DNA from: Fodinicurvata sediminis DSM 21159 | GTDB lineage: Bacteria; Pseudomonadota; Alphaproteobacteria; Kiloniellales; DSM-21159 | Reading direction: 5' to 3' | DNA length: 64,000 nucleotides | NCBI RefSeq assembly: GCF_000420625.1 | Contig: NZ_ATVH01000014.1 | Coordinates: forward strand, 310,001-374,000 | Shown here: positions 1-64,000 of the stretch, in pieces | How positions within the stretch are numbered: position 1 is the first letter of the stretch | Layout of the letters: each line of letters begins with the position of its first letter | The notes under the pieces: generated by a model | The model's database searches: none | What the model saw: the letters and a program-made list of their open reading frames with translations, nothing else | What the model was told of the DNA's origin: nothing | Made by a program: the position numbers and the translations under genes

Positions 1-391
1 CATTTTGTTCGGTTGCACTCTTCCACATAGCGCCATACCGGACTGAAACGCCCCCTGCTTCGATCATTATGTCCTCGGCAGGATGATCTTTTACTTCGAT
101 AGAAGCAATGAACGAGCGGACTCTGATCTTGGCTCCTAATATTCGATTACCTTCAGCATCATAAACCGTCCTAGTTGGAACTATATAGCGTGGCTTCCGG
201 AAGCACCCCACTACCACAACATCTAAGTCGCTAACTTTATGACCAGAAAGCTTAACTGCAGCAGCAATCTTAATATGATCCTCATCAGTCGAGGTAGTAT
301 CGATTTCAGGCCAGATGCCAACAAGCGCATCTTTTACTGTTAATGCAGACTCAAATTCTGCCGTTCCCTCGGGACCCAATATTTCAATCAT
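1..391 (-). CDS. Putative PD-(D/E)XK / NERD-like nuclease, N-terminal part only (cut by window edge)
   Basis: Only the first 130 codons are visible; the gene runs off the left edge. The ATG (391-389) overlaps the TGA of the helicase upstream (390-388) in an ATGA arrangement, so it is translationally coupled and belongs to the same operon. The translation begins MIEILGPEGTAEFESAL and contains a hydrophobic strand with an acid, DLDVVVVG (about residues 55-62), then, after a basic stretch, SFIASIEVKDH (about 93-103). An acidic residue followed by (I/V)E-V-K is the usual core of PD-(D/E)XK and NERD nuclease domains. Such domains often lead larger proteins that continue into a UvrD- or DEAD-type helicase, but nothing past residue 130 can be seen. 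The nuclease call rests on the motif alone. Base composition is AT-rich like the two genes before it. Confidence 0.5.
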   Translation of the reverse strand, partial: MIEILGPEGTAEFESALTVKDALVGIWPEIDTTSTDEDHIKIAAAVKLSGHKVSDLDVVVVGCFRKPRYIVPTRTVYDAEGNRILGAKIRVRSFIASIEVKDHPAEDIMIEAGGVSVRYGAMWKSATEQN

Positions 392-3300
392 GAGCGTAAT
401 CTCAAGAAATACGCAGCAGTTCGCGATGAGAATTCCCTTACATCCGCAAACTCTGCCTCTATCCCTTGATCAAGTCGCAGCTCATCGCGCGCTTCTAACT
501 GGCGCTCTTGGAGAAAACCAGGTCCAGTATGCCAAAGGGGGTGCCCCAAGATTAGAGCCCTATTCCCAGAAATAAGTGCCGGAAGCTCAGCGAAGTAGTG
601 GAGCGAAACATTCATTCCCGCATTTTGGCAAAAATCCAAGAATGCCCTCACAGATGAATCTTCCGCTCCGTCCAACCAGCGTGATTCATCAAGGGGGTTT
701 CCAAGAACGATATCAGCCATGTCCAAGGACAACCGCCAATCAAGCATTCCATGGCTAAACCTATTCCCGTAATTTCGTAAACAATCAGGACACGACCGAT
801 CACAATCCTTTGCATGTGCAGGGTCTTGCCATTTTGGAGCAACAGAGGCGTAAAACTTCTCTATCGCTGATCTCATATTCTTTGGATGTGCAGCCCAGCG
901 AGCATAACCTGCACCGTTCTCCAACGCATCCGCGACGAAAACTTGTTCCGTTTTGCAATCTCCTACAGCGAAAAATTGCCGGCCAACTCTGAATTCGCCT
1001 GGATCAACATCCAACGCCGTAGCCAATGAAAGCTTCAGGAACTCGGCAAATGAGGCGATTGCAGGCCGGGCCGAGGGTTGGCCGATTACGTCAAGCACGC
1101 CTTGCTTACCTATTTCTTCGGCGCCTGATATATGAAAACTCAGCACATCGGTCGTAAAAACAGCACCTATAGCTCCTTTATCGAAGGGTGTAGCAGCTGG
1201 GGCGTTATTCCAAGGCCCTGAATCTCGATAAAACCTCGGGTCACGAACCGAAACACGATCATGACTTTCTTGGAAGAACTCATATAAACTTCCCCCATTA
1301 TCATTAACTATAGCGACTGGCCCAACTCCTAAGGCAAGCTTCATAGGGCCGCAGCTCTCACCTCCATACTCCTGTTGGAACGCTCGTACGGGCGGGGGAA
1401 GTGCAGGTCCACGCTGCCTTTGACCATCATAATCCCGTGGCTTGCTGGACGAGAGGAATCCTCTGGGCTGGTAAAGCGGGAAAGGTTGTGATGGTTCCCT
1501 ACAAATCGAGCAAGTAGTATCCCCACCATGCGTTATGGTCGAGCAGCCGGGATTCGTACATCGGCTATAGAGCATGGGCTTTCCCAATGGTTCAGGCTCA
1601 TTATCAACACCCCTGTAGGTGTCCCGCTTAAACACAAAACCACAAGCAGTATGCAGGCGCTTATCTTTTGGAATTTCTGAGCCTGGCGCAAATGCCCAAA
1701 CTGCATGGTCAAGGGGGCGGTCACTTACAATAGCCTCCTCCACACTATTGCGACGCTCATCTTGAAAAAGGCTCCGCACTTGTGTCGGAAAACCGAACAT
1801 CGGCAATATCCCTCCAACCGCAAGCCGGTGACTTAATTCACCCTGTATGAAACGACCGTCTTCAACGATGGAGTCGATACGTTTGGGAAGCTCTTCTCTT
1901 ACGTAATTGGTAAGGCTTTCTTTTTCCCCGTTCAGTTTGGTGTAGGCAGCGAGACGGTTAACAACATGCTCAACTTCATCAGATGAAGAAAGCCAGTTAA
2001 CAACCCCATCACGAAATACTCCCTTCCATTGCTCGACACGTCCGAACACACCATGGATACTTTCTTCGTTTCTTTCAGGACCATAATCCAGATGGGCAAA
2101 TGCACGTCTTAAACACTCAGCAGATATAACTCTTTGTATAATTTCAGGTCTTGATAAATCAAGTTGGGGCTGAGGTGGCACATCTCCCGTCATTCGCTCG
2201 GGATTGTTGAAATAGTAATCATCGTGGGCCGCGCCACGTGAAATTGTTACCCCGTAGGAAAATGCTTGTCCTGCGCGGCCAGCACGGCCAACCCTTTGTT
2301 GGTAGTTAAAGCGCTGGGGTGGCATGTTTGCCATCATAACGAGCTTCAACGAACCAATATCGACTCCCACTTCCATTGTGGTTGTGACGGAAAGCGCGTC
2401 CAATCCATGAGTAAGTTCATTCTCGCCTTCCAGGTATGCGGTCGCTTTAAACAACCTCTGGCGACGCCTTTGCTCAGAGATCGGCTTTGTTTGCCCTGTC
2501 AGTTCTGCCACAGAAAGCCTATGGGCAGGTTCGCGAGATACCCAGTTATAGTAGTCTTCGCCAGCATTGCCAGCACGAGAAAAACTATTACTACGACAAT
2601 GTGGTGTTGTGCATACGTTAACTGGAAGTACCATTGTGAGCCTGGAACAACCGTCACAGCGGTATAGATCCCTCTGGCCGGCTGGAACAATGTGAAGCGG
2701 CAGGCTTGAATGGTTGTCGATTTTCAGGAACCAATTTTCTGTAATAATGTTCCGCTCGATGAGATAGTCACCTAGTGTACGTGCTAGCTCTGCACTTTCC
2801 CGGTTCACCAGAGGGGCGACTTTTTCAATGTACTTCTTGACCGCCGCTGGTACGGATGTGGTGGTCCGAGAGTGCCCCCATCCCATGAGATAGCGGCTAT
2901 GCCCGAGTATGCGAATGATATTCGCAACGATACCATTGGCTGTTGCGTCACCTAAGCCAAGCCTTGAGCCATGGGTTTCCTCCGCCTCGACTGTCGCTAT
3001 CCCCATTGACTCCATGTCGCGCCCTGCTCTGTCGAAGAGCGAATTCGCAACATGGACGGCAAAGCGGGCCATAAGCCTCCGACGTTCTTCCCTTGCAACA
3101 TCATCGGTGAGCGGGATCCATTCCCCTTCCACTGGAGGCATGAAGTACCGCCACCATGGCGTGCCGTCATCACCTTGGGCATAGCTTGCCTCTGTGCCAG
3201 CGGGATTCTGTCCGAGGCGCAGCAGTTCATCCCGCATGTTAACAAGTAATGAAGGCCAGCCTATTGCGTTGCTTGCAATGGACTGATCATGTTGAGCGAT

Positions 3301-5865
3301 TAGTTCCTTATCGGCTCGTTTTGCAGCGTTGAGCTTATTCAACTTCACTGCATTAAATATCCCGGGGGTCTTTTTCTCTGCCGCTTCATAGAGTTCGCGG
3401 AAAGACGCGTCCATTTCCGGATCAACATCAGCGTACATCTCAAGCTCGGCACTAGAAGGAATATTCTTCTGAGCAATCCCAATATATATTAGCTGGCGGA
3501 TGAGATCGCGGAAATGATGGAGCTCAAGTCCTGCCGCGAGGTCTGCCGCATCATCCCTGCTATCGGTGAAGGCAATCATTTTCTCGGCAGCGCCTGTATC
3601 GCTTGCTGCATGCATGACACGGTCAGCAACAAGCTGTGTCGTCACGTTAAGGCCTGTGCGCAACCCTCTAATAGGCGTCTGTACAGAGCCACTGAAGAAA
3701 GCTTTCTTTTCCCTATCATTGAAGAATTTCCTAGTACCCTCGCAACAAGGGCAAATCTCGGGCAAAGCAGCCACTTTCTCGGAGCCGCGCAGGTCACCAG
3801 AAACACAGAAGACCACACCCCCTTCATCTCCAGGGGCCAAAGCGCCAGAAAAAGGATCGAAATGGCCCTTCTGGAAGTGCATCGTCACCCTCTTTCCGGA
3901 TGGCGCCTCCCTTGACCACGAACTCGTTCCTGCTGGTAATTGCCCTCCCGGCCAGTACCAACGGAACTCATCTTGTGTCCGTTCGAATACCTGACTAACC
4001 TTACTACTACCTTCCCCAGATTTTGTTGCTTCTAGAAATATGCTTCCTGAAGGCATCCCCTCACTTTCCGGGACCACAAACCCCCCCATGAAAGCTTCAC
4101 CACAGTCATAACAATAAAGCAACTCAAGGACTTGGCCACCGCACTCACATTTGGTTGCTGGGGCCTTGAAAAGCCGGCCAATTTTTCGGTTAGAAGAGCG
4201 GTACTGCTCTTCTAACCCTGAACAATCAGGATTCGAACAAGCCCAGATACCTTGGACCTGCCTAAGAAACATATGGGATCGGAATGTAGGCTTAGGCTGC
4301 TCCCAAGTCCCCTTGGACTCGTATTTTACAGCAAGCAAAAATGCTTCAAGAAGGCCCCTAGTCGTATGGGAATCTTCACTGCCAAACAAAATACGGCTCA
4401 GGCAGCCAAGGTTGGAAGGCCTTATAATTTCAAAATTCTTGCCATTTGTAGGATCAAGGACCTCGGTCTTTCCTGCAATATTACAAGCTACCGCCAAAGC
4501 CTCCCGTGGAGAATAATGGTTTGAAATTTCTGATAACACCGTATTTATTGTATCGTCCCCTCCATTTAATAATGCGTCCTTATGTTTGGTGATCACATTA
4601 GAATCTATGGGTAGGGAAACGTCGAATTCTCTAGGTGCCCCTGTAAATATGGCAAACGTTTCTTTTGGAACACCAAAAAACTGCTCAAGATACTCTCGCC
4701 CTGCTTCCCCATCCAAAGACGCACTAGTCGCAATACAACGCAGTTGGGGTGAGCTCGGTTCCAAGCCTAAGCGGTCGAGCAAATTGCGAACGACGAGAGC
4801 AACTTCTGAACCTTGCGTACCGCGATAACTGTGCAGCTCATCAACAACTATTGAGAATGTATTAGATCTGTCAGACTCAAGCCAAGCACGTGTCTTCTCA
4901 AATATCGGAGATTCTACATCACGCATAAGCATGATATTCATCATACTTGTATTTGTAATTAAAATATCTGGTGGCGCGGCAATCATATCCCAGCGTGTCA
5001 GCATCTCACCAATTTCCGGGTCTTGGAATTGGCTGCAAATTTCAAGAATATCTTTGGTGTCCTTCCCTTCTGCCCCCATGGTCCGCCAAACGTCTGCCAC
5101 TTCATTTGCTATTTTTTTAACTTCGTAACCAACATCATTTATTCTTTTGCGATCCTTGGCAGACAATGTAAGGGGAGGTACGTAAGTCGAACCGATAGTG
5201 GCACCTGTGTATCTTCCGAAATAGAAAAGCGGCTTTCCAAAAATACTCACCGCCCTTGAAGCAGCTTGACGGAGGCGCGATACCTGATCTTCCACTAGAG
5301 CGTTTGTTGGATAGAGGATCATTGCCCTAACAGCAGGAGGCACTGTATCTTCCATATGGACTCTAGAGTGGTACCACTCTTTGTCTTTTGAGCTGAATTC
5401 TTCTTCCCACCAACGGTTTAACTCACCGCTACCAACTCCGCCGCTGCGTTCTTGTAGGAGCGTAGCTAATAGAGGAAGCAAGAAACTTTCAGTTTTTCCT
5501 GAACCGGTACCAGATGTGACCACAGCATTCTGGTACACTTTATCGCCAATGCTTGCCTTTAATGCCTGCGCTTGATGCTGGCGGAGTTTAATTCCTTCCT
5601 CGGCTCCGAAAACGACCTTGGCAAGATTGCTAACTACAAACTCGCTTAAGCCAATGTCCCTACAAACTTCCTCAAGGGAGTCAGTCGATGGATACTGAGG
5701 CACGGCCTCAAGCAATGGCTCTTGAGCCATAACACCAGGGGAGTTCAAGATTTCACGGCGTTCAGCCATGATGGCTGGATCACGCATCCAGAAGGCGCTG
5801 TCATAGTAGCGCCTGTAACCTTCGCTGATATATTCATATACACTAATTGGATTTGCTTGCGACAT
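388..5865 (-). CDS. Giant DEAD/DEAH helicase with DUF1998-type C-terminus, DruE-like
   Basis: A protein of 1825 aa if it starts at the ATG at 5865 (MSQANPISVYEY); an in-frame TTG 16 codons upstream is less likely. Visible motifs: Walker A GTGSGKT (about 119-125), a DELH Walker B box (about 342-345), motif III-like ATSAS (about 379), and helicase motif VI QRVGRAGRAG (about 1190). Zinc-type Cys pairs lie near 543-588, 705 and 1070-1090. A CDRSCPDCLRN signature (about 1688-1697) is typical of DUF1998. Size and layout match DruE, the common component of Druantia anti-phage systems; DISARM DrmA and DrmB are separate, smaller proteins. The start overlaps the end of the 997-aa gene by 23 nt, and the stop overlaps the next gene. 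Its role would be ATP-driven nucleic acid remodelling in phage defence; this is inferred from family and context. The gene appears intact. Confidence 0.8.
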   Translation of the reverse strand: MSQANPISVYEYISEGYRRYYDSAFWMRDPAIMAERREILNSPGVMAQEPLLEAVPQYPSTDSLEEVCRDIGLSEFVVSNLAKVVFGAEEGIKLRQHQAQALKASIGDKVYQNAVVTSGTGSGKTESFLLPLLATLLQERSGGVGSGELNRWWEEEFSSKDKEWYHSRVHMEDTVPPAVRAMILYPTNALVEDQVSRLRQAASRAVSIFGKPLFYFGRYTGATIGSTYVPPLTLSAKDRKRINDVGYEVKKIANEVADVWRTMGAEGKDTKDILEICSQFQDPEIGEMLTRWDMIAAPPDILITNTSMMNIMLMRDVESPIFEKTRAWLESDRSNTFSIVVDELHSYRGTQGSEVALVVRNLLDRLGLEPSSPQLRCIATSASLDGEAGREYLEQFFGVPKETFAIFTGAPREFDVSLPIDSNVITKHKDALLNGGDDTINTVLSEISNHYSPREALAVACNIAGKTEVLDPTNGKNFEIIRPSNLGCLSRILFGSEDSHTTRGLLEAFLLAVKYESKGTWEQPKPTFRSHMFLRQVQGIWACSNPDCSGLEEQYRSSNRKIGRLFKAPATKCECGGQVLELLYCYDCGEAFMGGFVVPESEGMPSGSIFLEATKSGEGSSKVSQVFERTQDEFRWYWPGGQLPAGTSSWSREAPSGKRVTMHFQKGHFDPFSGALAPGDEGGVVFCVSGDLRGSEKVAALPEICPCCEGTRKFFNDREKKAFFSGSVQTPIRGLRTGLNVTTQLVADRVMHAASDTGAAEKMIAFTDSRDDAADLAAGLELHHFRDLIRQLIYIGIAQKNIPSSAELEMYADVDPEMDASFRELYEAAEKKTPGIFNAVKLNKLNAAKRADKELIAQHDQSIASNAIGWPSLLVNMRDELLRLGQNPAGTEASYAQGDDGTPWWRYFMPPVEGEWIPLTDDVAREERRRLMARFAVHVANSLFDRAGRDMESMGIATVEAEETHGSRLGLGDATANGIVANIIRILGHSRYLMGWGHSRTTTSVPAAVKKYIEKVAPLVNRESAELARTLGDYLIERNIITENWFLKIDNHSSLPLHIVPAGQRDLYRCDGCSRLTMVLPVNVCTTPHCRSNSFSRAGNAGEDYYNWVSREPAHRLSVAELTGQTKPISEQRRRQRLFKATAYLEGENELTHGLDALSVTTTMEVGVDIGSLKLVMMANMPPQRFNYQQRVGRAGRAGQAFSYGVTISRGAAHDDYYFNNPERMTGDVPPQPQLDLSRPEIIQRVISAECLRRAFAHLDYGPERNEESIHGVFGRVEQWKGVFRDGVVNWLSSSDEVEHVVNRLAAYTKLNGEKESLTNYVREELPKRIDSIVEDGRFIQGELSHRLAVGGILPMFGFPTQVRSLFQDERRNSVEEAIVSDRPLDHAVWAFAPGSEIPKDKRLHTACGFVFKRDTYRGVDNEPEPLGKPMLYSRCTNPGCSTITHGGDTTCSICREPSQPFPLYQPRGFLSSSKPRDYDGQRQRGPALPPPVRAFQQEYGGESCGPMKLALGVGPVAIVNDNGGSLYEFFQESHDRVSVRDPRFYRDSGPWNNAPAATPFDKGAIGAVFTTDVLSFHISGAEEIGKQGVLDVIGQPSARPAIASFAEFLKLSLATALDVDPGEFRVGRQFFAVGDCKTEQVFVADALENGAGYARWAAHPKNMRSAIEKFYASVAPKWQDPAHAKDCDRSCPDCLRNYGNRFSHGMLDWRLSLDMADIVLGNPLDESRWLDGAEDSSVRAFLDFCQNAGMNVSLHYFAELPALISGNRALILGHPLWHTGPGFLQERQLEARDELRLDQGIEAEFADVREFSSRTAAYFLRLRS

Positions 5866-8836
5866 GCGTATCACCGGCCTTCCCGTACAGGATTTCCATA
5901 ACTTGTCCCGCAACTAATGGGGCAACATTTTCATACATTAACACGCCATTGCGAGCCTCCGGCAATGTGCCGGAACATGCTACTAGGGCACGTCCCAAAA
6001 GCCCTGGAACATCACACCCCAATGTCGCTTTTACCTTGTAACTCGATCGGTCATAAGCGTGCAGACGAATATTCTCCCGCTTTGCAGCTAACAACTTGAC
6101 GACCTGATACGGCCCGCGCCACATCTTCCCATCCGGAGACAAATAAGCGTAATTCTGAACCCCATCATTCCAACGATATGCACCAGATGACTGTGCATCC
6201 TTTACCGTGTTCCAGCGCCCGGATTTTGGATTGAAAGCTTCTAAACTGTTTGCGTGACCGATAGAGACTGGTGAAAGGCACTCCGAAAGTCCCCCAAGAG
6301 CCAGACATGCGGTAGCAATCGAATAGCCAGGATAATCGACAATCGATAGATTTCGCCCTAGGGGGTCTTGGATATCGCTCAAAACCTTTGTTGCTTCTTC
6401 GAATCTAACACCCTCAAGAACAACCATTGACGGTCTACCTGCCATTCTTGTTTTGTTGAGAGTGCCCCCTATTTCTTTCACGGCTCCCCTAATAACCTCG
6501 GTTAGTTGGGCGTTGCGGAATCCTGACAGGAAAGCTCTTTCCTGATCGATAAAGTTGATCGCTAGCGGGGGAACAGACCAACGTCTTACATAGTTTGTTC
6601 CATGCCTTAGCTCCAAATCGAGAAAGCCAAGAAGGAAAAGGTCTTGCGCCAATGAGCGCGCCCTCCATGGTGTATACCCTCCTTCCGGGAGGAGAGCCTC
6701 GAATGCACCCCATGACCCACATCCTAAGAAGCACAAAGCATCCAGTAACAGGTCATGGTCAATTGGCTGTAATTCCTGCTGTGCCTTAGGCCTGTAGCGC
6801 GGAGCCTCCCTAGCTGCCGCTTTCGATTGTGCTGAACGTTTTCCTCGATCAACAACTATAAGCGATTGATTGCAATCCTTGCACTCTTGCTTTAAGGGAG
6901 CTTTCTTGGGCAAGCCAGGTTTAGGCGGTTCGCAAATCCAATAATGGTAACCTCTTGAGACGCAGGTTTCCCTGTCACTATACAAATCTATAGAACCTTG
7001 AAGTTCAGCAGCTTGACCGGTTTCAGAATATCCCTCCGGAAGGTGATGTCCTTCCTCTAGGGTAGTTGGCGGTTGATGAAGAGGCAATTCGCCATGAACT
7101 ATTGTGCCGATTATTATTACAATATTTTTCGTTATTTCTGAATTAGTTGCGCTTAATATTGTATTATAGAAAACTAGTTCATCACTATAACGATTGAGAG
7201 GGCGAGGAGTACTTGAGTCGCGGAAAAGTATTTCCTGGCTAGCAACAAGCTTACCATTTCTATACCCTTTAAAGCCAATAACACTCCCAGGTTCATTTGA
7301 ATTCGCTGGAAGGGTAAGCTCGCAATTCCCTCCATTATTACTAGCCATAGATATTAAGGCATCTCTGGTAGCGCCTTCTAATGAAAATGCCTCTATTTCA
7401 GTAGGTCCTTCCGAAGCAATCAAACTAATGTCCACCCTTGAACTTGAATGAAAAATTCCATAACTAAGACGCAAGTGGCCATTAACAATCATTGTACCTT
7501 CGCCCCCTAGTGGGGCGAGACACGCCAGGTCCTTGGACGGCGAATACTGTGCTTCCCCAAAAACGGCACCCTTATAGAGAACCCAACCTGTCGGCACACC
7601 TTGCAACTCATCGGAAGTCGCAACACTCGGCATCTCGAGGGCCGCCTCATTGAGATACTGTTCCACCTTTTTCGTCATGCTCTTAATATCACGCACAAGA
7701 ATTAGGTGGGGCCGGCCAAGCACTACTCGGGAGACCTCAATCCAGTAGTGTCCTCTCGTACTCTCAGCAAAAGGAATGACAAGCCGGGGATGCCATTCCA
7801 ATAACTCCCCTCTGTTGCCTGAGAAAATAAAGCCATGTGTTAGCATCCTCCCATCTGTACCCAGAGGTCTAGGATTTATGGTCGAGAATGTCCCATAATG
7901 ATCGTTAGACAAATTGAAGTACTGCGAATTCCCTTCTACTTTTAGTGGCCCCAAGGGCTCATTAAGTTCGCCCGGCCTACCCAACTGGATATCTAATACT
8001 TCATTAGGAAAGCGGGGGATAAATTGGGCCGCCAAACAAAGTTTGACCTTTCTCGAACCATCAGTTGGCATGCTACCAGTGCTATTCTCATTTTGCCCCC
8101 AGGCAGACAATTCAGCGATTGCAGCTTCACAAACCCGCCCTTGGAGTTCCTTTCTTCGCCACGCAGCCTTCAACCGGGCATTGGCGTAACTAGTTCGCAT
8201 CCAATGCTCAAGATAGTAACGAATTTCCTCCGTTGAGATTTCCTCAGTTCCAGAAAACCCATACCGCTCGAACATATCATGGAATAATTCCCTATCACCC
8301 GCACGCACAACAACTTGTGAAAGAGCTTTTCCTACGTATTTCCAAGAATTAATCGCTTGAGCAGTCGGTCGACCAAAATCGAAGTTATTTTTAATAAGCC
8401 AACTATTTAGGTAACTCCACAATATTTCCGTGGATTTACCGTGAAAAGATAAACGCCCCCGTTCAATTCCAGTCAATTGAGCAAGGCGTACATAATAATT
8501 GTTTGCGGCATACTGGCCTTCGGCAGCCATATGGGCAGCAGCATGCGAAAGGCAAAAAAGGACGGCAGTGAAAGGAGGGGGCTCTGAGCTAGATGAGTGC
8601 CACCAACTCTTAGCTTGTTGTATTATTGCCTGATAAGGATCACCGGTCGTCTGCAACTTACGACCAACAGTGTGACAAATATAGCTTTCAACTGCATCCT
8701 CGTCCTTACCCAACGCTTCGGCTAGTTCGTGCCTCATACGATTGTTTAGGGAAAGGAATACCGCCCGACTGGAAAAATTTCCCGAAAAGAATATCCGGTT
8801 AAGGAGATAATTAACCTTCGCGTATTCTTCAGACAA
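5843..8836 (-). CDS. 997-aa protein of unknown fold, possible DruH-like Druantia component
   Basis: No catalytic motif was recognised. The start appears to be a TTG (TTG TCT GAA GAA) preceded by an AGGTGT Shine-Dalgarno-like sequence; the nearest upstream ATG is followed by a stop. The N-terminal 250 residues look mostly helical. The middle (about 260-600) looks beta-rich. Four cysteines at about 625, 635, 652 and 655 (the last pair as CKDC) could form a zinc ribbon. A basic stretch follows (about 664-685), and the C-terminal 300 residues resemble winged-helix and beta segments. In type III Druantia a large protein of unknown function, DruH, precedes DruE; position and length fit, but homology cannot be tested here. 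It is the first gene of an operon with the helicase and the nuclease-like gene, overlapping the helicase start. It is AT-rich, like the rest of the island. Confidence 0.7.
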   Translation of the reverse strand: MSEEYAKVNYLLNRIFFSGNFSSRAVFLSLNNRMRHELAEALGKDEDAVESYICHTVGRKLQTTGDPYQAIIQQAKSWWHSSSSEPPPFTAVLFCLSHAAAHMAAEGQYAANNYYVRLAQLTGIERGRLSFHGKSTEILWSYLNSWLIKNNFDFGRPTAQAINSWKYVGKALSQVVVRAGDRELFHDMFERYGFSGTEEISTEEIRYYLEHWMRTSYANARLKAAWRRKELQGRVCEAAIAELSAWGQNENSTGSMPTDGSRKVKLCLAAQFIPRFPNEVLDIQLGRPGELNEPLGPLKVEGNSQYFNLSNDHYGTFSTINPRPLGTDGRMLTHGFIFSGNRGELLEWHPRLVIPFAESTRGHYWIEVSRVVLGRPHLILVRDIKSMTKKVEQYLNEAALEMPSVATSDELQGVPTGWVLYKGAVFGEAQYSPSKDLACLAPLGGEGTMIVNGHLRLSYGIFHSSSRVDISLIASEGPTEIEAFSLEGATRDALISMASNNGGNCELTLPANSNEPGSVIGFKGYRNGKLVASQEILFRDSSTPRPLNRYSDELVFYNTILSATNSEITKNIVIIIGTIVHGELPLHQPPTTLEEGHHLPEGYSETGQAAELQGSIDLYSDRETCVSRGYHYWICEPPKPGLPKKAPLKQECKDCNQSLIVVDRGKRSAQSKAAAREAPRYRPKAQQELQPIDHDLLLDALCFLGCGSWGAFEALLPEGGYTPWRARSLAQDLFLLGFLDLELRHGTNYVRRWSVPPLAINFIDQERAFLSGFRNAQLTEVIRGAVKEIGGTLNKTRMAGRPSMVVLEGVRFEEATKVLSDIQDPLGRNLSIVDYPGYSIATACLALGGLSECLSPVSIGHANSLEAFNPKSGRWNTVKDAQSSGAYRWNDGVQNYAYLSPDGKMWRGPYQVVKLLAAKRENIRLHAYDRSSYKVKATLGCDVPGLLGRALVACSGTLPEARNGVLMYENVAPLVAGQVMEILYGKAGDTHVASKSN

Positions 8837-9108
8837 ATTACACCTAAATATCCATTTTACTTCTACATTATATTTTTGTATTTAATTTGGGCGCGACAAT
8901 GCAAATCCGTTGCGTATTTTACCAAAATCCGAGAAGGCAGCATAGTGCGCCTGAACTCCTTTGTGAGTACCACCTCTAGTTTCCACACGCGTAAAGTGAT
9001 TTGCAACCCTTAAGCATGCAACCACACGCAACCTACTCTAAATCGGGTCAAACATATCGAAATGGGGGTAGGCCATAGGATTGAATGCTGAATATCATCG
9101 AATTGCAT
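8837..9108 (-). promoter_or_regulatory. AT-rich leader of the defence operon with a -10-like box
   Basis: This spacer precedes the TTG start of the 997-aa gene. Reading leftward there is a perfect TATAAT (8872-8867) in a very AT-rich stretch about 30 bp from the start codon. No convincing -35 box lies 16-18 bp upstream of it. The remaining part, toward 9108, shows no gene or repeat that I recognise. Confidence 0.35.
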
Positions 9109-9321
9109 CTAGATTGGCTCCCGAAAGAACTGCGGATCATCGCCGAACCACTGCCCGAAACGCAGGGCAGCGTCGCTGGTAACCGCATGCTTGCCAGCGA
9201 TTATCTGGGAAACGTGGCTTGGCGGCACGTCAATCTGGCGCGCAAACTCCATTGGAGTGAGGCCGAGTTCCTCCAGCTCATTCTTGAGGACGATCCCGGG
9301 ATGCACAGCTCTCACGAACAT
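9109..9321 (-). pseudogene. HigA-family antitoxin, C-terminally truncated, no adjacent toxin
   Basis: The 70-aa product starts MFVRAVHPGIVLKNELEELG and carries an XRE-type helix-turn-helix (about residues 20-58) with the family signature HPGxxLxxEL. In intact HigA proteins the stretch corresponding to FGDDPQFF is followed by about 25 further residues (an NLQxxYDL-like helix). Here the frame stops eight residues later at TAG, although the downstream bases still resemble that segment (ATG CAA TTC GAT). This suggests a small deletion or frameshift. No HigB or RelE gene lies on either side: upstream is the tRNA-Arg and downstream is the defence operon leader. It may be a decayed toxin-antitoxin remnant or an orphan repressor. 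The ATG at 9321 starts the conserved region; a longer frame reaches 9405 but adds unrelated sequence. Confidence 0.6.
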
Positions 9322-9451
9322 GCGACGGTCTCCACCAAGCGTGTGAACCCGGAACAGTATCTTATGGAGACACAGGGGTGGGGACACAAAAACAGTCCAG
9401 TTCATCGACTGGTAGTCCCTGCCTTCAATCCACTGATTTTTCTGAAGAAAA

Positions 9452-9528
9452 TGGCGCGCCCGGGAAGATTCGAACTCCCAACCTCCTGATCCGTAGTCAG
9501 GTGCTCTATCCAGTTGAGCTACGGGCGC
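9452..9528 (-). tRNA. tRNA-Arg(ACG)
   Basis: A complete 77-nt cloverleaf on the minus strand. The acceptor stem GCGCCCG pairs with CGGGCGC, CCA is encoded at the 3' end (9454-9452), the T-loop reads GTTCGAATC, and the anticodon loop CTACGGA gives anticodon ACG. Its 3' end faces the AT-rich defence island, the usual arrangement when an element has integrated at the 3' part of a tRNA gene. Confidence 0.95.
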
Positions 9529-9901
9529 TTGCTGTCCGCGTGATATCTGGGGGACAGACCCGACCGACCGCGTGCGGGCCTGTCGTCGTCGGGATGCGCG
9601 TGTCTAACAAAAGGACGGGGGGCGGACAAGCCGCTTATTGAAGATTTTTTGCAGCCCTGCCCTGCACCCCACAACCCAGGGGTCGGTGACGCCGGAGGGC
9701 CACAGCCGGCCGCTTTCCTGCAGCACACGGATTCAAAAGGGGAAATCAGTCTTGTTCCGCTTGATTCCTTAAAGTACCATCAGCGCACCTTTCGGGGAGG
9801 CGTCCGCGCGTCCACCCGCACTGTCTAGGGTCGCATGAAGGCAGGCAGTCGTGTGCGACGGACGGCAACAAAATGCCAGGGGTTCGGGGTTGAATTAAAA
9901 C
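9529..9901. other. Intergenic region between tRNA-Arg and the lipoprotein gene
   Basis: About 370 bp. It must hold the leftward tRNA promoter and the rightward promoter of the lipoprotein gene, but I see no strong -35/-10 pair for either. No ORF with family resemblance and no repeat was found. Composition switches here from the AT-rich island to the GC-rich core. Confidence 0.5.
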
Positions 9902-10984
9902 ATGTCTTTTTTCCAAGGTCGCATTATCGGCGCCGTCAGCGCGCTGTTCCTGATCGCCGGATGCACGACGCCAGGCGGCGATCCTGGATCACAAACCGGC
10001 GGGGGCAGCGTCCAGAGCCCCCTGATTCTGGGAACCGGGACGTTCGAGCCCGAGGGCGTGCCGTCCTTCCAATCCACGGGCACCGACGTGGGCGGGCGCG
10101 TTCAGTCGCTGCGCGAGGACCTGGTCGATATCCAGGACCAGCTGCGCAGCGAGAACGAAACCCTGCAGGCGCAGCGGCAGCAATCGCGCGAATCGGCACA
10201 GAGCTATCATGCGCTGAAAAGCGACATCAACGCGAAGCTGCAGGTGGGCACCACCCCCGGCAATCCGCGCCTGGTCTCGCAATGGAACCAGGCCCAGAGC
10301 GAACTGGCCCAGGTGGACCAGAGCATCCAGCAGATGAATTCCCTGTCCAGCGAGGTGTCCTCCACCGCTAGCCAGACCGGCTACCTGCTGGACTCCATCC
10401 GCTCCACCTTCGGGCTGTCCGGCGCCGTGGACGAAGACCACGCCCACCTGACGGTGCTGGAGGATGCGGCCAACCAGACCGCCGTCCTGGTGGACCGCCT
10501 GGACAGCGAGCTGACCGAGGACATCCAGCGCCAGACCGCCTATCTCTCGACCGAGCGGTCCAACCTGAACGCCCTGTCGGTGGCCATCGAAAACGGCCAA
10601 TCCACCGGCGTCAGCCTGTCGAACCGCATCTACGGCCAGGCCTCGGCGCCGCCCCCCGGCGGTGCATCCAGCCGCCTGGGCCAGGAGCGGCCGCTGGCCA
10701 TCATTACCTTCCAGAACGAGAACACACGCTACGAGCCTCAACTCTACAACGCCGTGAACCAGGTGCTGGAGCGCCGGCCCAACGCCGGCTTCGACGTGCT
10801 GGCCGTGGCGCCCCAGGGCAACAGCGAAGGCGAAAGCGCGCTGGCCACCAACCGCACCCGGCGTGACGGTGAACGCGTCATGCGCTCGCTGGCCTCCATG
10901 GGCCTGCCGGCCGCGCGCCTGTCCCTTTCGGCCACCAGCTCGCCACTGGTCAGCAACGGGGAAGTGCACGTCTACGTGCGCTGA
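9902..10984 (+). CDS. Coiled-coil lipoprotein with OmpA-like C-terminal domain
   Basis: A 360-aa predicted outer-membrane or periplasmic lipoprotein. The signal peptide (residues 1-20) ends in the lipobox LIAG before Cys21. Residues about 55-230 are rich in Q, E, S and L with heptad-like spacing, which suggests a long coiled coil. The last 100 residues have the order of an OmpA/MotB peptidoglycan-binding fold: an ITF strand, a helix over VNQVLERRP, a VLAVAPQG strand, then TRRDGERVMRSLASMGLPAARL. The latter resembles the usual RAxxVxxYLxxxGI...R helix. A structural link between outer membrane and cell wall is likely by family; the exact role is unknown. It lies next to gpt and a convergent PBP1A gene. 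Confidence 0.65.
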   Translation: MSFFQGRIIGAVSALFLIAGCTTPGGDPGSQTGGGSVQSPLILGTGTFEPEGVPSFQSTGTDVGGRVQSLREDLVDIQDQLRSENETLQAQRQQSRESAQSYHALKSDINAKLQVGTTPGNPRLVSQWNQAQSELAQVDQSIQQMNSLSSEVSSTASQTGYLLDSIRSTFGLSGAVDEDHAHLTVLEDAANQTAVLVDRLDSELTEDIQRQTAYLSTERSNLNALSVAIENGQSTGVSLSNRIYGQASAPPPGGASSRLGQERPLAIITFQNENTRYEPQLYNAVNQVLERRPNAGFDVLAVAPQGNSEGESALATNRTRRDGERVMRSLASMGLPAARLSLSATSSPLVSNGEVHVYVR

Positions 10985-11132
10985 CGGCACCCTCTTGACG
11001 TGCGCGCGCTGGCCTGACGGGCGCGTTAGAACGCCCCTGCCCGGAACCACCCCTGGACAGCCGGCCCTTGCCTTGGCGGACGACTTGACATAAGCCCCTG
11101 CCTCAAACGCGGCCAAGCAAGGAGAGTACGGC

Positions 11133-11609
11133 GTGAGCCCCAGTGACATTCCAGCCAAGACCTTTCCCGTTTCCTGGTGGGAACTGCACCGCGATGCTCG
11201 GGCGCTGGCCTGGCGCCTGATGGCCAACGGCCCCTACGAGGGCATCGTCGCCATCACCCGCGGCGGCATGGTGCCGGCGGCCATCGTCGCCCGCGAGCTT
11301 GAGATCCGCCTGATCGACACGATCTGCATCGCCAGCTATGACGAGACGGTCCAGGGCGAACTGAAGGTCCTGAAGGATGTCCAGGGCGACGGCGCCGGCT
11401 GGCTGATCATAGACGACCTGGTGGACACCGGGAAAACCGCACGCGCGGTGCGTGACCGCCTGCCCAAGGCGCATTTCGCCAGCATCTATGCCAAGCCCGA
11501 GGGCCGGCCGCTGGTGGACAGCTTCATCACCGAGGTCAGCCAGGACACCTGGATCCTGTTCCCCTGGGACACGGACATGCAGGCCGTCCCCCCGCTCATC
11601 AAGCGATAA
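11133..11609 (+). CDS. gpt: Xanthine (guanine) phosphoribosyltransferase
   Basis: A 158-aa purine salvage enzyme that transfers the phosphoribosyl group of PRPP to xanthine, guanine or hypoxanthine. The PRPP-binding loop [11 protein letters not shown] is at residues 92-102, and the upstream phosphate-binding RGG lies in [11 protein letters not shown] (about 40-50). Length and the C-terminal WILFPWDTD segment match the Gpt family. The start is a GTG preceded by AAGGAGAG at good spacing. The gene ends 35 bp before the convergent PBP1A gene. No regulatory element was recognised. Confidence 0.93.
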
Positions 11610-11644
11610 ACGCCAATCGGCAGAGCGGCCGGGAACGGCTGGCG

Positions 11645-13906
11645 TCAGCGACGCATGTTCTGTTCCCAGCGTTCCTGGTCGCGTTCGCGCACCCGGTCGG
11701 AATTGCTGCTGGGGGTGCTGCCGGTCAGACGGCCGATCAGGTTGTCCAGGAAGCCGCCCACGGCCTCGGCCGCATCGCTACCGGCGTTGCTTGCCGGGGC
11801 GGGATCGGGCTGGCTGCGTGCCACCACGGGCTCCGCGGCGCGCTTCAGCGGACGCGGCGGTTCCCCCTCAAGGGAGCGGGTGACGATGGCGTTCCACAGA
11901 CGCGCCGGCAGGCCGCCTCCGGTCACCCCTTTCATCACGGTGTTGTCGTCGTTGCCGACCCAGACACCGACCACCAGTTCGGCCGTGAAGCCCACGAACC
12001 AGGCATCGCGCGAATCCTGTGTGGTGCCGGTCTTGCCGCCAGCCGGGCGTCCCGGATCGGCGCCCTTTGAGGTGCCCCAGCCCACCGAGGCCTGGAAGAT
12101 ATCCACCATGGCGGCCTGGACCGGCCCGGCAATCACCTGCCCCGGCCCCTCGCCCGAGCGCTGATAAAGCAGGGCGCCGCCCCGGCCCGTCACCTTGCGC
12201 ACGCCATAGGGCCAGATCCCGCGCCCGCCGTTGGCAAAGGGCACATAGGCCGCCGTCATGTCCAGCAGGCTGACCTCGGAAGTGCCCAGGGCCAGGCTGG
12301 GATTGGGCTTCAGCTTGGAATTGACGCCCAGGCGTTCGGCCGCGTCCACCACCGACTCGGCCCCGACCTCCATGATCAACTGGACCGCCACGGAATTGAG
12401 CGAGCGGGCAAAAGCCTCGCGCAGTGTCACATCCCCATAATAGCGATCGCCATAGTTGCCCGGTGTCCAGGGGCCGCTGGGCAGCGACACGCGCACTGGT
12501 GCGTCCTGAACACGGCTGTCCGGCGCCAGGCCATCCTCGAAGGCAGCCAGGTAGACGAAGGGCTTGAAGGCCGAGCCGGGCTGCCGCCGGGCCTGGACGG
12601 CACGGTTGAACTCGCTGCTGTCCCAGGAGCGCCCGCCCACCATGGCGCGGATCGCACCGTCATGGGACAACACCACCACCGCCGCCTGGGTCGCGCCCTT
12701 GTCTTCCCCCTCGGCCTTCAACAGGCGTTCGACCTCCTCTTCGGCGATGGTCTGGATTTCCGGATCCAGCGTGGTGGAGATCTTCACGTCCTGGCTGAGC
12801 GGTCCGACGATCTCGCCGATCTGCGAGGCCGCCCAACTGGCGAAATAACGTCCGGTCTTGCGCAGGTCCGGCGCGGCGGAGCTGCCGTCCCCCAGCGCCT
12901 GATCGGCCGTGGCCCGGTCGATGTAACCGGCGTCCACCATGGCATTGAGCACCTGGGCCGTGCGCTCGTGGGCCAACTCGGGATTGTTGGTGGGATTGTA
13001 ACGCGACGGCGCGCGCAGCAGGCCGGCGATCATCGCTGCTTCATACAGCGAGACCTCGCGCGCCGACTTGTCGAAATAGCGCTGGGCCGCGGCGTCCACG
13101 CCATAGGTGCCGGCGCCGAAGTAGACCCGGTTCATGTAGAGCGCCAGGATCTGATCCTTGGACAGGCGCCGCTCCAGCCAGAAGGACAGCAGCAATTCCT
13201 GCACCTTGCGCTTGAAGGTGCGCTCGTGGGACAGGAAGACATTCTTGGCCAGCTGCTGGGTGATGGTGGAACCGCCCTGGACGACGCCCCATTCCACCAG
13301 GTTGATATATGCCGCCCGCATAAGTCCCAATGGGTCCAGGCCAAAGTGGTCATAGAAGCGGCGGTCCTCGATCGCCAGGACAGCCCGGGGCAAGTGCGGC
13401 GGCATCTGCGCGACGCTCAACGGCTCGCCATAGACCTCGCCGAAGGCCGCCAGGGGCCGGTCGGTGACATCCACCACCTGCACACTGGGCCGACGACCGG
13501 TATCGGCAATGCGGCTGACATCAGGCAGGTCATAGGCGTAATAAAGCAGGATTCCGCCCAGGATCAGGATGCCCCAGACAGCCGCGACCCCCACGGCTGT
13601 CGCGGCCAGCTTCAGCCAACCCAGACGCTTTCCGGAAGCTGCAGCCGTGCGTCCACCACCGCGCCGACCACCATTGCCGCGCCGGCCTCCGCCCCCCTGT
13701 CGGCCGCCCGTACCGCGACCGCCCGTACCACGGCCACCGCCCTGGGTGGTTTGTTTGGCGCCCGCCTTGGCCCCTGTGGACCGGGAGCTGCCGGACTTCG
13801 GCGCCGCCTTGCGCGCACCGGCACTCTTGCCGCCGCGCTGCGCCTGCGACCGGCGCTCGCCCTTCACTTCCCTGCCCGATTCGGAAGAGGTCCCGCGTTT
13901 CGTCAT
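11645..13906 (-). CDS. mrcA: Bifunctional penicillin-binding protein 1A (transglycosylase/transpeptidase)
   Basis: A 753-aa class A PBP that polymerises and cross-links peptidoglycan. A very basic cytoplasmic tail (1-95), rich in Gly and Arg in its second half (GGRGTGGRQGGGG), precedes one membrane helix (about 96-123). The GT51 domain has the catalytic Glu180 in AIEDRRFYDH, the GGSTITQQLAKN motif (211-222), and RRLSKDQILALYMN. The transpeptidase domain has S445-x-x-K448, S502-x-N504 and K625-T-G. The C-terminal 60 residues are low-complexity. All catalytic residues are present. The Arg/Gly-rich tail is longer than usual and may bind nucleic acid or anionic lipid (inference). The gene lies just downstream of gyrB in the same direction but is probably a separate unit. 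PBP1A versus a PBP1C-like subtype is judged from motifs only. Confidence 0.92.
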   Translation of the reverse strand: MTKRGTSSESGREVKGERRSQAQRGGKSAGARKAAPKSGSSRSTGAKAGAKQTTQGGGRGTGGRGTGGRQGGGGRRGNGGRRGGGRTAAASGKRLGWLKLAATAVGVAAVWGILILGGILLYYAYDLPDVSRIADTGRRPSVQVVDVTDRPLAAFGEVYGEPLSVAQMPPHLPRAVLAIEDRRFYDHFGLDPLGLMRAAYINLVEWGVVQGGSTITQQLAKNVFLSHERTFKRKVQELLLSFWLERRLSKDQILALYMNRVYFGAGTYGVDAAAQRYFDKSAREVSLYEAAMIAGLLRAPSRYNPTNNPELAHERTAQVLNAMVDAGYIDRATADQALGDGSSAAPDLRKTGRYFASWAASQIGEIVGPLSQDVKISTTLDPEIQTIAEEEVERLLKAEGEDKGATQAAVVVLSHDGAIRAMVGGRSWDSSEFNRAVQARRQPGSAFKPFVYLAAFEDGLAPDSRVQDAPVRVSLPSGPWTPGNYGDRYYGDVTLREAFARSLNSVAVQLIMEVGAESVVDAAERLGVNSKLKPNPSLALGTSEVSLLDMTAAYVPFANGGRGIWPYGVRKVTGRGGALLYQRSGEGPGQVIAGPVQAAMVDIFQASVGWGTSKGADPGRPAGGKTGTTQDSRDAWFVGFTAELVVGVWVGNDDNTVMKGVTGGGLPARLWNAIVTRSLEGEPPRPLKRAAEPVVARSQPDPAPASNAGSDAAEAVGGFLDNLIGRLTGSTPSSNSDRVRERDQERWEQNMRR

Positions 13907-14019
13907 GAATCCTCTTTAAGACAGATTCCCGGGCAAGGCCAGAAAGGCCTTAAGGCAACTTCGTGGCAATCCGCTGTCCGGCTGTGCCCTTGCGTACTTC
14001 GATCCGAGCCCGTGCGGCC

Positions 14020-17794
<3,775 letters not shown>

Positions 17795-17836
17795 TATCCA
17801 AGAGCCGTTACGGACGCTGTTGCGCCGCCGCCATAG

Positions 17837-17872
17837 CCAGAACCGGGGCCAGAACCGGGGCCAGAACCGGGG
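17837..17872. repeat. Three perfect tandem copies of a 12-bp unit
   Basis: The unit CCAGAACCGGGG occurs three times head to tail (17837-17848, 17849-17860, 17861-17872). The flanks carry partial relatives (CCATAG before; CCATAGCTGGAACCGG after). It fills the short spacer between dnaN and recF, where it would lie in the leader of recF in a polycistronic message. It looks like slippage-prone sequence; no protein site is recognised. Confidence 0.9.
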
Positions 17873-17897
17873 CCATAGCTGGAACCGGTGTCATGCC

Positions 17898-19016
17898 TCA
17901 GACCCGCATCGGCATCAGCACGTAGAGCGCGCTGGTGTCGGCCACATCCCGCACGATCGTCGGAGAGGAGGAATCGGCGAGCATGAACTCGGCGCCCTCG
18001 CCCTCGATCTGGTGGGCGATGTCCAGCAGATACTTGGAGTTGAAGCCGATCTCGATGGGCGGGCCGTCATACTGGATGACCACTTCCTCCTCGGCACTGC
18101 CGGCCTCGGGACTGGTGGCCGACAGCGTCAGTGAACCGTCCCCCAGGGACATCTTCACCGCGCGACTCTTCTCCGTGGAGATGGTGGACACGCGGTCCAC
18201 GGCCGAGGCGAAGACCTTGCAGTCCACCGACATGGTCTTGTCATTGCCGCTGGGGATCACGCGCTCGTAATCCGGGAAGGTCCCGTCAATCAGCTTCGAG
18301 GTCAGCGTGGTATTGCCGAAGGTGAAGCGCACGCGGGTATCCGACAGCGCAACCTCGATACCGTCGTCGACTTCGTCAATCAGCTTGCGCAGCTCGTTCA
18401 CCGTCTTGCGCGGCACGATCACGCCCGGCATGCCGGAGGCCCCTTCGGGCAGCGGCATCTCGAAGCGGGCCAAACGATGGCCGTCAGTGGCCACGGCGCG
18501 CAGGACCTGAAGGTCGCCGCTGCTGGCGGCATGGACATAGATACCGTTCAGGTAATAGCGCGTCTCTTCGGTGGAGATGGCAAAGCGCGTGCGGTCGATC
18601 AGGCTCTTGGCCTCGCCGCCCTGGAGCGTGAAGACGTTGGGCAGGTCCGTCGGTCCGACGGCCGGAAAGTCCTCGCGCGGCAGGGTCGACAACGTGAAGT
18701 TGGAGCGCCCGGCACGCAGGCGCAATTGCCCACCGTCGCCGGCCACGCTCAACTCGACCTCGCTACCGTCGGGCAGCTTGCGCACAATGTCATAGAGCGT
18801 GTGGGCCGAGACCGTGGTGGCGCCGGCTTCCTCTATGCTGGCGGCCGTGTGCTCGACGATGGTCAGATCCATGTCCGTGGCCGTCAGGCCCAGGCGGCCC
18901 TCCTGTGCTTCCATCAGGACGTTGGAGAGGATCGGTATGGTGTTCCGCCGCTCGACGACAGACTGCACGTGGGCCAGCGAGCGAAGGAGGGCTGCGCGTT
19001 CAATTGTCAGCTTCAT
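17898..19016 (-). CDS. dnaN: DNA polymerase III beta sliding clamp
   Basis: A 372-aa processivity clamp that encircles DNA and tethers Pol III. The protein shows the three-domain clamp layout: MKLTIERAALLRSLAHVQSVVERR and IPILSNVLMEA at the start, FNSKYLLDIAHQIEGE late in the protein, and the usual YVLMPMRV C-terminus. Length is typical (366-376 aa). The start ATG coincides with the first conserved residue. It is separated from dnaA by a divergently read GFA-family gene, so it needs its own promoter; a possible -10 lies at 19146-19141. recF follows in the same direction after the tandem repeat. Confidence 0.97.
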   Translation of the reverse strand: MKLTIERAALLRSLAHVQSVVERRNTIPILSNVLMEAQEGRLGLTATDMDLTIVEHTAASIEEAGATTVSAHTLYDIVRKLPDGSEVELSVAGDGGQLRLRAGRSNFTLSTLPREDFPAVGPTDLPNVFTLQGGEAKSLIDRTRFAISTEETRYYLNGIYVHAASSGDLQVLRAVATDGHRLARFEMPLPEGASGMPGVIVPRKTVNELRKLIDEVDDGIEVALSDTRVRFTFGNTTLTSKLIDGTFPDYERVIPSGNDKTMSVDCKVFASAVDRVSTISTEKSRAVKMSLGDGSLTLSATSPEAGSAEEEVVIQYDGPPIEIGFNSKYLLDIAHQIEGEGAEFMLADSSSPTIVRDVADTSALYVLMPMRV

Positions 19017-19140
19017 AGCGTCTCTGAATGACTAAACCATTGGAAATACGGACAAAGCACCCGGGAAGGACCTGGCTCGGCGCCCGTTTGCGTTAAGAAT
19101 CTCTGAAAAGGGTGCAAAGACCCCCTTCTCATGCGGTCGC

Positions 19141-19146
19141 ACTATA
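19141..19146 (-). promoter_or_regulatory. Possible -10 box of dnaN
   Basis: Read leftward, TATAGT stands about 125 bp upstream of the dnaN start. The best -35 candidate at 16 bp spacing (TTACGG, 19168-19163) is a poor match. It is proposed because dnaN is cut off from the dnaA promoter by an opposing gene. Confidence 0.3.
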
Positions 19147-19259
19147 ACACAGATGACCGATTCCGTAAGGAATTTCCCTGTCTTATTGTTCATTGGCACC
19201 CTGCTTGGCACGCTCCCAAGTCCAGGGTGAAACAGATCATGCAAAACGGGAGAAACAGC

Positions 19260-19730
19260 ATGCACCTCGAAGGCTCCTGTCACTGCGGTTCCGTCACCTT
19301 CCAGGTGGAGTCGCCACACCCCTATCCCTACCAGCGCTGCTATTGCTCGATCTGCCGCAAGACGGCTGGAGGCGGTGGCTATACCATCAACATCGGGGCT
19401 CTAGCCGAGACGCTGCAGGTCCAGGGCAGCGCGCACAAACGCATCTACCATGCCCGCATCGATGGGCAAGAAAGCCCGGGCGAGCGCCACTTCTGCGGCA
19501 CCTGCGCCAGCACGCTCTGGGTCTACGACCCGCAGTGGCCGGAACTGGTTCATCCCTTTGCCTCGGCCATCGATACGGAACTGCCGGTGCCGCCGGAGCG
19601 CGTGCACCTGCTGCTCGACAGCAAGGCCTCCTGGGTCGAACCCGACGTGCGGGAGAATGACAAGTGCTTCGAAGGCTATCCCGAGGAAAGCCTGGCCGCC
19701 TGGCACGAACGCCTGGGGCTGGTGCGCTGA
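19260..19730 (+). CDS. GFA/CENP-V family zinc protein (glutathione-dependent formaldehyde-activating-like)
   Basis: A 156-aa protein of the GFA superfamily, whose members bind zinc through paired cysteines; some were described as speeding S-hydroxymethylglutathione formation, but most are uncharacterised. The signature CHCGSVTF (C7, C9) is at the N-terminus, followed by RCYCSICRK, and then [14 protein letters not shown], the two zinc sites of the fold. The ATG at 19260 is preferred: GGGAGAA stands six bases before it and family homology begins at [10 protein letters not shown]. It lies in reverse orientation between dnaA and dnaN, which are usually adjacent. Its base composition is like that of its neighbours, so recent transfer is not obvious. 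Confidence 0.85.
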
Positions 19731-19775
19731 AACAAAGGACGTGGTTTTAAAAGAGGGCGTGGCCTGTGCGGGCCG

Positions 19776-21317
19776 TCAGCCTTCCAGCATGCGGCGCAGC
19801 ATGTCCACGTCCTCGGCAAAGCCGTTGTCCGTGGCCTTCAGCTCCTCGACCTTGCGCACGGCATGCATGACGGTGGTGTGGTCGCGCCCGCCGAACTTGC
19901 GCCCGATCTCGGGCAGCGAACGGGCCGTCATCTGCTTTGCCAGGTACATGGCCACCTGGCGCGGCCGGGCCACGGCCCGGGCGCGGCGGGCCGACGACAT
20001 GTCGGACACGCGCACATTGTAATGCTCGGCCACGCGCTTCTGGATTTCCTCGATGGTGACCCTCCGATCGCTGGCACGCAGCAGGTCCTGCAGCAGTTCC
20101 TGGGTGGTTTCCAGCGTGACCGGCCGCCCCACCAGGGTGGCATGGGCGGCAATGCGGTTCAGGGCGCCTTCCAGCTCGCGTACGTTGGACGAGATCTTGT
20201 GCGCCAGGAACTCCAGGACCTTTGGCGGAATGGGCGCGTTCAACTGCTCGGCCTTGGATTGCAGAATGCCCAGGCGCAGTTCGTAGGTGGTGGGGTGGAT
20301 GTCGGCCACCAGGCCCCAGCCCAGGCGCGAGCGCATGCGCTCCTCGACACCCTCCAGGTCCGACGGCGATTTGTCGGCCGAGATGATCAGCTGGCGGTTG
20401 TTGTCCACCAGGGTGTTGAAGGTGTGGAAGAATTCCTCCTGCGTGGCCTCGCGCCCGCCGATGAACTGGACGTCGTCGATCATCAGCACGTCCACAGAGC
20501 GGAACTGCTCCTTGAAGGCCATGGTGTCCTTGGTGCGCAGGGCGCGCACGAACTGGTACATGAACTTCTCGGCCGACAGGTAGATCACGCGTTTCGACGG
20601 GGCGCGTGTGCGGATATGCCAGGCAATCGCATGCATCAGGTGGGTCTTGCCCAGGCCGACGCCGCCATAGAGGAACAGCGGGTTGAAGGGCACGCCATCG
20701 GCCTCGGCCACGCGCTGGGCGGCGGCATAGGCCAGTTCGTTCGGCTTGCCGACCACGAAGTTGTCGAAGGTAAAGCGCGGGTCCAGCGGCGCCGAGATGT
20801 CACGGCAGCGCTCGGCCTCGTCGTCGGTCGAAGAATGCAGGGTAGTCTCGGAAGACTGTGCGCCCGCATTGGCGGACCCCGCTGCGGACTCGGCCACCGC
20901 CGAATCCGAACCTGCGCCATTGGCGCCTGAAGAGGTCTCTTCACTCTCGCTCGCAGGACGCGGTGCCTTTTCCGGCGCTTCGGGCCGGGCCGGCGGCTGG
21001 ACCACGATCTCCACATGACGAACCTGGGCGAATTCCTCCATCCACAGGCCGCGCAGGCGGTCGGCATAGTTGCTGTTGACCCAATCGCGCATGAAGCGCG
21101 AAGGCACGGACATGCGCACCACGCCGTCCTTGAGGCTGACCAGCGTCAGGGGCTTCAACCAGCTCTTGAAAGCCGCCTCACCCACATCGGACCGAAGGCG
21201 CCCGCGCACGCGTGCCCACTGTTCGGAATAATCGTCAGCTGCAAGCCCGGTTTCGCCTGTAACGGCTTCCTCCTGAAGCCGTTGGGTCCCCTGCTTCGCC
21301 TCCAGACCTGCGCTCAT
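19776..21317 (-). CDS. dnaA: Chromosomal replication initiator DnaA
   Basis: A 513-aa AAA+ initiator that melts oriC. Domain I (about 30-105) includes [11 protein letters not shown] low-complexity linker (about 108-175) rich in Ala, Ser and Glu is longer than in E. coli. Walker [10 protein letters not shown] (218-226), Walker B MIDDVQF, and the C-terminal box-binding helix-turn-helix with [10 protein letters not shown] are all present. The ATG at 21317 ([10 protein letters not shown]) has a GAGGTG sequence upstream; a longer frame reaches 21374. The gene is first in the leftward replication group, but an opposing GFA gene follows. The spacer upstream has no recognisable DnaA boxes. Confidence 0.97.
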
Positions 21318-21808
21318 CTGCACCTCGTTTCTCCCTGCGGCCACGTAACTGTCATTTCGACCAGTCGCCCCCAAAACTTAAAAACCAGGCTCCAAACACG
21401 CTACTACGGCACCTGACGAAAATCTTTCCCGCCCCCTACCTGGACAGCTTGCGCATAGATGGTTTGGCTTTGATATACTTTACTTAACAAAATCAAAGTC
21501 AATACTTAGGATTCAAAAAGAACTCCCAAGTTTCATTACCATGACATTGATATTTAGTTTCTGGAGCACCGTCTTTACTGAGTGCCCCGTGAATGGATTG
21601 GACACTCTACAGATGGACGTGAAGGGAGGCAACGAGACCGTTTGCAGAACATTCTCCATCGGCTGAGACGATCTCTCAGGAGCAGGGGACAAGGCTGTCA
21701 TATTCCCGAAAGAATCCTGTAACCGAGTCGCGAAAAAAATTTTGGGTATGATCTGCACCATCAGCAGTCGCAAGAGCCAGTCCTGCGACACACGAATAGC
21801 AGGCATGC
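21318..21808. other. AT-richer spacer between dnaA and rpsT
   Basis: About 490 bp with noticeably lower G+C than its surroundings, especially 21470-21560. It must contain the dnaA promoter (leftward). I searched by eye for TTATNCACA boxes on both strands and found none, so I do not call an origin. No family-like ORF or clear repeat is visible. Confidence 0.5.
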
Positions 21809-21836
21809 AAAAAAGTGCCCGCAAGATTGCGGGCAC
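21809..21836 (-). terminator. Rho-independent terminator of rpsT
   Basis: Read leftward, a perfect 10-bp stem (GTGCCCGCAA with TTGCGGGCAC, 21836-21815) with a 2-base loop is followed by six T residues (21814-21809). It lies about 45 bp after the rpsT stop codon. Confidence 0.93.
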
Positions 21837-21879
21837 CTCTTTTCCTGCAGGGCGCCCCGAAGGGCGCAGCCGTGCGGCT

Positions 21880-22143
21880 TTAGTCGATCCGCTTGATACG
21901 CGAAGACAGGCGGGAAATCTTGCGCGCCGCCGCGTTGCGGTGAATGACGCCCTTGGTCACGCCCCGATGAATCTCGGGCTGCGCCTGCTTGAAGGCATCT
22001 GCGGCAGCCTGCTTGTCACCGCTATGAATCGCCGTTTCCACACGCTTGATGTAGGTGCGGATGCGGCTCATGCGGTCCCCGTTGATCTGGGCGCGGCGTG
22101 TATTTCTGCGGATCCGCTTGAGAGCGGACTTGTGATTGGCCAT
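21880..22143 (-). CDS. rpsT: 30S ribosomal protein S20
   Basis: An 87-aa basic protein of the small ribosomal subunit. It begins [17 protein letters not shown] and ends with the conserved [12 protein letters not shown] helix; length is typical. It has its own good sigma-70-type promoter and a strong terminator, so it is a single-gene unit. Its place next to dnaA is common in alphaproteobacteria. Confidence 0.97.
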
Positions 22144-22185
22144 GAATGGACCCGTCTCTGCTAGAGTGTGCCTTGAGAGGTCGCG

Positions 22186-22214
22186 GTTATAGACGCCTCT
22201 CCAGTGAGCGTCAA
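22186..22214 (-). promoter_or_regulatory. Sigma-70-type promoter of rpsT
   Basis: Read leftward: TTGACG (22214-22209), 17-bp spacer, TATAAC (22191-22186). The -10 box lies about 43 bp upstream of the rpsT ATG. Confidence 0.75.
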
Positions 22215-22257
22215 GGCGAGAAAAAGCCTGACGAAATTCCCAGACTACTGCGCCGCT

Positions 22258-23049
22258 TTACCGGTTCTTCCAGTCCGGCTTGCGTTTCTCGGTGAAGGCA
22301 TCCATGCCCTCGCTGCGATCCTCCAGGGCGAAGGTGCTGTGGAAAGCCCGGCGCTCGAAACGCACCCCCTCGCTGAGGGTGGTTTCATAGGCGACATTGA
22401 CGGCCTCCTTGGCGGTGGCCACGACAGGCTGGGACAGGCCGGCGATCTTCCGCGCCACCTTCAGGGTTTCCTCCATCAGGTCATCGGCCGGCACGACCTT
22501 TGCCACCAGACCGGCCTGCAGCGCGGTCTGCGCATCGATCTTGTCGCCCGTCAGACACATGTACATGGCCAGGGACTTGCCCACCGAGCGGGTCAGACGC
22601 TGGGTGCCGCCGGCACCGGGAATCACGCCGATCTGCACTTCCGGCTGGCCGAACTGGGCCGTGTCGGCGGCAATGATCATGTCGCACATCAGGGCGAACT
22701 CGCAGCCGCCGCCCAGCGCGAAACCGGCCACGGCCGCGATCACCGGCTTGCGGCAACGGGTGATGACTTCCCAGTCGTCGGTGATGAAATCCTCGCGCTG
22801 CACATCGGCAAAGGACTTCTCCGCCATCTCCTTGATGTCGGCGCCGGCGGCGAAGGCCTTCTCGGAGCCGGTCAGGATCATGCAGCCCACGCTGTCATCC
22901 GCCTCGAAGGCCAGGAGTGCCCGGCCCACCTCCTCGACCATGGCGGAATTCAGGGCGTTGTAGGCCTTGGGCCGGTTCAGGCGGATGATGCCCACGGCAC
23001 CATCGGTTTCGACCTGGATGTTCTCGTACGTGGTTGCGGAGGCGGGCAT
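22258..23049 (-). CDS. Enoyl-CoA hydratase
   Basis: A 263-aa crotonase-family enzyme that hydrates trans-2-enoyl-CoA to 3-hydroxyacyl-CoA in beta-oxidation. The oxyanion-hole segment AFAAGADIKEM (65-75) and GGGCEFAL (113-120) are present, and the two catalytic glutamates are E117 and E137 (QPEVQIGVIPGAGG), spaced 20 apart as in the mitochondrial enzyme. The C-terminus ends in FTEKRKPDWKNR, typical of short-chain hydratases. It sits between mutM and rpsT in the same direction, a conserved neighbourhood in Rhodospirillales-type genomes. Substrate range cannot be told from sequence. Confidence 0.93.
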   Translation of the reverse strand: MPASATTYENIQVETDGAVGIIRLNRPKAYNALNSAMVEEVGRALLAFEADDSVGCMILTGSEKAFAAGADIKEMAEKSFADVQREDFITDDWEVITRCRKPVIAAVAGFALGGGCEFALMCDMIIAADTAQFGQPEVQIGVIPGAGGTQRLTRSVGKSLAMYMCLTGDKIDAQTALQAGLVAKVVPADDLMEETLKVARKIAGLSQPVVATAKEAVNVAYETTLSEGVRFERRAFHSTFALEDRSEGMDAFTEKRKPDWKNR

Positions 23050-23097
23050 GCCTATCTCCCTTGCTTGAAAGAGTGTGGCTTCATGTTGCGTTGCGGG

Positions 23098-23126
23098 ATT
23101 GAGGCCATACGGCCCGCTCCTGTCAA
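23098..23126 (-). promoter_or_regulatory. Possible promoter of the enoyl-CoA hydratase gene
   Basis: Read leftward, a perfect TTGACA (23126-23121) is followed after 17 bp by CTCAAT (23103-23098), a weak -10. It lies about 50-75 bp before the start codon. Confidence 0.4.
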
Positions 23127-23142
23127 GGCACGAAGCATGGGT

Positions 23143-23982
23143 CTAGCGCTGATGCCGCGGACAGTAGAAAGTCGAGCGCCCCGCTTGCACGATCCGGCGG
23201 ACAAGTGCGCCCTGCCCGCTTTCCGCGCACTTACGGCAGGCCTGTCCGTCCCGGCCATAGACGCCCCACTGGTGCTGGAAGTAACCCAGCTCGCCACTGG
23301 CCTGGACATAGTCACGCAGCGAACTGCCGCCGGCCAGGATGGCCCGTTCCAGCACAGCACGCACCGCCCGGGCCAGGCGTTCGGCACGCTGGCCCTGGAC
23401 GCTGTAGGCCTGGCGACGGGGCGATATGCCGGCCTCATAGAGGGCCTCGGAGACATAGATGTTGCCCAGGCCGGCCACCACCTTCTGGTCCAGCAGGGCC
23501 GCCTTGATGGGTGTGCGCCGCCCCTTCAAGGCGGCCGCCAGGGCCGGACCATTGAAACTGTTACCCAGCGGCTCAGGCCCCAGGCCGGCCAGCAGCCGAT
23601 GGGATTCCAGCGCCCCCGCCGGCACCAGGTCCATGATCCCGAAGCGCCGGGCATCGTTGAAACGCAGCTGCAGGCCGGTCTCGGTCTCGAGGATCACGTG
23701 GTCGTGCGGCGCAAAGGGCAGATCAAGATCGGCGACCAGGGTCATGCGCCCCGACATGCCCAGATGGCACAGCAAAACCTCGTCCCCGTCGGTATGGGCC
23801 AGAAGGTACTTGGCGCGCCGCTCCAGCCGTTCGACAGTACGGCCCTCAAGGCGCGCGGCGAAATTCTCGGGAAACGGAAAACGCAGGTCCGGCCGGCGCT
23901 GGATGACTCGCACGAGACGATGGCCTTCCAATGCGTTCAGCAGGCCCCGACGAACCGTTTCCACCTCGGGAAGCTCGGGCAT
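23143..23982 (-). CDS. mutM: Formamidopyrimidine-DNA glycosylase (Fpg)
   Basis: A 279-aa base excision repair enzyme that removes 8-oxoguanine and Fapy lesions and nicks the site. The ATG at 23982 is certain because maturation exposes Pro2, the catalytic nucleophile ([14 protein letters not shown]). Glu3, the Lys in the GRAKYLL-type loop (RRAKYLLAH), the H2TH region ([20 protein letters not shown]) and the C-terminal zinc finger are visible. The finger reads C249-x2-C252...C274-P-R-H277, so the fourth ligand, usually Cys, is His here. His can still bind zinc, so activity is expected. It is divergent from ubiE. Confidence 0.95.
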
Positions 23983-24047
23983 CGATCCTCGGATTGCATG
24001 TACAGAAAGTTCAATTCTCACCGTAGCCTAAAAGGACCACAAAGGCT

Positions 24048-24830
24048 ATGTTCCGCAGCATGTCATCAAGATCCTCCGAAACACCGTCTGCGAACCAGAC
24101 CCATTTCGGGTTCCGCAGCGTCAGCGAAAGCGAGAAGACACCCCTGGTTCATGGGGTCTTCCGCAACGTGGCCGACAACTACGACCTGATGAACGACCTT
24201 ATGTCGGGGGGCATCCATCGTCTGTGGAAGGCGGCCATGGTCGACTGGTTGCGCCCGCGGCCAGGCTGGCAGGTCCTGGATGTGGCCGGCGGCACGGGGG
24301 ATATCGCCTTCCGGGTCCAGGATCGCATCGGCGAAGCGGGCACGGTCCACGTCTGTGACCTGACCTGGGACATGCTGTCGGTGGGCCGCGACCGCGCCAT
24401 CGACCAGGGGCGCCTGCACGGCCTCGACTGGATCTGCGGCAATGCCGAGACCCTACCCCTGGCGGACCGCTCCGTGGATGCCTATACCATCGCCTTCGGT
24501 CTGAGGAATGTCACCCGCATGGACAAGGCCCTGGCCGAAGCACGGCGCGTGCTGAAACCCGGCGGGCGCTTCCTCTGCCTGGAGTTCAGCCATGTGGTGC
24601 TGCCGCTGCTGGACCGGCTCTACGACCTCTACTCCTTCCGGCTGCTGCCGGCGCTTGGGGGAATGGTGGCGGGAGATCGCGACTCCTACCAGTACCTGGT
24701 GGAGTCCATACGCCGCTTCCCCGCCCAGGAGGATCTGGTCCAGCGCATTGCGGCCAACGGCCTGGAGCAGGTTCGCTACCGCAACCTCTCGGGCGGGATC
24801 GCCGCCCTGCATTCAGCCTGGCGCCTGTAA
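24048..24830 (+). CDS. ubiE: Ubiquinone/menaquinone biosynthesis C-methyltransferase UbiE
   Basis: A 260-aa SAM-dependent methyltransferase acting on the benzoquinone ring in ubiquinone (and demethylmenaquinone) synthesis. The family start is seen in [20 protein letters not shown], then [19 protein letters not shown], motif [13 protein letters not shown], and the C-terminal [10 protein letters not shown] and [15 protein letters not shown]. The ATG at 24048 is used; an ATG four codons later is possible. It is the first gene of a rightward run with ubiB, psd and pssA. A Ubi pair beside mutM is conserved in alphaproteobacteria. Confidence 0.95.
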
Positions 24831-24844
24831 GGACAAAGGGTTTC

Positions 24845-26455
24845 ATGCGCACGTTGCTGTCCTTCCCTTTCCGGCTCCTGCATATCCTGCGGGTCCTGAT
24901 GCGCCATGACGCGCTGGCCGTGGCGGATGCCATGGGACTCTACCCAGCCCTCATCAAACCCCTGAGGCGCTTCAGCCGGCGCGAGGCCGAGGGACGGAAC
25001 GGCCAGAAGCTGACCCGAGCACTGGGCGAGCTGGGCCCCAGCTTCATCAAACTGGGGCAGTTCCTGGCCACCCGCGCCGACCTGGTGGGTGAGGACGTGG
25101 CCGGCGACCTGGCCGAGCTCCAGGATCGCCTGCCTCCCTTCTCGTTCGAGGAGGCGCGCCGCCTGATCGAAAGCGAACTTGGCCAGCCACTGGAAGAGCT
25201 GTTCGAGGAGTTCAATCGCACCCCGGTGTCCGCCGCCTCGATCGCACAGGTCCACTTCGCAACCACGCGGCCCAGCGACGAGGAGATCTCCGCCGCGCAA
25301 AGCGAGGCTTACAGCTTCGACGAGGCGGAGACACAGGCACCTGAAGTCGCGGCGCGCGAGGTGGCCGTGAAGATCCTGCGCCCTGGTATCGAGCGTGCCT
25401 TCGATCGCGACTTGCGGCTGTTCTACCTGATCGCCCGCATGATCGAGCGCAGCCAGCCGGCACTCAGGCGCTTCCGCCCCGTGGCGGTGGTGGAGCTGTT
25501 CGAGAACACCGTGCGCCTGGAGATGGACTTCCGCATGGAGGCCGCCGCGGCGTCGGAACTGGCCGACAACTTCGCCGACGATCCCGACTACGAGGTTCCG
25601 GAGATAGACTGGGAACGCACGGCCCAGCGCGTACTGACCCAGACTCGTCTGACCGGTATCCGGCTGGACGACCGGCAGGCCCTGATCGAAGCGGGACACG
25701 ACCTGACCGAAGTCCTGCGCAAGGCCTCGGCCATCTTTTTCAACCAGGTCTTCCGCGACGGCTTCTTCCACGGCGACCAGCATCCGGGCAACATGTTCGT
25801 CACCGAACGCGGCACCATTGCCGCGGTGGACTTCGGCATCATGGGACGCCTGGACCGCAGGACCCGCTATTTCCTGGCCGACATGCTGCTGGCCACGCTG
25901 GCACGCGATTACCGACGCCTGGCCGAGGTGCAGATGGAAGCCGGCTACCTGCCCTCCGACCAGGCGGTGGACACCTACGCCCAGGCCCTGCGCGCCGTCT
26001 GCGAGCCGATCTTCGGACGTCCGCTCAACCGCATCTCCTTCGCCCGCCTGCTGGGCCAACTCTTCAAGCTGACCGAGACCTTCAACCTGTCGGTCCAGCC
26101 ACAGCTGGTCCTGCTGCAGAAGAACATGCTGATGGCCGAGGGTGTCAGCCGCCGGCTGGACCCGGCCCTGAACATCTGGCTCTTGGCCGAACCGCTGATC
26201 GTGCGCTGGATGCAGGAAAACCGCGGGGTGAAAGCCCGTCTGAAGCATTCCGGCGAGGCCGTGGCCGGTGCACTGGAACGCCTGCCCGACACGCTGCTGT
26301 CCATGGAGCGGACGCTCCACGACCTGTCGGACAACGGCCTGCGCCTGCACAGCGACACGGCGGAACGCATGGCCGGCCGCCGCCGCATGGGTTGGGCCCT
26401 GCCAATTGGCAGCCTGGCGCTGCTGCTGGCGCTGGCGGCCCTGCTGATTGATTGA
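24845..26455 (+). CDS. ubiB: Ubiquinone biosynthesis regulatory kinase-like protein UbiB
   Basis: A 536-aa member of the atypical ABC1/ADCK/UbiB kinase-like family needed for ubiquinone synthesis, acting at the inner membrane. It has the family KxGQ motif (FIKLGQFLATRADLV), the substituted nucleotide loop followed by the lysine in AVKILRPG, GDQHPGNMF as the catalytic-loop equivalent, and VDFGIMGRL as the metal-binding DFG. A C-terminal hydrophobic helix (about 515-535) is the usual membrane anchor. It starts 14 bp after ubiE, so the two are co-transcribed. Confidence 0.95.
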   Translation: MRTLLSFPFRLLHILRVLMRHDALAVADAMGLYPALIKPLRRFSRREAEGRNGQKLTRALGELGPSFIKLGQFLATRADLVGEDVAGDLAELQDRLPPFSFEEARRLIESELGQPLEELFEEFNRTPVSAASIAQVHFATTRPSDEEISAAQSEAYSFDEAETQAPEVAAREVAVKILRPGIERAFDRDLRLFYLIARMIERSQPALRRFRPVAVVELFENTVRLEMDFRMEAAAASELADNFADDPDYEVPEIDWERTAQRVLTQTRLTGIRLDDRQALIEAGHDLTEVLRKASAIFFNQVFRDGFFHGDQHPGNMFVTERGTIAAVDFGIMGRLDRRTRYFLADMLLATLARDYRRLAEVQMEAGYLPSDQAVDTYAQALRAVCEPIFGRPLNRISFARLLGQLFKLTETFNLSVQPQLVLLQKNMLMAEGVSRRLDPALNIWLLAEPLIVRWMQENRGVKARLKHSGEAVAGALERLPDTLLSMERTLHDLSDNGLRLHSDTAERMAGRRRMGWALPIGSLALLLALAALLID

Positions 26456-26494
26456 GCCATTGAATGAACCGCCCAACAGATCGAGAGGGCTGAC

Positions 26495-27217
26495 GTGACA
26501 TCCCCCCGCGACATCCTGAAACCGGTCCTGGTGCCCATCCATTCGGCGGGCTATCCCTTCATAGCCGGTTTTGCCGCCGCCACCCTGCTGCTGGGACTGC
26601 TGTGGGCCCCGCTGCTGATCCCCGGGGGGCTACTGACCGCCTGGTGCATCTATTTCTTCCGTGACCCGCCACGTGTGACACCCCAGCGCGCAGGACTGGT
26701 GATCTCGCCCGCCGACGGCATCGTGCTGCCCCATGTCCAGGCGGCTCCGCCGCCGGAACTGGGTCTGGGCGAGGCAGCGCGCACACGCATCAGCATCTTC
26801 ATGAATGTCTTCGACGTGCATGTGAACCGCAATCCTGTCAGCGGCCGCCTGCGCCACCTGGCCTATCACAAGGGGCGTTTCCTCAATGCGTCGCTGGACA
26901 AGGCCAGTGACGAGAACGAACGCAATGCGCTGTGCATCGAACTGCCGGACGGACGCGACATTGTCGTGGTTCAGATTGCCGGACTGGTCGCACGGCGCAT
27001 CTTGTGCGACCTGCGCGAAGGGCATAGCCTGAACCAGGGTGAACGCTTCGGCATGATCCGTTTCGGCAGCCGCCTGGATGTCTACCTGCCCGAGGGCGTG
27101 GGCCCTCTGGTCAGTCCGGGACAGCGCATGATCGCCGGCGAAAGCGTCCTGGCCGACCTGATGCCCGAAAGCTACAGCCAGGAAGCCCGGGAAGGGCGTT
27201 CCGGAGAGAGTACTTGA
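26495..27217 (+). CDS. psd: Phosphatidylserine decarboxylase proenzyme (short form)
   Basis: A 240-aa proenzyme that makes phosphatidylethanolamine from phosphatidylserine. It has an N-terminal membrane segment (about 20-50), FFRDPPR, SPADGIV, and [15 protein letters not shown]. The self-cleavage site that yields the pyruvoyl group is [10 protein letters not shown] near residue 190 (cleavage between Gly and Ser). Length and motifs fit the short, archaeal-like family common in alphaproteobacteria. It starts with GTG after a GAGAGG sequence. Its stop overlaps the start of pssA, the enzyme for the preceding step. Confidence 0.95.
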
Positions 27218-28053
27218 TGCTGAATCGCCGCAGGAACCGCCGCAAACAGCGCCGCCCCCAGAGCGCATCGCTGGGACGGCTTGTCCCCAATGCCCTGACC
27301 GTGGCGGCGCTCTCCTCGGGCCTGACGGCCGTGCGCTTCGCCTACGAGGGAAGCTGGAACGCCGCCATCGTCGCCATCCTGGTGGCCGCCATCCTGGACG
27401 GCCTGGACGGCCGCATGGCCCGCCTGCTGCGGGCCACCAGCGATTTCGGCGCCGAACTGGACTCCCTGTCGGACGTCATCGCCTTCGGCGTGGCGCCGGC
27501 CATGATCCTCTATTTCTGGTCCCTGGACGGTCCGGGCAGTGCGGCCTGGGTCGTGGCCCTGTTCTATGTTGTCTGCGTCGCCCTGCGCCTCGCCCGCTAC
27601 AACACGGACCAGGACAAACCCAGCTATGCCTACAACTACTTCACCGGTATCCCCTCGCCGGCTGGCGCCATAGTGGTGCTGCTGCCGCTCGTGATCAGCC
27701 GCGAGATCGGCAACGACCTGGCGGGAGATCCGCTGTTCGTATCCGGCTGGATGGCCCTGATCGGTATCCTTATGGTCACGCGCATCCCGACCTTCGCCGT
27801 ACGCAGCCAACGCATCCCCAACCGCTACGTCCTGCCGCTGCTGGCTGCGGTCGGACTGATCACCGCCGGTCTGGCCGAGCGTCCCTGGTGGACCATAACG
27901 CTGGGCAGCGTCGTCTATCTCGCCAGCATTCCGCTGTCTTACAGGTCCTTCAAGCGCCTGGAAGCCAAGGTGGCGCTGGCCGAGGAAGAGAGTACCGAGC
28001 CCTCGCAACAGCCTGCTGCCGAAGGCGCGGTCCCGCTACACAAGCACAAGTGA
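27217..28053 (+). CDS. pssA: CDP-diacylglycerol-serine O-phosphatidyltransferase
   Basis: A 278-aa integral membrane enzyme making phosphatidylserine from CDP-diacylglycerol and serine. The CDP-alcohol phosphotransferase signature DGxxGRxAR...G...D...D reads DGLDGRMARLLR, then FGAELDSLSD. About seven or eight hydrophobic helices follow. The N-terminus is strongly basic ([13 protein letters not shown]). I take the ATG at 27217, which shares one base with the psd stop (TGATG); a TTG one codon earlier is also in frame. It closes the lipid operon, followed by a strong terminator. Confidence 0.95.
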   Translation: MLNRRRNRRKQRRPQSASLGRLVPNALTVAALSSGLTAVRFAYEGSWNAAIVAILVAAILDGLDGRMARLLRATSDFGAELDSLSDVIAFGVAPAMILYFWSLDGPGSAAWVVALFYVVCVALRLARYNTDQDKPSYAYNYFTGIPSPAGAIVVLLPLVISREIGNDLAGDPLFVSGWMALIGILMVTRIPTFAVRSQRIPNRYVLPLLAAVGLITAGLAERPWWTITLGSVVYLASIPLSYRSFKRLEAKVALAEEESTEPSQQPAAEGAVPLHKHK

Positions 28054-28113
28054 TCGACTAACGGCTCTGCAGCGCCACCCCCAGCTCAATCAGTCTGCAA
28101 AGAGGGCTTCACG

Positions 28114-28147
28114 AAAAAGGCCCGGATGCGAACATCCGGGCCTTTTC
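28114..28147. terminator. Bidirectional Rho-independent terminator
   Basis: Stem GGCCCGGATG with CATCCGGGCC and loop CGAA, flanked by A-run and T-run, so it can end both pssA (rightward) and the convergent Bax-inhibitor-1 gene (leftward). Confidence 0.93.
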
Positions 28148-28169
28148 GTCTCATGCTGTTCCCATGCGG

Positions 28170-28904
28170 CTATTCGCGCATGATCCCCAGAATGCTGAGG
28201 ATGTAGATGAACAGGGTCACGAAGGAGCCATAGAGCATGAAGGCTCCGAAAATGGCCTTGCGCATGGTGATGTCGGCACCATCGTTCTCCTGGTACATGT
28301 TCTTGATCATCTGGGTTTCGTAGGCGGTCAGGCCGGCGAAGACCAGGACCACCAGGACCGACAGGCCAAGCTGGAACATGCCGCTCTGGAAGAAGAAGGC
28401 ATTGGCCAGCAGGGCGATCAGCAGGCCGATGGTGGCCATCGCCAGGAACGCGCCGATCGGGCCGAGATTGCGCTTCGTGGTATAGCCATAGAGGCTTAGC
28501 CCCGCGAAGGCACCGGCCGTGATGAAGAAGGCGCGCGCGATCATCATCGGGTCAATGGCTGCATAGGCCGCCATCATCGGGCCCAGCAAGGCACCCCAGA
28601 GCGCGGCATAAACCCAGAAACAGGCCTGGGCCGCCCCGATGGACTTGGACATCATGATCTTCGGCGCAAAGAAGCCGAGACCCAAGATGCCGATGAAGAA
28701 CAGCCAGAACGAGGATGCCACGGCCTGAACCAGGGCCGGGTTCATGGCGACGATCATCGCGATCGCGCCCGTGAAGGCGATCCCCAGTGACATGTAGTTG
28801 TAGACGCGCAGCATGTACTGGCGCAGGCCGGCATCAATCTGTTCCGCCGTTTGCGCCCGGCTCTGCGCGCCGGTCATATAATTGCGATCTGGACCGAGGG
28901 CCAT
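28170..28904 (-). CDS. Bax inhibitor-1 / YccA family membrane protein
   Basis: A 244-aa seven-helix membrane protein of the BI-1/LFG family; members behave as pH-sensitive calcium leaks or bind FtsH as YccA does, and the bacterial role is uncertain. The N-terminal YMTGAQSRAQTAEQIDAGLRQYMLRVYNYM and the late YETQMIKNMYQE segment are typical of alphaproteobacterial members. The ATG at 28904 (MALGPDRNYM) has AGGAG upstream and fits family starts; a longer frame exists. It converges on pssA across a shared terminator. Confidence 0.92.
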   Translation of the reverse strand: MALGPDRNYMTGAQSRAQTAEQIDAGLRQYMLRVYNYMSLGIAFTGAIAMIVAMNPALVQAVASSFWLFFIGILGLGFFAPKIMMSKSIGAAQACFWVYAALWGALLGPMMAAYAAIDPMMIARAFFITAGAFAGLSLYGYTTKRNLGPIGAFLAMATIGLLIALLANAFFFQSGMFQLGLSVLVVLVFAGLTAYETQMIKNMYQENDGADITMRKAIFGAFMLYGSFVTLFIYILSILGIMRE

Positions 28905-29258
28905 CTCACTCCTCTCTTTCGAAATGCTGTGTTCGACTGCAATAGATATGAGGCATTCTTTCATGCAAATCAATCGAATCCGGAAGCGTAAGCCCTGCAA
29001 AAAGTGCAGGGATCGCGCAAACTTGCCCCAATTTCATCATAATTCCCCGCCTCTGCCGGGAAAATATGACTTCAACCCCCAACCGCTCAGAAGCGAAAGC
29101 CGATGCGCAGGTTGTTGCTGTCCTCGAACGATCGGATTCGCAACCTCTCCTATCCTGCTTCGCAAAGGTGCGGGGTCGCAAACAGGTGTGCCGTGACAAG
29201 ACCCTTCATGGGCGGGATAGTTTCCTGCACCAAAGCAAGAAAACGGGATGGACTCGAG
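28905..29258. other. Intergenic region between the Bax-inhibitor-1 and SDR genes
   Basis: About 350 bp between divergent genes, so it must carry both promoters. One small hairpin (CCCTGCA, 5-base loop, TGCAGGG, about 28995-29013) has no T-run. No further feature was recognised. Confidence 0.4.
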
Positions 29259-30017
29259 ATGGATCTGAGATTGAACGGCAAACGTGCCCTGGTTACAGGT
29301 GCAAGCTCCGGTATTGGTGCGGGAATCGCCAAGGTTCTGGCCCAAGAGGGCGCGCACCTCGTCATGACCGCCACCAATCGGGATCGTCTGGAAGGCGTGG
29401 CCCAGGAGATCGTGTCCGCCGGGCAGGAGAAACCGACCCTTGTCACGGCAGACATCACCGAAGCACAGGCCGTGAAAGACCTAGCCGAAAAGGCGAAGAA
29501 CGCCCTGGACGGCATAGATATCCTGGTGAACACCGCCGGCAGCTCGCGGCCCACCGACACGCAGGCCGACGACACCTTCTGGGAGGAAGCCTTCGAGTTG
29601 AACTTCTCGTCCGCCCGCCGACTGACACAGGCCCTGCTGCCCGACATGCGCAAGCGGCAATGGGGACGCATCATCAATATCAGCGGTACCATGGAACCGC
29701 GCAGCCTGAATGCGGCAAGTGCCGCCAAGGCGGCGCTGCATGTCTGGGCCAAGGGATTGTCCTGCGATGTGGCCGCCAAAGGCGTGACCGTGAACTGCGT
29801 GGCGCCCGGGCGCATCAACAGCGCCCAGATCCGGGACCGGCTGCACCCCACCGAGGAAAGCCGCCAGGAGTTCATCGCTCGCAACATACCGGCCGGCACC
29901 TTTGGCGAGCCTGAGGACATGGGTTACATGACGGCCTTCCTGGCCTCACCGCTGGCCTGGTACATTACCGGGGCGGTCATACCCGTGGACGGGGGCATGC
30001 ACTACTTCTCACACTGA
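29259..30017 (+). CDS. Short-chain dehydrogenase/reductase family protein lacking the catalytic Tyr
   Basis: A 252-aa classical SDR fold. The cofactor motif TGASSGIGAG (13-22) and the NTAG motif (91-94) are intact, and the C-terminus has the usual WYITGAVIPVDGGM. The active site is unusual: Ser142 (ISGT) and Lys157 (SAAK) are in place, but position 153, where YxxxK requires Tyr, is Ala (NAASAAKAAL). Normal reductase chemistry is therefore doubtful; it may use another proton donor, be a binding protein, or act in a fatty-acid-like pathway as a non-canonical member. The ATG at 29259 begins the conserved region; the frame upstream adds 52 unrelated residues. Confidence 0.85.
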   Translation: MDLRLNGKRALVTGASSGIGAGIAKVLAQEGAHLVMTATNRDRLEGVAQEIVSAGQEKPTLVTADITEAQAVKDLAEKAKNALDGIDILVNTAGSSRPTDTQADDTFWEEAFELNFSSARRLTQALLPDMRKRQWGRIINISGTMEPRSLNAASAAKAALHVWAKGLSCDVAAKGVTVNCVAPGRINSAQIRDRLHPTEESRQEFIARNIPAGTFGEPEDMGYMTAFLASPLAWYITGAVIPVDGGMHYFSH

Positions 30018-30045
30018 ACGACACGGCTGGGGACAAGCCCAGGGC

Positions 30046-30531
30046 TCAATAGGGCTGGCCATCCTTGTGCGTGAATTGCCAGGCCCCGTCCGTCCCAAGG
30101 ACCGCCTGCAGGTCGTCCTGGGGATAGCTGACCGCGTCACCGCTGCTGCGATCCCCAACCTCCAGGAAGACGGCATCCTGGTCCGTACGATTGACCAGGT
30201 GATGAGCCTGACCGCCAGCGGGAAAACCCGCACACATGCCTGGCGACAATGGGACCTCCGCCTCCTCGGTAATCAGCGTCGGCGCGCCTTCCAGGATATA
30301 GACGAACTCGTCCTGTCGGCTGTGACGGTGCAGCAGGGCCGATTCCCCACCAGGTGCCAGTCGGGTGAGGTTCACACCGAAACTGCTCAGCCCGAAACGC
30401 GTGCCCAGTGGCCGCTTTTCACGCTTCGCCATGCGACTGAAGAAGGGTTCGGGATAGTTGGAGGGTTTGCTGCGCTTCTCGGCCTCCTGGGCTCTGAAGG
30501 CCACCGGCGCCGCGCGCGTTGGTTCGTTCAT
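30046..30531 (-). CDS. Cupin-domain protein
   Basis: A 161-aa single-cupin protein. Motif 1, LHRHSRQDEFVYILEG (about 67-82), supplies the His, His and Glu metal ligands, and motif 2 is PAGGQAHHLVNRT (about 105-117). The start has an excellent AGGAGG sequence and begins MNEPTRAAPVAF. Related bacterial proteins are mostly uncharacterised small-molecule binding or isomerase-like cupins, so no reaction is assigned. It converges with the SDR gene, with 28 bp between stops. Confidence 0.8.
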   Translation of the reverse strand: MNEPTRAAPVAFRAQEAEKRSKPSNYPEPFFSRMAKREKRPLGTRFGLSSFGVNLTRLAPGGESALLHRHSRQDEFVYILEGAPTLITEEAEVPLSPGMCAGFPAGGQAHHLVNRTDQDAVFLEVGDRSSGDAVSYPQDDLQAVLGTDGAWQFTHKDGQPY

Positions 30532-30637
30532 GGCCTTGCCTCCTTTCCCGGTTTCGCTGGTTATCCGGCCATGCAAACAGAGCGGTCGGGGTGTGTCGAG
30601 ATCACCCGCAAGGGTGTTCTCGACACACGAAGCCCCG

Positions 30638-32248
30638 CTACAGCTTTTCGACGTCCGGGGGTGCGCCGACTTTCACATGCGATACATCCTCGCTCATCAG
30701 CCCGCGCGCCAGGGCAAAGATCATGGCGAAGACCAACACGAAGATGGGAAGGCCGATGACCGTAATGACCTGCTGCAAGGCCTCCAGTCCGACCGAACCC
30801 GCCAGCACGATCAGCATCGCTGCGACCGCGCCTTCGGCCACACCCCAGAACACCCGCTGGCGCACCGGTCCAGAATCGGCATCCCCGGTACAGAGCATAT
30901 CGACGACCAGGGAGGCCGAATCCGAAGAGGTGGCGAAGAAAATGGCCACGATGACGATGGCCAGGCCCTGGATCAGGGTTGTCGCCGGGAAATGCTCGAA
31001 GAAGGCGAACATGGCCAGTGGCACGCTTTCGGCAACGGCCGCCGATAGCTGTCCGGCCTGATCGCCCATGGCTTCACGGGCTGTCGAGCCGATACCATCG
31101 ATCTCCATGGCCGACCAGCCGAAGATCGCAAACCAGACCAGGGTAAAGAGCGAGGGCGCAAAGAGCACGCCCAGGACGAATTCCCGGATCTGGCGTCCCT
31201 TGGAGATGCGGGCGACGAAGATGCCGATGAAGGGCGACCAGGTGACGGTCCAGGTCCAGTAGAAGACGGTCCAACTGCCCTGCCAGCCCCAGCGACCATC
31301 CTCCTGCGTGTACTGGGCGAGCGTATCGTTCCAGAAGGCCATGGGCACAATGTTGGAGATGTAGATCCCCAGCGTCTCCACGACCCCCCTCAGCAGGAAC
31401 ACCGTCGAACCGGCCACGAGCACGAAAAGCATGAGCCCCGTTGCCATGCCAATGTTGATGTTCGACAGCAGTTTCACGCCGCTGTCGAGCCCGGCGACGA
31501 TCGAACTGACGGCAACGATGGTCAGGACGGCGATGATGATGACCTTGGTCGTCACACTGTCGGACACACCAATCAGTTCCGTCAGCCCGGCATTGATCTG
31601 GGACGTCCCAAGTCCGATCGACACGGCAACACCGAACAGGGTGCCCAGGACGGCAAAGACATCGATGGTCTTGCCGATGGGGCCATAGATCCTGTCGTGC
31701 AGCAGGGGATAGAACACGGAACTCACCCGAACCGGCAGGTTATAGCGGTAGATGAAGTAGGCGAAAGCCAGGCCCGGCAGCGTGAATATGGTCCAGGTAT
31801 GCAGCCCCAGATGATAGAGCGAGAAGCCTATGGCGTCCCTTGCGGCGTCCACGGAATGCGGCTCCACATCGGGCTGGGGTGGGTTGGAGAAGTGGAAGAC
31901 CGGCTCGGCCACACCCCAGAACATCAGGACGGTGCCGATGCCACCGGCGAAAAGCATCGTGAACCAGGACAGGTTCCCGTACGCCGGCCTGGCGTCCTCT
32001 CCACCCAGACGTATGTTGCCGTAGCGGCTGATCGCCACCCACAGCAGGAAGAACAGCCAGACATTCACCCCGAAGATGAAAAACCAGCCCAGGTTGGTGA
32101 CAATCCACTCGCGGCCTGCTGTGAAAGCGTCCCGAATGGACTCCGGCATGATGACCAGGGCCAACAGGAAGACGATCATGGCAGCGGCAGATGTGAAGAA
32201 GATGGTTGGCTCGGTGCGCAGACCGAGACGTTTAGCGAGTTCGTCCAT
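30638..32248 (-). CDS. BCCT-family betaine/choline/carnitine transporter
   Basis: A 536-aa secondary transporter with about 12 membrane helices, which takes up compatible solutes such as glycine betaine or choline. Family hallmarks are visible: LMFWGVAEPVFHF, LHTWTIFTLPGLAFAYF (helix 4-5 region) and the signature GSWTVFYWTWTVTWSPF in helix 8, followed by ARISKGRQIREF. The aromatic box is largely kept. The substrate cannot be told, and long cytoplasmic osmosensing tails are absent, so it may be a constitutive or substrate-driven carrier. It suggests an osmotically variable habitat (inference). Confidence 0.93.
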   Translation of the reverse strand: MDELAKRLGLRTEPTIFFTSAAAMIVFLLALVIMPESIRDAFTAGREWIVTNLGWFFIFGVNVWLFFLLWVAISRYGNIRLGGEDARPAYGNLSWFTMLFAGGIGTVLMFWGVAEPVFHFSNPPQPDVEPHSVDAARDAIGFSLYHLGLHTWTIFTLPGLAFAYFIYRYNLPVRVSSVFYPLLHDRIYGPIGKTIDVFAVLGTLFGVAVSIGLGTSQINAGLTELIGVSDSVTTKVIIIAVLTIVAVSSIVAGLDSGVKLLSNINIGMATGLMLFVLVAGSTVFLLRGVVETLGIYISNIVPMAFWNDTLAQYTQEDGRWGWQGSWTVFYWTWTVTWSPFIGIFVARISKGRQIREFVLGVLFAPSLFTLVWFAIFGWSAMEIDGIGSTAREAMGDQAGQLSAAVAESVPLAMFAFFEHFPATTLIQGLAIVIVAIFFATSSDSASLVVDMLCTGDADSGPVRQRVFWGVAEGAVAAMLIVLAGSVGLEALQQVITVIGLPIFVLVFAMIFALARGLMSEDVSHVKVGAPPDVEKL

Positions 32249-32727
32249 TTCAGCATTCCCCTGTTCTTGGTTATGCTTCAGGCCTGAAATCTGCTTTATC
32301 CGCCGCGTACTATCTTCTTCGCGCGACGATACGGTCCTCTCGTTCCTTGGCCCGATCCAGCCCAGCCAAAAGCAAACTGGGCAGCTATTCTTGCACTAAG
32401 GTTACACGATGCTGCCAGCATGCATTGTTGCATCGCTTTATTGCAATCAATCTTTGAACCTTCCATAACCCAGAGCCAATAATTGTCATAAGGCCGTTAG
32501 ATAGCCTCAAGTTTCAGAAATCAGAGCCGGGGCTCAATTCTGCCGACTGAAGACAATGACTACGGATCGAGTCTGGATACACCCAGCGATGCCCAGCGTC
32601 TCGGAATTCCTGGCTCGACGGAGAACAAGAGGAGACAGGCCGCGACCAGACCAGGAGGCACGCCACAGAACCAACGGACGTACTGCTGCAATATGAGCGC
32701 AATCCGCGACTAGCGCCCCCTGCCCAG
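32249..32727. other. Intergenic region between the BCCT and arsenite pump genes
   Basis: About 480 bp with AT-richer segments. A short inverted repeat, ATGCA-TTGT-TGCAT (about 32424-32437), lies some 180 bp upstream of the BCCT start and could be an operator, but nothing supports a regulator. No ORF with family resemblance was found. Confidence 0.35.
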
Positions 32728-33834
32728 CTATTTCAGGGTATCTGCCTTGCTGGCATGAAGGCTGGCTGGCTGCTCCCCCGGGGCCGGAGCGCCGGTTTCA
32801 TCCTGGGGAAACCAGCCGCGTGTGCGATTGGCAAAGGCCACCAACGAAAGCATCACCGGCACCTCGACCAGCACACCGACCACGGTCACCAGCGCTGCAC
32901 CCGAATTGAGCCCGAACAGGCCAATGGCCACGGCCACGGCCAGCTCGAAGAAATTCGAGGTCCCGATCAGGGCGCAGGGGGCCGCCACGTTGAAGGGCAC
33001 GCGCCACAGCCAAGCAGCCGTATAAGCCAAGGCGAAGATCCCATAGGATTGGATCAGCAGAGGCACAGCAATCAAGGCGATCAGCAGCGGCTGGTCGAGG
33101 ATGACCGGCCCCTGGAAACCAAACAGCAGCACAACGGTTGCCAGCAGTCCCAGCACTGACAGGGGTTTCACACGGCTGGTGAATTGCGTCACTTCGGCTT
33201 CGCCCTGGGGGCCGTCGCCTGCCCTTTGCGTCAGCTTCCGCCGGGTCAGCGCACCGGCGATCAGGGGAATGACGACATAGAGCAGCACCGACAGCAGCAG
33301 CGTTTCCCAGGGTACGGACAGGTCGGTCACACCCAGCAGCAGGGCCACGATCGGCGCAAAGGCAAAGACCATGATCACGTCGTTCAGCGAAACCTGGACC
33401 AGGGTGTAGTTGGGATCGCCGCGCGTCAGTTGGGACCAGACGAAGACCATGGCCGTACAGGGCGCTGCCCCCAGCAGGATCAAGCCCGCAATATACTGCC
33501 CGGAATTGGCCGGGTCGATCAGCCCCGAAAAGAGATACTCGAAGAACAGGACGCCAAGCGCCGCCATGGTGAAGGGCTTGATCAGCCAGTTGACTGCGAG
33601 CGTGATGATCAGGCCCTTCGGCCGCTCATGGACCCGCTTCAGGCTGGAAAAATCCACAGCCACCATCATGGGATAGACCATGAACCAGATCAGGATGGCC
33701 ACCAGGAAGTTGACGGAACCATACTCGAGGCCGGCCAGGAAGCCGAAAACCCCCGGCAGAAGGCTGCCCAGAACAATTCCGGTCACGATGCAGAGCGCAA
33801 CCCAAAGAGAGAGGTATCGTTCGAATCGCGACAT
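32728..33834 (-). CDS. acr3: Arsenite efflux pump of the ACR3 family
   Basis: A 368-aa, ten-helix permease exporting arsenite. Characteristic ACR3 segments: the N-terminal [34 protein letters not shown], the [21 protein letters not shown] region with the essential Cys, and [14 protein letters not shown]. The C-terminal tail is about 30 residues of hydrophilic sequence. It is read leftward 48 bp after arsR, so both come from the arsR promoter. It is unrelated to the ArsB antiporter family despite the same role. No arsenate reductase (arsC) is adjacent; the LMW phosphatase far downstream is not a substitute I would assume. Confidence 0.93.
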
Positions 33835-33882
33835 GAAAATGGCTTTCCTGGCTTGTCCGTGAGTATCTTGGTGAAGCGAATG

Positions 33883-34248
33883 TCAGGCTTCCGGTGGGTG
33901 GTAACAATCCGGACCAGCCAGTTCACCCCGGCTGTCCTGCTCGAAGATCCGCTCCAGCAGGCTGGCCAGAGGCAACAGGCGGCTTGGGTCCAGGGAATAG
34001 CAAACCCGGGGGCGTTCGATCTCCCCGACAATCACGCCGGCGCTTTTCAGGATACGCAGGTGCTCGGAAACCGTGGACTGTGCCAGCCCGACCTCGGCGA
34101 CAATATCGCCACCGATGCAGGATTGCTTGTCCAGCAGCAGCCGCACGATGCGGATGCGCACCGGATGGGCCAATGCCTTGGCGAGGCTCGCCACCTCCTC
34201 GTCCGTATCCGAGCTGGAGGCTTGCTGAAAGCGGATCAGGACCGTCAT
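33883..34248 (-). CDS. arsR: ArsR-family metalloregulator
   Basis: A 121-aa winged-helix repressor that should release DNA on binding arsenite or antimonite. The helix-turn-helix is LAQSTVSEHLRILKSAGVIVGEIE (about 55-78). It has only three cysteines, C44, C83 and C115; the classical CVC pair of the alpha-3 site is replaced by CIGGD, so the As(III) site probably draws on separated cysteines as in other atypical ArsR proteins (inference). It is transcribed with the pump gene, and a perfect palindrome in its own promoter is the likely operator. Confidence 0.92.
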   Translation of the reverse strand: MTVLIRFQQASSSDTDEEVASLAKALAHPVRIRIVRLLLDKQSCIGGDIVAEVGLAQSTVSEHLRILKSAGVIVGEIERPRVCYSLDPSRLLPLASLLERIFEQDSRGELAGPDCYHPPEA

Positions 34249-34265
34249 GGAAAGCTCACAATCGC

Positions 34266-34285
34266 ATATCGTCGATTGACGATAT
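34266..34285. promoter_or_regulatory. Probable ArsR operator
   Basis: Perfect 8-bp inverted repeat ATATCGTC-GATT-GACGATAT. It overlaps the -10 box of the arsR promoter, so a bound dimer would block RNA polymerase. Confidence 0.75.
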
Positions 34286-34311
34286 TTAGCATGCCGTCAG
34301 AGCTGCCTCAA
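34283..34311 (-). promoter_or_regulatory. Promoter of arsR-acr3
   Basis: Read leftward: TTGAGG (34311-34306), 17-bp spacer, TAAATA (34288-34283). The -10 abuts the operator palindrome, and the arsR ATG follows about 35 bp later. Confidence 0.65.
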
Positions 34312-34333
34312 GAGGCAAGTGAGGTGGAGCTGC

Positions 34334-36889
34334 TCAATCGTTGCGCAACAGGGGTCCCGCCTTCTGCGACAGGGCACGCCAGGTGCCGGCAAAGCCAAAG
34401 ATCAGGGTCACGGCCACCGCTGCCAGCACGGTCACGACGGCCTGCAGCGGCAGGAAGTGGAACTCCGCCTTCATCACGAAGACCAGGACAGCCCAGGCGC
34501 CCAGCGTTCCGAAAACGACCGCCACCAGGGCCGCACTGACGCCAAGCAGGCTGAATTCCATCAGATAGGCGCGCGCCACATCCCGGCGCGTTGCGCCCAG
34601 GACCTTCAGGACAACGGAATCATAGATTCGTCGATGCTGTCCGGCAGCCACCGCTCCGGCCAGCACCAGCAGACCGGCCAGCAGCGTCACCGAGCCGGTG
34701 GCCGTGACGGCCGCGGCCGCATTGCGCAGGATCTCGGCCACACTGCCCAGGGCTTCCTTCACACGTATGGGCGAGACGTTCGGATAGCGGTCGGTGACCA
34801 TACGCTCCAGGGCCAACTCCTGATCCGGATCCAGGCGCACCGTCGCGATCTGGGACTGCGGCGCGGCCTCCAACATGCCCGGCGAGAAGACCATGACGAA
34901 GTTGATGGTCAGGTCCGACCAGTCGACCTCGCGCAGGTTGGCGATCTCGACCTCTATGTTCCGACCCAGCACATTGATCGTCATCTCGTCGCCCGGACCG
35001 AGGTCCAGAGCCTGTCCGACCTCGTTGTCCAGCGAGACCAGGGGGGTGCCGTCATAATCGGCAGGCCACCAATCCCCTTCCGTCAGACGGGTGTTCTCCG
35101 GTGGCTCGGCCGACCAGGTCAGGCCGCGGTCGCCGCGGAACACCCAGCGTATGTCCTCGGGTATCTCCATCTCCTCGGGCGACAGGCCGTTCACCTCGGC
35201 AATGCGCCCGCGCAGCATCGGCACATGATTGACCTCCTCGACCCCCTCGAAGTTCCGCACGTCCTGAACGAAACTGTCGATCTGGTCCGGCTGGATATCG
35301 ATGAAATAGAAGCCAGGCGCCTCTTCGGGCATGTCCTCCAACACTTGGCGCTTCAGGTTGCCCTCGATCAACGCAATGGCCACCAGTACCGTCAACCCCA
35401 GGCCAAGCGAAGTGATCACACTGCCCGTCGCGGCGCCGGGACGGTACAGATTGGCCACGGCAAGCCGCAGGCCGGGCCGGCGAATGCGCGGCAGCTTGCG
35501 GGCGGCATAGGCCAGGCCGGCCGCTGTGATGCGGAAGGCCAGCAATGCTGCAATGGCACCGCCCACGAAGCCCAGAGCCACACGGCCTCCGTCCGTCCCG
35601 ACCACAGCCACCGCCACCAGACCCGCCCCCAGCAGCAGGATCGTCAGGGCCACGCGGGGCGAGGGACGCGCACGGGCCTGCGAGACCAGGCCGCGAAACA
35701 GGGCCGCTGCAGGAATCTGCTGTGCCTGCGACAAGGGCCAGAGCGAGAAGACCAGGGTGGTCAAGACACCGAAGACCGTCGCCAACAACAGGGGATAGGG
35801 ATAGAGGCCCACTGCTATGGGATAGTTCAGCCGCTCGGCCAGCAGGGGACCGAAGACCAGCGGCGTCATCGCACCGATCAGCAGGCCGCCCGCAATACCA
35901 GCCAAAGCCAGGGTCAGGATCTGCAGCAGGTAGGTCGTGAAGACCAGGCGTGCCGGTGCGCCCAGGCATTTCATCGTGGCAATGGTCGAACGCCGGCTCT
36001 GCAGGAAGCTGCGCACCGCATTGGCAATGCCGACCCCTCCGACCAGCAGGGAGGTGAGCCCCACCAGGGTCATGAAGATGGTGATCTGATTGACGAAACG
36101 GTCCAGGCCCGGCGCGGCATTCCTGAGGTCACTTATACGCCAGCCGGCATCGGGAAATTGCGCGTTCAGGCGCGCCTTCCAGCTGTCCAGATTCTCGCCT
36201 TCCGGCAGGTCCAGGCGATAGTGGTGATAGATCAGGCTGCCGGGCTGGGCCAGTCCGCTTTCTTCCAGACCCTCCTGGGAAACCATGACACGTGGACCGA
36301 GCGTAAAGGCGCGTGTGGTCCTGTCGGGTTCCCGCGTGATCACCCCGCGAATCTGGAAGCGGCCTTCCCCAAGCGCGATCTCGTCACCGGTCTCGAGCTC
36401 CAGGCGATCGAGCACACCCTGGTCCACCAACGCTCCCTGCAAGCCATCCTCGGCGGCAAGCAGCCTTTCGGGCGCGCCAGCCGGCTCCGTCTGCAGTTCT
36501 CCATAGAGAGGATAGGCCGAATCGACACCCTTGAGTTCGGTAAGTCGACGCTGGTCGGGATTCTCGGCATTGCGGACCATGGCCCGCATTTCCGTGGCAT
36601 GGGAAAAACGCGCGCTGTTCTCGCGCAGCCAGTCCGCCTCTTCCTCGGTGGCGGCGCGATGGATCAGGCGCAGTTCCACCTCACCTCCCATCAGGCTGCG
36701 CCCGTTGCGTTCCAGGCCCGTCATCAGGGCTTCGGAAAGCGACTGGACGCCAGCAATCGCGGCCACGCCCAGAAACAGGCAAGCAAGGAAGATCCGGAAG
36801 CCTTTCAGGCCGCCACGCATCTCGCGCCGGGCCATGCGGGCCGCCAGGGCCAGCGACGACGCTCTGTTGGAAGTGCCATTGGCTGTCAT
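34334..36889 (-). CDS. ybbP: ABC transporter permease, FtsX/YbbP type
   Basis: An 851-aa permease with two FtsX-like modules: one helix near the N-terminus (about 35-55), a large extracytoplasmic MacB-type domain, three helices around 290-400, further helices in the middle, a second periplasmic domain, then three helices at the C-terminus. The ATG at 36889 overlaps the TGA of the ATPase gene by 4 nt, so the two are coupled. The pair lies divergent to a TesA-like esterase, the same arrangement as E. coli tesA-ybbA-ybbP. By that synteny it may export or process lipids or a toxic product; substrate unknown. Confidence 0.88.
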   Translation of the reverse strand: MTANGTSNRASSLALAARMARREMRGGLKGFRIFLACLFLGVAAIAGVQSLSEALMTGLERNGRSLMGGEVELRLIHRAATEEEADWLRENSARFSHATEMRAMVRNAENPDQRRLTELKGVDSAYPLYGELQTEPAGAPERLLAAEDGLQGALVDQGVLDRLELETGDEIALGEGRFQIRGVITREPDRTTRAFTLGPRVMVSQEGLEESGLAQPGSLIYHHYRLDLPEGENLDSWKARLNAQFPDAGWRISDLRNAAPGLDRFVNQITIFMTLVGLTSLLVGGVGIANAVRSFLQSRRSTIATMKCLGAPARLVFTTYLLQILTLALAGIAGGLLIGAMTPLVFGPLLAERLNYPIAVGLYPYPLLLATVFGVLTTLVFSLWPLSQAQQIPAAALFRGLVSQARARPSPRVALTILLLGAGLVAVAVVGTDGGRVALGFVGGAIAALLAFRITAAGLAYAARKLPRIRRPGLRLAVANLYRPGAATGSVITSLGLGLTVLVAIALIEGNLKRQVLEDMPEEAPGFYFIDIQPDQIDSFVQDVRNFEGVEEVNHVPMLRGRIAEVNGLSPEEMEIPEDIRWVFRGDRGLTWSAEPPENTRLTEGDWWPADYDGTPLVSLDNEVGQALDLGPGDEMTINVLGRNIEVEIANLREVDWSDLTINFVMVFSPGMLEAAPQSQIATVRLDPDQELALERMVTDRYPNVSPIRVKEALGSVAEILRNAAAAVTATGSVTLLAGLLVLAGAVAAGQHRRIYDSVVLKVLGATRRDVARAYLMEFSLLGVSAALVAVVFGTLGAWAVLVFVMKAEFHFLPLQAVVTVLAAVAVTLIFGFAGTWRALSQKAGPLLRND

Positions 36890-37638
36890 GCGCGCGAGGC
36901 CATCTTGCTGCCCTGCTCGGACTGACCGTCCAGCAACTGGTCCGACACAATCTCGCCATCGGCAATCCGGATGCGCCGCGCACACCGCTCGGCCAGGGCC
37001 GGATCATGGGTGATCAGCAGCAGGGTCGTATTGTGTGTTCGCTGCAGTGAGAACAGCAGGTCGATCACCTTGCCGCCCGTTTCGCCGTCAAGGTTGCCGG
37101 TCGGTTCATCGGCCAGAAGCAGGTCCGGCGATGTGGCAAAGGCACGGGCCAGTGCCACCCGCTGCTGTTCGCCACCCGAGAGTTGGCCGGGGTAGTGGTC
37201 GAGCCTGTGGCTCAACCCGACATCGGCCAGGACCTCGGCCGCACGCTCGAAAGCGTCGTTGCGGCCGGCAAACTCCAGGGGGATGGCCACGTTTTCACGC
37301 GCGGTCATTGTGGGAATCAAATGGAAATCCTGGAAGACGATACCGATCCGGTCCCGTCGAAACTCTGCCAGCCCATCCTCGTCCAACTGGCCGATATCCT
37401 GGCCCGCAACCTCTATCTGACCTCCCGTAGCCCGTTCCAGGCCGGCCGAGACCATCAATAGCGAGGTCTTTCCCGAGCCGGACGGCCCCACCAGCGAAAC
37501 GGTCTCGCCGCGCGCGATGGACAGGGTAATTCCGCGCAGGACATGCACCTCCGTCGCCGTACCACGGTATGTAAGGTGCAGATCCTTCAGATCGATCATT
37601 GCAGTGTCTGCGGGGGTTTCATCACCGTTTCGGGGCAA
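36886..37638 (-). CDS. ybbA: ABC transporter ATP-binding protein, YbbA type
   Basis: A 250-aa LolD/MacB-class ATPase. Walker A GPSGSGKTS (about 50-58), signature LSGGEQQR, Walker B LLADEPTGNLD, and the H-loop LLITHDP are all present. The likely start is a TTG at 37638 (TTG CCC CGA), which has AGGAG seven bases upstream; an ATG 13 codons in (MIDLKDLHL) has no such site. It partners the coupled permease. The divergent esterase gene lies 218 bp away. Confidence 0.92.
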   Translation of the reverse strand: MPRNGDETPADTAMIDLKDLHLTYRGTATEVHVLRGITLSIARGETVSLVGPSGSGKTSLLMVSAGLERATGGQIEVAGQDIGQLDEDGLAEFRRDRIGIVFQDFHLIPTMTARENVAIPLEFAGRNDAFERAAEVLADVGLSHRLDHYPGQLSGGEQQRVALARAFATSPDLLLADEPTGNLDGETGGKVIDLLFSLQRTHNTTLLLITHDPALAERCARRIRIADGEIVSDQLLDGQSEQGSKMASRA

Positions 37639-37856
37639 GTCTGGCTCCTGGAAGATAAAGAGATGGCGGGCGCAGCCGAAGGCTGGAAACAGCTTGCTGC
37701 CACTCTCGATATAGGCTGGCCTGCAAGCGGATCAACGTAGACGTGCCTTGATTGCGCCATCCTGCAGCTTAACTCTGTGGATGTCAGAATTATGGCCCCT
37801 GTTCAATCGACAGCAATTCAATCATTGGCGTGCATGCGCACAGTTTCTGGAATCTC

Positions 37857-38519
37857 ATGACAAAGACGACTTTCTTGACGGCCTTCCTCAGCATTGCAGT
37901 CCTGTTTGCCATGCCGGCCCTGGCCGAGGACAGGCTGAAACTCATGGCCTATGGCGATTCCCTGGTCCACGGCTATGGCCTGAGCGATGGAGAGACTTTT
38001 CCCGACCAACTGGAAACGGCCCTCCAGGAGAAAGGCTATCAGGCAGATGTCCTGAACGCCGGAAATTCCGGCGACACCTCGCGCGCCGGTCTGTCGCGCG
38101 TCGACTGGGCGCTGGCCGACAACCCAGACGCGGTGATCCTTGTGCTGGGAGCTAACGATGCCCTGCGCGGCCTCGAGCCCGACGCCATGGAGGAGAACCT
38201 TTCCGAACTGATTGACCGTTTCCGGCAGGAAGACCTGCCCATCCTGTTGGCCGGGATGATGGCCCCCCGGAACATGGGACCGAACTATACCGAGGAATTC
38301 GACGCCGTCTTCCCGCGCCTGGCCGAGAAGCATGATGTGCTCTTCTATCCCTTTTTCCTGAAAGACGTGGCCGCCGAACGCGACCTCAACCAGGACGACG
38401 GCATTCATCCCAATGCCGAGGGAGTCTCCGTGATCGTCGAGAACATCCTGCCCAAGGTCGAGGAACTGATCGAGGAAACACGCGGCTCTTCAGCAAACCA
38501 GGACGAAAGCGCTTCCTGA
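37857..38519 (+). CDS. tesA: Periplasmic GDSL esterase, TesA-like (thioesterase I / lysophospholipase L1)
   Basis: A 220-aa SGNH hydrolase with a signal peptide (MTKTTFLTAF...PALA, cut before EDRLK). Block I GDSL contains the nucleophile Ser (AYGDSLVHGYGL). Block II Gly is in NAGNSGDTSRAG. Block III Asn is in LGANDALRG, and block V is DGIHPN with the Asp-His pair. Family members hydrolyse acyl thioesters, lysophospholipids and aryl esters. The ATG at 37857 gives a normal signal peptide; an upstream ATG (37830) would add nine residues. It is divergent from the YbbA/YbbP-like ABC genes, a well-kept gene neighbourhood. Confidence 0.93.
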   Translation: MTKTTFLTAFLSIAVLFAMPALAEDRLKLMAYGDSLVHGYGLSDGETFPDQLETALQEKGYQADVLNAGNSGDTSRAGLSRVDWALADNPDAVILVLGANDALRGLEPDAMEENLSELIDRFRQEDLPILLAGMMAPRNMGPNYTEEFDAVFPRLAEKHDVLFYPFFLKDVAAERDLNQDDGIHPNAEGVSVIVENILPKVEELIEETRGSSANQDESAS

Positions 38520-38617
38520 CCGCCCCGACTTACTCGGCCTGACTTGCGTTCCGGCCTGTCTCTCTTCAGAAAGAGGCCGTTACAACACAAGCAATCCGCA
38601 ACAGAACGGAGATCAAT

Positions 38618-39658
38618 ATGCAATACCGCCCGCTCGGCCGGACCGGCCTGAACGTGAGCGCGCTCTGCCTGGGAACCATGACCTGGGGCGAGCAGAACAG
38701 TCCCGAGGAGGCCTTCGAACAGATGGATTACGCCGTGGCGAACGGCGTCAACTTCTTCGACACGGCCGAAATGTACCCCATCGCCACACGCGCCGAGACC
38801 TACGGCCGAACCGAGGAAATCATCGGCGACTGGCTGGCCGCCCGCGGCGGCCGCGACAAGCTGGTCCTGGCCACCAAGGCCGTGGGACGCAGTTCCAATT
38901 TTCCCTACATCCGCGATGGAGAGCCCCGGCTCAACCGCCAGAATATCCGTCAGGCCGTGGATGACAGCCTGAAGCGTCTGCAGACCGACTACATCGACCT
39001 CTATCAGCTGCACTGGCCCGAACGCACAACCGACCGCTTTGGCAAACTGGGCTTTCACGCGGTGGCCGACGAGGAGACCGTGCCCATCGAGGAGACTCTG
39101 GAAGCCCTCGACGAACAGGTGCAGGCCGGCAAGATCCGTCATATCGGCCTGTCAAACGAGACGGCCTGGGGCACCATGACCTTCCTGAAGCTGGCCGAAG
39201 CCGGCAAGGGCCCGCGTGTGGCCTCCGTCCAGAATCCCTACAGCCTGCTCAACCGCAGCTTCGAGACAGGCCTGGCAGAGGTCGCCCTGCGCGAGGACTG
39301 CGGCCTGCTGGCCTATGCCCCCGTCGCCGCCGGTGTTCTGACCGGGAAGTACCAGGGCGGCCGGCGGCCCGAGGGCGCGCGCCTGACCCTGTTCCCGCAG
39401 AATTCGCGCTACATGAATCCCCAGGCCGATGCCGCGGTGGCAAAGTATGTGGCGTTGGCCCGTGCCTGGGATCTCGATCCGGCGGTCATGGCGCATGCTT
39501 ATGTCTTCAGCCGGGCCTTCGTGACCGCCTCCATTGTCGGAGCAACACGCATGGAGCACCTGAAGCTGGCGTTCCAGGGCGAACAGACCACCCTGCCCGA
39601 GGAGCTGCTGGAGTCCATCGAGCAGATCCACGCCGAGCACACCTACCCCTGCCCCTGA
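38618..39658 (+). CDS. tas: Aldo/keto reductase, Tas type
   Basis: A 346-aa NADP(H)-dependent aldo-keto reductase close to E. coli Tas. The start YRPLGRTGLNVSALCLGTMTWG, the catalytic tetrad Asp and Tyr in FFDTAEMYP, Lys in ATKAVG and His in YQLHWPER, and the cofactor site near SIVGATRMEHL are seen. Length matches the Tas subgroup, which carries the extra RTTDRFGKLGF loop. The physiological substrate is unknown. It follows the esterase gene by about 100 bp and precedes thpR. Confidence 0.93.
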   Translation: MQYRPLGRTGLNVSALCLGTMTWGEQNSPEEAFEQMDYAVANGVNFFDTAEMYPIATRAETYGRTEEIIGDWLAARGGRDKLVLATKAVGRSSNFPYIRDGEPRLNRQNIRQAVDDSLKRLQTDYIDLYQLHWPERTTDRFGKLGFHAVADEETVPIEETLEALDEQVQAGKIRHIGLSNETAWGTMTFLKLAEAGKGPRVASVQNPYSLLNRSFETGLAEVALREDCGLLAYAPVAAGVLTGKYQGGRRPEGARLTLFPQNSRYMNPQADAAVAKYVALARAWDLDPAVMAHAYVFSRAFVTASIVGATRMEHLKLAFQGEQTTLPEELLESIEQIHAEHTYPCP

Positions 39659-39778
39659 TTGACGACTCTTGCGGATCGCGCCGGTCCGGTCCTGCCTGAT
39701 CTGCATAAAGACCCTTGCCAGCCCAGCCCTGCTACGGGCTATGCTGGCAGGGTTGCAAGCCGGTGCAGGAGGAAGGTC

Positions 39779-40324
39779 ATGAGACTTTTTACAGCCCTCG
39801 CCTTGCCCGAGGAGGTTCGCGAAGAGCTTTCCGAAATCTGCAGCGGCGTCCCGGGCGCACGCTGGATTCCTCCAGAGAACATGCACCTGACCCTGCGTTT
39901 CATCGGCGAAGTGGACAACGCCCAGGCCCGCGATATCGACGACATGCTGCTGGGGCTCAACGGCAAGGGATTCGAGTTGACCCTGTCCGGTGTGGACGTC
40001 TTCACCGACGGTCCGCGCATCACCTCGCTCTGGGCCGGAGTCGAAGCCAACGAGCCGCTCAACCGGCTGCAGGCCAAGGTGGAACAGGCGATCATCCGCG
40101 CCGGCCTTCCGCCTGAACGGCGGAAATTCAAGCCGCACGTCACCCTGGCGCGCGGGCGAATCGAAAACGGCCCCAAACTGCAGCAGTTCATGTCCCGCAA
40201 CGCACTGCTGAAGATCGGCCCCTTCCGGGTCGAGGACTTCGTGCTGTTCTCGAGCTTCCTCTCCCAGTCGGGGCCGCTTTACACCGAGGAAGTGAGCTAT
40301 CCCCTCGAACCGGTCTATGCCTGA
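39779..40324 (+). CDS. thpR: RNA 2',3'-cyclic phosphodiesterase (2H phosphoesterase, LigT family)
   Basis: A 181-aa member of the 2H family, which opens 2',3'-cyclic phosphates on RNA ends. The two HxT motifs are HLTLRF (about 38-43) and HVTLAR (about 120-125). It starts MRLFTALALPEEV, with AGGAGGAAGG just upstream of the ATG at 39779; a longer frame adds 40 unrelated residues. Length is typical (about 180). Context gives no strong hint; it lies between a reductase and a TerB-like gene. Confidence 0.92.
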   Translation: MRLFTALALPEEVREELSEICSGVPGARWIPPENMHLTLRFIGEVDNAQARDIDDMLLGLNGKGFELTLSGVDVFTDGPRITSLWAGVEANEPLNRLQAKVEQAIIRAGLPPERRKFKPHVTLARGRIENGPKLQQFMSRNALLKIGPFRVEDFVLFSSFLSQSGPLYTEEVSYPLEPVYA

Positions 40325-40430
40325 ACGCTGCTGCGGTGACAGATTGCGGGCAGCCTATCTGGAACCTTGACCTCCCGGTTCCGGCGGCCCAAGTCTTGGC
40401 TTTCTCAAAGACCCTTGAAAGGCAGGTCGC

Positions 40431-40835
40431 ATGCTCGATCACCACAGCGCTCTCATCTATGCCATGGTCCTGGCATCCGCAGCGGATCAGGAGATGAACG
40501 ACGAGGAAGTCGAGATGATGAGCGAAATCATCAAGTTCCTGCCCGCTTTCCGCGACTACGACCTCAATCAGCTGTCCAGCACGGCACGTTCATGCGCCGA
40601 AATGCTGCGGGACGAGGAAGGGCTGGAACTTGCCATCGAGAAGATCCGCCAATCCCTGTCCGAACCCCTGTGCGAGACAGCCTATGCTTTGGCCTGTGAT
40701 GTTGTCGCGGCCGATGGTACGGCCACACAGGAAGAGTTGCGCCTGCTGGAACTGCTGCGCCACCGTCTGGATGTCCCGCGACTGGAAGCAGCCGCCATCG
40801 AACGGGGGGCTGCTGCGCGGTTCCGTCAGGTCTGA
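40431..40835 (+). CDS. TerB-like (tellurite resistance TerB domain) protein
   Basis: A 134-aa all-helical cytoplasmic protein of the TerB/DjlA-N superfamily. Signs are YAMVLASAADQEMNDEEVEMM near the start and ACDVVAADGTATQEELRLLELL near the end. The repeated (A)ADGxxxxEE metal-site pattern is kept in the second half and degenerate in the first. Such proteins often sense stress or pair with DnaJ-like partners, but no partner is adjacent and a tellurite role is not implied. The C-terminal tail (RGAAARFRQV) is short. Confidence 0.8.
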   Translation: MLDHHSALIYAMVLASAADQEMNDEEVEMMSEIIKFLPAFRDYDLNQLSSTARSCAEMLRDEEGLELAIEKIRQSLSEPLCETAYALACDVVAADGTATQEELRLLELLRHRLDVPRLEAAAIERGAAARFRQV

Positions 40836-40960
40836 TTCTGGCAGCAGTCACAGGGGATTGCTGCTAACTTATTGACTGAATTCATTTTTTTGTTGCGCAC
40901 GCTGTAAGTTCTCACTCAGAATCTTCCTCGATTCCAAGTTGAACGGAGGTCTTGAGTGCC

Positions 40961-41224
40961 ATGAACGCCGTCGCGCTTCAGCTTCGCGATTACCGCCTGA
41001 CCACGGCGGAAATTCTCTATCACATGCCGGACCATCCCGGCCTTCTGCAGACCTTTGTCTGGCAGGAGTACGACCTGGCACCGAAGTTTCCCGAATTGCG
41101 CCGCTTCCTGAATTTCTGGTCCAGCAACCTTGAGGGCAAGCTGCATTCCGTGAAGGTCGCCAACCAGAAGATCATCTCCGCAAGCGACTGGATGAACACC
41201 GACTGCGAACTGACGCTTCACTGA
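40961..41224 (+). CDS. usg: Usg family protein
   Basis: An 87-aa protein of the alphaproteobacterial Usg family, named for a gene upstream of trp genes in some species; its function is unknown. The family core LRDYRLTTAEILYHMPDHPGLLQTFVWQEYD and the C-terminal FWxxNLEGKLHSV segment are clear. The ATG at 40961 has GGAGGT ten bases upstream; a TTG at 40952 lies too close to that site. Transcription into ctaA is possible (about 110 bp apart). Confidence 0.88.
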   Translation: MNAVALQLRDYRLTTAEILYHMPDHPGLLQTFVWQEYDLAPKFPELRRFLNFWSSNLEGKLHSVKVANQKIISASDWMNTDCELTLH

Positions 41225-41332
41225 CTTTTCGTGGCTCTCGGGCGCGGCGGCAAAGCGTCGCGCCCCAGCGTCTTGGCGCAAGGCGGGGCTCGGCCTATTC
41301 TCTGCCACTCTACAGGCAACACGGCAGCAGGC

Positions 41333-42418
41333 ATGGCCAACCAGCTTTCCTACGGCAAGACACGAAACGACGGCATACCCATCACGAGTCCCGAGCATCG
41401 GCGCGCCGTGATTGCCTGGCTGCTGGTCACTGCCTTCATGGTCTTTGCCATGGCCGTGATCGGGGCCATCACGCGTCTGACGGAGTCCGGCCTGTCCATC
41501 ATGGAATGGGCACCACTCACCGGGACCCTGCCCCCCTTGTCCGATGCCGAATGGCAGCGGCTCTTCGCACTCTACAAGACGATCCCGCAGTACCAGCAGA
41601 TCAACGCCGGCATGTCGCTGGCCGAGTTCAAGACCATCTTCTGGTGGGAGTACATCCACCGCCTCTGGGGCCGGACCATCGGACTGGTCTTTGCCTTGCC
41701 GCTGGCCTGGTTCTGGTGGCGCGGCCGCTTGCCGTCCTGGCTGAAGCCGCACCTTCTGATCCTGCTTGGGCTGGGCGCGCTGCAGGGCTTGATGGGCTGG
41801 TACATGGTGGCCAGCGGTTTTGCCGACCGGGTTTCGGTCAGCCAGTACCGCCTGGCCCTGCACCTGTTCCTGGCCATCTTCATCTATGGCTACACTCTCT
41901 GGCTCGTTTTCCGGCTTGCCTGGCCAAATGCCGGGGAAGCCAGTCATCGGGGCGTGCTCCACCATTTGCGGCGCAGCCTGCTTGCCCTGATACTGCTCCT
42001 GACACTCACGCTTTTCTCCGGAGCCTTCGTCGCCGGGCTGAATGCCGGGCTGACCTACAACAGCTTCCCTCTGATGGACGGGCGCCTCGTCCCGGAGGGT
42101 TATGGCCAGCTCTCGCCCTGGCTCCTGAACCTGTTCGAGAACATTGCCGCGGTGCAGTTCAATCATCGCCTGTTGGCCAGTCTGACTCTACTGGCCACCC
42201 TGGGGCTCTTTCTGTGGTCCCTGCGCCTTCCCCTTTCAGCCGCAAGCCGGTGCGCGATGATGCTTCTGGTCCTGGCTGCATTGGGGCAGTTCGTGCTGGG
42301 GGTGGTCACCCTGCTTGCAGTGGTTCCTGTGGGGCTGGGCGCCGCGCACCAGGCTGGCGCGCTGCTGCTGCTGACAGCGGCCCTGCACGCCCTCTACCGC
42401 CTGCGCCCGGCGACCTGA
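41333..42418 (+). CDS. ctaA: Heme A synthase (COX15/CtaA type 2)
   Basis: A 361-aa membrane enzyme that oxidises heme O to heme A for aa3-type cytochrome oxidases. Eight hydrophobic helices are predicted. Conserved pieces are GAITRLTESGLSIMEWAP, WEYIHRLWGRTIGL (His ligand), ALHLFLAIFIYG (His), NAGLTYNSFPLMDG, NHRLLAS (His), and AAHQAGALLLL (His). The ATG at 41333 fits the family start (MANQLSYGKTRNDG). It implies an aa3-type terminal oxidase elsewhere in the genome. Confidence 0.95.
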   Translation: MANQLSYGKTRNDGIPITSPEHRRAVIAWLLVTAFMVFAMAVIGAITRLTESGLSIMEWAPLTGTLPPLSDAEWQRLFALYKTIPQYQQINAGMSLAEFKTIFWWEYIHRLWGRTIGLVFALPLAWFWWRGRLPSWLKPHLLILLGLGALQGLMGWYMVASGFADRVSVSQYRLALHLFLAIFIYGYTLWLVFRLAWPNAGEASHRGVLHHLRRSLLALILLLTLTLFSGAFVAGLNAGLTYNSFPLMDGRLVPEGYGQLSPWLLNLFENIAAVQFNHRLLASLTLLATLGLFLWSLRLPLSAASRCAMMLLVLAALGQFVLGVVTLLAVVPVGLGAAHQAGALLLLTAALHALYRLRPAT

Positions 42419-42504
42419 TTCACAACTCCATTGGGCTTTGACAGTCCTCTCCGCTCCGCTAGTCTGCGCTCAGCATAAAATAGAGAAACGATGAGAGGAC
42501 CATC

Positions 42505-43131
42505 ATGATTCTGGCCGGACGCAACCTGTCCCCCTTCACCCGCCGCTGCGCCATCTCGCTGATCCACGCCGGCATGTCCTACGAGGCACTGGAGCTCAAT
42601 GCCGCCCAGGAGATGGACAAGGTCCAGCAATACAATCGCCTGGGCCGCGTTCCGGCCCTGCAACTCGACGACGGGACCTGCCTGGTGGACAGCTGGGCCA
42701 TCCTGGACTGGATCGACCAGCAGGTTGGCCCGGACAAGGCTTTGGTGCCGGGCAGCGGAGACGAGCGGCGCGACGTTCTGCGTCTGACCGCCTATGCCAT
42801 GGGCACCATGGAAAAGGCCGTGGCCTATTTCTATGAAACGGGGCTGCGCCCCGAGGACAAGCGCTGGAAGGACTGGGGGGACCGCCTCGGCTCCCAGGTC
42901 GTCGATGGCTTTGCTTTCCTTGAGGACGCACTGGGTACGCGTGACTGGCTTCACGGCGATCGCATGACCCAGGCAGACATCACCACCGTCTGCGCCTATG
43001 ACTTCGCCACCGTACGTGCCGCCGACCTGCTGGACGGCGGCAAGCGCTTCCCGAAGCTGGCAGCCCTCACCGAACGCTGCAACCAGCTTGAACCCTTCGC
43101 CAAGACCAACCTGGATCCCTACCGCGGCTGA
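42505..43131 (+). CDS. Glutathione S-transferase family protein
   Basis: A 208-aa GST-fold protein. The thioredoxin-like N-terminal domain has LAGRNLSPFTRRCAISL with a Ser/Thr-type active site near residues 9-12, NRLGRVPAL as the cis-Pro loop, and DSWAILDWID as the glutathione Ser site. The C-terminal helical domain includes HGDRMTQADITTVCAYD. The class and substrate are unknown. It starts 17 bases after a short AT-rich leader and converges on the cation exchanger gene. Confidence 0.9.
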   Translation: MILAGRNLSPFTRRCAISLIHAGMSYEALELNAAQEMDKVQQYNRLGRVPALQLDDGTCLVDSWAILDWIDQQVGPDKALVPGSGDERRDVLRLTAYAMGTMEKAVAYFYETGLRPEDKRWKDWGDRLGSQVVDGFAFLEDALGTRDWLHGDRMTQADITTVCAYDFATVRAADLLDGGKRFPKLAALTERCNQLEPFAKTNLDPYRG

Positions 43132-43204
43132 GATTTGTCCAGCGCGCGGCAGACAAGACCTGGCCGGAGCAGAGTTCTTTGTTTCGGCCAGGCGGCCCGA
43201 CCCG

Positions 43205-44254
43205 TCACCCCGAGCTGTTCGTGGCCTGAAGGCCGATCGCGACCACATAGATGAGCAGCAGAGCCAGGCTCTCCACGCCAATGCGTCCCGGCCCACTTCT
43301 CTGTCGCAGGATCAGCCCACCCAGCAGCACCCCCGTCATCAGGATGGCGGTGACGGTCCAGAACTGGTCCGCCATGCCCGTGGCATGATAGAGCGACCCC
43401 TCCCGGTAGGAGACATCCGCAGCCGTCAGGAAGAGCGTGTCGAAGATGTTGCCGCCGACGATCCCGCCCACGGCCAGCTGCAGCGCGCCCCGGCGCACCG
43501 CGGCGATGGTCGTGACGAGTTCCGGCAGCGAGGTCACCACCGCCGTGGCCAGGGCGCCCACCAGGGACTGGGAAAGTGAAAGGCGGTCCGTGACCTCGGC
43601 GGCGGTCTTGGCAATCACCCAGCCGCCCAGCCCCATGAGGATCATCAGCAGGGCAAAGCTGGCAAAGAGGCGCAGATTGCTTTTCCGGCGCGTGGCGGGG
43701 TCCTCGCGCTCGGGCGTGTCCTCGCGGGTGTGTCGTGTCGAGACCGGCTTCCACATGGGCGCCTCTTTCAGCGAACGCGTGGCGACCAGCGCACTGACAT
43801 AGACAACGGGGATCAACAGGGACAGAGGGTGCACCGCGAAGACGGTGACCTCCTTCAGGCTGAGCGCGATCAGCGGCAGGGTCAGCAGCACGATCAGCAC
43901 CACCGCCTGGAAGATATTCGCCAACTCGGCCGCGGCATGTTCCAGATTGGCCTTGCGATAGGTCAGGTCGGCGATGGCGAGAAAGGCCGTTTGCGCGGCG
44001 ATCCCGCCGATGCTGTTGGAATACGCCAGCGACGCATGGCCATCGAGCGCACCCGTGATCGATACGATCGTGCCGCTGAAGGAGGTCGCGGCGCCCAGCA
44101 GAACGGCACCCGAGATAGCCTCGCCCAGTCCGGTTCGGTCAGCCAGTGTGTCCGCCAGGGCCGTGATGCGCAGGCCGCTGAACAACACCACCAGTGCTGC
44201 CAGTGCAAAGCCCGTCAGCAGTCCCACCATCGACCATTGCTCAAGCATGGTCAT
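43205..44254 (-). CDS. Sodium/calcium exchanger family (CaCA) membrane protein
   Basis: A 349-aa cation/calcium exchanger-type transporter with about ten helices in two halves. The two alpha-repeats are visible as TSFSGTIVSITGALDG (about 50-65) and TAVVTSLPELVTTIAAVRRG (about 235-255), the latter followed by GGIVGGNIFDTLFL. The first repeat lacks the usual PE acid pair, so ion coupling may differ. The start at 44254 (MTMLEQW) is uncertain, as no strong ribosome site precedes it and the frame is open upstream. It is the last gene of a leftward run from cobB. Confidence 0.82.
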   Translation of the reverse strand: MTMLEQWSMVGLLTGFALAALVVLFSGLRITALADTLADRTGLGEAISGAVLLGAATSFSGTIVSITGALDGHASLAYSNSIGGIAAQTAFLAIADLTYRKANLEHAAAELANIFQAVVLIVLLTLPLIALSLKEVTVFAVHPLSLLIPVVYVSALVATRSLKEAPMWKPVSTRHTREDTPEREDPATRRKSNLRLFASFALLMILMGLGGWVIAKTAAEVTDRLSLSQSLVGALATAVVTSLPELVTTIAAVRRGALQLAVGGIVGGNIFDTLFLTAADVSYREGSLYHATGMADQFWTVTAILMTGVLLGGLILRQRSGPGRIGVESLALLLIYVVAIGLQATNSSG

Positions 44255-44352
44255 GGTCCATTCCAGTCGTGACGGTCTTCCGGGGCGAGATGTGGTGTCA
44301 TGATCTGATAAGGAAACCCGTCCGCAGCCACAAAGTCGAGACCTGCTTTCGG

Positions 44353-44976
44353 CTAGGTTCGTGCCTTCAGCCAGCAGCGCAGTAGATACCAGGCAACCAG
44401 CACCAGAACCGCCAGCACCAGGAGTGAGGCCACCAGATCCCAGCGCTCCGGATCGGCCCTGGCCCAGACAGCGCCCTTGGCCGCCAGGAATCCGGGGGCC
44501 AGCAGGACTGGCACCCACAGAATCGCCGAGGCCACATTAGCCAACTGGAAACGCGGCTGCGGCATGCGCAAAGTTCCGGCCATAAGTGGCACGCTCGCGC
44601 GCAGCGGCCCGATGAAGCGGCCGAGGAAGATCGAGGCCATGCCATAATGCCGGAAGAACAGGCGGCCGCGGGCCAGCATGCGGCGATGTCGTTTGAACAG
44701 CGGAATATGCAGAAGGCGCAGACCCAGCCAGCGGCCAAGCCAATAGGACACGCTGTCACCCAGTATTGCGCCGGGAATGCTGCTGAGCAGCACCGGCCAG
44801 AGATCCAGGGCGCCCGCGCCGATCAGGCCACCGCAGGCCATGATCAGGGCCGTGAAAGGCAGTAGAACGCCGACCACGGCAAGGGATTCGCCGAAAGCCA
44901 TCACGAACAGGACAGGGACGACCCACTGCTGGTTGGCTTGCACAAAGCCCAGAAGATCCGTGACCCAGCTTTCCAC
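44353..44976 (-). CDS. DedA/SNARE-associated family membrane protein
   Basis: A 207-aa DedA-family protein, thought to move lipid carriers such as undecaprenyl phosphate across the inner membrane. It has the core FGESLAVVGVLLPFTALIMACGG, then GAILGDSVSYWLGRWLG, and FLGRFIGPLRASVPLMAG with the functionally important Arg residues. Four or five hydrophobic helices are present. The gene is 15 bp downstream of the UDG gene and reads in the same direction. Confidence 0.93.
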   Translation of the reverse strand: MESWVTDLLGFVQANQQWVVPVLFVMAFGESLAVVGVLLPFTALIMACGGLIGAGALDLWPVLLSSIPGAILGDSVSYWLGRWLGLRLLHIPLFKRHRRMLARGRLFFRHYGMASIFLGRFIGPLRASVPLMAGTLRMPQPRFQLANVASAILWVPVLLAPGFLAAKGAVWARADPERWDLVASLLVLAVLVLVAWYLLRCWLKART

Positions 44977-44990
44977 CTCTGTCCGCCTTT

Positions 44991-45590
44991 CTAGCTCATT
45001 GCCAGCAAGCGCCGGACCCGGGCGCGCAGGTCCGGCAGAAGCTCTTCCGCAAACCAGGTATTGCGCTTCAGCCAGGCGGTATTGCGCCAGCTGGGATGCG
45101 GCAGCGGCAGGAACTCAGGCAGGTAACCGCGCCAGTTCCGGACCGTCTCGGTCAGGCTGCGGGCACGTCGTTCGGCCAGATACCAGGCCTGGGCATAGCT
45201 GCCGACCAGCAGAGTCAAGGCAACGGAAGTCATCAGCGGGCGCAGCAAAGGATGCCAGGTGGGGGCACAGATCTTCATGGGCGGACGATCACCCCCACGC
45301 GGATCGCGCCCCGGATAGCACAGGCCCATGGGCATGATGGCGATCCGTTCTGCGTCATAGAAGGTGTCGCGATCCACCTGCAGCCAGTCTCGTAGGCGAT
45401 CGCCGGAAGCGTCGTTGAAAGGCAGTCCGCTTTCGTGAACCTTCGTGCCCGGCGCCTGCCCCACGATCAGCAAGGACGCCGTCGTGCTGGCCTGGACCAC
45501 GGGTCGGGGGCCCAGGGGAAGCTGATCTGCACAAAGCCGGCAAGCCCGTGCCTGTTCCAGCGCGTCCCCCAGGCGGTCAGGCTGCTTCAT
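44991..45590 (-). CDS. Uracil-DNA glycosylase superfamily protein, family 4-like with Fe-S cysteines
   Basis: A 199-aa member of the UDG superfamily, which removes uracil or related bases from DNA. Motif I is GQAPGTKVHESGLPF (about 45-58) and motif II is LPHPSW (about 164-168). Four cysteines, C17-x2-C20, C91 and C108, match the 4Fe-4S positions of family 4 enzymes, including the MGLCYPGRDP and KICAPTWHPLL surroundings. The acid in motif I is less canonical than in family 4, so the exact family and activity are open. It overlaps the end of cobB by 4 nt. Confidence 0.85.
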   Translation of the reverse strand: MKQPDRLGDALEQARACRLCADQLPLGPRPVVQASTTASLLIVGQAPGTKVHESGLPFNDASGDRLRDWLQVDRDTFYDAERIAIMPMGLCYPGRDPRGGDRPPMKICAPTWHPLLRPLMTSVALTLLVGSYAQAWYLAERRARSLTETVRNWRGYLPEFLPLPHPSWRNTAWLKRNTWFAEELLPDLRARVRRLLAMS

Positions 45591-46318
45591 CGGCGTCCCA
45601 CACCCTCCAGCAGGCTGTGCACATAGTCCGGCACGACTTCCGAAGCCGGGCCGTGATGGTGCTCGTGAAACAGGTCCCGGCCCTCGCTCGGCTCAAGGTT
45701 CAGCTCCACGGTATGCCCGCGGCCGGCCATGCGGACCTCCTGGACGAAGCCGGCGGCCGGATAGACGCTGCCCGAGGTGCCGACCGAGAGGAAGAGGTCG
45801 CAGCTTTCAAGTTCGGCTGCAATGCGGTCCATCTCGAAGGGCATTTCGCCGAACCAGACCACATGCGGGCGCAAATTGCCACTGTCGCCACAGGCCGGAC
45901 AGGGGCTGGTGACCTCCAGGTCGCCACGCCATTCATGAATGCTGCCGCAGTCCTCGCAGCGCGCCTTGAAAAGTTCGCCGTGCATGTGAATCAGGTTCCG
46001 GCTGCCGGCCCGCTCGTGCAGGTCGTCGATGTTCTGCGTGACCAGCAGCACTTCGCCGGGCCAGTCACTTTCCAGTTCGGCAAGCGCAAGATGGGCGGCG
46101 TTCGGCTGTATCTCCGCAGCACGCAGCCCCTGGCGCCGCGCATTGTAGAAGGCCTGAACGCCTTCCGGGTCCCGGGCGAAGGCTTCGGGTGTGGCCACAT
46201 CCTCGATCCGCACCTGTGCCCAGATTCCGTCGGCGTCACGGAATGTGTTGAGACCGGATTCACGAGACACGCCCGCACCGGTCAGGATAACGATTTTTCC
46301 TTCGGGGTTCAGCTTCAT
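45587..46318 (-). CDS. cobB: NAD-dependent protein deacylase (sirtuin, CobB type)
   Basis: A 243-aa class III sirtuin. NAD-binding GAGVSRESGLNTFRD (about 15-29), TQNIDDLHERAG, the catalytic His in HMHGE, and the zinc Cys pairs (CEDC and CPAC) are intact. The FYNARRQ motif (Tyr and Arg three apart) marks the SIRT5-like subgroup that also removes succinyl and other acidic acyl groups. Homology to E. coli CobB runs the full length. It heads a leftward run with the UDG, DedA and exchanger genes and is divergent from the LMW phosphatase. Confidence 0.95.
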   Translation of the reverse strand: MKLNPEGKIVILTGAGVSRESGLNTFRDADGIWAQVRIEDVATPEAFARDPEGVQAFYNARRQGLRAAEIQPNAAHLALAELESDWPGEVLLVTQNIDDLHERAGSRNLIHMHGELFKARCEDCGSIHEWRGDLEVTSPCPACGDSGNLRPHVVWFGEMPFEMDRIAAELESCDLFLSVGTSGSVYPAAGFVQEVRMAGRGHTVELNLEPSEGRDLFHEHHHGPASEVVPDYVHSLLEGVGRR

Positions 46319-46393
46319 GATGATAGGGACTATAGCCGAAGCGAAGCACTCACCACACCCCCTGGATGGTCTCAGCCGAAGGAAAGGTCAATC

Positions 46394-46876
46394 ATGCGTA
46401 TCCTCTTCGTGTGCACCGGCAACATCTGCCGCTCGCCCACCGCCGAGGGCGTCCTGAGACAGAAACTCGGCAAACGCGGCCTCGATCATGTCCTTGTCGA
46501 TTCGGCCGGAACCCACGGCTACCATGTGGGCGAAAGTCCGGATCCGCGGGCACGCGACAAGGCCGCTCAACGCGGATACAGCTTGGACGACCAAACGGCG
46601 CGGCGGATCGCAATCGAGGATTTCGAACGTTTCGACTGGGTCATTGCCATGGACCGTGGTCACCTGCGGCAGCTCGAGCGGCTCTGCCCGCCCCAGGCCA
46701 CAGCCGAAATCCATCTGTTCCGGGACTTCCAGGGCGGATCGCACGCGGGGCAGGATATACCCGACCCCTATTACGGGGCGCTGGGCGGCTTCAACGAAGT
46801 TCTGGACCTGATCGAAGCTGGCTGCGAGGCAATGCTGGACCAACTGCAGCAGGATGGAGTGCCAAGGCGCAGCTGA
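46394..46876 (+). CDS. Low-molecular-weight protein tyrosine phosphatase family
   Basis: A 160-aa LMW-PTP. The P-loop C7-TGNIC-R13-S is at the N-terminus and the general acid is in DIPDPYYG near residue 130; all catalytic residues are kept. Eukaryotic LMW-PTP-A has been described as a protein-ribulosamine-5-phosphatase, and bacterial homologues often lie beside fructosamine kinase-like genes, as here, so a deglycation role is as likely as tyrosine dephosphorylation (inference). The start ATG at 46394 follows GGAAAGG. The next gene, a fructosamine kinase homologue, is in the same direction. Confidence 0.92.
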   Translation: MRILFVCTGNICRSPTAEGVLRQKLGKRGLDHVLVDSAGTHGYHVGESPDPRARDKAAQRGYSLDDQTARRIAIEDFERFDWVIAMDRGHLRQLERLCPPQATAEIHLFRDFQGGSHAGQDIPDPYYGALGGFNEVLDLIEAGCEAMLDQLQQDGVPRRS

Positions 46877-46948
46877 AGCGAAAGCAGAGTGAAGGAGCGC
46901 CGGGAAAGGTCTGGACAGCATGGCCTGCCCGGCTTCAAGCTTCGCGCC

Positions 46949-47776
46949 ATGATTGATCTGCTGGACAGACCCCATCACGAACGCCCGCTCGGCGGCGGCT
47001 GCATCGCCCAGGTCAGCCTGCTGGAATTCGAGGACGGCGAGAAACTGGTGGCCAAACGCGACGGCGGCCGCGGCGGTGACCTGGAGCTGGAAGGCTGGAT
47101 GCTGCGCTACCTGGCCCAGAACAGCACGCTTCCCGTGCCGGAAGTCCACCACTGTGAGAGCGAACTGCTGCTGATGAGCTGGCTGCCGGATGGTGGTGGA
47201 TTGAGTACAGCTGCAGAGCGCCACGCCGCCGACCTGATCGCCAAACTGCACGCCATCACGGCTCCCGACTTCGGCCTGGAACGCGACAGCCTCATCGGTC
47301 CGCTGCATCAGCCCAATCCGCAGGAAACGGACTGGATCACCTTCTTCCGCGATCATCGCCTGCTCTACATGGCCGATCTGGCAAAGGACCGAGGCCGCCT
47401 GCCCGCCGGCACCCGCCACCAGATCGATCGCCTGGCCGTGCGCCTGCCCGATCTGATTCCGGCGGGCGTAAAACCCTCTCTGCTGCATGGCGACCTCTGG
47501 GGCGGCAACATCCTGGCCAGCGGGGACCGTATCTCCGGCTTCATCGACCCGGCGATCTACTACGGCGACCGCGAGATGGACCTTGCCTTTTCCACGCTTT
47601 TCGGCAGCCTCGGCGAAGGCTTCTTCCAGCGCTACCAGGAGCTGCAGCCCCTGGAGCCTGGCTTTTTCGAGGAACGCCGCGAGCTCTACAACCTCTATCC
47701 CCTCTTGGTGCACACGGCCCTGTTCGGCGGGGGCTACGCCGGGGCGGTGAAACGGATAACGGAGGGCTTTCTGTGA
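46949..47776 (+). CDS. Fructosamine/ketosamine-3-kinase family protein
   Basis: A 275-aa kinase of the FN3K family, which phosphorylates fructose- or ribulose-lysine adducts on proteins so they fall apart. Evidence: the nucleotide loop PLGGGCIAQVSLLE, Lys in LVAKRD, LLHGDLWGGNIL (catalytic loop) and GFIDPAIYYGDREMDLAF (DFG equivalent), with the family C-terminus LFGGGYAGAV. The ATG at 46949 starts just before the kinase fold but has no ribosome site; an in-frame GTG at 46889 would add 20 residues. It overlaps the EamA gene by 4 nt and follows the LMW phosphatase. Confidence 0.9.
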   Translation: MIDLLDRPHHERPLGGGCIAQVSLLEFEDGEKLVAKRDGGRGGDLELEGWMLRYLAQNSTLPVPEVHHCESELLLMSWLPDGGGLSTAAERHAADLIAKLHAITAPDFGLERDSLIGPLHQPNPQETDWITFFRDHRLLYMADLAKDRGRLPAGTRHQIDRLAVRLPDLIPAGVKPSLLHGDLWGGNILASGDRISGFIDPAIYYGDREMDLAFSTLFGSLGEGFFQRYQELQPLEPGFFEERRELYNLYPLLVHTALFGGGYAGAVKRITEGFL

Positions 47777-48720
47777 GCCAGGACAGCAGCGACAGCGGAG
47801 ATGCAGGCGAGAACCGGCTGTTGATCGGTATCTCGGCCATGCTGACCGGCATGGCCTGCCTGACCGTCATGGACGCCACCGCCAAGTGGCTGGGCGAAGG
47901 CTATGCCATCAGCCAGATCGTCTTCTTCCGCAACTTCTTCTCGCTGATCCCCGTGGCCTTCATCGTCTGGTTCGGCGGCGGCCTGCCGGCCCTGCGCACG
48001 AAACGCCTGAAGCTGCACCTTCTGCGCGGCCTCTTCATCCTGGTGGCGATCTACAGCTTCTTCTATGGCCTGCGTTTCATGCAGCTGGCCGAGGCCGTCT
48101 CCATCGCCTTCCTGGCGCCGCTCTTCGTGGCCGCGCTGTCGGTGCCCATCCTGGGCGAGCGGGTCGGCCCGCGGCGCTGGACGGCGGTCCTGATCGGCCT
48201 GCTGGGCGCGCTCATCATCATCCGCCCGGGCACCGAGGTCTTCAAGTGGGCCTCGCTGCTGCCCGCCACGGCGGCGCTCAGCTATGCCTTCATCATGGTG
48301 ATCGGCCGCAAGCTCAGCCGCACCGACAGCAACGCCGCCATCATGGTCTACGGCACCTTTGTGGCCGTTATCGTCTCGGGCATCTTCCTGCCCTTCGACT
48401 GGCGCATGCCCAGCCTGTTCGACTGGCTGCTGCTGCTGGAAATGGGCATCCTGGGCGGCGCGGCCATCTATTTCATCACGGTCGCCTATCGCAACGCCCA
48501 GGCCTCGCTGGTCGCGCCCTTCGAGTACTCGGCCCTGCTCTGGGGCCTGATCCTCGGCTGGCTGCTGTGGCGCGAGTTCCCCGGTGCCCATGTCTGGCTG
48601 GGTGCGGGCATCGTGATCGCCAGCGGCATCTACCTGCTCTATCGCGAGAACCAGGTGGCCCGTCAGAAGGCGCGGGCCCAGCCAGAACGGCCCGTCGCGC
48701 GCCCGCGCAGCTTCCGCTAG
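47773..48720 (+). CDS. EamA-family (DMT superfamily) transporter
   Basis: A 315-aa carrier with ten hydrophobic helices in two EamA repeats (about 15-150 and 160-295). The GTG start sits inside the stop of the kinase gene (GTGA), so it is coupled to it. Typical DMT pieces are MACLTVMDATAKWLGEGY, LAPLFVAALSVPILGE, and the repeat-2 FEYSALLWGLILGWLLWRE. Substrate unknown; EamA proteins usually export metabolites. The basic C-terminal tail is about 25 residues. Sugar- or amine-adduct export is possible given the operon, but it is only a guess. Confidence 0.9.
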   Translation: MSQDSSDSGDAGENRLLIGISAMLTGMACLTVMDATAKWLGEGYAISQIVFFRNFFSLIPVAFIVWFGGGLPALRTKRLKLHLLRGLFILVAIYSFFYGLRFMQLAEAVSIAFLAPLFVAALSVPILGERVGPRRWTAVLIGLLGALIIIRPGTEVFKWASLLPATAALSYAFIMVIGRKLSRTDSNAAIMVYGTFVAVIVSGIFLPFDWRMPSLFDWLLLLEMGILGGAAIYFITVAYRNAQASLVAPFEYSALLWGLILGWLLWREFPGAHVWLGAGIVIASGIYLLYRENQVARQKARAQPERPVARPRSFR

Positions 48721-48780
48721 GACCTACGCCGACCTGCCCTGGGCTTTCAGCATTCTCTCTGAAGGCAATCTGCGCTAGGA

Positions 48781-49779
48781 TTGCGTGAGCGCCGTTCACA
48801 GCCACCATTCACCTCCTGTCCCGTGCCCTCCAGTCAACCCGCCTTTGAACTCTTTCCCTGGGACAGCGCCGCAGCAGCGGACCCGCCCCCCGCGCTTGCC
48901 CATGACTGGGTCTTCTCTGGCGCCCTGGCCCTGCTGTCCGACAGGGTCGACACGGCCATCGGCAGGATACTCCAGCAGAGTGCCGAGGACGTCGGCGCCG
49001 ATCGCGGCTGGATGCTCGAGTACGACGACAGCGGCCTGCTGTTCCGCAACACCCATGAATGGTGCCGCCGGAACGTCTCCTCCCATGTCGAGGACCTGCA
49101 ATCCATCCCCGTCTCCATGATTGCCTGGCTGCATGGCCATCTGGTCGCCGGCCAGGCCGTCATGATCAACTCCGTGCAGGACCTCCCCGCCGTCGTGCGG
49201 GAGCTGCGCGCCGAACTGATCCGGCAGCAGGTGAAGAGCACGCTCAACGTTCCGGTCTTCTACGAAGGCCGCCTCAGGGCCTGCATCGGCTTCGACAGCA
49301 CCCGGCAGCCCACCCGCTGGGGGCCCCAGGTCGCCGGCGCCCTGGCTCAAACGGCACAGCTGATTGCCCAGGCCCGCTATGGACAGCGGCCATCGGAAGG
49401 CCCGCCCCTCCCTGCGATTCAGAAACACCACAAGCTTGCCCCCATGGTCTATCTGCGCATGCATGGCCGGGTGCGTGGCGTCACCCTGCTGGAGGTCAGC
49501 GGTCTGCGTGCTGCACGCGACTACACGCGGGTCCACTTGCACAACGGGGACGCCTTCCTGGACACCCGCCCGCTCAGCGTCTGGCAGGGCCTGCTGCCGC
49601 CCGAGCACTTCCTGCGCATCCACCGCTCCGGCCTCGTCAACCTGGTCCACGTCCAGCAGTTCGACCGCCATGCCGGATCAAACGGCCAGCGCTGGCAACT
49701 TGTCGTTCGCGGCCTCGACCAGCCCTGGAGCGTCTCGCGCCCCTACCGCCGCGAGCTGCGGCACCGCCTGGGCGTCTGA
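48781..49779 (+). CDS. GAF-LytTR transcriptional regulator
   Basis: A regulator of up to 332 aa. A GAF-like sensory domain (about 50-205) includes IGRILQQSAEDVGADRGWM and PVFYEGRLRACIGFDS. A LytTR DNA-binding domain (about 235-332) has GVTLLEVSGLRAARDYTRVHL, PPEHFLRIHRSGLVNLVHV and RPYRREL. No receiver domain is present, so it is a one-component regulator responding to a ligand or redox signal. The start is uncertain: TTG at 48781 or GTG at 48823 are in frame, and no strong ribosome site was seen. It lies just upstream of an autotransporter gene, and a LytTR-type direct repeat stands between them. Confidence 0.85.
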   Translation: MRERRSQPPFTSCPVPSSQPAFELFPWDSAAAADPPPALAHDWVFSGALALLSDRVDTAIGRILQQSAEDVGADRGWMLEYDDSGLLFRNTHEWCRRNVSSHVEDLQSIPVSMIAWLHGHLVAGQAVMINSVQDLPAVVRELRAELIRQQVKSTLNVPVFYEGRLRACIGFDSTRQPTRWGPQVAGALAQTAQLIAQARYGQRPSEGPPLPAIQKHHKLAPMVYLRMHGRVRGVTLLEVSGLRAARDYTRVHLHNGDAFLDTRPLSVWQGLLPPEHFLRIHRSGLVNLVHVQQFDRHAGSNGQRWQLVVRGLDQPWSVSRPYRRELRHRLGV

Positions 49780-49849
49780 TCGCGGCTTCTGCGCATTGAT
49801 TTCCGACACGGCCAGGAGGCAAGACATGGCCGCTTCCCAAGCCCGAATC

Positions 49850-49886
49850 TGTCGTTTCGTCGAATATAAATGTCGATTCGCAGAAT
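49850..49886 (+). promoter_or_regulatory. Direct repeat with 21-bp period, candidate LytTR binding site
   Basis: Two 16-bp copies, TGTCGTTTCGTCGAAT (49850-49865) and TGTCGATTCGCAGAAT (49871-49886), match at 13 of 16 positions and start 21 bp apart, i.e. two turns of the helix. LytTR-domain regulators bind paired direct repeats with this kind of phasing. A TATAAA (49865-49870) lies between the copies. The site is upstream of the autotransporter gene and downstream of the regulator gene. Confidence 0.5.
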
Positions 49887-49973
49887 TCCTGTTGTGCCTT
49901 GAACAGCCGGCTCGCAAAAGGCGGGAAACACGACGCGACAAGCCAAGAGGCACAGAACGGGGGCACTTCAGAT

Positions 49974-52900
49974 ATGGGAAACACTATCGTATGGCACCGC
50001 AAGGCGACCCGCCCGGCAGAGGCAGGCTGCGCTGGCATCATCACAAAGGGGCGCTGCACGCCAGTCCTTCTCCGCAGTGCCGCGGCCGGTTCCCCTCCAA
50101 CGCCAAGGGGCACCCCGGGTAACGTGGGCGGAACTGCGATACCGGCCCGGCGGCGGAGCCTGTTCTCGGGAAGCGCCCTTGTACTTGTGACGCTCGCACT
50201 GCCGCTGCTGACGCCGACGGCAAGCTTCCTGCCCGGGCACGCCCTGGCCGCCGGCGGCACAGGCGGTGATGGTGGTGGAGGCTCAGCCGGGGCGGGCGGC
50301 ATGGGCGGAACGCTCGATGACTCGAACGGGGACCCCGGCGGTGATGCTGATATTCGCGGTGGCGGCGGTGGCGGCGGCGGTGGTCCCGGTGGCGGTGAGG
50401 GCGGTGATGGCGGCAGCGGATCGGGCATTGACGGCGATGGAGGGGCCGGCGGTGACGGTGGACATCATGGCTCCGATGGAGCCGGCCTACCGTCCGGGGA
50501 TAGCAACGGTTATAATGGAGATGATGGTGTAAAGGGCGGGCCCGACACTAGCACCGCCCCTTATTTCGGCGGTGGCGGCGGGGGTGGAGGCGCCGGCGGC
50601 TTTGGTGCGCTTGTGAGCGATGGGGGAGAGGCTGCTACAGACTCGGGCCAGACCATTGAGGGCGGCGATGGCGGCGATGGCGGCGATGGCGGCGATGGCA
50701 GCTCTGCCAGCGATGACGGCTCTGGCGGCGATGGCGGCTCTGGTGGCGTCGGCCTTTCCTTCTCCGGCAATAGTTTAGATAACAGCGGGAACATTACCGG
50801 CGGAAACGGAGGGGCCGGCGGCAGTGGCGCCCGTAGCGGCGATGGCGGCTCAGGGGGTGTTGGTCTTTCCTTCTCCGGCAACAGTCTCGACAACTACAGA
50901 AACATCATAGGGGGCGCTGGGGGCGCTGGGGGCGATGGAGGTACTGGCGTTCCTGGCGGCAATGGCGGCTCTGGCGGTGCCGGCCTTTCCTTCTCCGGCG
51001 ACAGTCTCGGCAACAGCGGAAACATCACGGGCGGAAACGGAGGCGCAGGCGGCACTGGTGGCATTAGCGGCATTGACGGAGCTGGCGGCGTCGGGTTGGT
51101 CGTGACAAGCGATGGCGCCCATGTCGTCAATGCGGGCACGATCTCGGGCGGTCTGTCGGGCGACGAAAGCAAATGGGCCAACGCGATCCAGATCCAGGGC
51201 AAGGACTCCACCTTGGAGCTGCGCGATGGCTATAACTTTGCAGGCAACGTTGTCGCAAATGGCAATAATATCACGAAACTTGCTCTCGGTGGCTATGCCG
51301 ACAGCAGTTTCGATACCGGTTCCATCGGCATCGGCGAACAGTTCCAGGGCTTCACGAACTTCGAGAAAACCGGCAGCAGTACCTGGACCCTGACGGGCAC
51401 GACAGTGGCGGCCACGCCCTGGACACTGATCGACGGCACGCTGTCGGTCAATTCGGACGCCCAGCTCGGCGATCCCGACGTTGAGCTCACCTTCAAGGGC
51501 GGCACCCTGGCGACCACGGCAACCATAGGAACTGCGCGCACCATGACGCTGGACGGCACCGGTACGTTCGAGGTGGCCGAGGAGACCACGCTCGGTGTGA
51601 GCGGCGATGTCGAGGGTTCAGGCGATCTCGTCAAACAGGGGGCCGGAACGCTCCACCTCGCCGGCACTGGAGGGTACGGCAACACGATCGTCGAGGAGGG
51701 GGGACTGATCGGCGATACGACCTCCATGAGCGGCGATATTACCAACGATGGTGAGGTTGCTTTTTATCAGTCGCGGGACGGGACTTTTGCTGGCGATATC
51801 GGTGGCACTGGCACCATGCGCAAGTTTGGCTTCGGCACACTGACGTTGGCCGGCACCTCGACACTGGATTGGACGATTGACATTGGAAAGCTGCGCAGTG
51901 CAGCCGAGCGCTTTGAAGGGGATACGGTCATCGGCACGGATGGCACCTTCATTCTCGATCAGACCAGCAACGCCCAGTATGCCGGAAAGCTCACGGGTGA
52001 TGGCCAGTTCCGCAAGCAGGGGGATGGCGCCTTGCTTTATATAGGCGATGGATCCGGTTTTACCGGCACCACCACGGTGGCCGACGGCCGGCTGAGCGTT
52101 GGTACGACAAAGGACCCCTCTGAGCTCGGCGGCACGCTTACCGTGGCAGACGGCGCCATACTTGGCGGTTCTGGCCAAGTGGGGACCACAGAAATCACCA
52201 ATGAAGCCACCCTCGCGCCGGGCAATTCCATCGGGGAATTGACCATCGACGGCGACTTGACCTTCGAAGAGGGCTCGATCTTTGAGGTGGAGGTCGACCC
52301 CACCGGCAGCGACAGCGACCATGTCCAGGTTAACGGCACGGCCCATCTGGACGGCACGGTGCAGCACGTCGGTCTGAAGGGAGAATATGATCCCAAGAGC
52401 AGCTACACCATCCTGACGGCAGATCAACTTGAGGGAAACTTCAACGAGGTCGAGTCCGAATACACCTTCCTGGACACGGAGCTGTCCTATAGCGGCAAGT
52501 CAGTCGCCCTGGAGCTGACCCGTAACGACATCAGCTTCAGCGAAACCGGCCAGAGCCGCAACCAACAGGGCACAGGCGCAGCCATCGAGAGCCTGGGGCC
52601 CGGCAATCCGCTCTATGATGCCATCGTCACCTACGTCGGCGATCCGCAGAAGCTCCAGGAAATCCTGGCGCAGCTCTCGGGCGACAGCCATGCCTCCAGC
52701 CAGACGGCCATGAGCCAGATGACACAGATGATCGGGTCCTTCGTGCGCGCCCACAGCCGCGGCCGGGTCTTCGGCGGCACGCAGCTGTCCCGTTCCCCCG
52801 GTGGGGCCAGTCTGCGCGACAACCAGTACGCCACGCTGGGCAGCACGTCTTCCCGGGGCGGCAACCGGGAAACCGAGGCCGGCACGCAGCAGGCGCTGAA

Positions 52901-53735
52901 CAGCCGTGCCTGGGGCCGGGCCTTCGGGACCTGGGGCAAGAACGATGGCGACGACAATGCCCCCGGCAACGAGTATCTCACGGGCGGCTTCCTGATGGGC
53001 CTGGACACCAACCTGGACGGCTGGACCCTGGGCGGCTTTGCCGGCTACAGCCGCTCGGACATCGACAGCGACCGCGCCGGGGCCGGCAGCGACGTGGACA
53101 GCTACCACGCCGGCGTCTATGGCGGGCGCAGCTTCGATGTGGGCGGCCCCGGTGTCCTGGGCCTCAACCTGGGCGCCGGCTTCACCTGGCACGAGACCGA
53201 GGCCCAGCGCCGGGTGAACCTGCCTGGCGATACCCAGAACCTGAGCGCCGACTATTCCGCCCAGAGCTATCAGCTCTTCTCGGAACTCGGTTACCGCATG
53301 GAAAGCGAGGCCGGGGCCCTGGAGCCCTATGCCGGTCTCTCCTATCTGCGCCAGGACACGGAAGGCTACGAGGAAAGCGGCGGATCGGCTGCGCTCATCC
53401 GGGAAAGCAGCACGCGCAACACCTACTACTCCACGCTGGGGCTGCGCGGCGAGACTTCCTTCGCGCTCGAGGACGAGCGCAGCCTCACCCTGCGCGGCGG
53501 GCTTGGCTGGCGCCATGCCTTCGGGGACGTCACACCCACGGTGGAGCAGCGCTTTGCCGGCGGCGAAAGCTTCTCGATCTCCGGCGCCCCCATCGACCGC
53601 GATGCTGCCCTCCTGGAGACCGGCCTGGACCTGGAGCTGTCGGAGACCACCACGCTCTCGCTCGACTACGACGGCCAGCTCTCGGCGAACGCCCAGGAGC
53701 ATACCGGGCGCCTGGAGCTGTCGATCCGCTTCTGA
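49974..53735 (+). CDS. Type Va autotransporter with Gly-rich passenger
   Basis: A 1253-aa secreted surface protein. A long basic n-region precedes a hydrophobic core (LVLVTLALPLL) and a signal cleavage site after HALA (about residue 92). An in-frame GTG at 50124 would give a normal 40-residue signal and may be the true start. The passenger begins with about 300 residues of Gly-Asp-Ser-rich sequence holding three near-identical repeats (LSFSGNSLDNSGNITGG). Then come PATR-type beta-helix repeats (GSGDLVKQGAGTLHLAG, GTGTMRKFGFGTLTLAG). The C-terminal about 275 residues form the 12-strand autotransporter barrel (RAWGRAFGTWGKNDGDD) ending in Phe, as the BAM signal requires. No protease triad was found. 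Adhesion or biofilm roles are likely by family. The adjacent GAF-LytTR gene may regulate it. Confidence 0.9.
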   Translation: MGNTIVWHRKATRPAEAGCAGIITKGRCTPVLLRSAAAGSPPTPRGTPGNVGGTAIPARRRSLFSGSALVLVTLALPLLTPTASFLPGHALAAGGTGGDGGGGSAGAGGMGGTLDDSNGDPGGDADIRGGGGGGGGGPGGGEGGDGGSGSGIDGDGGAGGDGGHHGSDGAGLPSGDSNGYNGDDGVKGGPDTSTAPYFGGGGGGGGAGGFGALVSDGGEAATDSGQTIEGGDGGDGGDGGDGSSASDDGSGGDGGSGGVGLSFSGNSLDNSGNITGGNGGAGGSGARSGDGGSGGVGLSFSGNSLDNYRNIIGGAGGAGGDGGTGVPGGNGGSGGAGLSFSGDSLGNSGNITGGNGGAGGTGGISGIDGAGGVGLVVTSDGAHVVNAGTISGGLSGDESKWANAIQIQGKDSTLELRDGYNFAGNVVANGNNITKLALGGYADSSFDTGSIGIGEQFQGFTNFEKTGSSTWTLTGTTVAATPWTLIDGTLSVNSDAQLGDPDVELTFKGGTLATTATIGTARTMTLDGTGTFEVAEETTLGVSGDVEGSGDLVKQGAGTLHLAGTGGYGNTIVEEGGLIGDTTSMSGDITNDGEVAFYQSRDGTFAGDIGGTGTMRKFGFGTLTLAGTSTLDWTIDIGKLRSAAERFEGDTVIGTDGTFILDQTSNAQYAGKLTGDGQFRKQGDGALLYIGDGSGFTGTTTVADGRLSVGTTKDPSELGGTLTVADGAILGGSGQVGTTEITNEATLAPGNSIGELTIDGDLTFEEGSIFEVEVDPTGSDSDHVQVNGTAHLDGTVQHVGLKGEYDPKSSYTILTADQLEGNFNEVESEYTFLDTELSYSGKSVALELTRNDISFSETGQSRNQQGTGAAIESLGPGNPLYDAIVTYVGDPQKLQEILAQLSGDSHASSQTAMSQMTQMIGSFVRAHSRGRVFGGTQLSRSPGGASLRDNQYATLGSTSSRGGNRETEAGTQQALNSRAWGRAFGTWGKNDGDDNAPGNEYLTGGFLMGLDTNLDGWTLGGFAGYSRSDIDSDRAGAGSDVDSYHAGVYGGRSFDVGGPGVLGLNLGAGFTWHETEAQRRVNLPGDTQNLSADYSAQSYQLFSELGYRMESEAGALEPYAGLSYLRQDTEGYEESGGSAALIRESSTRNTYYSTLGLRGETSFALEDERSLTLRGGLGWRHAFGDVTPTVEQRFAGGESFSISGAPIDRDAALLETGLDLELSETTTLSLDYDGQLSANAQEHTGRLELSIRF
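50733..51070 (+). repeat. Three tandem repeats (37-40 aa) in the autotransporter passenger
   Basis: The segment reading GLSFSG-(N/D)-SL-x-N recurs with spacings of 111 and 120 bp (aligned at 50754, 50865 and 50985), each followed by NITGG-NGGAGG-like Gly-rich linkers. The third copy differs most. The array stays in frame. The surrounding GGCGGCGATG units (about 50660-50740) are shorter low-complexity repeats. Confidence 0.85.
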
Positions 53736-53760
53736 GGAGGCGCGCTGCCGCTGGACGCGA

Positions 53761-54987
53761 TCACAGAACCGTGGCGATCTGCTCCACGGCCCAGTCGATC
53801 TCTTCACGGGTGATCACCAAGGGCGGCGCCAGGCGGATGGTGTCCACGTGGGTTTCCTTGCACAGCAGTCCGCGGTCCTTCAGCGCCTCGCAATAGCGCC
53901 GCGCCCCACCGGCGTCGGCATGAAGCTGGACCGCAATCATCAGACCGCGCCCGCGCACTTCGGCCACGCGGTCACCCAGGGCCTGGCGCAGGCTGTTTTC
54001 GAAGTAGGGGCCCAGTTCGGCGGCATTGTCGATCATGCCTTCGTCCACCAGCACGCGCAGGGCCATGCGTGCCACGGCACAGGCCAGCGGGTTGCCGCCG
54101 AAGGTGCTGCCGTGCTCGCCGGGTTGCAGGACGCCCAGGACCTCGGAATTGGAGAGCACGGCCGAGACGGGGTAGAAGCCGCCTGACAGCGCCTTGCCGA
54201 TCAGGGTCACGTCCGCCTCGATGCCTTCGTGCGCCTCGGCCAGCAGCTTGCCGGTGCGCCCCAGGCCGGTCTGGATCTCGTCGAGGATCAAAGTCGCACC
54301 GTGCTGCGTGCAGAGCTGGCGCATGCGCGTCAGGTAGCCAGCCGGCGGGATGATCACGCCGGCCTCGCCCTGGATCGGCTCGGCCAGCACGGCCACGGTG
54401 TTGGGGGTAAAGGCCGCCTCCAGCGCCTGGGTGTCACCGAAGGGCACCACCTTGAAGCCCGGCGCGAAGGGTCCGAAGCCGCGGCGCGCGTCGGGATCGG
54501 TGCTGAAGCCGACGATGCCCAGGGTGCGGCCGTGGAAGTTGTTGCAGCAGACGATGATCTCGGCCTGGTCCTTCGGCACGCCGCGCACCTCGTAGCCCCA
54601 CTTGCGCACCGCCTTGACCGCGCTCTCCACGGCCTCGGCCCCGCTGTTCATGGGCAGGACCTTGTGCGAACCGGTCAGCTCGCAGACCTCTTCGTAGAAC
54701 AGCGCCAATTGGTCGTTGCGGAAAGCGCGCGAGGTCAGGGTCAGCCTGGCCGACTGTTCGACCAGGGCCTCGCGGATGCGCGGATGGCAATGGCCCTGGT
54801 TCACCGCGGAATAGGCCGCCAGGCAATCCAGGTAGCGCCTGCCCTCGGTGTCCCAGACCCAGACGCCCTCGCCGCGTGACAGGACCACGTCCAGGGGCTT
54901 GTAGTTATGGGCGCCTAGGGCCGATTCCACCTCGATGTAATCGGCCGGCGCCCTGTAGATGCGGCTTTCTTCGCTTGCGGCAGACAT
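53761..54987 (-). CDS. rocD: Ornithine aminotransferase
   Basis: A 408-aa class III PLP aminotransferase giving glutamate-5-semialdehyde from ornithine. The segments [47 protein letters not shown] (PLP Asp) and [16 protein letters not shown] (Schiff-base Lys) are all canonical, and [20 protein letters not shown] is specific for the ornithine group. The ATG at 54987 ([11 protein letters not shown]) is preceded by AAGGAGAAAC. It is 19 bp downstream of a guanidino-hydrolase-like gene, so together they could take arginine to glutamate semialdehyde. The divergent Lrp-type gene probably controls both. Confidence 0.94.
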
Positions 54988-55006
54988 GATGTTTCTCCTT
55001 GCGGGG

Positions 55007-55909
55007 TCAGGCTTCACTGAGGCTGTGGACAGGGGGCGCAGCATCTGGCGCCGCGTGCACGCTGCTGCGGTCCAGACGCAGGGTCATGCAATAGGCGGCC
55101 CCGCCCGACAGGATAAAGGGATCGAGGTCCAGCTCGGTGCAGCGATAGCCGCGCGCTTCGAGTTCCCCTTTCAGACGCGCCGTGCCCTTGGCCATGATGA
55201 TGTCACGGCCCAGGTTGACGGCGTTGAGGCACAGCAAATCGGCTTCCTCCCGTGTGGCCTCTATACGCAGATCCGCGGGCACGCGGCGACGGATCTCCGC
55301 TACCGAAGCATCAGAGAGCGCGCCGGGATGGAAGACCACCTCGCCGCCCGGCAAGGGATAGAAACAGACATCCAGGTGATAATAGCGCGGCGAGACCAGC
55401 TCCAGCGGCACCACAGGAAAGCCGAAATGCGCTTCGAGGGCGGCGGCGGACTCATAAGACGAGCGCTGGCCCCAGCCGACCCAGAAGTGCCGGCGCAGGG
55501 GATCCCAGATGCAGTCACCGGCACCCTCGTGGAAAATGCCCTCGGGCAGCAGGGCCACCTCACGCAGCCGGCCCTGGTCCCTGAGCTGCTCGAAATGGGC
55601 CTGGAAATGCGGCTCCTCCCCCTGGCGTTCCGGATGAAGGAAACGCGCCAGAAGCGCGCGGCCGTCCAGGACCACGGCAGCGTTTGCGGGGAACAGCATG
55701 TCCGGCAGGCCGGTCTGGCCCGGCACCACCTCGACCTTGGCGCCTGCCTGTTCCAGGGCCTTGCGCAGGGCGCTCCAGCACCTCACGGCCTGGCCATGCC
55801 GCTCTGCCGCGGCGGCCGACCAGAGTTCAGGCTTCATCCAGGGATTGATGGCATAGCTGACCTCGTAATGGGTCGGATCGGTCATCAGGAAGGTGGGCAC
55901 AGGTCTCAT
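55007..55909 (-). CDS. Amidinotransferase-fold hydrolase, likely arginine dihydrolase or DDAH-like
   Basis: A 300-aa member of the guanidine-modifying enzyme superfamily. Visible active-site parts: [14 protein letters not shown] with N75, [10 protein letters not shown] near 127-136, H178 in YYHLDVCF, and the nucleophile C274 in [11 protein letters not shown]. Family members turn arginine into citrulline (ADI), methylarginine into citrulline (DDAH), or arginine into ornithine (dihydrolase, as ArgZ/AgrE). The short single-domain form directly upstream of rocD favours the ornithine-forming type, because no ornithine carbamoyltransferase lies nearby. The ATG at 55909 has GGAGG six bases upstream. 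Confidence 0.85.
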
Positions 55910-56037
55910 TCACGGCCTCCGGGGAAAACGCGTCTATCCCGGAAGTCTGGTCTCGAAAGCAGTTGGCATAAAGGGCGTGAAGTGCCATTTTCGTCAGCAT
56001 AATTGGCGATATGATATATTTTTCTGGCAGATTGGTA

Positions 56038-56469
56038 ATGACCGCTTCCCTCGACGACACCGACCGACGCTTGATCGCCCTGCTGCGCAGCGACGCCCGC
56101 CTGCCGGCCTCCAGCCTGGCGGCCGAGCTGGGCGTTTCGCGCAGCACCGTGCAGAACCGCATCGAGCGCCTGAAACGCGACGCGCTGCTGCTGGGCTTCA
56201 CCGTGCGCCTGAAGCCCGAGGCCGAACCCGCCCCGGTGCGGGCCATCACCATGATCGAGGTTCAGGGCAAGGCCGCAGAGCGCGTTCTCAAGACCCTGCG
56301 CGGCTTCCCCGAGATCGCCACCCTGCACACCACCAACGGCCGCTGGGACATCGTCGCCGAACTCCACAGCAGCGACCTGGAGGCCTTCGACAAGGCCCTA
56401 AACCGCCTGCGCCTGGTGGAAGGCATCGCCCACACCGAGACCAGCCTGCTGCTGTCCACCTACAAGTAG
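56038..56469 (+). CDS. Lrp/AsnC-family transcriptional regulator
   Basis: A 143-aa leucine-responsive regulator homologue. The HTH region LDDTDRRLIALLRSDARLPASSLAAELGVSRSTVQNRIERL (about 5-45) and the C-terminal RAM ligand domain (about 60-135) with TLHTTNGRWDIVAELHSSDL are both clear. It is divergent from the arginine catabolic pair across a short AT-rich spacer, the typical place for a regulator that responds to arginine or ornithine and controls that pair (inference). The ATG at 56038 begins the conserved domain; an ATG at 56011 is also in frame. Confidence 0.92.
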   Translation: MTASLDDTDRRLIALLRSDARLPASSLAAELGVSRSTVQNRIERLKRDALLLGFTVRLKPEAEPAPVRAITMIEVQGKAAERVLKTLRGFPEIATLHTTNGRWDIVAELHSSDLEAFDKALNRLRLVEGIAHTETSLLLSTYK

Positions 56470-56488
56470 GGCGGGCGCTTCTGTCCCC

Positions 56489-56632
56489 TGCCGGTGCCGA
56501 GACGCTTCGAGGGCCCCTACGGGGCCACCTCAGCGTGAGGGGTTTTATTATTTATTATCAACAATTTAGAGCACCCCTCATGTTGAGGTGCATCCCGCAG
56601 GGGTGCCTCGAAACAGCTTGGTACCGCCGGCA
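56489..56632. repeat. Inverted pair of palindromic repeat elements
   Basis: Two arms of about 55-60 bp (56489-56543 and 56573-56632) are imperfect reverse complements of each other. Each carries TTCGAGG, a G/C-rich core (CCCC-TACGGGG or its match), CACCTCA and TGAGGGGT. An AT-rich spacer of about 30 bp separates them. The TCGAGG...CACCTCA...TGAGGGGT pattern resembles dispersed palindromic repeats common in alphaproteobacteria. It lies between the Lrp-type gene and the AEC gene and could also act as a strong hairpin. Confidence 0.75.
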
Positions 56633-56700
56633 CAACCCGGGCGCACCCCCCGCTTCAAGCCTCGACAAATCGGCTGCAAGACACGAAAGTGCGCGCCGTC

Positions 56701-57639
56701 ATGAATGCCATTCTCAACGTCGTCCTGCCCGTCTTCGGAATCATGCTGGCCGGTTACCTGGTGGGCCGTGCACGGATTCTGGGCGAGGACTCTGGCCGTG
56801 CGCTGAACGGCTTCGTCTACTACGTGGCCCTGCCGGCGCTGTTCTTCGGCTCCATGGCCGACGTGCCGCTGGCGCGGATCTTCAACTGGCCCCTGATCCT
56901 GTCGTTCGGCGGCGGGTTGCTGGTCACCTTCCTCTTCTCCATCGCCGTGGCCCTGGTCTTCTTCCGCGGGCGCTTCGGCGAGGTCTCGATGCACGGCCTG
57001 ACGGCCATCTTCTCCAACACCGGCTACATGGGCGTGCCGCTGCTGCAGATTGCCTTCGGGCAACAGGGTGTGCTGGCGGCCGTCATCACCACGGTCATCA
57101 CCGCGGTGGTGGTCATCGGCATCGGCGTCATCCTGCTGGAAACCGACCGCCACCAGGGCAGCGCGCCGCGCGTCATCGCCCGCAATGTCAGCCTGGGCCT
57201 GGCAAAGAACCCGCTGATTCTCTCGGCTCTGGCCGGCATCCTCTATTCCTGGAGCGGCCTGCCCCTGCCCCAGCCGGTCGCCACCTTTATGGAGCTGACC
57301 GGCAATGCCGCCGCCCCGGCCGCGCTGTTTGCCATCGGCCTGTTCATGGTGGGCAAGTCGCTGACCGAGGGCATGCGCGAGGTTGTCTGGATCTCCTCGC
57401 TGAAACTGCTGGTCGCCCCCCTGGTCACGGCCTGGCTGGCCTATTCGGTCCTGGGCATGCAGGGCGTGGACGCCAAGGCCGCGATCATCCAGGCGGCCCT
57501 GCCCACGGGTGCGCTGATGTTCGTCCTGGCCCAGCAGTACGGCGTCTATGTCCAGCGCGCCACCTCTGTGATCCTGGTCTCCACCGTGCTGTCGGTCCTG
57601 ACCCTCTCGGCACTGTTCGTCCTGCTGGGCGTGCAGTAG
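56701..57639 (+). CDS. AEC-family transporter (auxin efflux carrier type)
   Basis: A 312-aa carrier with ten predicted helices, two sets of five. Typical pieces are LPVFGIMLAGYLVGRARIL, LNGFVYYVALPALFFGSMA, and IFSNTGYMGVPLLQIAFGQ. Members export or exchange malate, auxin-like acids and other organic anions; the substrate here is unknown. The ATG at 56701 is used; GTG at 56689 is four codons upstream and equally unsupported by a ribosome site. Its stop codon directly abuts the stop of the convergent helicase gene. Confidence 0.9.
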   Translation: MNAILNVVLPVFGIMLAGYLVGRARILGEDSGRALNGFVYYVALPALFFGSMADVPLARIFNWPLILSFGGGLLVTFLFSIAVALVFFRGRFGEVSMHGLTAIFSNTGYMGVPLLQIAFGQQGVLAAVITTVITAVVVIGIGVILLETDRHQGSAPRVIARNVSLGLAKNPLILSALAGILYSWSGLPLPQPVATFMELTGNAAAPAALFAIGLFMVGKSLTEGMREVVWISSLKLLVAPLVTAWLAYSVLGMQGVDAKAAIIQAALPTGALMFVLAQQYGVYVQRATSVILVSTVLSVLTLSALFVLLGVQ

Positions 57640-60432
57640 TCAGCGGGCCAGGAACGCCCGCGTCTCCGCCAGGGCCTCGGCCAGGCCCACCCGCCTGGGC
57701 TCGACGCCCTCGGGGAAGGCGCCATAGAGGCGCGAGGGCATGCGGGAATCCAGCAGCACGAAGACGCCCCGGTCATCGGCGCGGCGTACCAGTCGCCCGA
57801 AGGCCTGGCGCAGGCGCAGGCGGGTCAGCATCTCGTCGTACTGGCGCTTGCCGAAATGCGCCTTCCGGGCCTTGTGGCGCAGGTCCGGCCGCGGCCAGGG
57901 CACCCGGTCGAAGGCGATCAGGCGCAGGGCCCGGCCCGGCACGTCCACCCCGTCGCGCACGGCATCGGTCCCCAGCAGACAGGAGTCCGGCTCGGCCCGG
58001 AACATCTCGATCAGGGTCGAGACATCCACGCCGTCCAGGTGCTGGGCCAGCAGTTCCAGTCCGGCCTCCTCCAGCGGCCGCACGATGCGCCCGTGCACGG
58101 CCTTCAGCCGGTTGATGGCGGTGAACAGGCCCAATGCCCCGCCGCCCGAGGCGAGGAACAGCTCGCGCACGGCGGCTGCGATCTGGTCCGGATTGTCGCG
58201 CGCCAGGTCCGTGATGATGAAAACGCGGGTCTGCTCGGCATAGTCGAATGGCGAAGGCACCCGGGCGCGTGTCGGGGCGGACAGCAGATGCGCCGCTCCG
58301 GTCCGCGCCTCGGCCGCCTGCCAGTCGCCTTCGCCCTCTCCGGGTCGGTCGGTCAAGGTGGCCGAGGTGACCAGCGCACCGTGCGCCGGCTCGAAAACCG
58401 TCTGTGCCAGGGGGATGGTGGGGTCCACCCAGTGGCGGTGCAGGCCGACATCGATATCGCGGCCCTCGATACGGTCCACCGCCAGCCAGTCCACGTATTG
58501 CTCGGGCGTTTCCTCGGCCAGGGCGGACAGCATGGAACGCCAGGCCGTCACCTGGACGATGGCACGGCGTTCCAGGGAACGCTGGGCCGCCTCGATGCGC
58601 CGGCGGGTATCGCTGTCCAGCTGGGCTGCCTCGGCATCCAGGCGCCGGGCCAACTGCCGCTTCAGGTCCTCCAGTGGCGCCAGCAGCTTCTCCAGGGCCC
58701 GATCCAGTTCGGCAGTGGCCGTCAGCAGCTCGTCGTTGGCCGGATGCACCTCGGATTCCAGGCTGTAACCCTCGGCGGCGCGCGGCGCGCGGGCATGGAC
58801 CTGGCGGCGCACCTGCAGCAGGAAGGCCTCGCAGGGCCCCCGGGGCTGTCCATCGTTCAGGCGGGCATGCCAGCCCTCGCCCGGCAGGATCACGGCCGCA
58901 CGCACGATGGCATGGACGGCATCGGACAGCTGTTCGTCCTGGGCCACCAGTTCCTCCAGGCGCCGCTTCAGGCCGCGCAGGCGGCTGGCCGAACCGCCCC
59001 GCCGGTTTTCGGCGCCCAGCAGCCAGCGGCGCAGCTCCAGTCCCTCCTGCCCGCTCAGGTGGGCCGAGAAGGCGGCATCGGCGGCGTCGAAGAGGTGATG
59101 GCCCTCGTCGAAGACATAGCGCAGGGGCAGCTGCCCGTCCTCGGCCCCGCCCATGGCCGCCTGGATCAGCACCAGGGCATGATTGGCCACCACCAGGTTC
59201 GCCCGACGTGCGCGACGGATCGACTTCTCGATATAGCACTTGCGATAGAACTCGCAGGCCGAATGGATGCATTCGCCGCGGCGGTCGGCCAGACCCAGGG
59301 TGCGCGCCCGGCCCAACAGGTCGACCAGCCAGCCGGGAAAGTCGCCGCCCACCATGTCGCCGCTGCGCGTGCGCGCCGCCCAGCGCGCCACCAGGCCCAG
59401 CGCGATGGCCTGGTCCGAGGCCTGCGCACCGTTCACCGAAGGCACCCGCTCGGCGTAGTTCAGCAGGCAGAGGTAGTTCTCGCGCCCCTTGCGCACCACC
59501 ACGCGCTGGCGCTTCTCGGCGGCCTGGGGATAGAGGCGGTCCAGTTCGCCGTCCAATTGATGCTGAAGGTTGCGCGTGAAGGTGGACAGCCAGACCGGGG
59601 CCTCGTTCTTCTCGGACCAGAGGCTGGCCGGGGCGATATAGCCCAGGGTCTTGCCCACACCAGTGCCGGCCTCGGCCAGCACCAGGTTGGGGGCGTTCTC
59701 GTCGGCGCGCGGCTGGAAGGCTGTCGAGACCGCCGAGGCATAGTCCGCCTGCTGCGGACGCTCCTCGGACTCCTCACCCAGCAGTTCGGCCAGGCGGGCC
59801 CGCGCCTCGGTGGCCTCCACCGGCGCGCTCGACGGCTGGGGCTCCGGTGCGTGATCGCTCCATTCGCCCAGCTTCTCCCAGACGCGATAGCCCTGGCCCA
59901 GGCGCGGCGGCGTGCCGCTGCCGTCATGCAGGCCCAGCGCCTGCATCACCCAGGGGCCCCACAGCCAGCCGGCCCGCGCCATGGTATAGGCGATGCCCGC
60001 CGCCGAAGCGTCCTCACGCGACAGGGCCTCCAGTTCGCGCAGCAGCAGATCGGCGCAGCGGTGCAGGGTGACGGCCTGATCCTCAAGGGTCTCAGGCTGC
60101 GGCAGGCCCAGCGCCTGCGCCATGCCGCGCGGCGTCGGCGCGCAGAAGCTGGCCGGCCGCGTGAAGGCATAGAGTTCCAGCACGTCATAGGCACGAAAGC
60201 CGGCATCCAGGCCCAGGCGGCGTCCCGCGGCCCGGGCATGGCAGACCAGCGGCGCCTCGTCCTTGACGCGGCGCGCCGCCTCCTGGGGCGACAGCCAGTC
60301 CACCTCGCCGTCCGAGGTCAGCCAGAGCACACGCGTGACCCCTGCCAGCAGGACTGGCGGCGGCTGGTCGGGCAGATCGATGCGCGGGCTGCCTTCGGGA
60401 AAAAGGCCGGACTCGGGATCGCTGGCTGTCAT
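57640..60432 (-). CDS. DinG/YoaA-family Fe-S DNA helicase with unusual N-terminal domain
   Basis: A 930-aa XPD-like 5'-3' helicase. Walker A AGTGVGKT (about 255-262), the four Fe-S cysteines (C322, C388, C393, C399), DEGH Walker B, SATLTD as motif III, and the final helicase motif QAFGRLVRRADDRG are present. Before these lie about 220 residues not seen in E. coli DinG. They show the spacing of a 3'-5' exonuclease (VCHARAAGRRLGLDAGFRAYDVLEL...LGLP) but without the acidic catalytic residues. The ATG at 60432 (MTASDPESG) is chosen; the frame continues 19 codons upstream. It likely resolves R-loops or damaged replication intermediates. Confidence 0.9.
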   Translation of the reverse strand: MTASDPESGLFPEGSPRIDLPDQPPPVLLAGVTRVLWLTSDGEVDWLSPQEAARRVKDEAPLVCHARAAGRRLGLDAGFRAYDVLELYAFTRPASFCAPTPRGMAQALGLPQPETLEDQAVTLHRCADLLLRELEALSREDASAAGIAYTMARAGWLWGPWVMQALGLHDGSGTPPRLGQGYRVWEKLGEWSDHAPEPQPSSAPVEATEARARLAELLGEESEERPQQADYASAVSTAFQPRADENAPNLVLAEAGTGVGKTLGYIAPASLWSEKNEAPVWLSTFTRNLQHQLDGELDRLYPQAAEKRQRVVVRKGRENYLCLLNYAERVPSVNGAQASDQAIALGLVARWAARTRSGDMVGGDFPGWLVDLLGRARTLGLADRRGECIHSACEFYRKCYIEKSIRRARRANLVVANHALVLIQAAMGGAEDGQLPLRYVFDEGHHLFDAADAAFSAHLSGQEGLELRRWLLGAENRRGGSASRLRGLKRRLEELVAQDEQLSDAVHAIVRAAVILPGEGWHARLNDGQPRGPCEAFLLQVRRQVHARAPRAAEGYSLESEVHPANDELLTATAELDRALEKLLAPLEDLKRQLARRLDAEAAQLDSDTRRRIEAAQRSLERRAIVQVTAWRSMLSALAEETPEQYVDWLAVDRIEGRDIDVGLHRHWVDPTIPLAQTVFEPAHGALVTSATLTDRPGEGEGDWQAAEARTGAAHLLSAPTRARVPSPFDYAEQTRVFIITDLARDNPDQIAAAVRELFLASGGGALGLFTAINRLKAVHGRIVRPLEEAGLELLAQHLDGVDVSTLIEMFRAEPDSCLLGTDAVRDGVDVPGRALRLIAFDRVPWPRPDLRHKARKAHFGKRQYDEMLTRLRLRQAFGRLVRRADDRGVFVLLDSRMPSRLYGAFPEGVEPRRVGLAEALAETRAFLAR

Positions 60433-60690
60433 GGCGCTGGAGTATAACGACGCCCCTGCATGACACCAGAGACGATACGAGCGGGACAAGGTTGGCCGGT
60501 TCAGTAATGCGTGCTCGCGCCATCTCTTTATAATCGAGCAATTGTAATAAAACGTCTTTTAATTGCTGTATTGTGATAGAATCATCACCCAGATGACACA
60601 GAATTGGCTTATTTCCTTTGTCTCCTGCCCACCGTCCTTGCTTTCGGCAAGAAACTAAAAAACTCAGCTTTTTGAAGAAGGAGACAGAAG

Positions 60691-61044
60691 ATGAATACAG
60701 GGGAAATTTGGGGACAGGCGAAACCCTATCTTGTTGGAGGGGCTATCGGAGTGCTTGCGGCAGTCGTCATAGAGTTCAGTGCGGGATGGGTTGTCACTTC
60801 CGGCACCATGGCCGAGGAGGTCTATAGCGCCCGCACCAATGCCTATGCAACGGTCTGCGCCACCAATAGCATCGAAAGCTGGAAGGCAGATAACAACGAC
60901 ATTGCAGACCTTGAGGGCTTTTCCAATGACCAGCGCGACGCATTGATCAAACGGAACATGCCCGTCCTTGCCGACGATGCGGCGACCTCTCTCGCCGACG
61001 ATATACAGGACAATTGCGAGGACAAGATCCGCGCTCAGGTATAA
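60691..61044 (+). CDS. Small membrane-anchored protein of unknown function
   Basis: A 117-aa protein. A strong GAAGGAGAC ribosome site lies just upstream of the ATG, and a rho-independent terminator follows, so the gene is probably real and monocistronic. One hydrophobic helix (about 13-36) follows a short N-terminus. The remaining 80 residues are acidic and contain two cysteines (about 53 and 110, in ATVCATN and QDNCEDK) that could form a disulfide if the domain is periplasmic. I recognise no family. It lies in an AT-richer spacer between the helicase and lysyl-tRNA synthetase genes. Confidence 0.65.
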   Translation: MNTGEIWGQAKPYLVGGAIGVLAAVVIEFSAGWVVTSGTMAEEVYSARTNAYATVCATNSIESWKADNNDIADLEGFSNDQRDALIKRNMPVLADDAATSLADDIQDNCEDKIRAQV

Positions 61045-61113
61045 GGCTTGCACCGGCAGGGCTGCCGCACTAGCGACAGCCCTGCCTGCAAAGTATCCTA
61101 TCCCCCTGTCCTA

Positions 61114-61157
61114 CCACCCTGGCGAAACCCGGAGTCTCCGTCAGGGTGGCCTTTTTT
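61114..61157 (+). terminator. Rho-independent terminator after the small membrane protein gene
   Basis: An 8-bp stem (CCACCCTG with CAGGGTGG), extended by a few inner pairs, with a loop of about 18 bases, followed by CC and seven T residues (61151-61157). It lies 70 bp after the stop codon. Confidence 0.8.
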
Positions 61158-61305
61158 TGTCTACGCCAATGAACTTGGACGCATGGCTCAAAGCTCCCAG
61201 CTAGGGACAGGGGAGCCCTGCAGCCGCGTACGTTGACGGATTGCGGGCCCGCGCCTAGTTTCCCCGCCCATTGACGGATTTTATCAGCACAACGGCGGAC
61301 AAGCG

Positions 61306-62883
61306 ATGGCGAGCGAACGCGATCTGGCTCTTGCGGGCAAGGCCTGGCCCTTCGAGGAAGCACGGAAGATACTGGACCGCCTGGACGGCAAACCGCCGGA
61401 GAAGGGCTACGTCCTCTTCGAGACCGGCTATGGCCCCTCGGGCCTGCCGCATATCGGCACCTTCGGCGAGGTGGCGCGCACCACCATGGTGCGCCGCGCC
61501 TTCCAACGCATGAGCGACATCCCCACCAAGCTGTTCTGCTTTTCCGACGACATGGACGGCCTGCGCAAGGTGCCGGACAACGTGCCCAACGCCGAGATGC
61601 TGCGCGAGCATCTGGGCAAGCCGCTGACCCGCATTCCCGATCCCTTCGGGGAATATGAAAGCTTCGGCCATCACAACAACGCGCGCCTGCGGCGTTTCCT
61701 GGACTCCTTCGATTTCGAGTACGAGTTCCAATCCTCGACCGACTGGTACAGCTCCGGCGGCTTCGACGCCGCACTGTTGAACGTGCTGCGCCACTACGAC
61801 GAGATCATGAAGGTCATGCTGCCCACCCTGGGCGCAGAGCGGCAGAAGACCTACAGCCCCTTCCTGCCCATCTCGCCCAGCACCGGCGAAGTCCTGCAGG
61901 TGCCCATCCTGGAACACGACGCCGAGGCCGGTACCATTGTCTTCGAGGACACGGACGGCCGGAAGGTCGAGCAGCCGGTGACCGGCGGTCTTTGCAAGCT
62001 GCAGTGGAAGCCCGACTGGGGCATGCGCTGGTATGCGCTGGGCGTCGACTACGAGATGTCGGGCAAGGATCTGATCGAGTCCGTGAAGCTGGCCAGCCGC
62101 ATCTGCAAGATCCTGGGCCATCGCCCGCCCGAGGGTTTCAGCTACGAGCTGTTCCTGGACGAGAACGCCCAGAAGATCTCCAAATCCAAGGGCAACGGAC
62201 TGACCATCGACGAGTGGCTGACCTATGCCCCGCAGGAAAGCCTGGCACTCTATATGTTCCAGAAGCCACGCACGGCCAAGCGGCTCTATTTCGACATCAT
62301 TCCCAAGGCGGTGGACGAATATCTCTCGCACCTATCCAAGTTCGAGACGGAGGAGCCTGAGCGCCAGCTGGAGAATCCCGTCTGGCACATCCACAACGGC
62401 CAGCCGCCGCGCGAGCGCGCGCATCTGAGCTTCAGCCTGCTGCTGAACCTTGTGGGCACCTGCAACAGCGACGATCCGACGGTGATCTGGGGCTTCATCT
62501 CGCGCTATGCGCCGAAGGCCACGTCCGAAAACGACCCGCTGCTCGACCGGCTGGTGCGCTATGCCATCGCCTATTACCGCGACTTCGTACAGCCCACCAA
62601 GCAGTACCGCGCACCGGATGCCGAGGAGCGCAAGGCGCTGGAGGATCTGCTGCAGCGCCTGGAGCAGCTGCCCGCCGACGCCGAAGGCGAGACCATCCAG
62701 AACGAGGTCTATGCCGTCGGCAAGGAACATGCTTTCGAGCCGCTGCGCGCCTGGTTCAAGGCCTGCTACGAGATCCTGCTGGGCCAGCAGCAGGGGCCAC
62801 GTCTCGGCTCGTTCTTCGCGCTCTATGGACTGGAGAACAGCCGCCAGCTGATCCGCGACGCACTGGCACAGGACTCCGTCTAG
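61306..62883 (+). CDS. lysS: Lysyl-tRNA synthetase, class I
   Basis: A 525-aa class I LysRS (LysK type), found in archaea, spirochaetes and many alphaproteobacteria in place of the class II enzyme. The HIGH motif reads GLPHIGT (46-52), and KMSKS appears as KISKSKGNG near residue 290. The full length and the C-terminal anticodon-binding helical region are present. A distinctive segment [16 protein letters not shown] follows the first motif. The gene is rightward; no T-box or leader peptide was seen upstream. The TRIC channel gene follows after 51 bp. Confidence 0.95.
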
Positions 62884-62934
62884 GCGCCGGAGTCACGATC
62901 CGCGTCCGCCGCAACCAACCGGAAGGACAAGACC

Positions 62935-63576
62935 ATGCAGGAAGCGCTCTACTGGCTTGATCTTCTGGGTGTGGCGGTCTTCGCCGCCTCGGGCGCACTG
63001 ACGGCCTCGCGCAAACAGATGGATATCTTCGGCTTTGCCCTAGTGGCCACGGTCACCGGCATCGGCGGCGGCACGCTGCGGGACCTTCTGCTGGGCATCC
63101 AGCCGGTCTTCTGGATCAACGATCCGGCCTATCCGCTGACCTGTGTGGCCATCGCCGTGATCGTGTATTTCACCGCCCACCTGGTGGAATCGCGCTTTCG
63201 CACGCTACTCTGGGCCGACGCCCTGGGCGTGGCCATGTTCTGCATCACCGGCGCGGCTATCGCCCTAGCCGCCGGAGCACCGCCGGTCTCGGCCGTCATC
63301 CTGGGCACCGTCACCGCTACCTTCGGGGGCCTGACCCGCGACGTACTCTGCAATGAGATTCCACTGATCCTGCGGCGCGAAATCTATGCCACCGCGGCCG
63401 CCGCCGGCGCCACGGTCTTCGTGGTCCTCGACCTGCTGGGCTCACCCGGCTGGCTGGACATCGCGCTGGCCTTCACCACCGCACTCGCCCTGCGCGGTGC
63501 GGCGCTCAGCTTCGGCCTCTACTTCCCCGTCTACAAGACCCGCCCGGGCCGCGACTACAGCGACGACGGTTCGTGA
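62935..63576 (+). CDS. TRIC-family cation channel (YadS/UPF0126)
   Basis: A 213-aa membrane protein of the TRIC (trimeric intracellular cation) family. Two repeats of the UPF0126 unit are seen: LDLLGVAVFAASGALTA...GGGTLRDLLLG and LWADALGVAMFCITGAA...GGLTRDVLCNEIP. The conserved GG(G/L)TxRD pairs line the pore in solved homologues. Seven helices are predicted. A monovalent cation channel function is known for bacterial homologues. It follows lysS in the same direction and probably shares its transcript. Confidence 0.92.
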   Translation: MQEALYWLDLLGVAVFAASGALTASRKQMDIFGFALVATVTGIGGGTLRDLLLGIQPVFWINDPAYPLTCVAIAVIVYFTAHLVESRFRTLLWADALGVAMFCITGAAIALAAGAPPVSAVILGTVTATFGGLTRDVLCNEIPLILRREIYATAAAAGATVFVVLDLLGSPGWLDIALAFTTALALRGAALSFGLYFPVYKTRPGRDYSDDGS

Positions 63577-63579
63577 GGA

Positions 63580-63894
63580 TCAGGGCGCCGCATCCTCGTT
63601 CTCGTCGACAGGCTTGACGGACAGCTTCAGGCCGAGAGCCTGCAGCGTACCCAGCAATGTGCTGAGCTTGGGGTCCCCGGTCTCGCTGAAGGCCTTGTAG
63701 AGCCCCTCGCGGGTCACGCCCGCCTGTCGGGCGACCTCGGACATGCCGCGCGCCCGGGCGACAGTGCCAAGAGCAAGGGCAATGTCTTGCAGATCCCCCT
63801 CTTCGAAGGCCACTTCCAGATAGGCAGCCACATCCTCTTTATCCTTGAGGTAATCCGCAGCATCGAAGGGAGTCGTCTTGAGTGTCATGGTCAT
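63580..63894 (-). CDS. Antitoxin of a RelE/HigB-type module (addiction-module antidote family)
   Basis: A 104-aa HTH antitoxin of the HigA2-like addiction-module antidote family. The family start TTPFDAADYLKDKEDVAAYLEVAFEEGD and the HTH ARARGMSEVARQAGVTREGLYKAFSETGDPKLSTLL are clear. Its ATG overlaps the stop of the toxin gene (ATGA), so the two are translationally coupled with toxin first. It converges on the TRIC gene with 3 bp between stops. Such proteins bind the toxin and repress their own promoter. Confidence 0.9.
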   Translation of the reverse strand: MTMTLKTTPFDAADYLKDKEDVAAYLEVAFEEGDLQDIALALGTVARARGMSEVARQAGVTREGLYKAFSETGDPKLSTLLGTLQALGLKLSVKPVDENEDAAP

Positions 63895-64000
63895 AGCCTC
63901 CGCGCAATGTCCTTCGCCTTCTCGATATCCCTTCTTTGCGAGGACTTGTCCCCACCGTTCAACAGGAAGATGACGGTTTCGCCACGCTGGACAAAATAGA
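63891..64000 (-). CDS. RelE/HigB-type toxin, C-terminal part (cut by window edge)
   Basis: The last 35 codons of a toxin are visible: YFVQRGETVIFLLNGGDKSS, then QRRDIEKAKDIARRL. The LLNGGDKSSQxxDIxxA pattern is typical of RelE/ParE-superfamily toxins (phage-derived Gp49-like/HigB family) that precede the antidote family seen next. The remaining N-terminal part lies beyond the right edge. The stop overlaps the antitoxin start. Confidence 0.85.
   Translation of the reverse strand, partial: YFVQRGETVIFLLNGGDKSSQRRDIEKAKDIARRL

Follow-up and report, generated by a model that had tools for sequence, protein, structure and literature searches.

A candidate Druantia variant in Fodinicurvata sediminis with a co-inherited nuclease-helicase gene that may supply cutting in trans

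Our analysis of a 64,000-nucleotide stretch of the Fodinicurvata sediminis DSM 21159 genome (hereafter the window) suggests that the three overlapping genes at its left end form a Druantia variant, in which a third, co-inherited nuclease-helicase may supply cutting in trans; judging from the sequences, we give this reading a probability of roughly 0.6. A nuclease in trans is proposed because, according to a passage of PMC12458937, type I and type II DruE carry a predicted inactivated Vsr nuclease at their C-terminal end. The computational data establish the gene order, the coupling of the genes, their co-evolution and the conservation of catalytic-type residues in the third protein. The features are located as follows.

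1..391, minus strand: third gene (putative nuclease-helicase, 658 aa), first 130 codons; the frame runs off the left window edge
388..5865, minus strand: druE-like gene, 1825 aa, ATG start at 5865 (PADLOC DruE2, Pfam domains)
5843..8836, minus strand: druF-like gene, 997 aa, TTG start (PADLOC DruF2 and DruL4 matches)
9452..9528, minus strand: tRNA-Arg (ACG), at the border of the AT-rich island

The three minus-strand frames at 1-8836 were confirmed from the window sequence, as were both overlaps by which an earlier note on this DNA had tied them together, 23 nt between the 997-aa frame and the helicase frame (5843-5865) and ATGA between the helicase frame and the third gene (388-391). The helicase frame (388-5913) encodes 1841 aa if translation starts at the TTG at 5913 and 1825 aa if it starts at the ATG at 5865, the latter adjoining the alignment start (query residue 17) of the two closest plasmid relatives. 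Leftward extension of the contig, which the note had suggested, yielded the whole third gene of 658 aa, which on G000:C14, the contig that holds the window, reaches leftward as far as 308415 (locus L003, 8415-10391). Since the same order recurs in other genomes, the arrangement of the three genes is not due to chance. The description of the block as AT-rich and lying beside a tRNA was also correct: GC content is 48.5% in 1-8836 and 64.4% in 9530-64000, and the AT-rich island (L003 6397-18836) has 46.9%. The counterpart of the tRNA-Arg site in one sister genome holds other insertions. A search at the island's far end for integration-scar repeats of the tRNA found none of at least 15 nt that touched the tRNA, and the signal in promoter and terminator scans was no higher than the shuffled background.

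That the operon belongs to the Druantia family is supported by PADLOC profile matches. The druE-like product is a YprA/MrfA-type SF2 helicase with a DUF1998/MZB module, matched by Pfam DEAD and Helicase_C and, in one scan, by MZB, which stayed below the cut-off in another. DruE2 matches it with 1431 bits over residues 21-1840, providing the DruE-family helicase that Druantia of any type requires, while the DruE4 model reaches 1296 bits and the best DruE3 model 362. The 997-aa protein is matched by DruF2 (PDLC00023) with 340 bits over residues 4-983; DruE2 and DruF2, which type II requires, are hence both present. These scores overturn the previous assignment of the first two genes to DruH/DruE of type III. 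No DruH model matches the 997-aa protein at E 0.01, only DruF and DruL models do, and the DruH models match in 6/6 comparison type III loci; type III is ruled out by the DruE and DruF profile scores and the absence of DruH. DruG has no match among the six island proteins scanned with all PADLOC models, and the DruG model PDLC00024 finds none elsewhere in the genome, a weak result since the same model is silent in all control genomes too. On the basis of these profiles, the locus is of the Druantia type II/IV-like branch (DruF-DruE) without DruH or DruG. The convergent C5 methyltransferase gave 204 bits with DruM2 versus 269 with a generic type II model.

The 997-aa protein is probably a DruF-DruL fusion with a DruL-like C-terminal third, DruL4 matching residues 732-984 (41.6 bits); DruF4 scores 109 bits, below the type II model. 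In other loci (e.g. L073, L076, L078), two adjacent DruF-profile genes stand where the window has one. Pfam and NCBIfam gave no match to this protein at E 0.1, and a structure search with the DruF fold brought up nothing in the PDB at an E-value of 0.001 or lower. At the top of the list of a second structure search stood only an Ig-like stretch (residues 444-541; Z 9.0, rmsd 2.6, 85 residues aligned), the comparison barely covering the parts beyond it, and we draw no function from it. As for the tail of DruE, no obvious D...(D/E)xK motif was found by eye in 51 aligned sequences, an alignment from which 12 of 63 sequences without the anchor motif, including all three type III tails (L135, L136, L141), had been dropped and which is thus without type III DruE as positive control.

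In the third protein, a nuclease-like domain of the PD-(D/E)xK type is predicted at the N-terminus, followed by an SF1 helicase resembling UvrD. The third gene is conserved and coupled, and its earlier designation as a nuclease holds for the N-terminus, which is nuclease-like, yet it is incomplete, as about two thirds of the protein is UvrD-like helicase. Among 70 aligned sequences, E99 and K101 are kept in all, as are the Walker A and B residues, whereas D57 is found in 69, the remaining sequence having a gap, and E12 in 63, with gaps in six of the others and N in one. The AlphaFold model (pLDDT 92) begins with helix 11-26, strands 38-47, 55-64 and 93-101, helix 126-145 and strand 152-157; additional short strands separate and follow the first three strands. 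This order of elements fits the PD-(D/E)xK core order, and the putative nuclease assignment rests on the motif together with the element order in the predicted model. Structural comparison returned UvrD (4c2t_A; Z 27.8, rmsd 3.5, 366 residues aligned), mainly over residues 224-658, with the N-terminal nuclease-like part barely covered; Schlafen matches were set aside (rmsd >15). Pfam NERD (PF08378) is not reached by the window's third protein and is reached by 3/68 members of its family (best E 8.8e-4), and a comparison by profile against two NERD sequences was unsuccessful. The GajB and Nhi profiles of PADLOC, and likewise its NERD+UvrD candidate C3a187, match weakly and in the helicase part only, and PADLOC-DB 2.0.0 has no dedicated match to the protein. 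We rejected the idea that the third gene is DruG: no PADLOC DruG model matched, and one DruG model is 939 positions long.

In our table of 85 third-gene loci, DruE lies in the fetched flank at 61, of which 26 are type I-like and 35 DruF-type, labels that come from our own profiles, PADLOC itself having been run on the window, L029, L031 and selected neighbours. Of these loci, 80 come from a scan of species genomes that kept the 80 best of 119 third-protein relatives; DruE was present in 56/80, a proportion biased upward by this choice and by a scan query built from DruE-linked copies. DruE ends at most 76 nt from, or overlaps, the third gene in 26/26 type I-like loci. It stands just before the third gene in 23/35 DruF-type loci, 18 of these 23 overlapping, 14 with the exact 4-nt overlap of the window, and one being 500 nt apart, as counted with longest-ORF starts. 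The ~950-aa gene of type I-like loci, for which the label DruBC is our own, gave no PADLOC match in one copy tested.

The earlier note would have seen a refutation in a third gene missing from every homologous operon; this did not materialize, as many carry it, though not all. A survey centred on DruE placed the third gene after DruE in 2/3 scorable type I genomes, in 1/4 DruF-type genomes (the window's own; 0/3 others) and in 0/6 of type III. A full-length match is present in 2/398 genomes of the phylum, one being the window's, and among 13 plasmid records in which DruE matches over nearly its full length, the gene occurs in 2. Nitrosococcus watsonii has a type I-like system without it. Since the gene is missing in many DruE loci, there are Druantia systems that do without it or have a different partner, and the third gene is facultative. 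It is not a chance passenger. The third protein, DruE and DruF show parallel divergence (Mantel r 0.93-0.97), as seen in mirror distances between the third protein and DruE (r 0.968, 21 loci; in type I, r 0.967, 19 loci) and between the third protein and DruF (r 0.947, 19 loci), each with 0/2000 permutations as high, whereas the neighbouring cytosine methyltransferase, used as control, does not (r 0.344, 14 loci, 110/2000 permutations as high). In a quick tree, third proteins cluster by Druantia type.

A third gene that acts alone, as an Nhi- or Gabija-like helicase-nuclease defence gene independent of the Druantia beside which it travels, appears unlikely. Its distances match those of DruE and DruF and not those of the methyltransferase of the same loci, and in loci where it follows DruE it is co-directional with, and close to or overlapping, that gene. 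An independent gene would fit the 24/85 loci without DruE in the flank (nine of them with less than 1.6 kb upstream), the many DruE loci without the third gene and the weak GajB and Nhi matches, as well as the L111 copy, which adjoins a sigma-factor-like gene and a DpdF-like helicase, and the L110 copy, which lies near a DrmA-like helicase; however, both of these other contexts examined again pair the third gene with a large helicase gene. About equally improbable is a restriction-modification-like unit, where the convergent C5 methyltransferase (DruM-like) would mark self and the trio would cut unmarked DNA. Canonical type II includes DruM, as stated in a section of PMC13316683, and a C5 methyltransferase of at least 330 aa lies in the flank of 14/21 DruF-type loci, with a 15th (L042) cut by the locus end, but the flanks of 6/21 showed none, it occurs in 0/26 tabulated type I-like loci, and its distances are not matched to those of the trio. 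In addition, an MvaI-like restriction gene lies near the methyltransferase in 8/85 loci (one being an 88-aa piece), so that the methyltransferase can belong to a separate restriction-modification unit. We judge it to be an exchangeable neighbour and not a core part. Least probable is a regulator or host-protecting repair factor, e.g. one clearing DruE-made DNA ends, in place of an effector nuclease: UvrD-type helicases often have repair roles and Druantia loci without the third gene exist, but E99 and K101 are kept in every aligned copy and, by a loose count that includes ParB-like and DUF262 proteins, 6/9 other DruE loci examined (three genomes and six plasmids, neither type III nor type I, no third gene) have a co-directional nuclease-type gene of another family after DruE.

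Returning to the preferred reading of a Druantia variant with a nuclease-helicase in trans, DruF with its DruL-like end would recognise infection or regulate, and the SF2 helicase DruE would load onto phage DNA intermediates and open them. With its SF1 helicase part and its putative N-terminal nuclease of PD-(D/E)xK-like type, the third protein would then take the exposed strand and cut or degrade it, and may thus be the trans source of the nuclease that type I/II DruE is thought to lack. What we infer here is that the system acts against phage, that its proteins interact physically, that the third protein has nuclease activity and that the steps run in this order. More tentatively, and at somewhat less than even odds, types I and II/IV-like may be modular, with a DruE that has lost its own nuclease and an exchangeable nuclease slot 3' of DruE, while type III would have a fused nuclease and no slot. 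Candidate occupants of such a slot would be this nuclease-helicase, an unrelated NERD-UvrD protein, DruK-type PD-(D/E)xK, Vsr, and ParB/DUF262- or HEPN-type proteins.

The destruction of phage DNA by Druantia types I and II appears open, because the Druantia restriction mechanism is left blank in the table of a 2026 review (PMC12904381) and the DruE nuclease is described as inactivated; the nuclease-helicase is a testable candidate where present. In lineages that have the third gene, a cloned cassette from which the gene following DruE was left out may not be complete, and annotation tools gain a component. In the passages of the literature covered, we found no publication presenting a NERD/UvrD-type gene as a Druantia component.

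Several known systems share features with the window. Nhi, Gabija GajB and C3a187 have the same helicase superfamily and a nuclease-helicase architecture, but match the third protein only in the weak manner described above. TALON combines a YprA helicase with a separate NERD nuclease, comparable to the YprA-family helicase and possibly NERD-type nuclease gene of the window; it is described, in a passage of PMC12458937, with TPR-CSD and TBP genes and in Bacillati, and a Pfam scan of six island proteins found neither TPR-CSD nor TBP. In ARMADA type II, ArmD (a GajB-like helicase with a RelE-like domain, after a YprA helicase) also joins a nuclease-type domain at the N-terminus to a UvrD/GajB-like helicase and is encoded beside a YprA-family helicase, yet the N-terminal domain in the window is PD-(D/E)xK-like and not RelE-like, and no BrxHII or PglX genes were identified among the six island proteins scanned. 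Druantia type III (DruH-DruE) has a DruE-family helicase in common with the window, which is without DruH and whose DruE is not DruE3, and the third gene is absent from all six type III genomes examined. With type I (DruA-DruB-DruC-DruD-DruE), the window shares the third-gene relative directly after DruE in 26 type I-like loci, but has DruF in place of DruA and DruD. Finally, types II (DruM-DruF-DruG-DruE) and IV (DruE-DruF-DruL) share with it the DruE2-type helicase, DruF, the DruL-like end and a nearby C5 methyltransferase. The window differs in that no DruG was found, the methyltransferase is convergent and not co-evolving, DruL, separate in type IV, is probably fused, its DruL4-like region (42 bits) sitting inside DruF, and an extra putative nuclease-helicase gene follows DruE.

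The three overlapping minus-strand frames of the operon (overlaps of 23 nt and 4 nt), its AT-rich composition and the tRNA-Arg beside it are present as the earlier note stated. By following the contig leftward, we completed the third gene, which the window truncates, in locus L003 (spanning the window's left edge), where two further genes lie to its left:

L003 8415-10391, continuing the operon: third gene, completed left of the window, 658 aa
L003 6855-8351, convergent to the operon: C5 cytosine methyltransferase, 498 aa
L003 6397-6840, convergent to the operon: vsr gene, 147 aa

Together these genes lie in an AT-rich island at approximately L003 6397-18836, with 46.9% GC vs 64-66% in the flanks. 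A small ORF between operon and tRNA (window 9109-9405, minus strand) matches the HigA antitoxin family at 59 bits, over the cut-off. Sister genome G001 has, between the same flanking genes, a prophage- or satellite-like element at the tRNA-Arg, which carries integrase, DUF927, portal, capsid and terminase genes. Also there, and separate from the element, is an AT-rich gene for a 1535-aa helicase that weakly matches a nuclease domain; these features occupy L152 3106-7713 and L152 10188 to L153 7346. Judging from this one sister genome, insertions may be frequent at this site.

The third protein, a predicted nuclease-helicase, has an AlphaFold model with pLDDT 92 and pTM 0.88. Residues 239-658 resemble UvrD (4c2t_A; Z 27.8, rmsd 3.5, 366 aligned residues), which was also returned by Foldseek, and residues 1-157 include elements arranged helix-strand-strand-strand-helix-strand, as in PD-(D/E)xK nucleases, along with additional short strands. 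The fold comparison barely covered these N-terminal residues. Among 70 aligned relatives, E99 and K101 are kept in all, D57 in 69 (one gap in the remaining one) and E12 in 63 (the others being six gaps and one N). PADLOC profiles match only the helicase part, and weakly (C3a187 'NERD+UvrD' 5.5e-10, GajB 4.5e-7). Pfam NERD was reached by 3 of 68 relatives and gave no match in the window's own protein, so that the NERD label for the N-terminus is a weak one.

A profile scan of a species-genome collection (84,980 genomes according to the tool description) gave 119 third-gene relatives, of which the best 80 were kept; adding the window locus and four more gave 85 loci, tabulated using our own profiles. 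DruE lies in the same flank as the third gene in 61 of the 85 loci (56/80 among the best 80 of 119). DruE directly precedes the third gene in 26 type I-like loci (the two overlap in 7 and are separated by 3-76 nt in the others) and in 23 DruF-type loci (18 overlapping, 4 within 19 nt, and one 500 nt off in a broken copy, L049); in 11 further DruF-type loci the third gene comes first with DruE 3.0-6.8 kb further on, and in one locus DruE lies 3 kb off on the other strand. No DruE was found in the flank of the other 24, 9 of which have less than 1.6 kb upstream. Cut or short DruE pieces aside, none of the 85 loci holds a type III-scoring DruE; with the type I profile, type III helicases score 512-558 bits and full-length type I proteins at least 2516, and DruF-type proteins over 1500 aa score 1172 bits or more. 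In the 398-genome sample of the phylum, third-protein matches occur in 13 genomes and are full-length in two (the window's own and G452). Viral contigs yielded six relatives, four in Druantia cassettes; four IMG/VR contigs classed as viral (L160-L163) carry cassettes with the third gene that are complete or almost complete over the sequence covered.

In L111 9992-16309 (Bacillota), where there is no DruE, a relative precedes one gene that is both sigma-70-like and MzaA-like, and a DpdF-like helicase (C3a193), an arrangement that may represent a different system employing the same nuclease-helicase; L098, L104 and L112 resemble it by gene sizes, profiles having been run on L111 only. The ~355-aa gene precedes the third gene in L105 and L109 too, and in L110 2-7249 a relative at the contig end comes before a 770-aa unknown and then a DrmA-like helicase. 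The type I-like L054 11974-15594 and L055 12113-15720 carry a long DruA-like gene (~680 aa, own profile) beside a ~515-aa gene, a GHKL/HSP90-type ATPase by Pfam in L054 and judged alike from its first residues in L055. In the type I-like cassette of a Sinorhizobium medicae plasmid (L030 11940-18740), DruE is in pieces with an IS3-family transposase gene between them, and the third gene encodes a C-terminally shortened product.

Pairwise distances agree closely in DruF-type loci between third protein and DruE (r 0.968, n=21), third protein and DruF (0.947, n=19) and DruE and DruF (0.927, n=19), and in type I-like loci (n=19) between the third protein and DruE (0.967), DruD (0.941) and the product of a ~950-aa gene (0.956); for each of these pairs, none of 2000 permutations reached the observed value. 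The methyltransferase in the same DruF-type loci shows no clear tracking (r 0.344, n=14, 110/2000 permutations as high). Because the distances of the trio agree and those of the methyltransferase do not clearly follow them, the trio looks to be inherited as a single unit, beside which the methyltransferase is exchangeable. A quick tree of 68 third proteins largely separates type I from DruF-type sequences, with 10 label changes for six labels vs 39.2 on average after shuffling. Nine of the 85 loci gave a match to an MvaI-like restriction gene, which lies near a methyltransferase in eight of them (an 88-aa piece in L075); in L038, a fragment from a contig end, no methyltransferase was found. 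The window locus is absent from these matches, despite its vsr and C5 methyltransferase genes.

A second survey went from DruE outward. DruE2 profile matches in 10/398 genomes of the phylum and 8/385 of the class amount to 15 distinct genomes, the surroundings of which were all tabulated. Among the DruF-type genomes, the third gene follows DruE in the window's own and in 0/3 others, making the window the sole positive: G382 has a different NERD-UvrD protein (L133 15343-16956; Pfam NERD 8.8e-9, PADLOC RTasNERD-Hel 1.3e-34, only 37 bits with the third-gene profile), G436 has DruK, a PD-(D/E)xK protein, and G779 a ParB-like gene ~600 nt past DruE. DruK and a ParB/PD-Lambda-5_A-like protein occupy the post-DruE position at L132 11798-12919 and L138 6312-7427. 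Of the type I-like genomes, G452 and G577 carry the third gene and G462 lacks it, and the G612 sequence breaks off within DruE; all six type III genomes have a DruH match and none has the third gene, and G687 was left untyped. In thirteen plasmid records a DruE match covers 80% or more of the query, and two of these records carry the third gene. Six of the remaining 11 were read. In three of them DruE is followed by a co-directional gene of nuclease type: NERD in Deinococcus (640 nt on), Vsr in Agrobacterium, and DUF262 plus HEPN in Roseomonas. The Nostoc, Calothrix and Rhizobium plasmids have no such gene after DruE. A Nitrosococcus type I-like cassette also lacks the third gene.

Read most simply, the third protein would supply the nuclease, its cleavage being coupled to unwinding by DruE. 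PMC12458937 describes a predicted inactivated Vsr domain in DruE of types I and II and an active PLD in type III, and PMC13192584 presents type III DruE as a helicase-nuclease on ssDNA-containing intermediates, with DruH as the likely sensor. By eye, no D...(D/E)xK was seen in 51 aligned DruE tails, in an alignment that holds no type III control. The main weakness of the nuclease-supply reading is the absence of the third gene from many DruE loci, which implies either that a different nuclease stands in for it there or that this function is dispensable.

As to the type of the operon, the earlier note's assignment to type III (DruH/DruE) is excluded by the features tested: the helicase scores 1431 bits with DruE2, 1296 with DruE4, 594 with DruE1 and only 362 with DruE3 of PADLOC, and the 997-aa partner matches DruF2 (340 bits, residues 4-983) and is DruL4-like in its C-terminal third. 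In the PADLOC scheme, as set out in PMC8565338, type II requires DruM and DruG, in place of which type IV has DruL; the window operon agrees with either type in part only. Altogether, it is a Druantia-family operon with a recurrent, predicted nuclease-helicase component, undescribed as part of Druantia in the literature searched, and it resembles types II and IV rather than type III.
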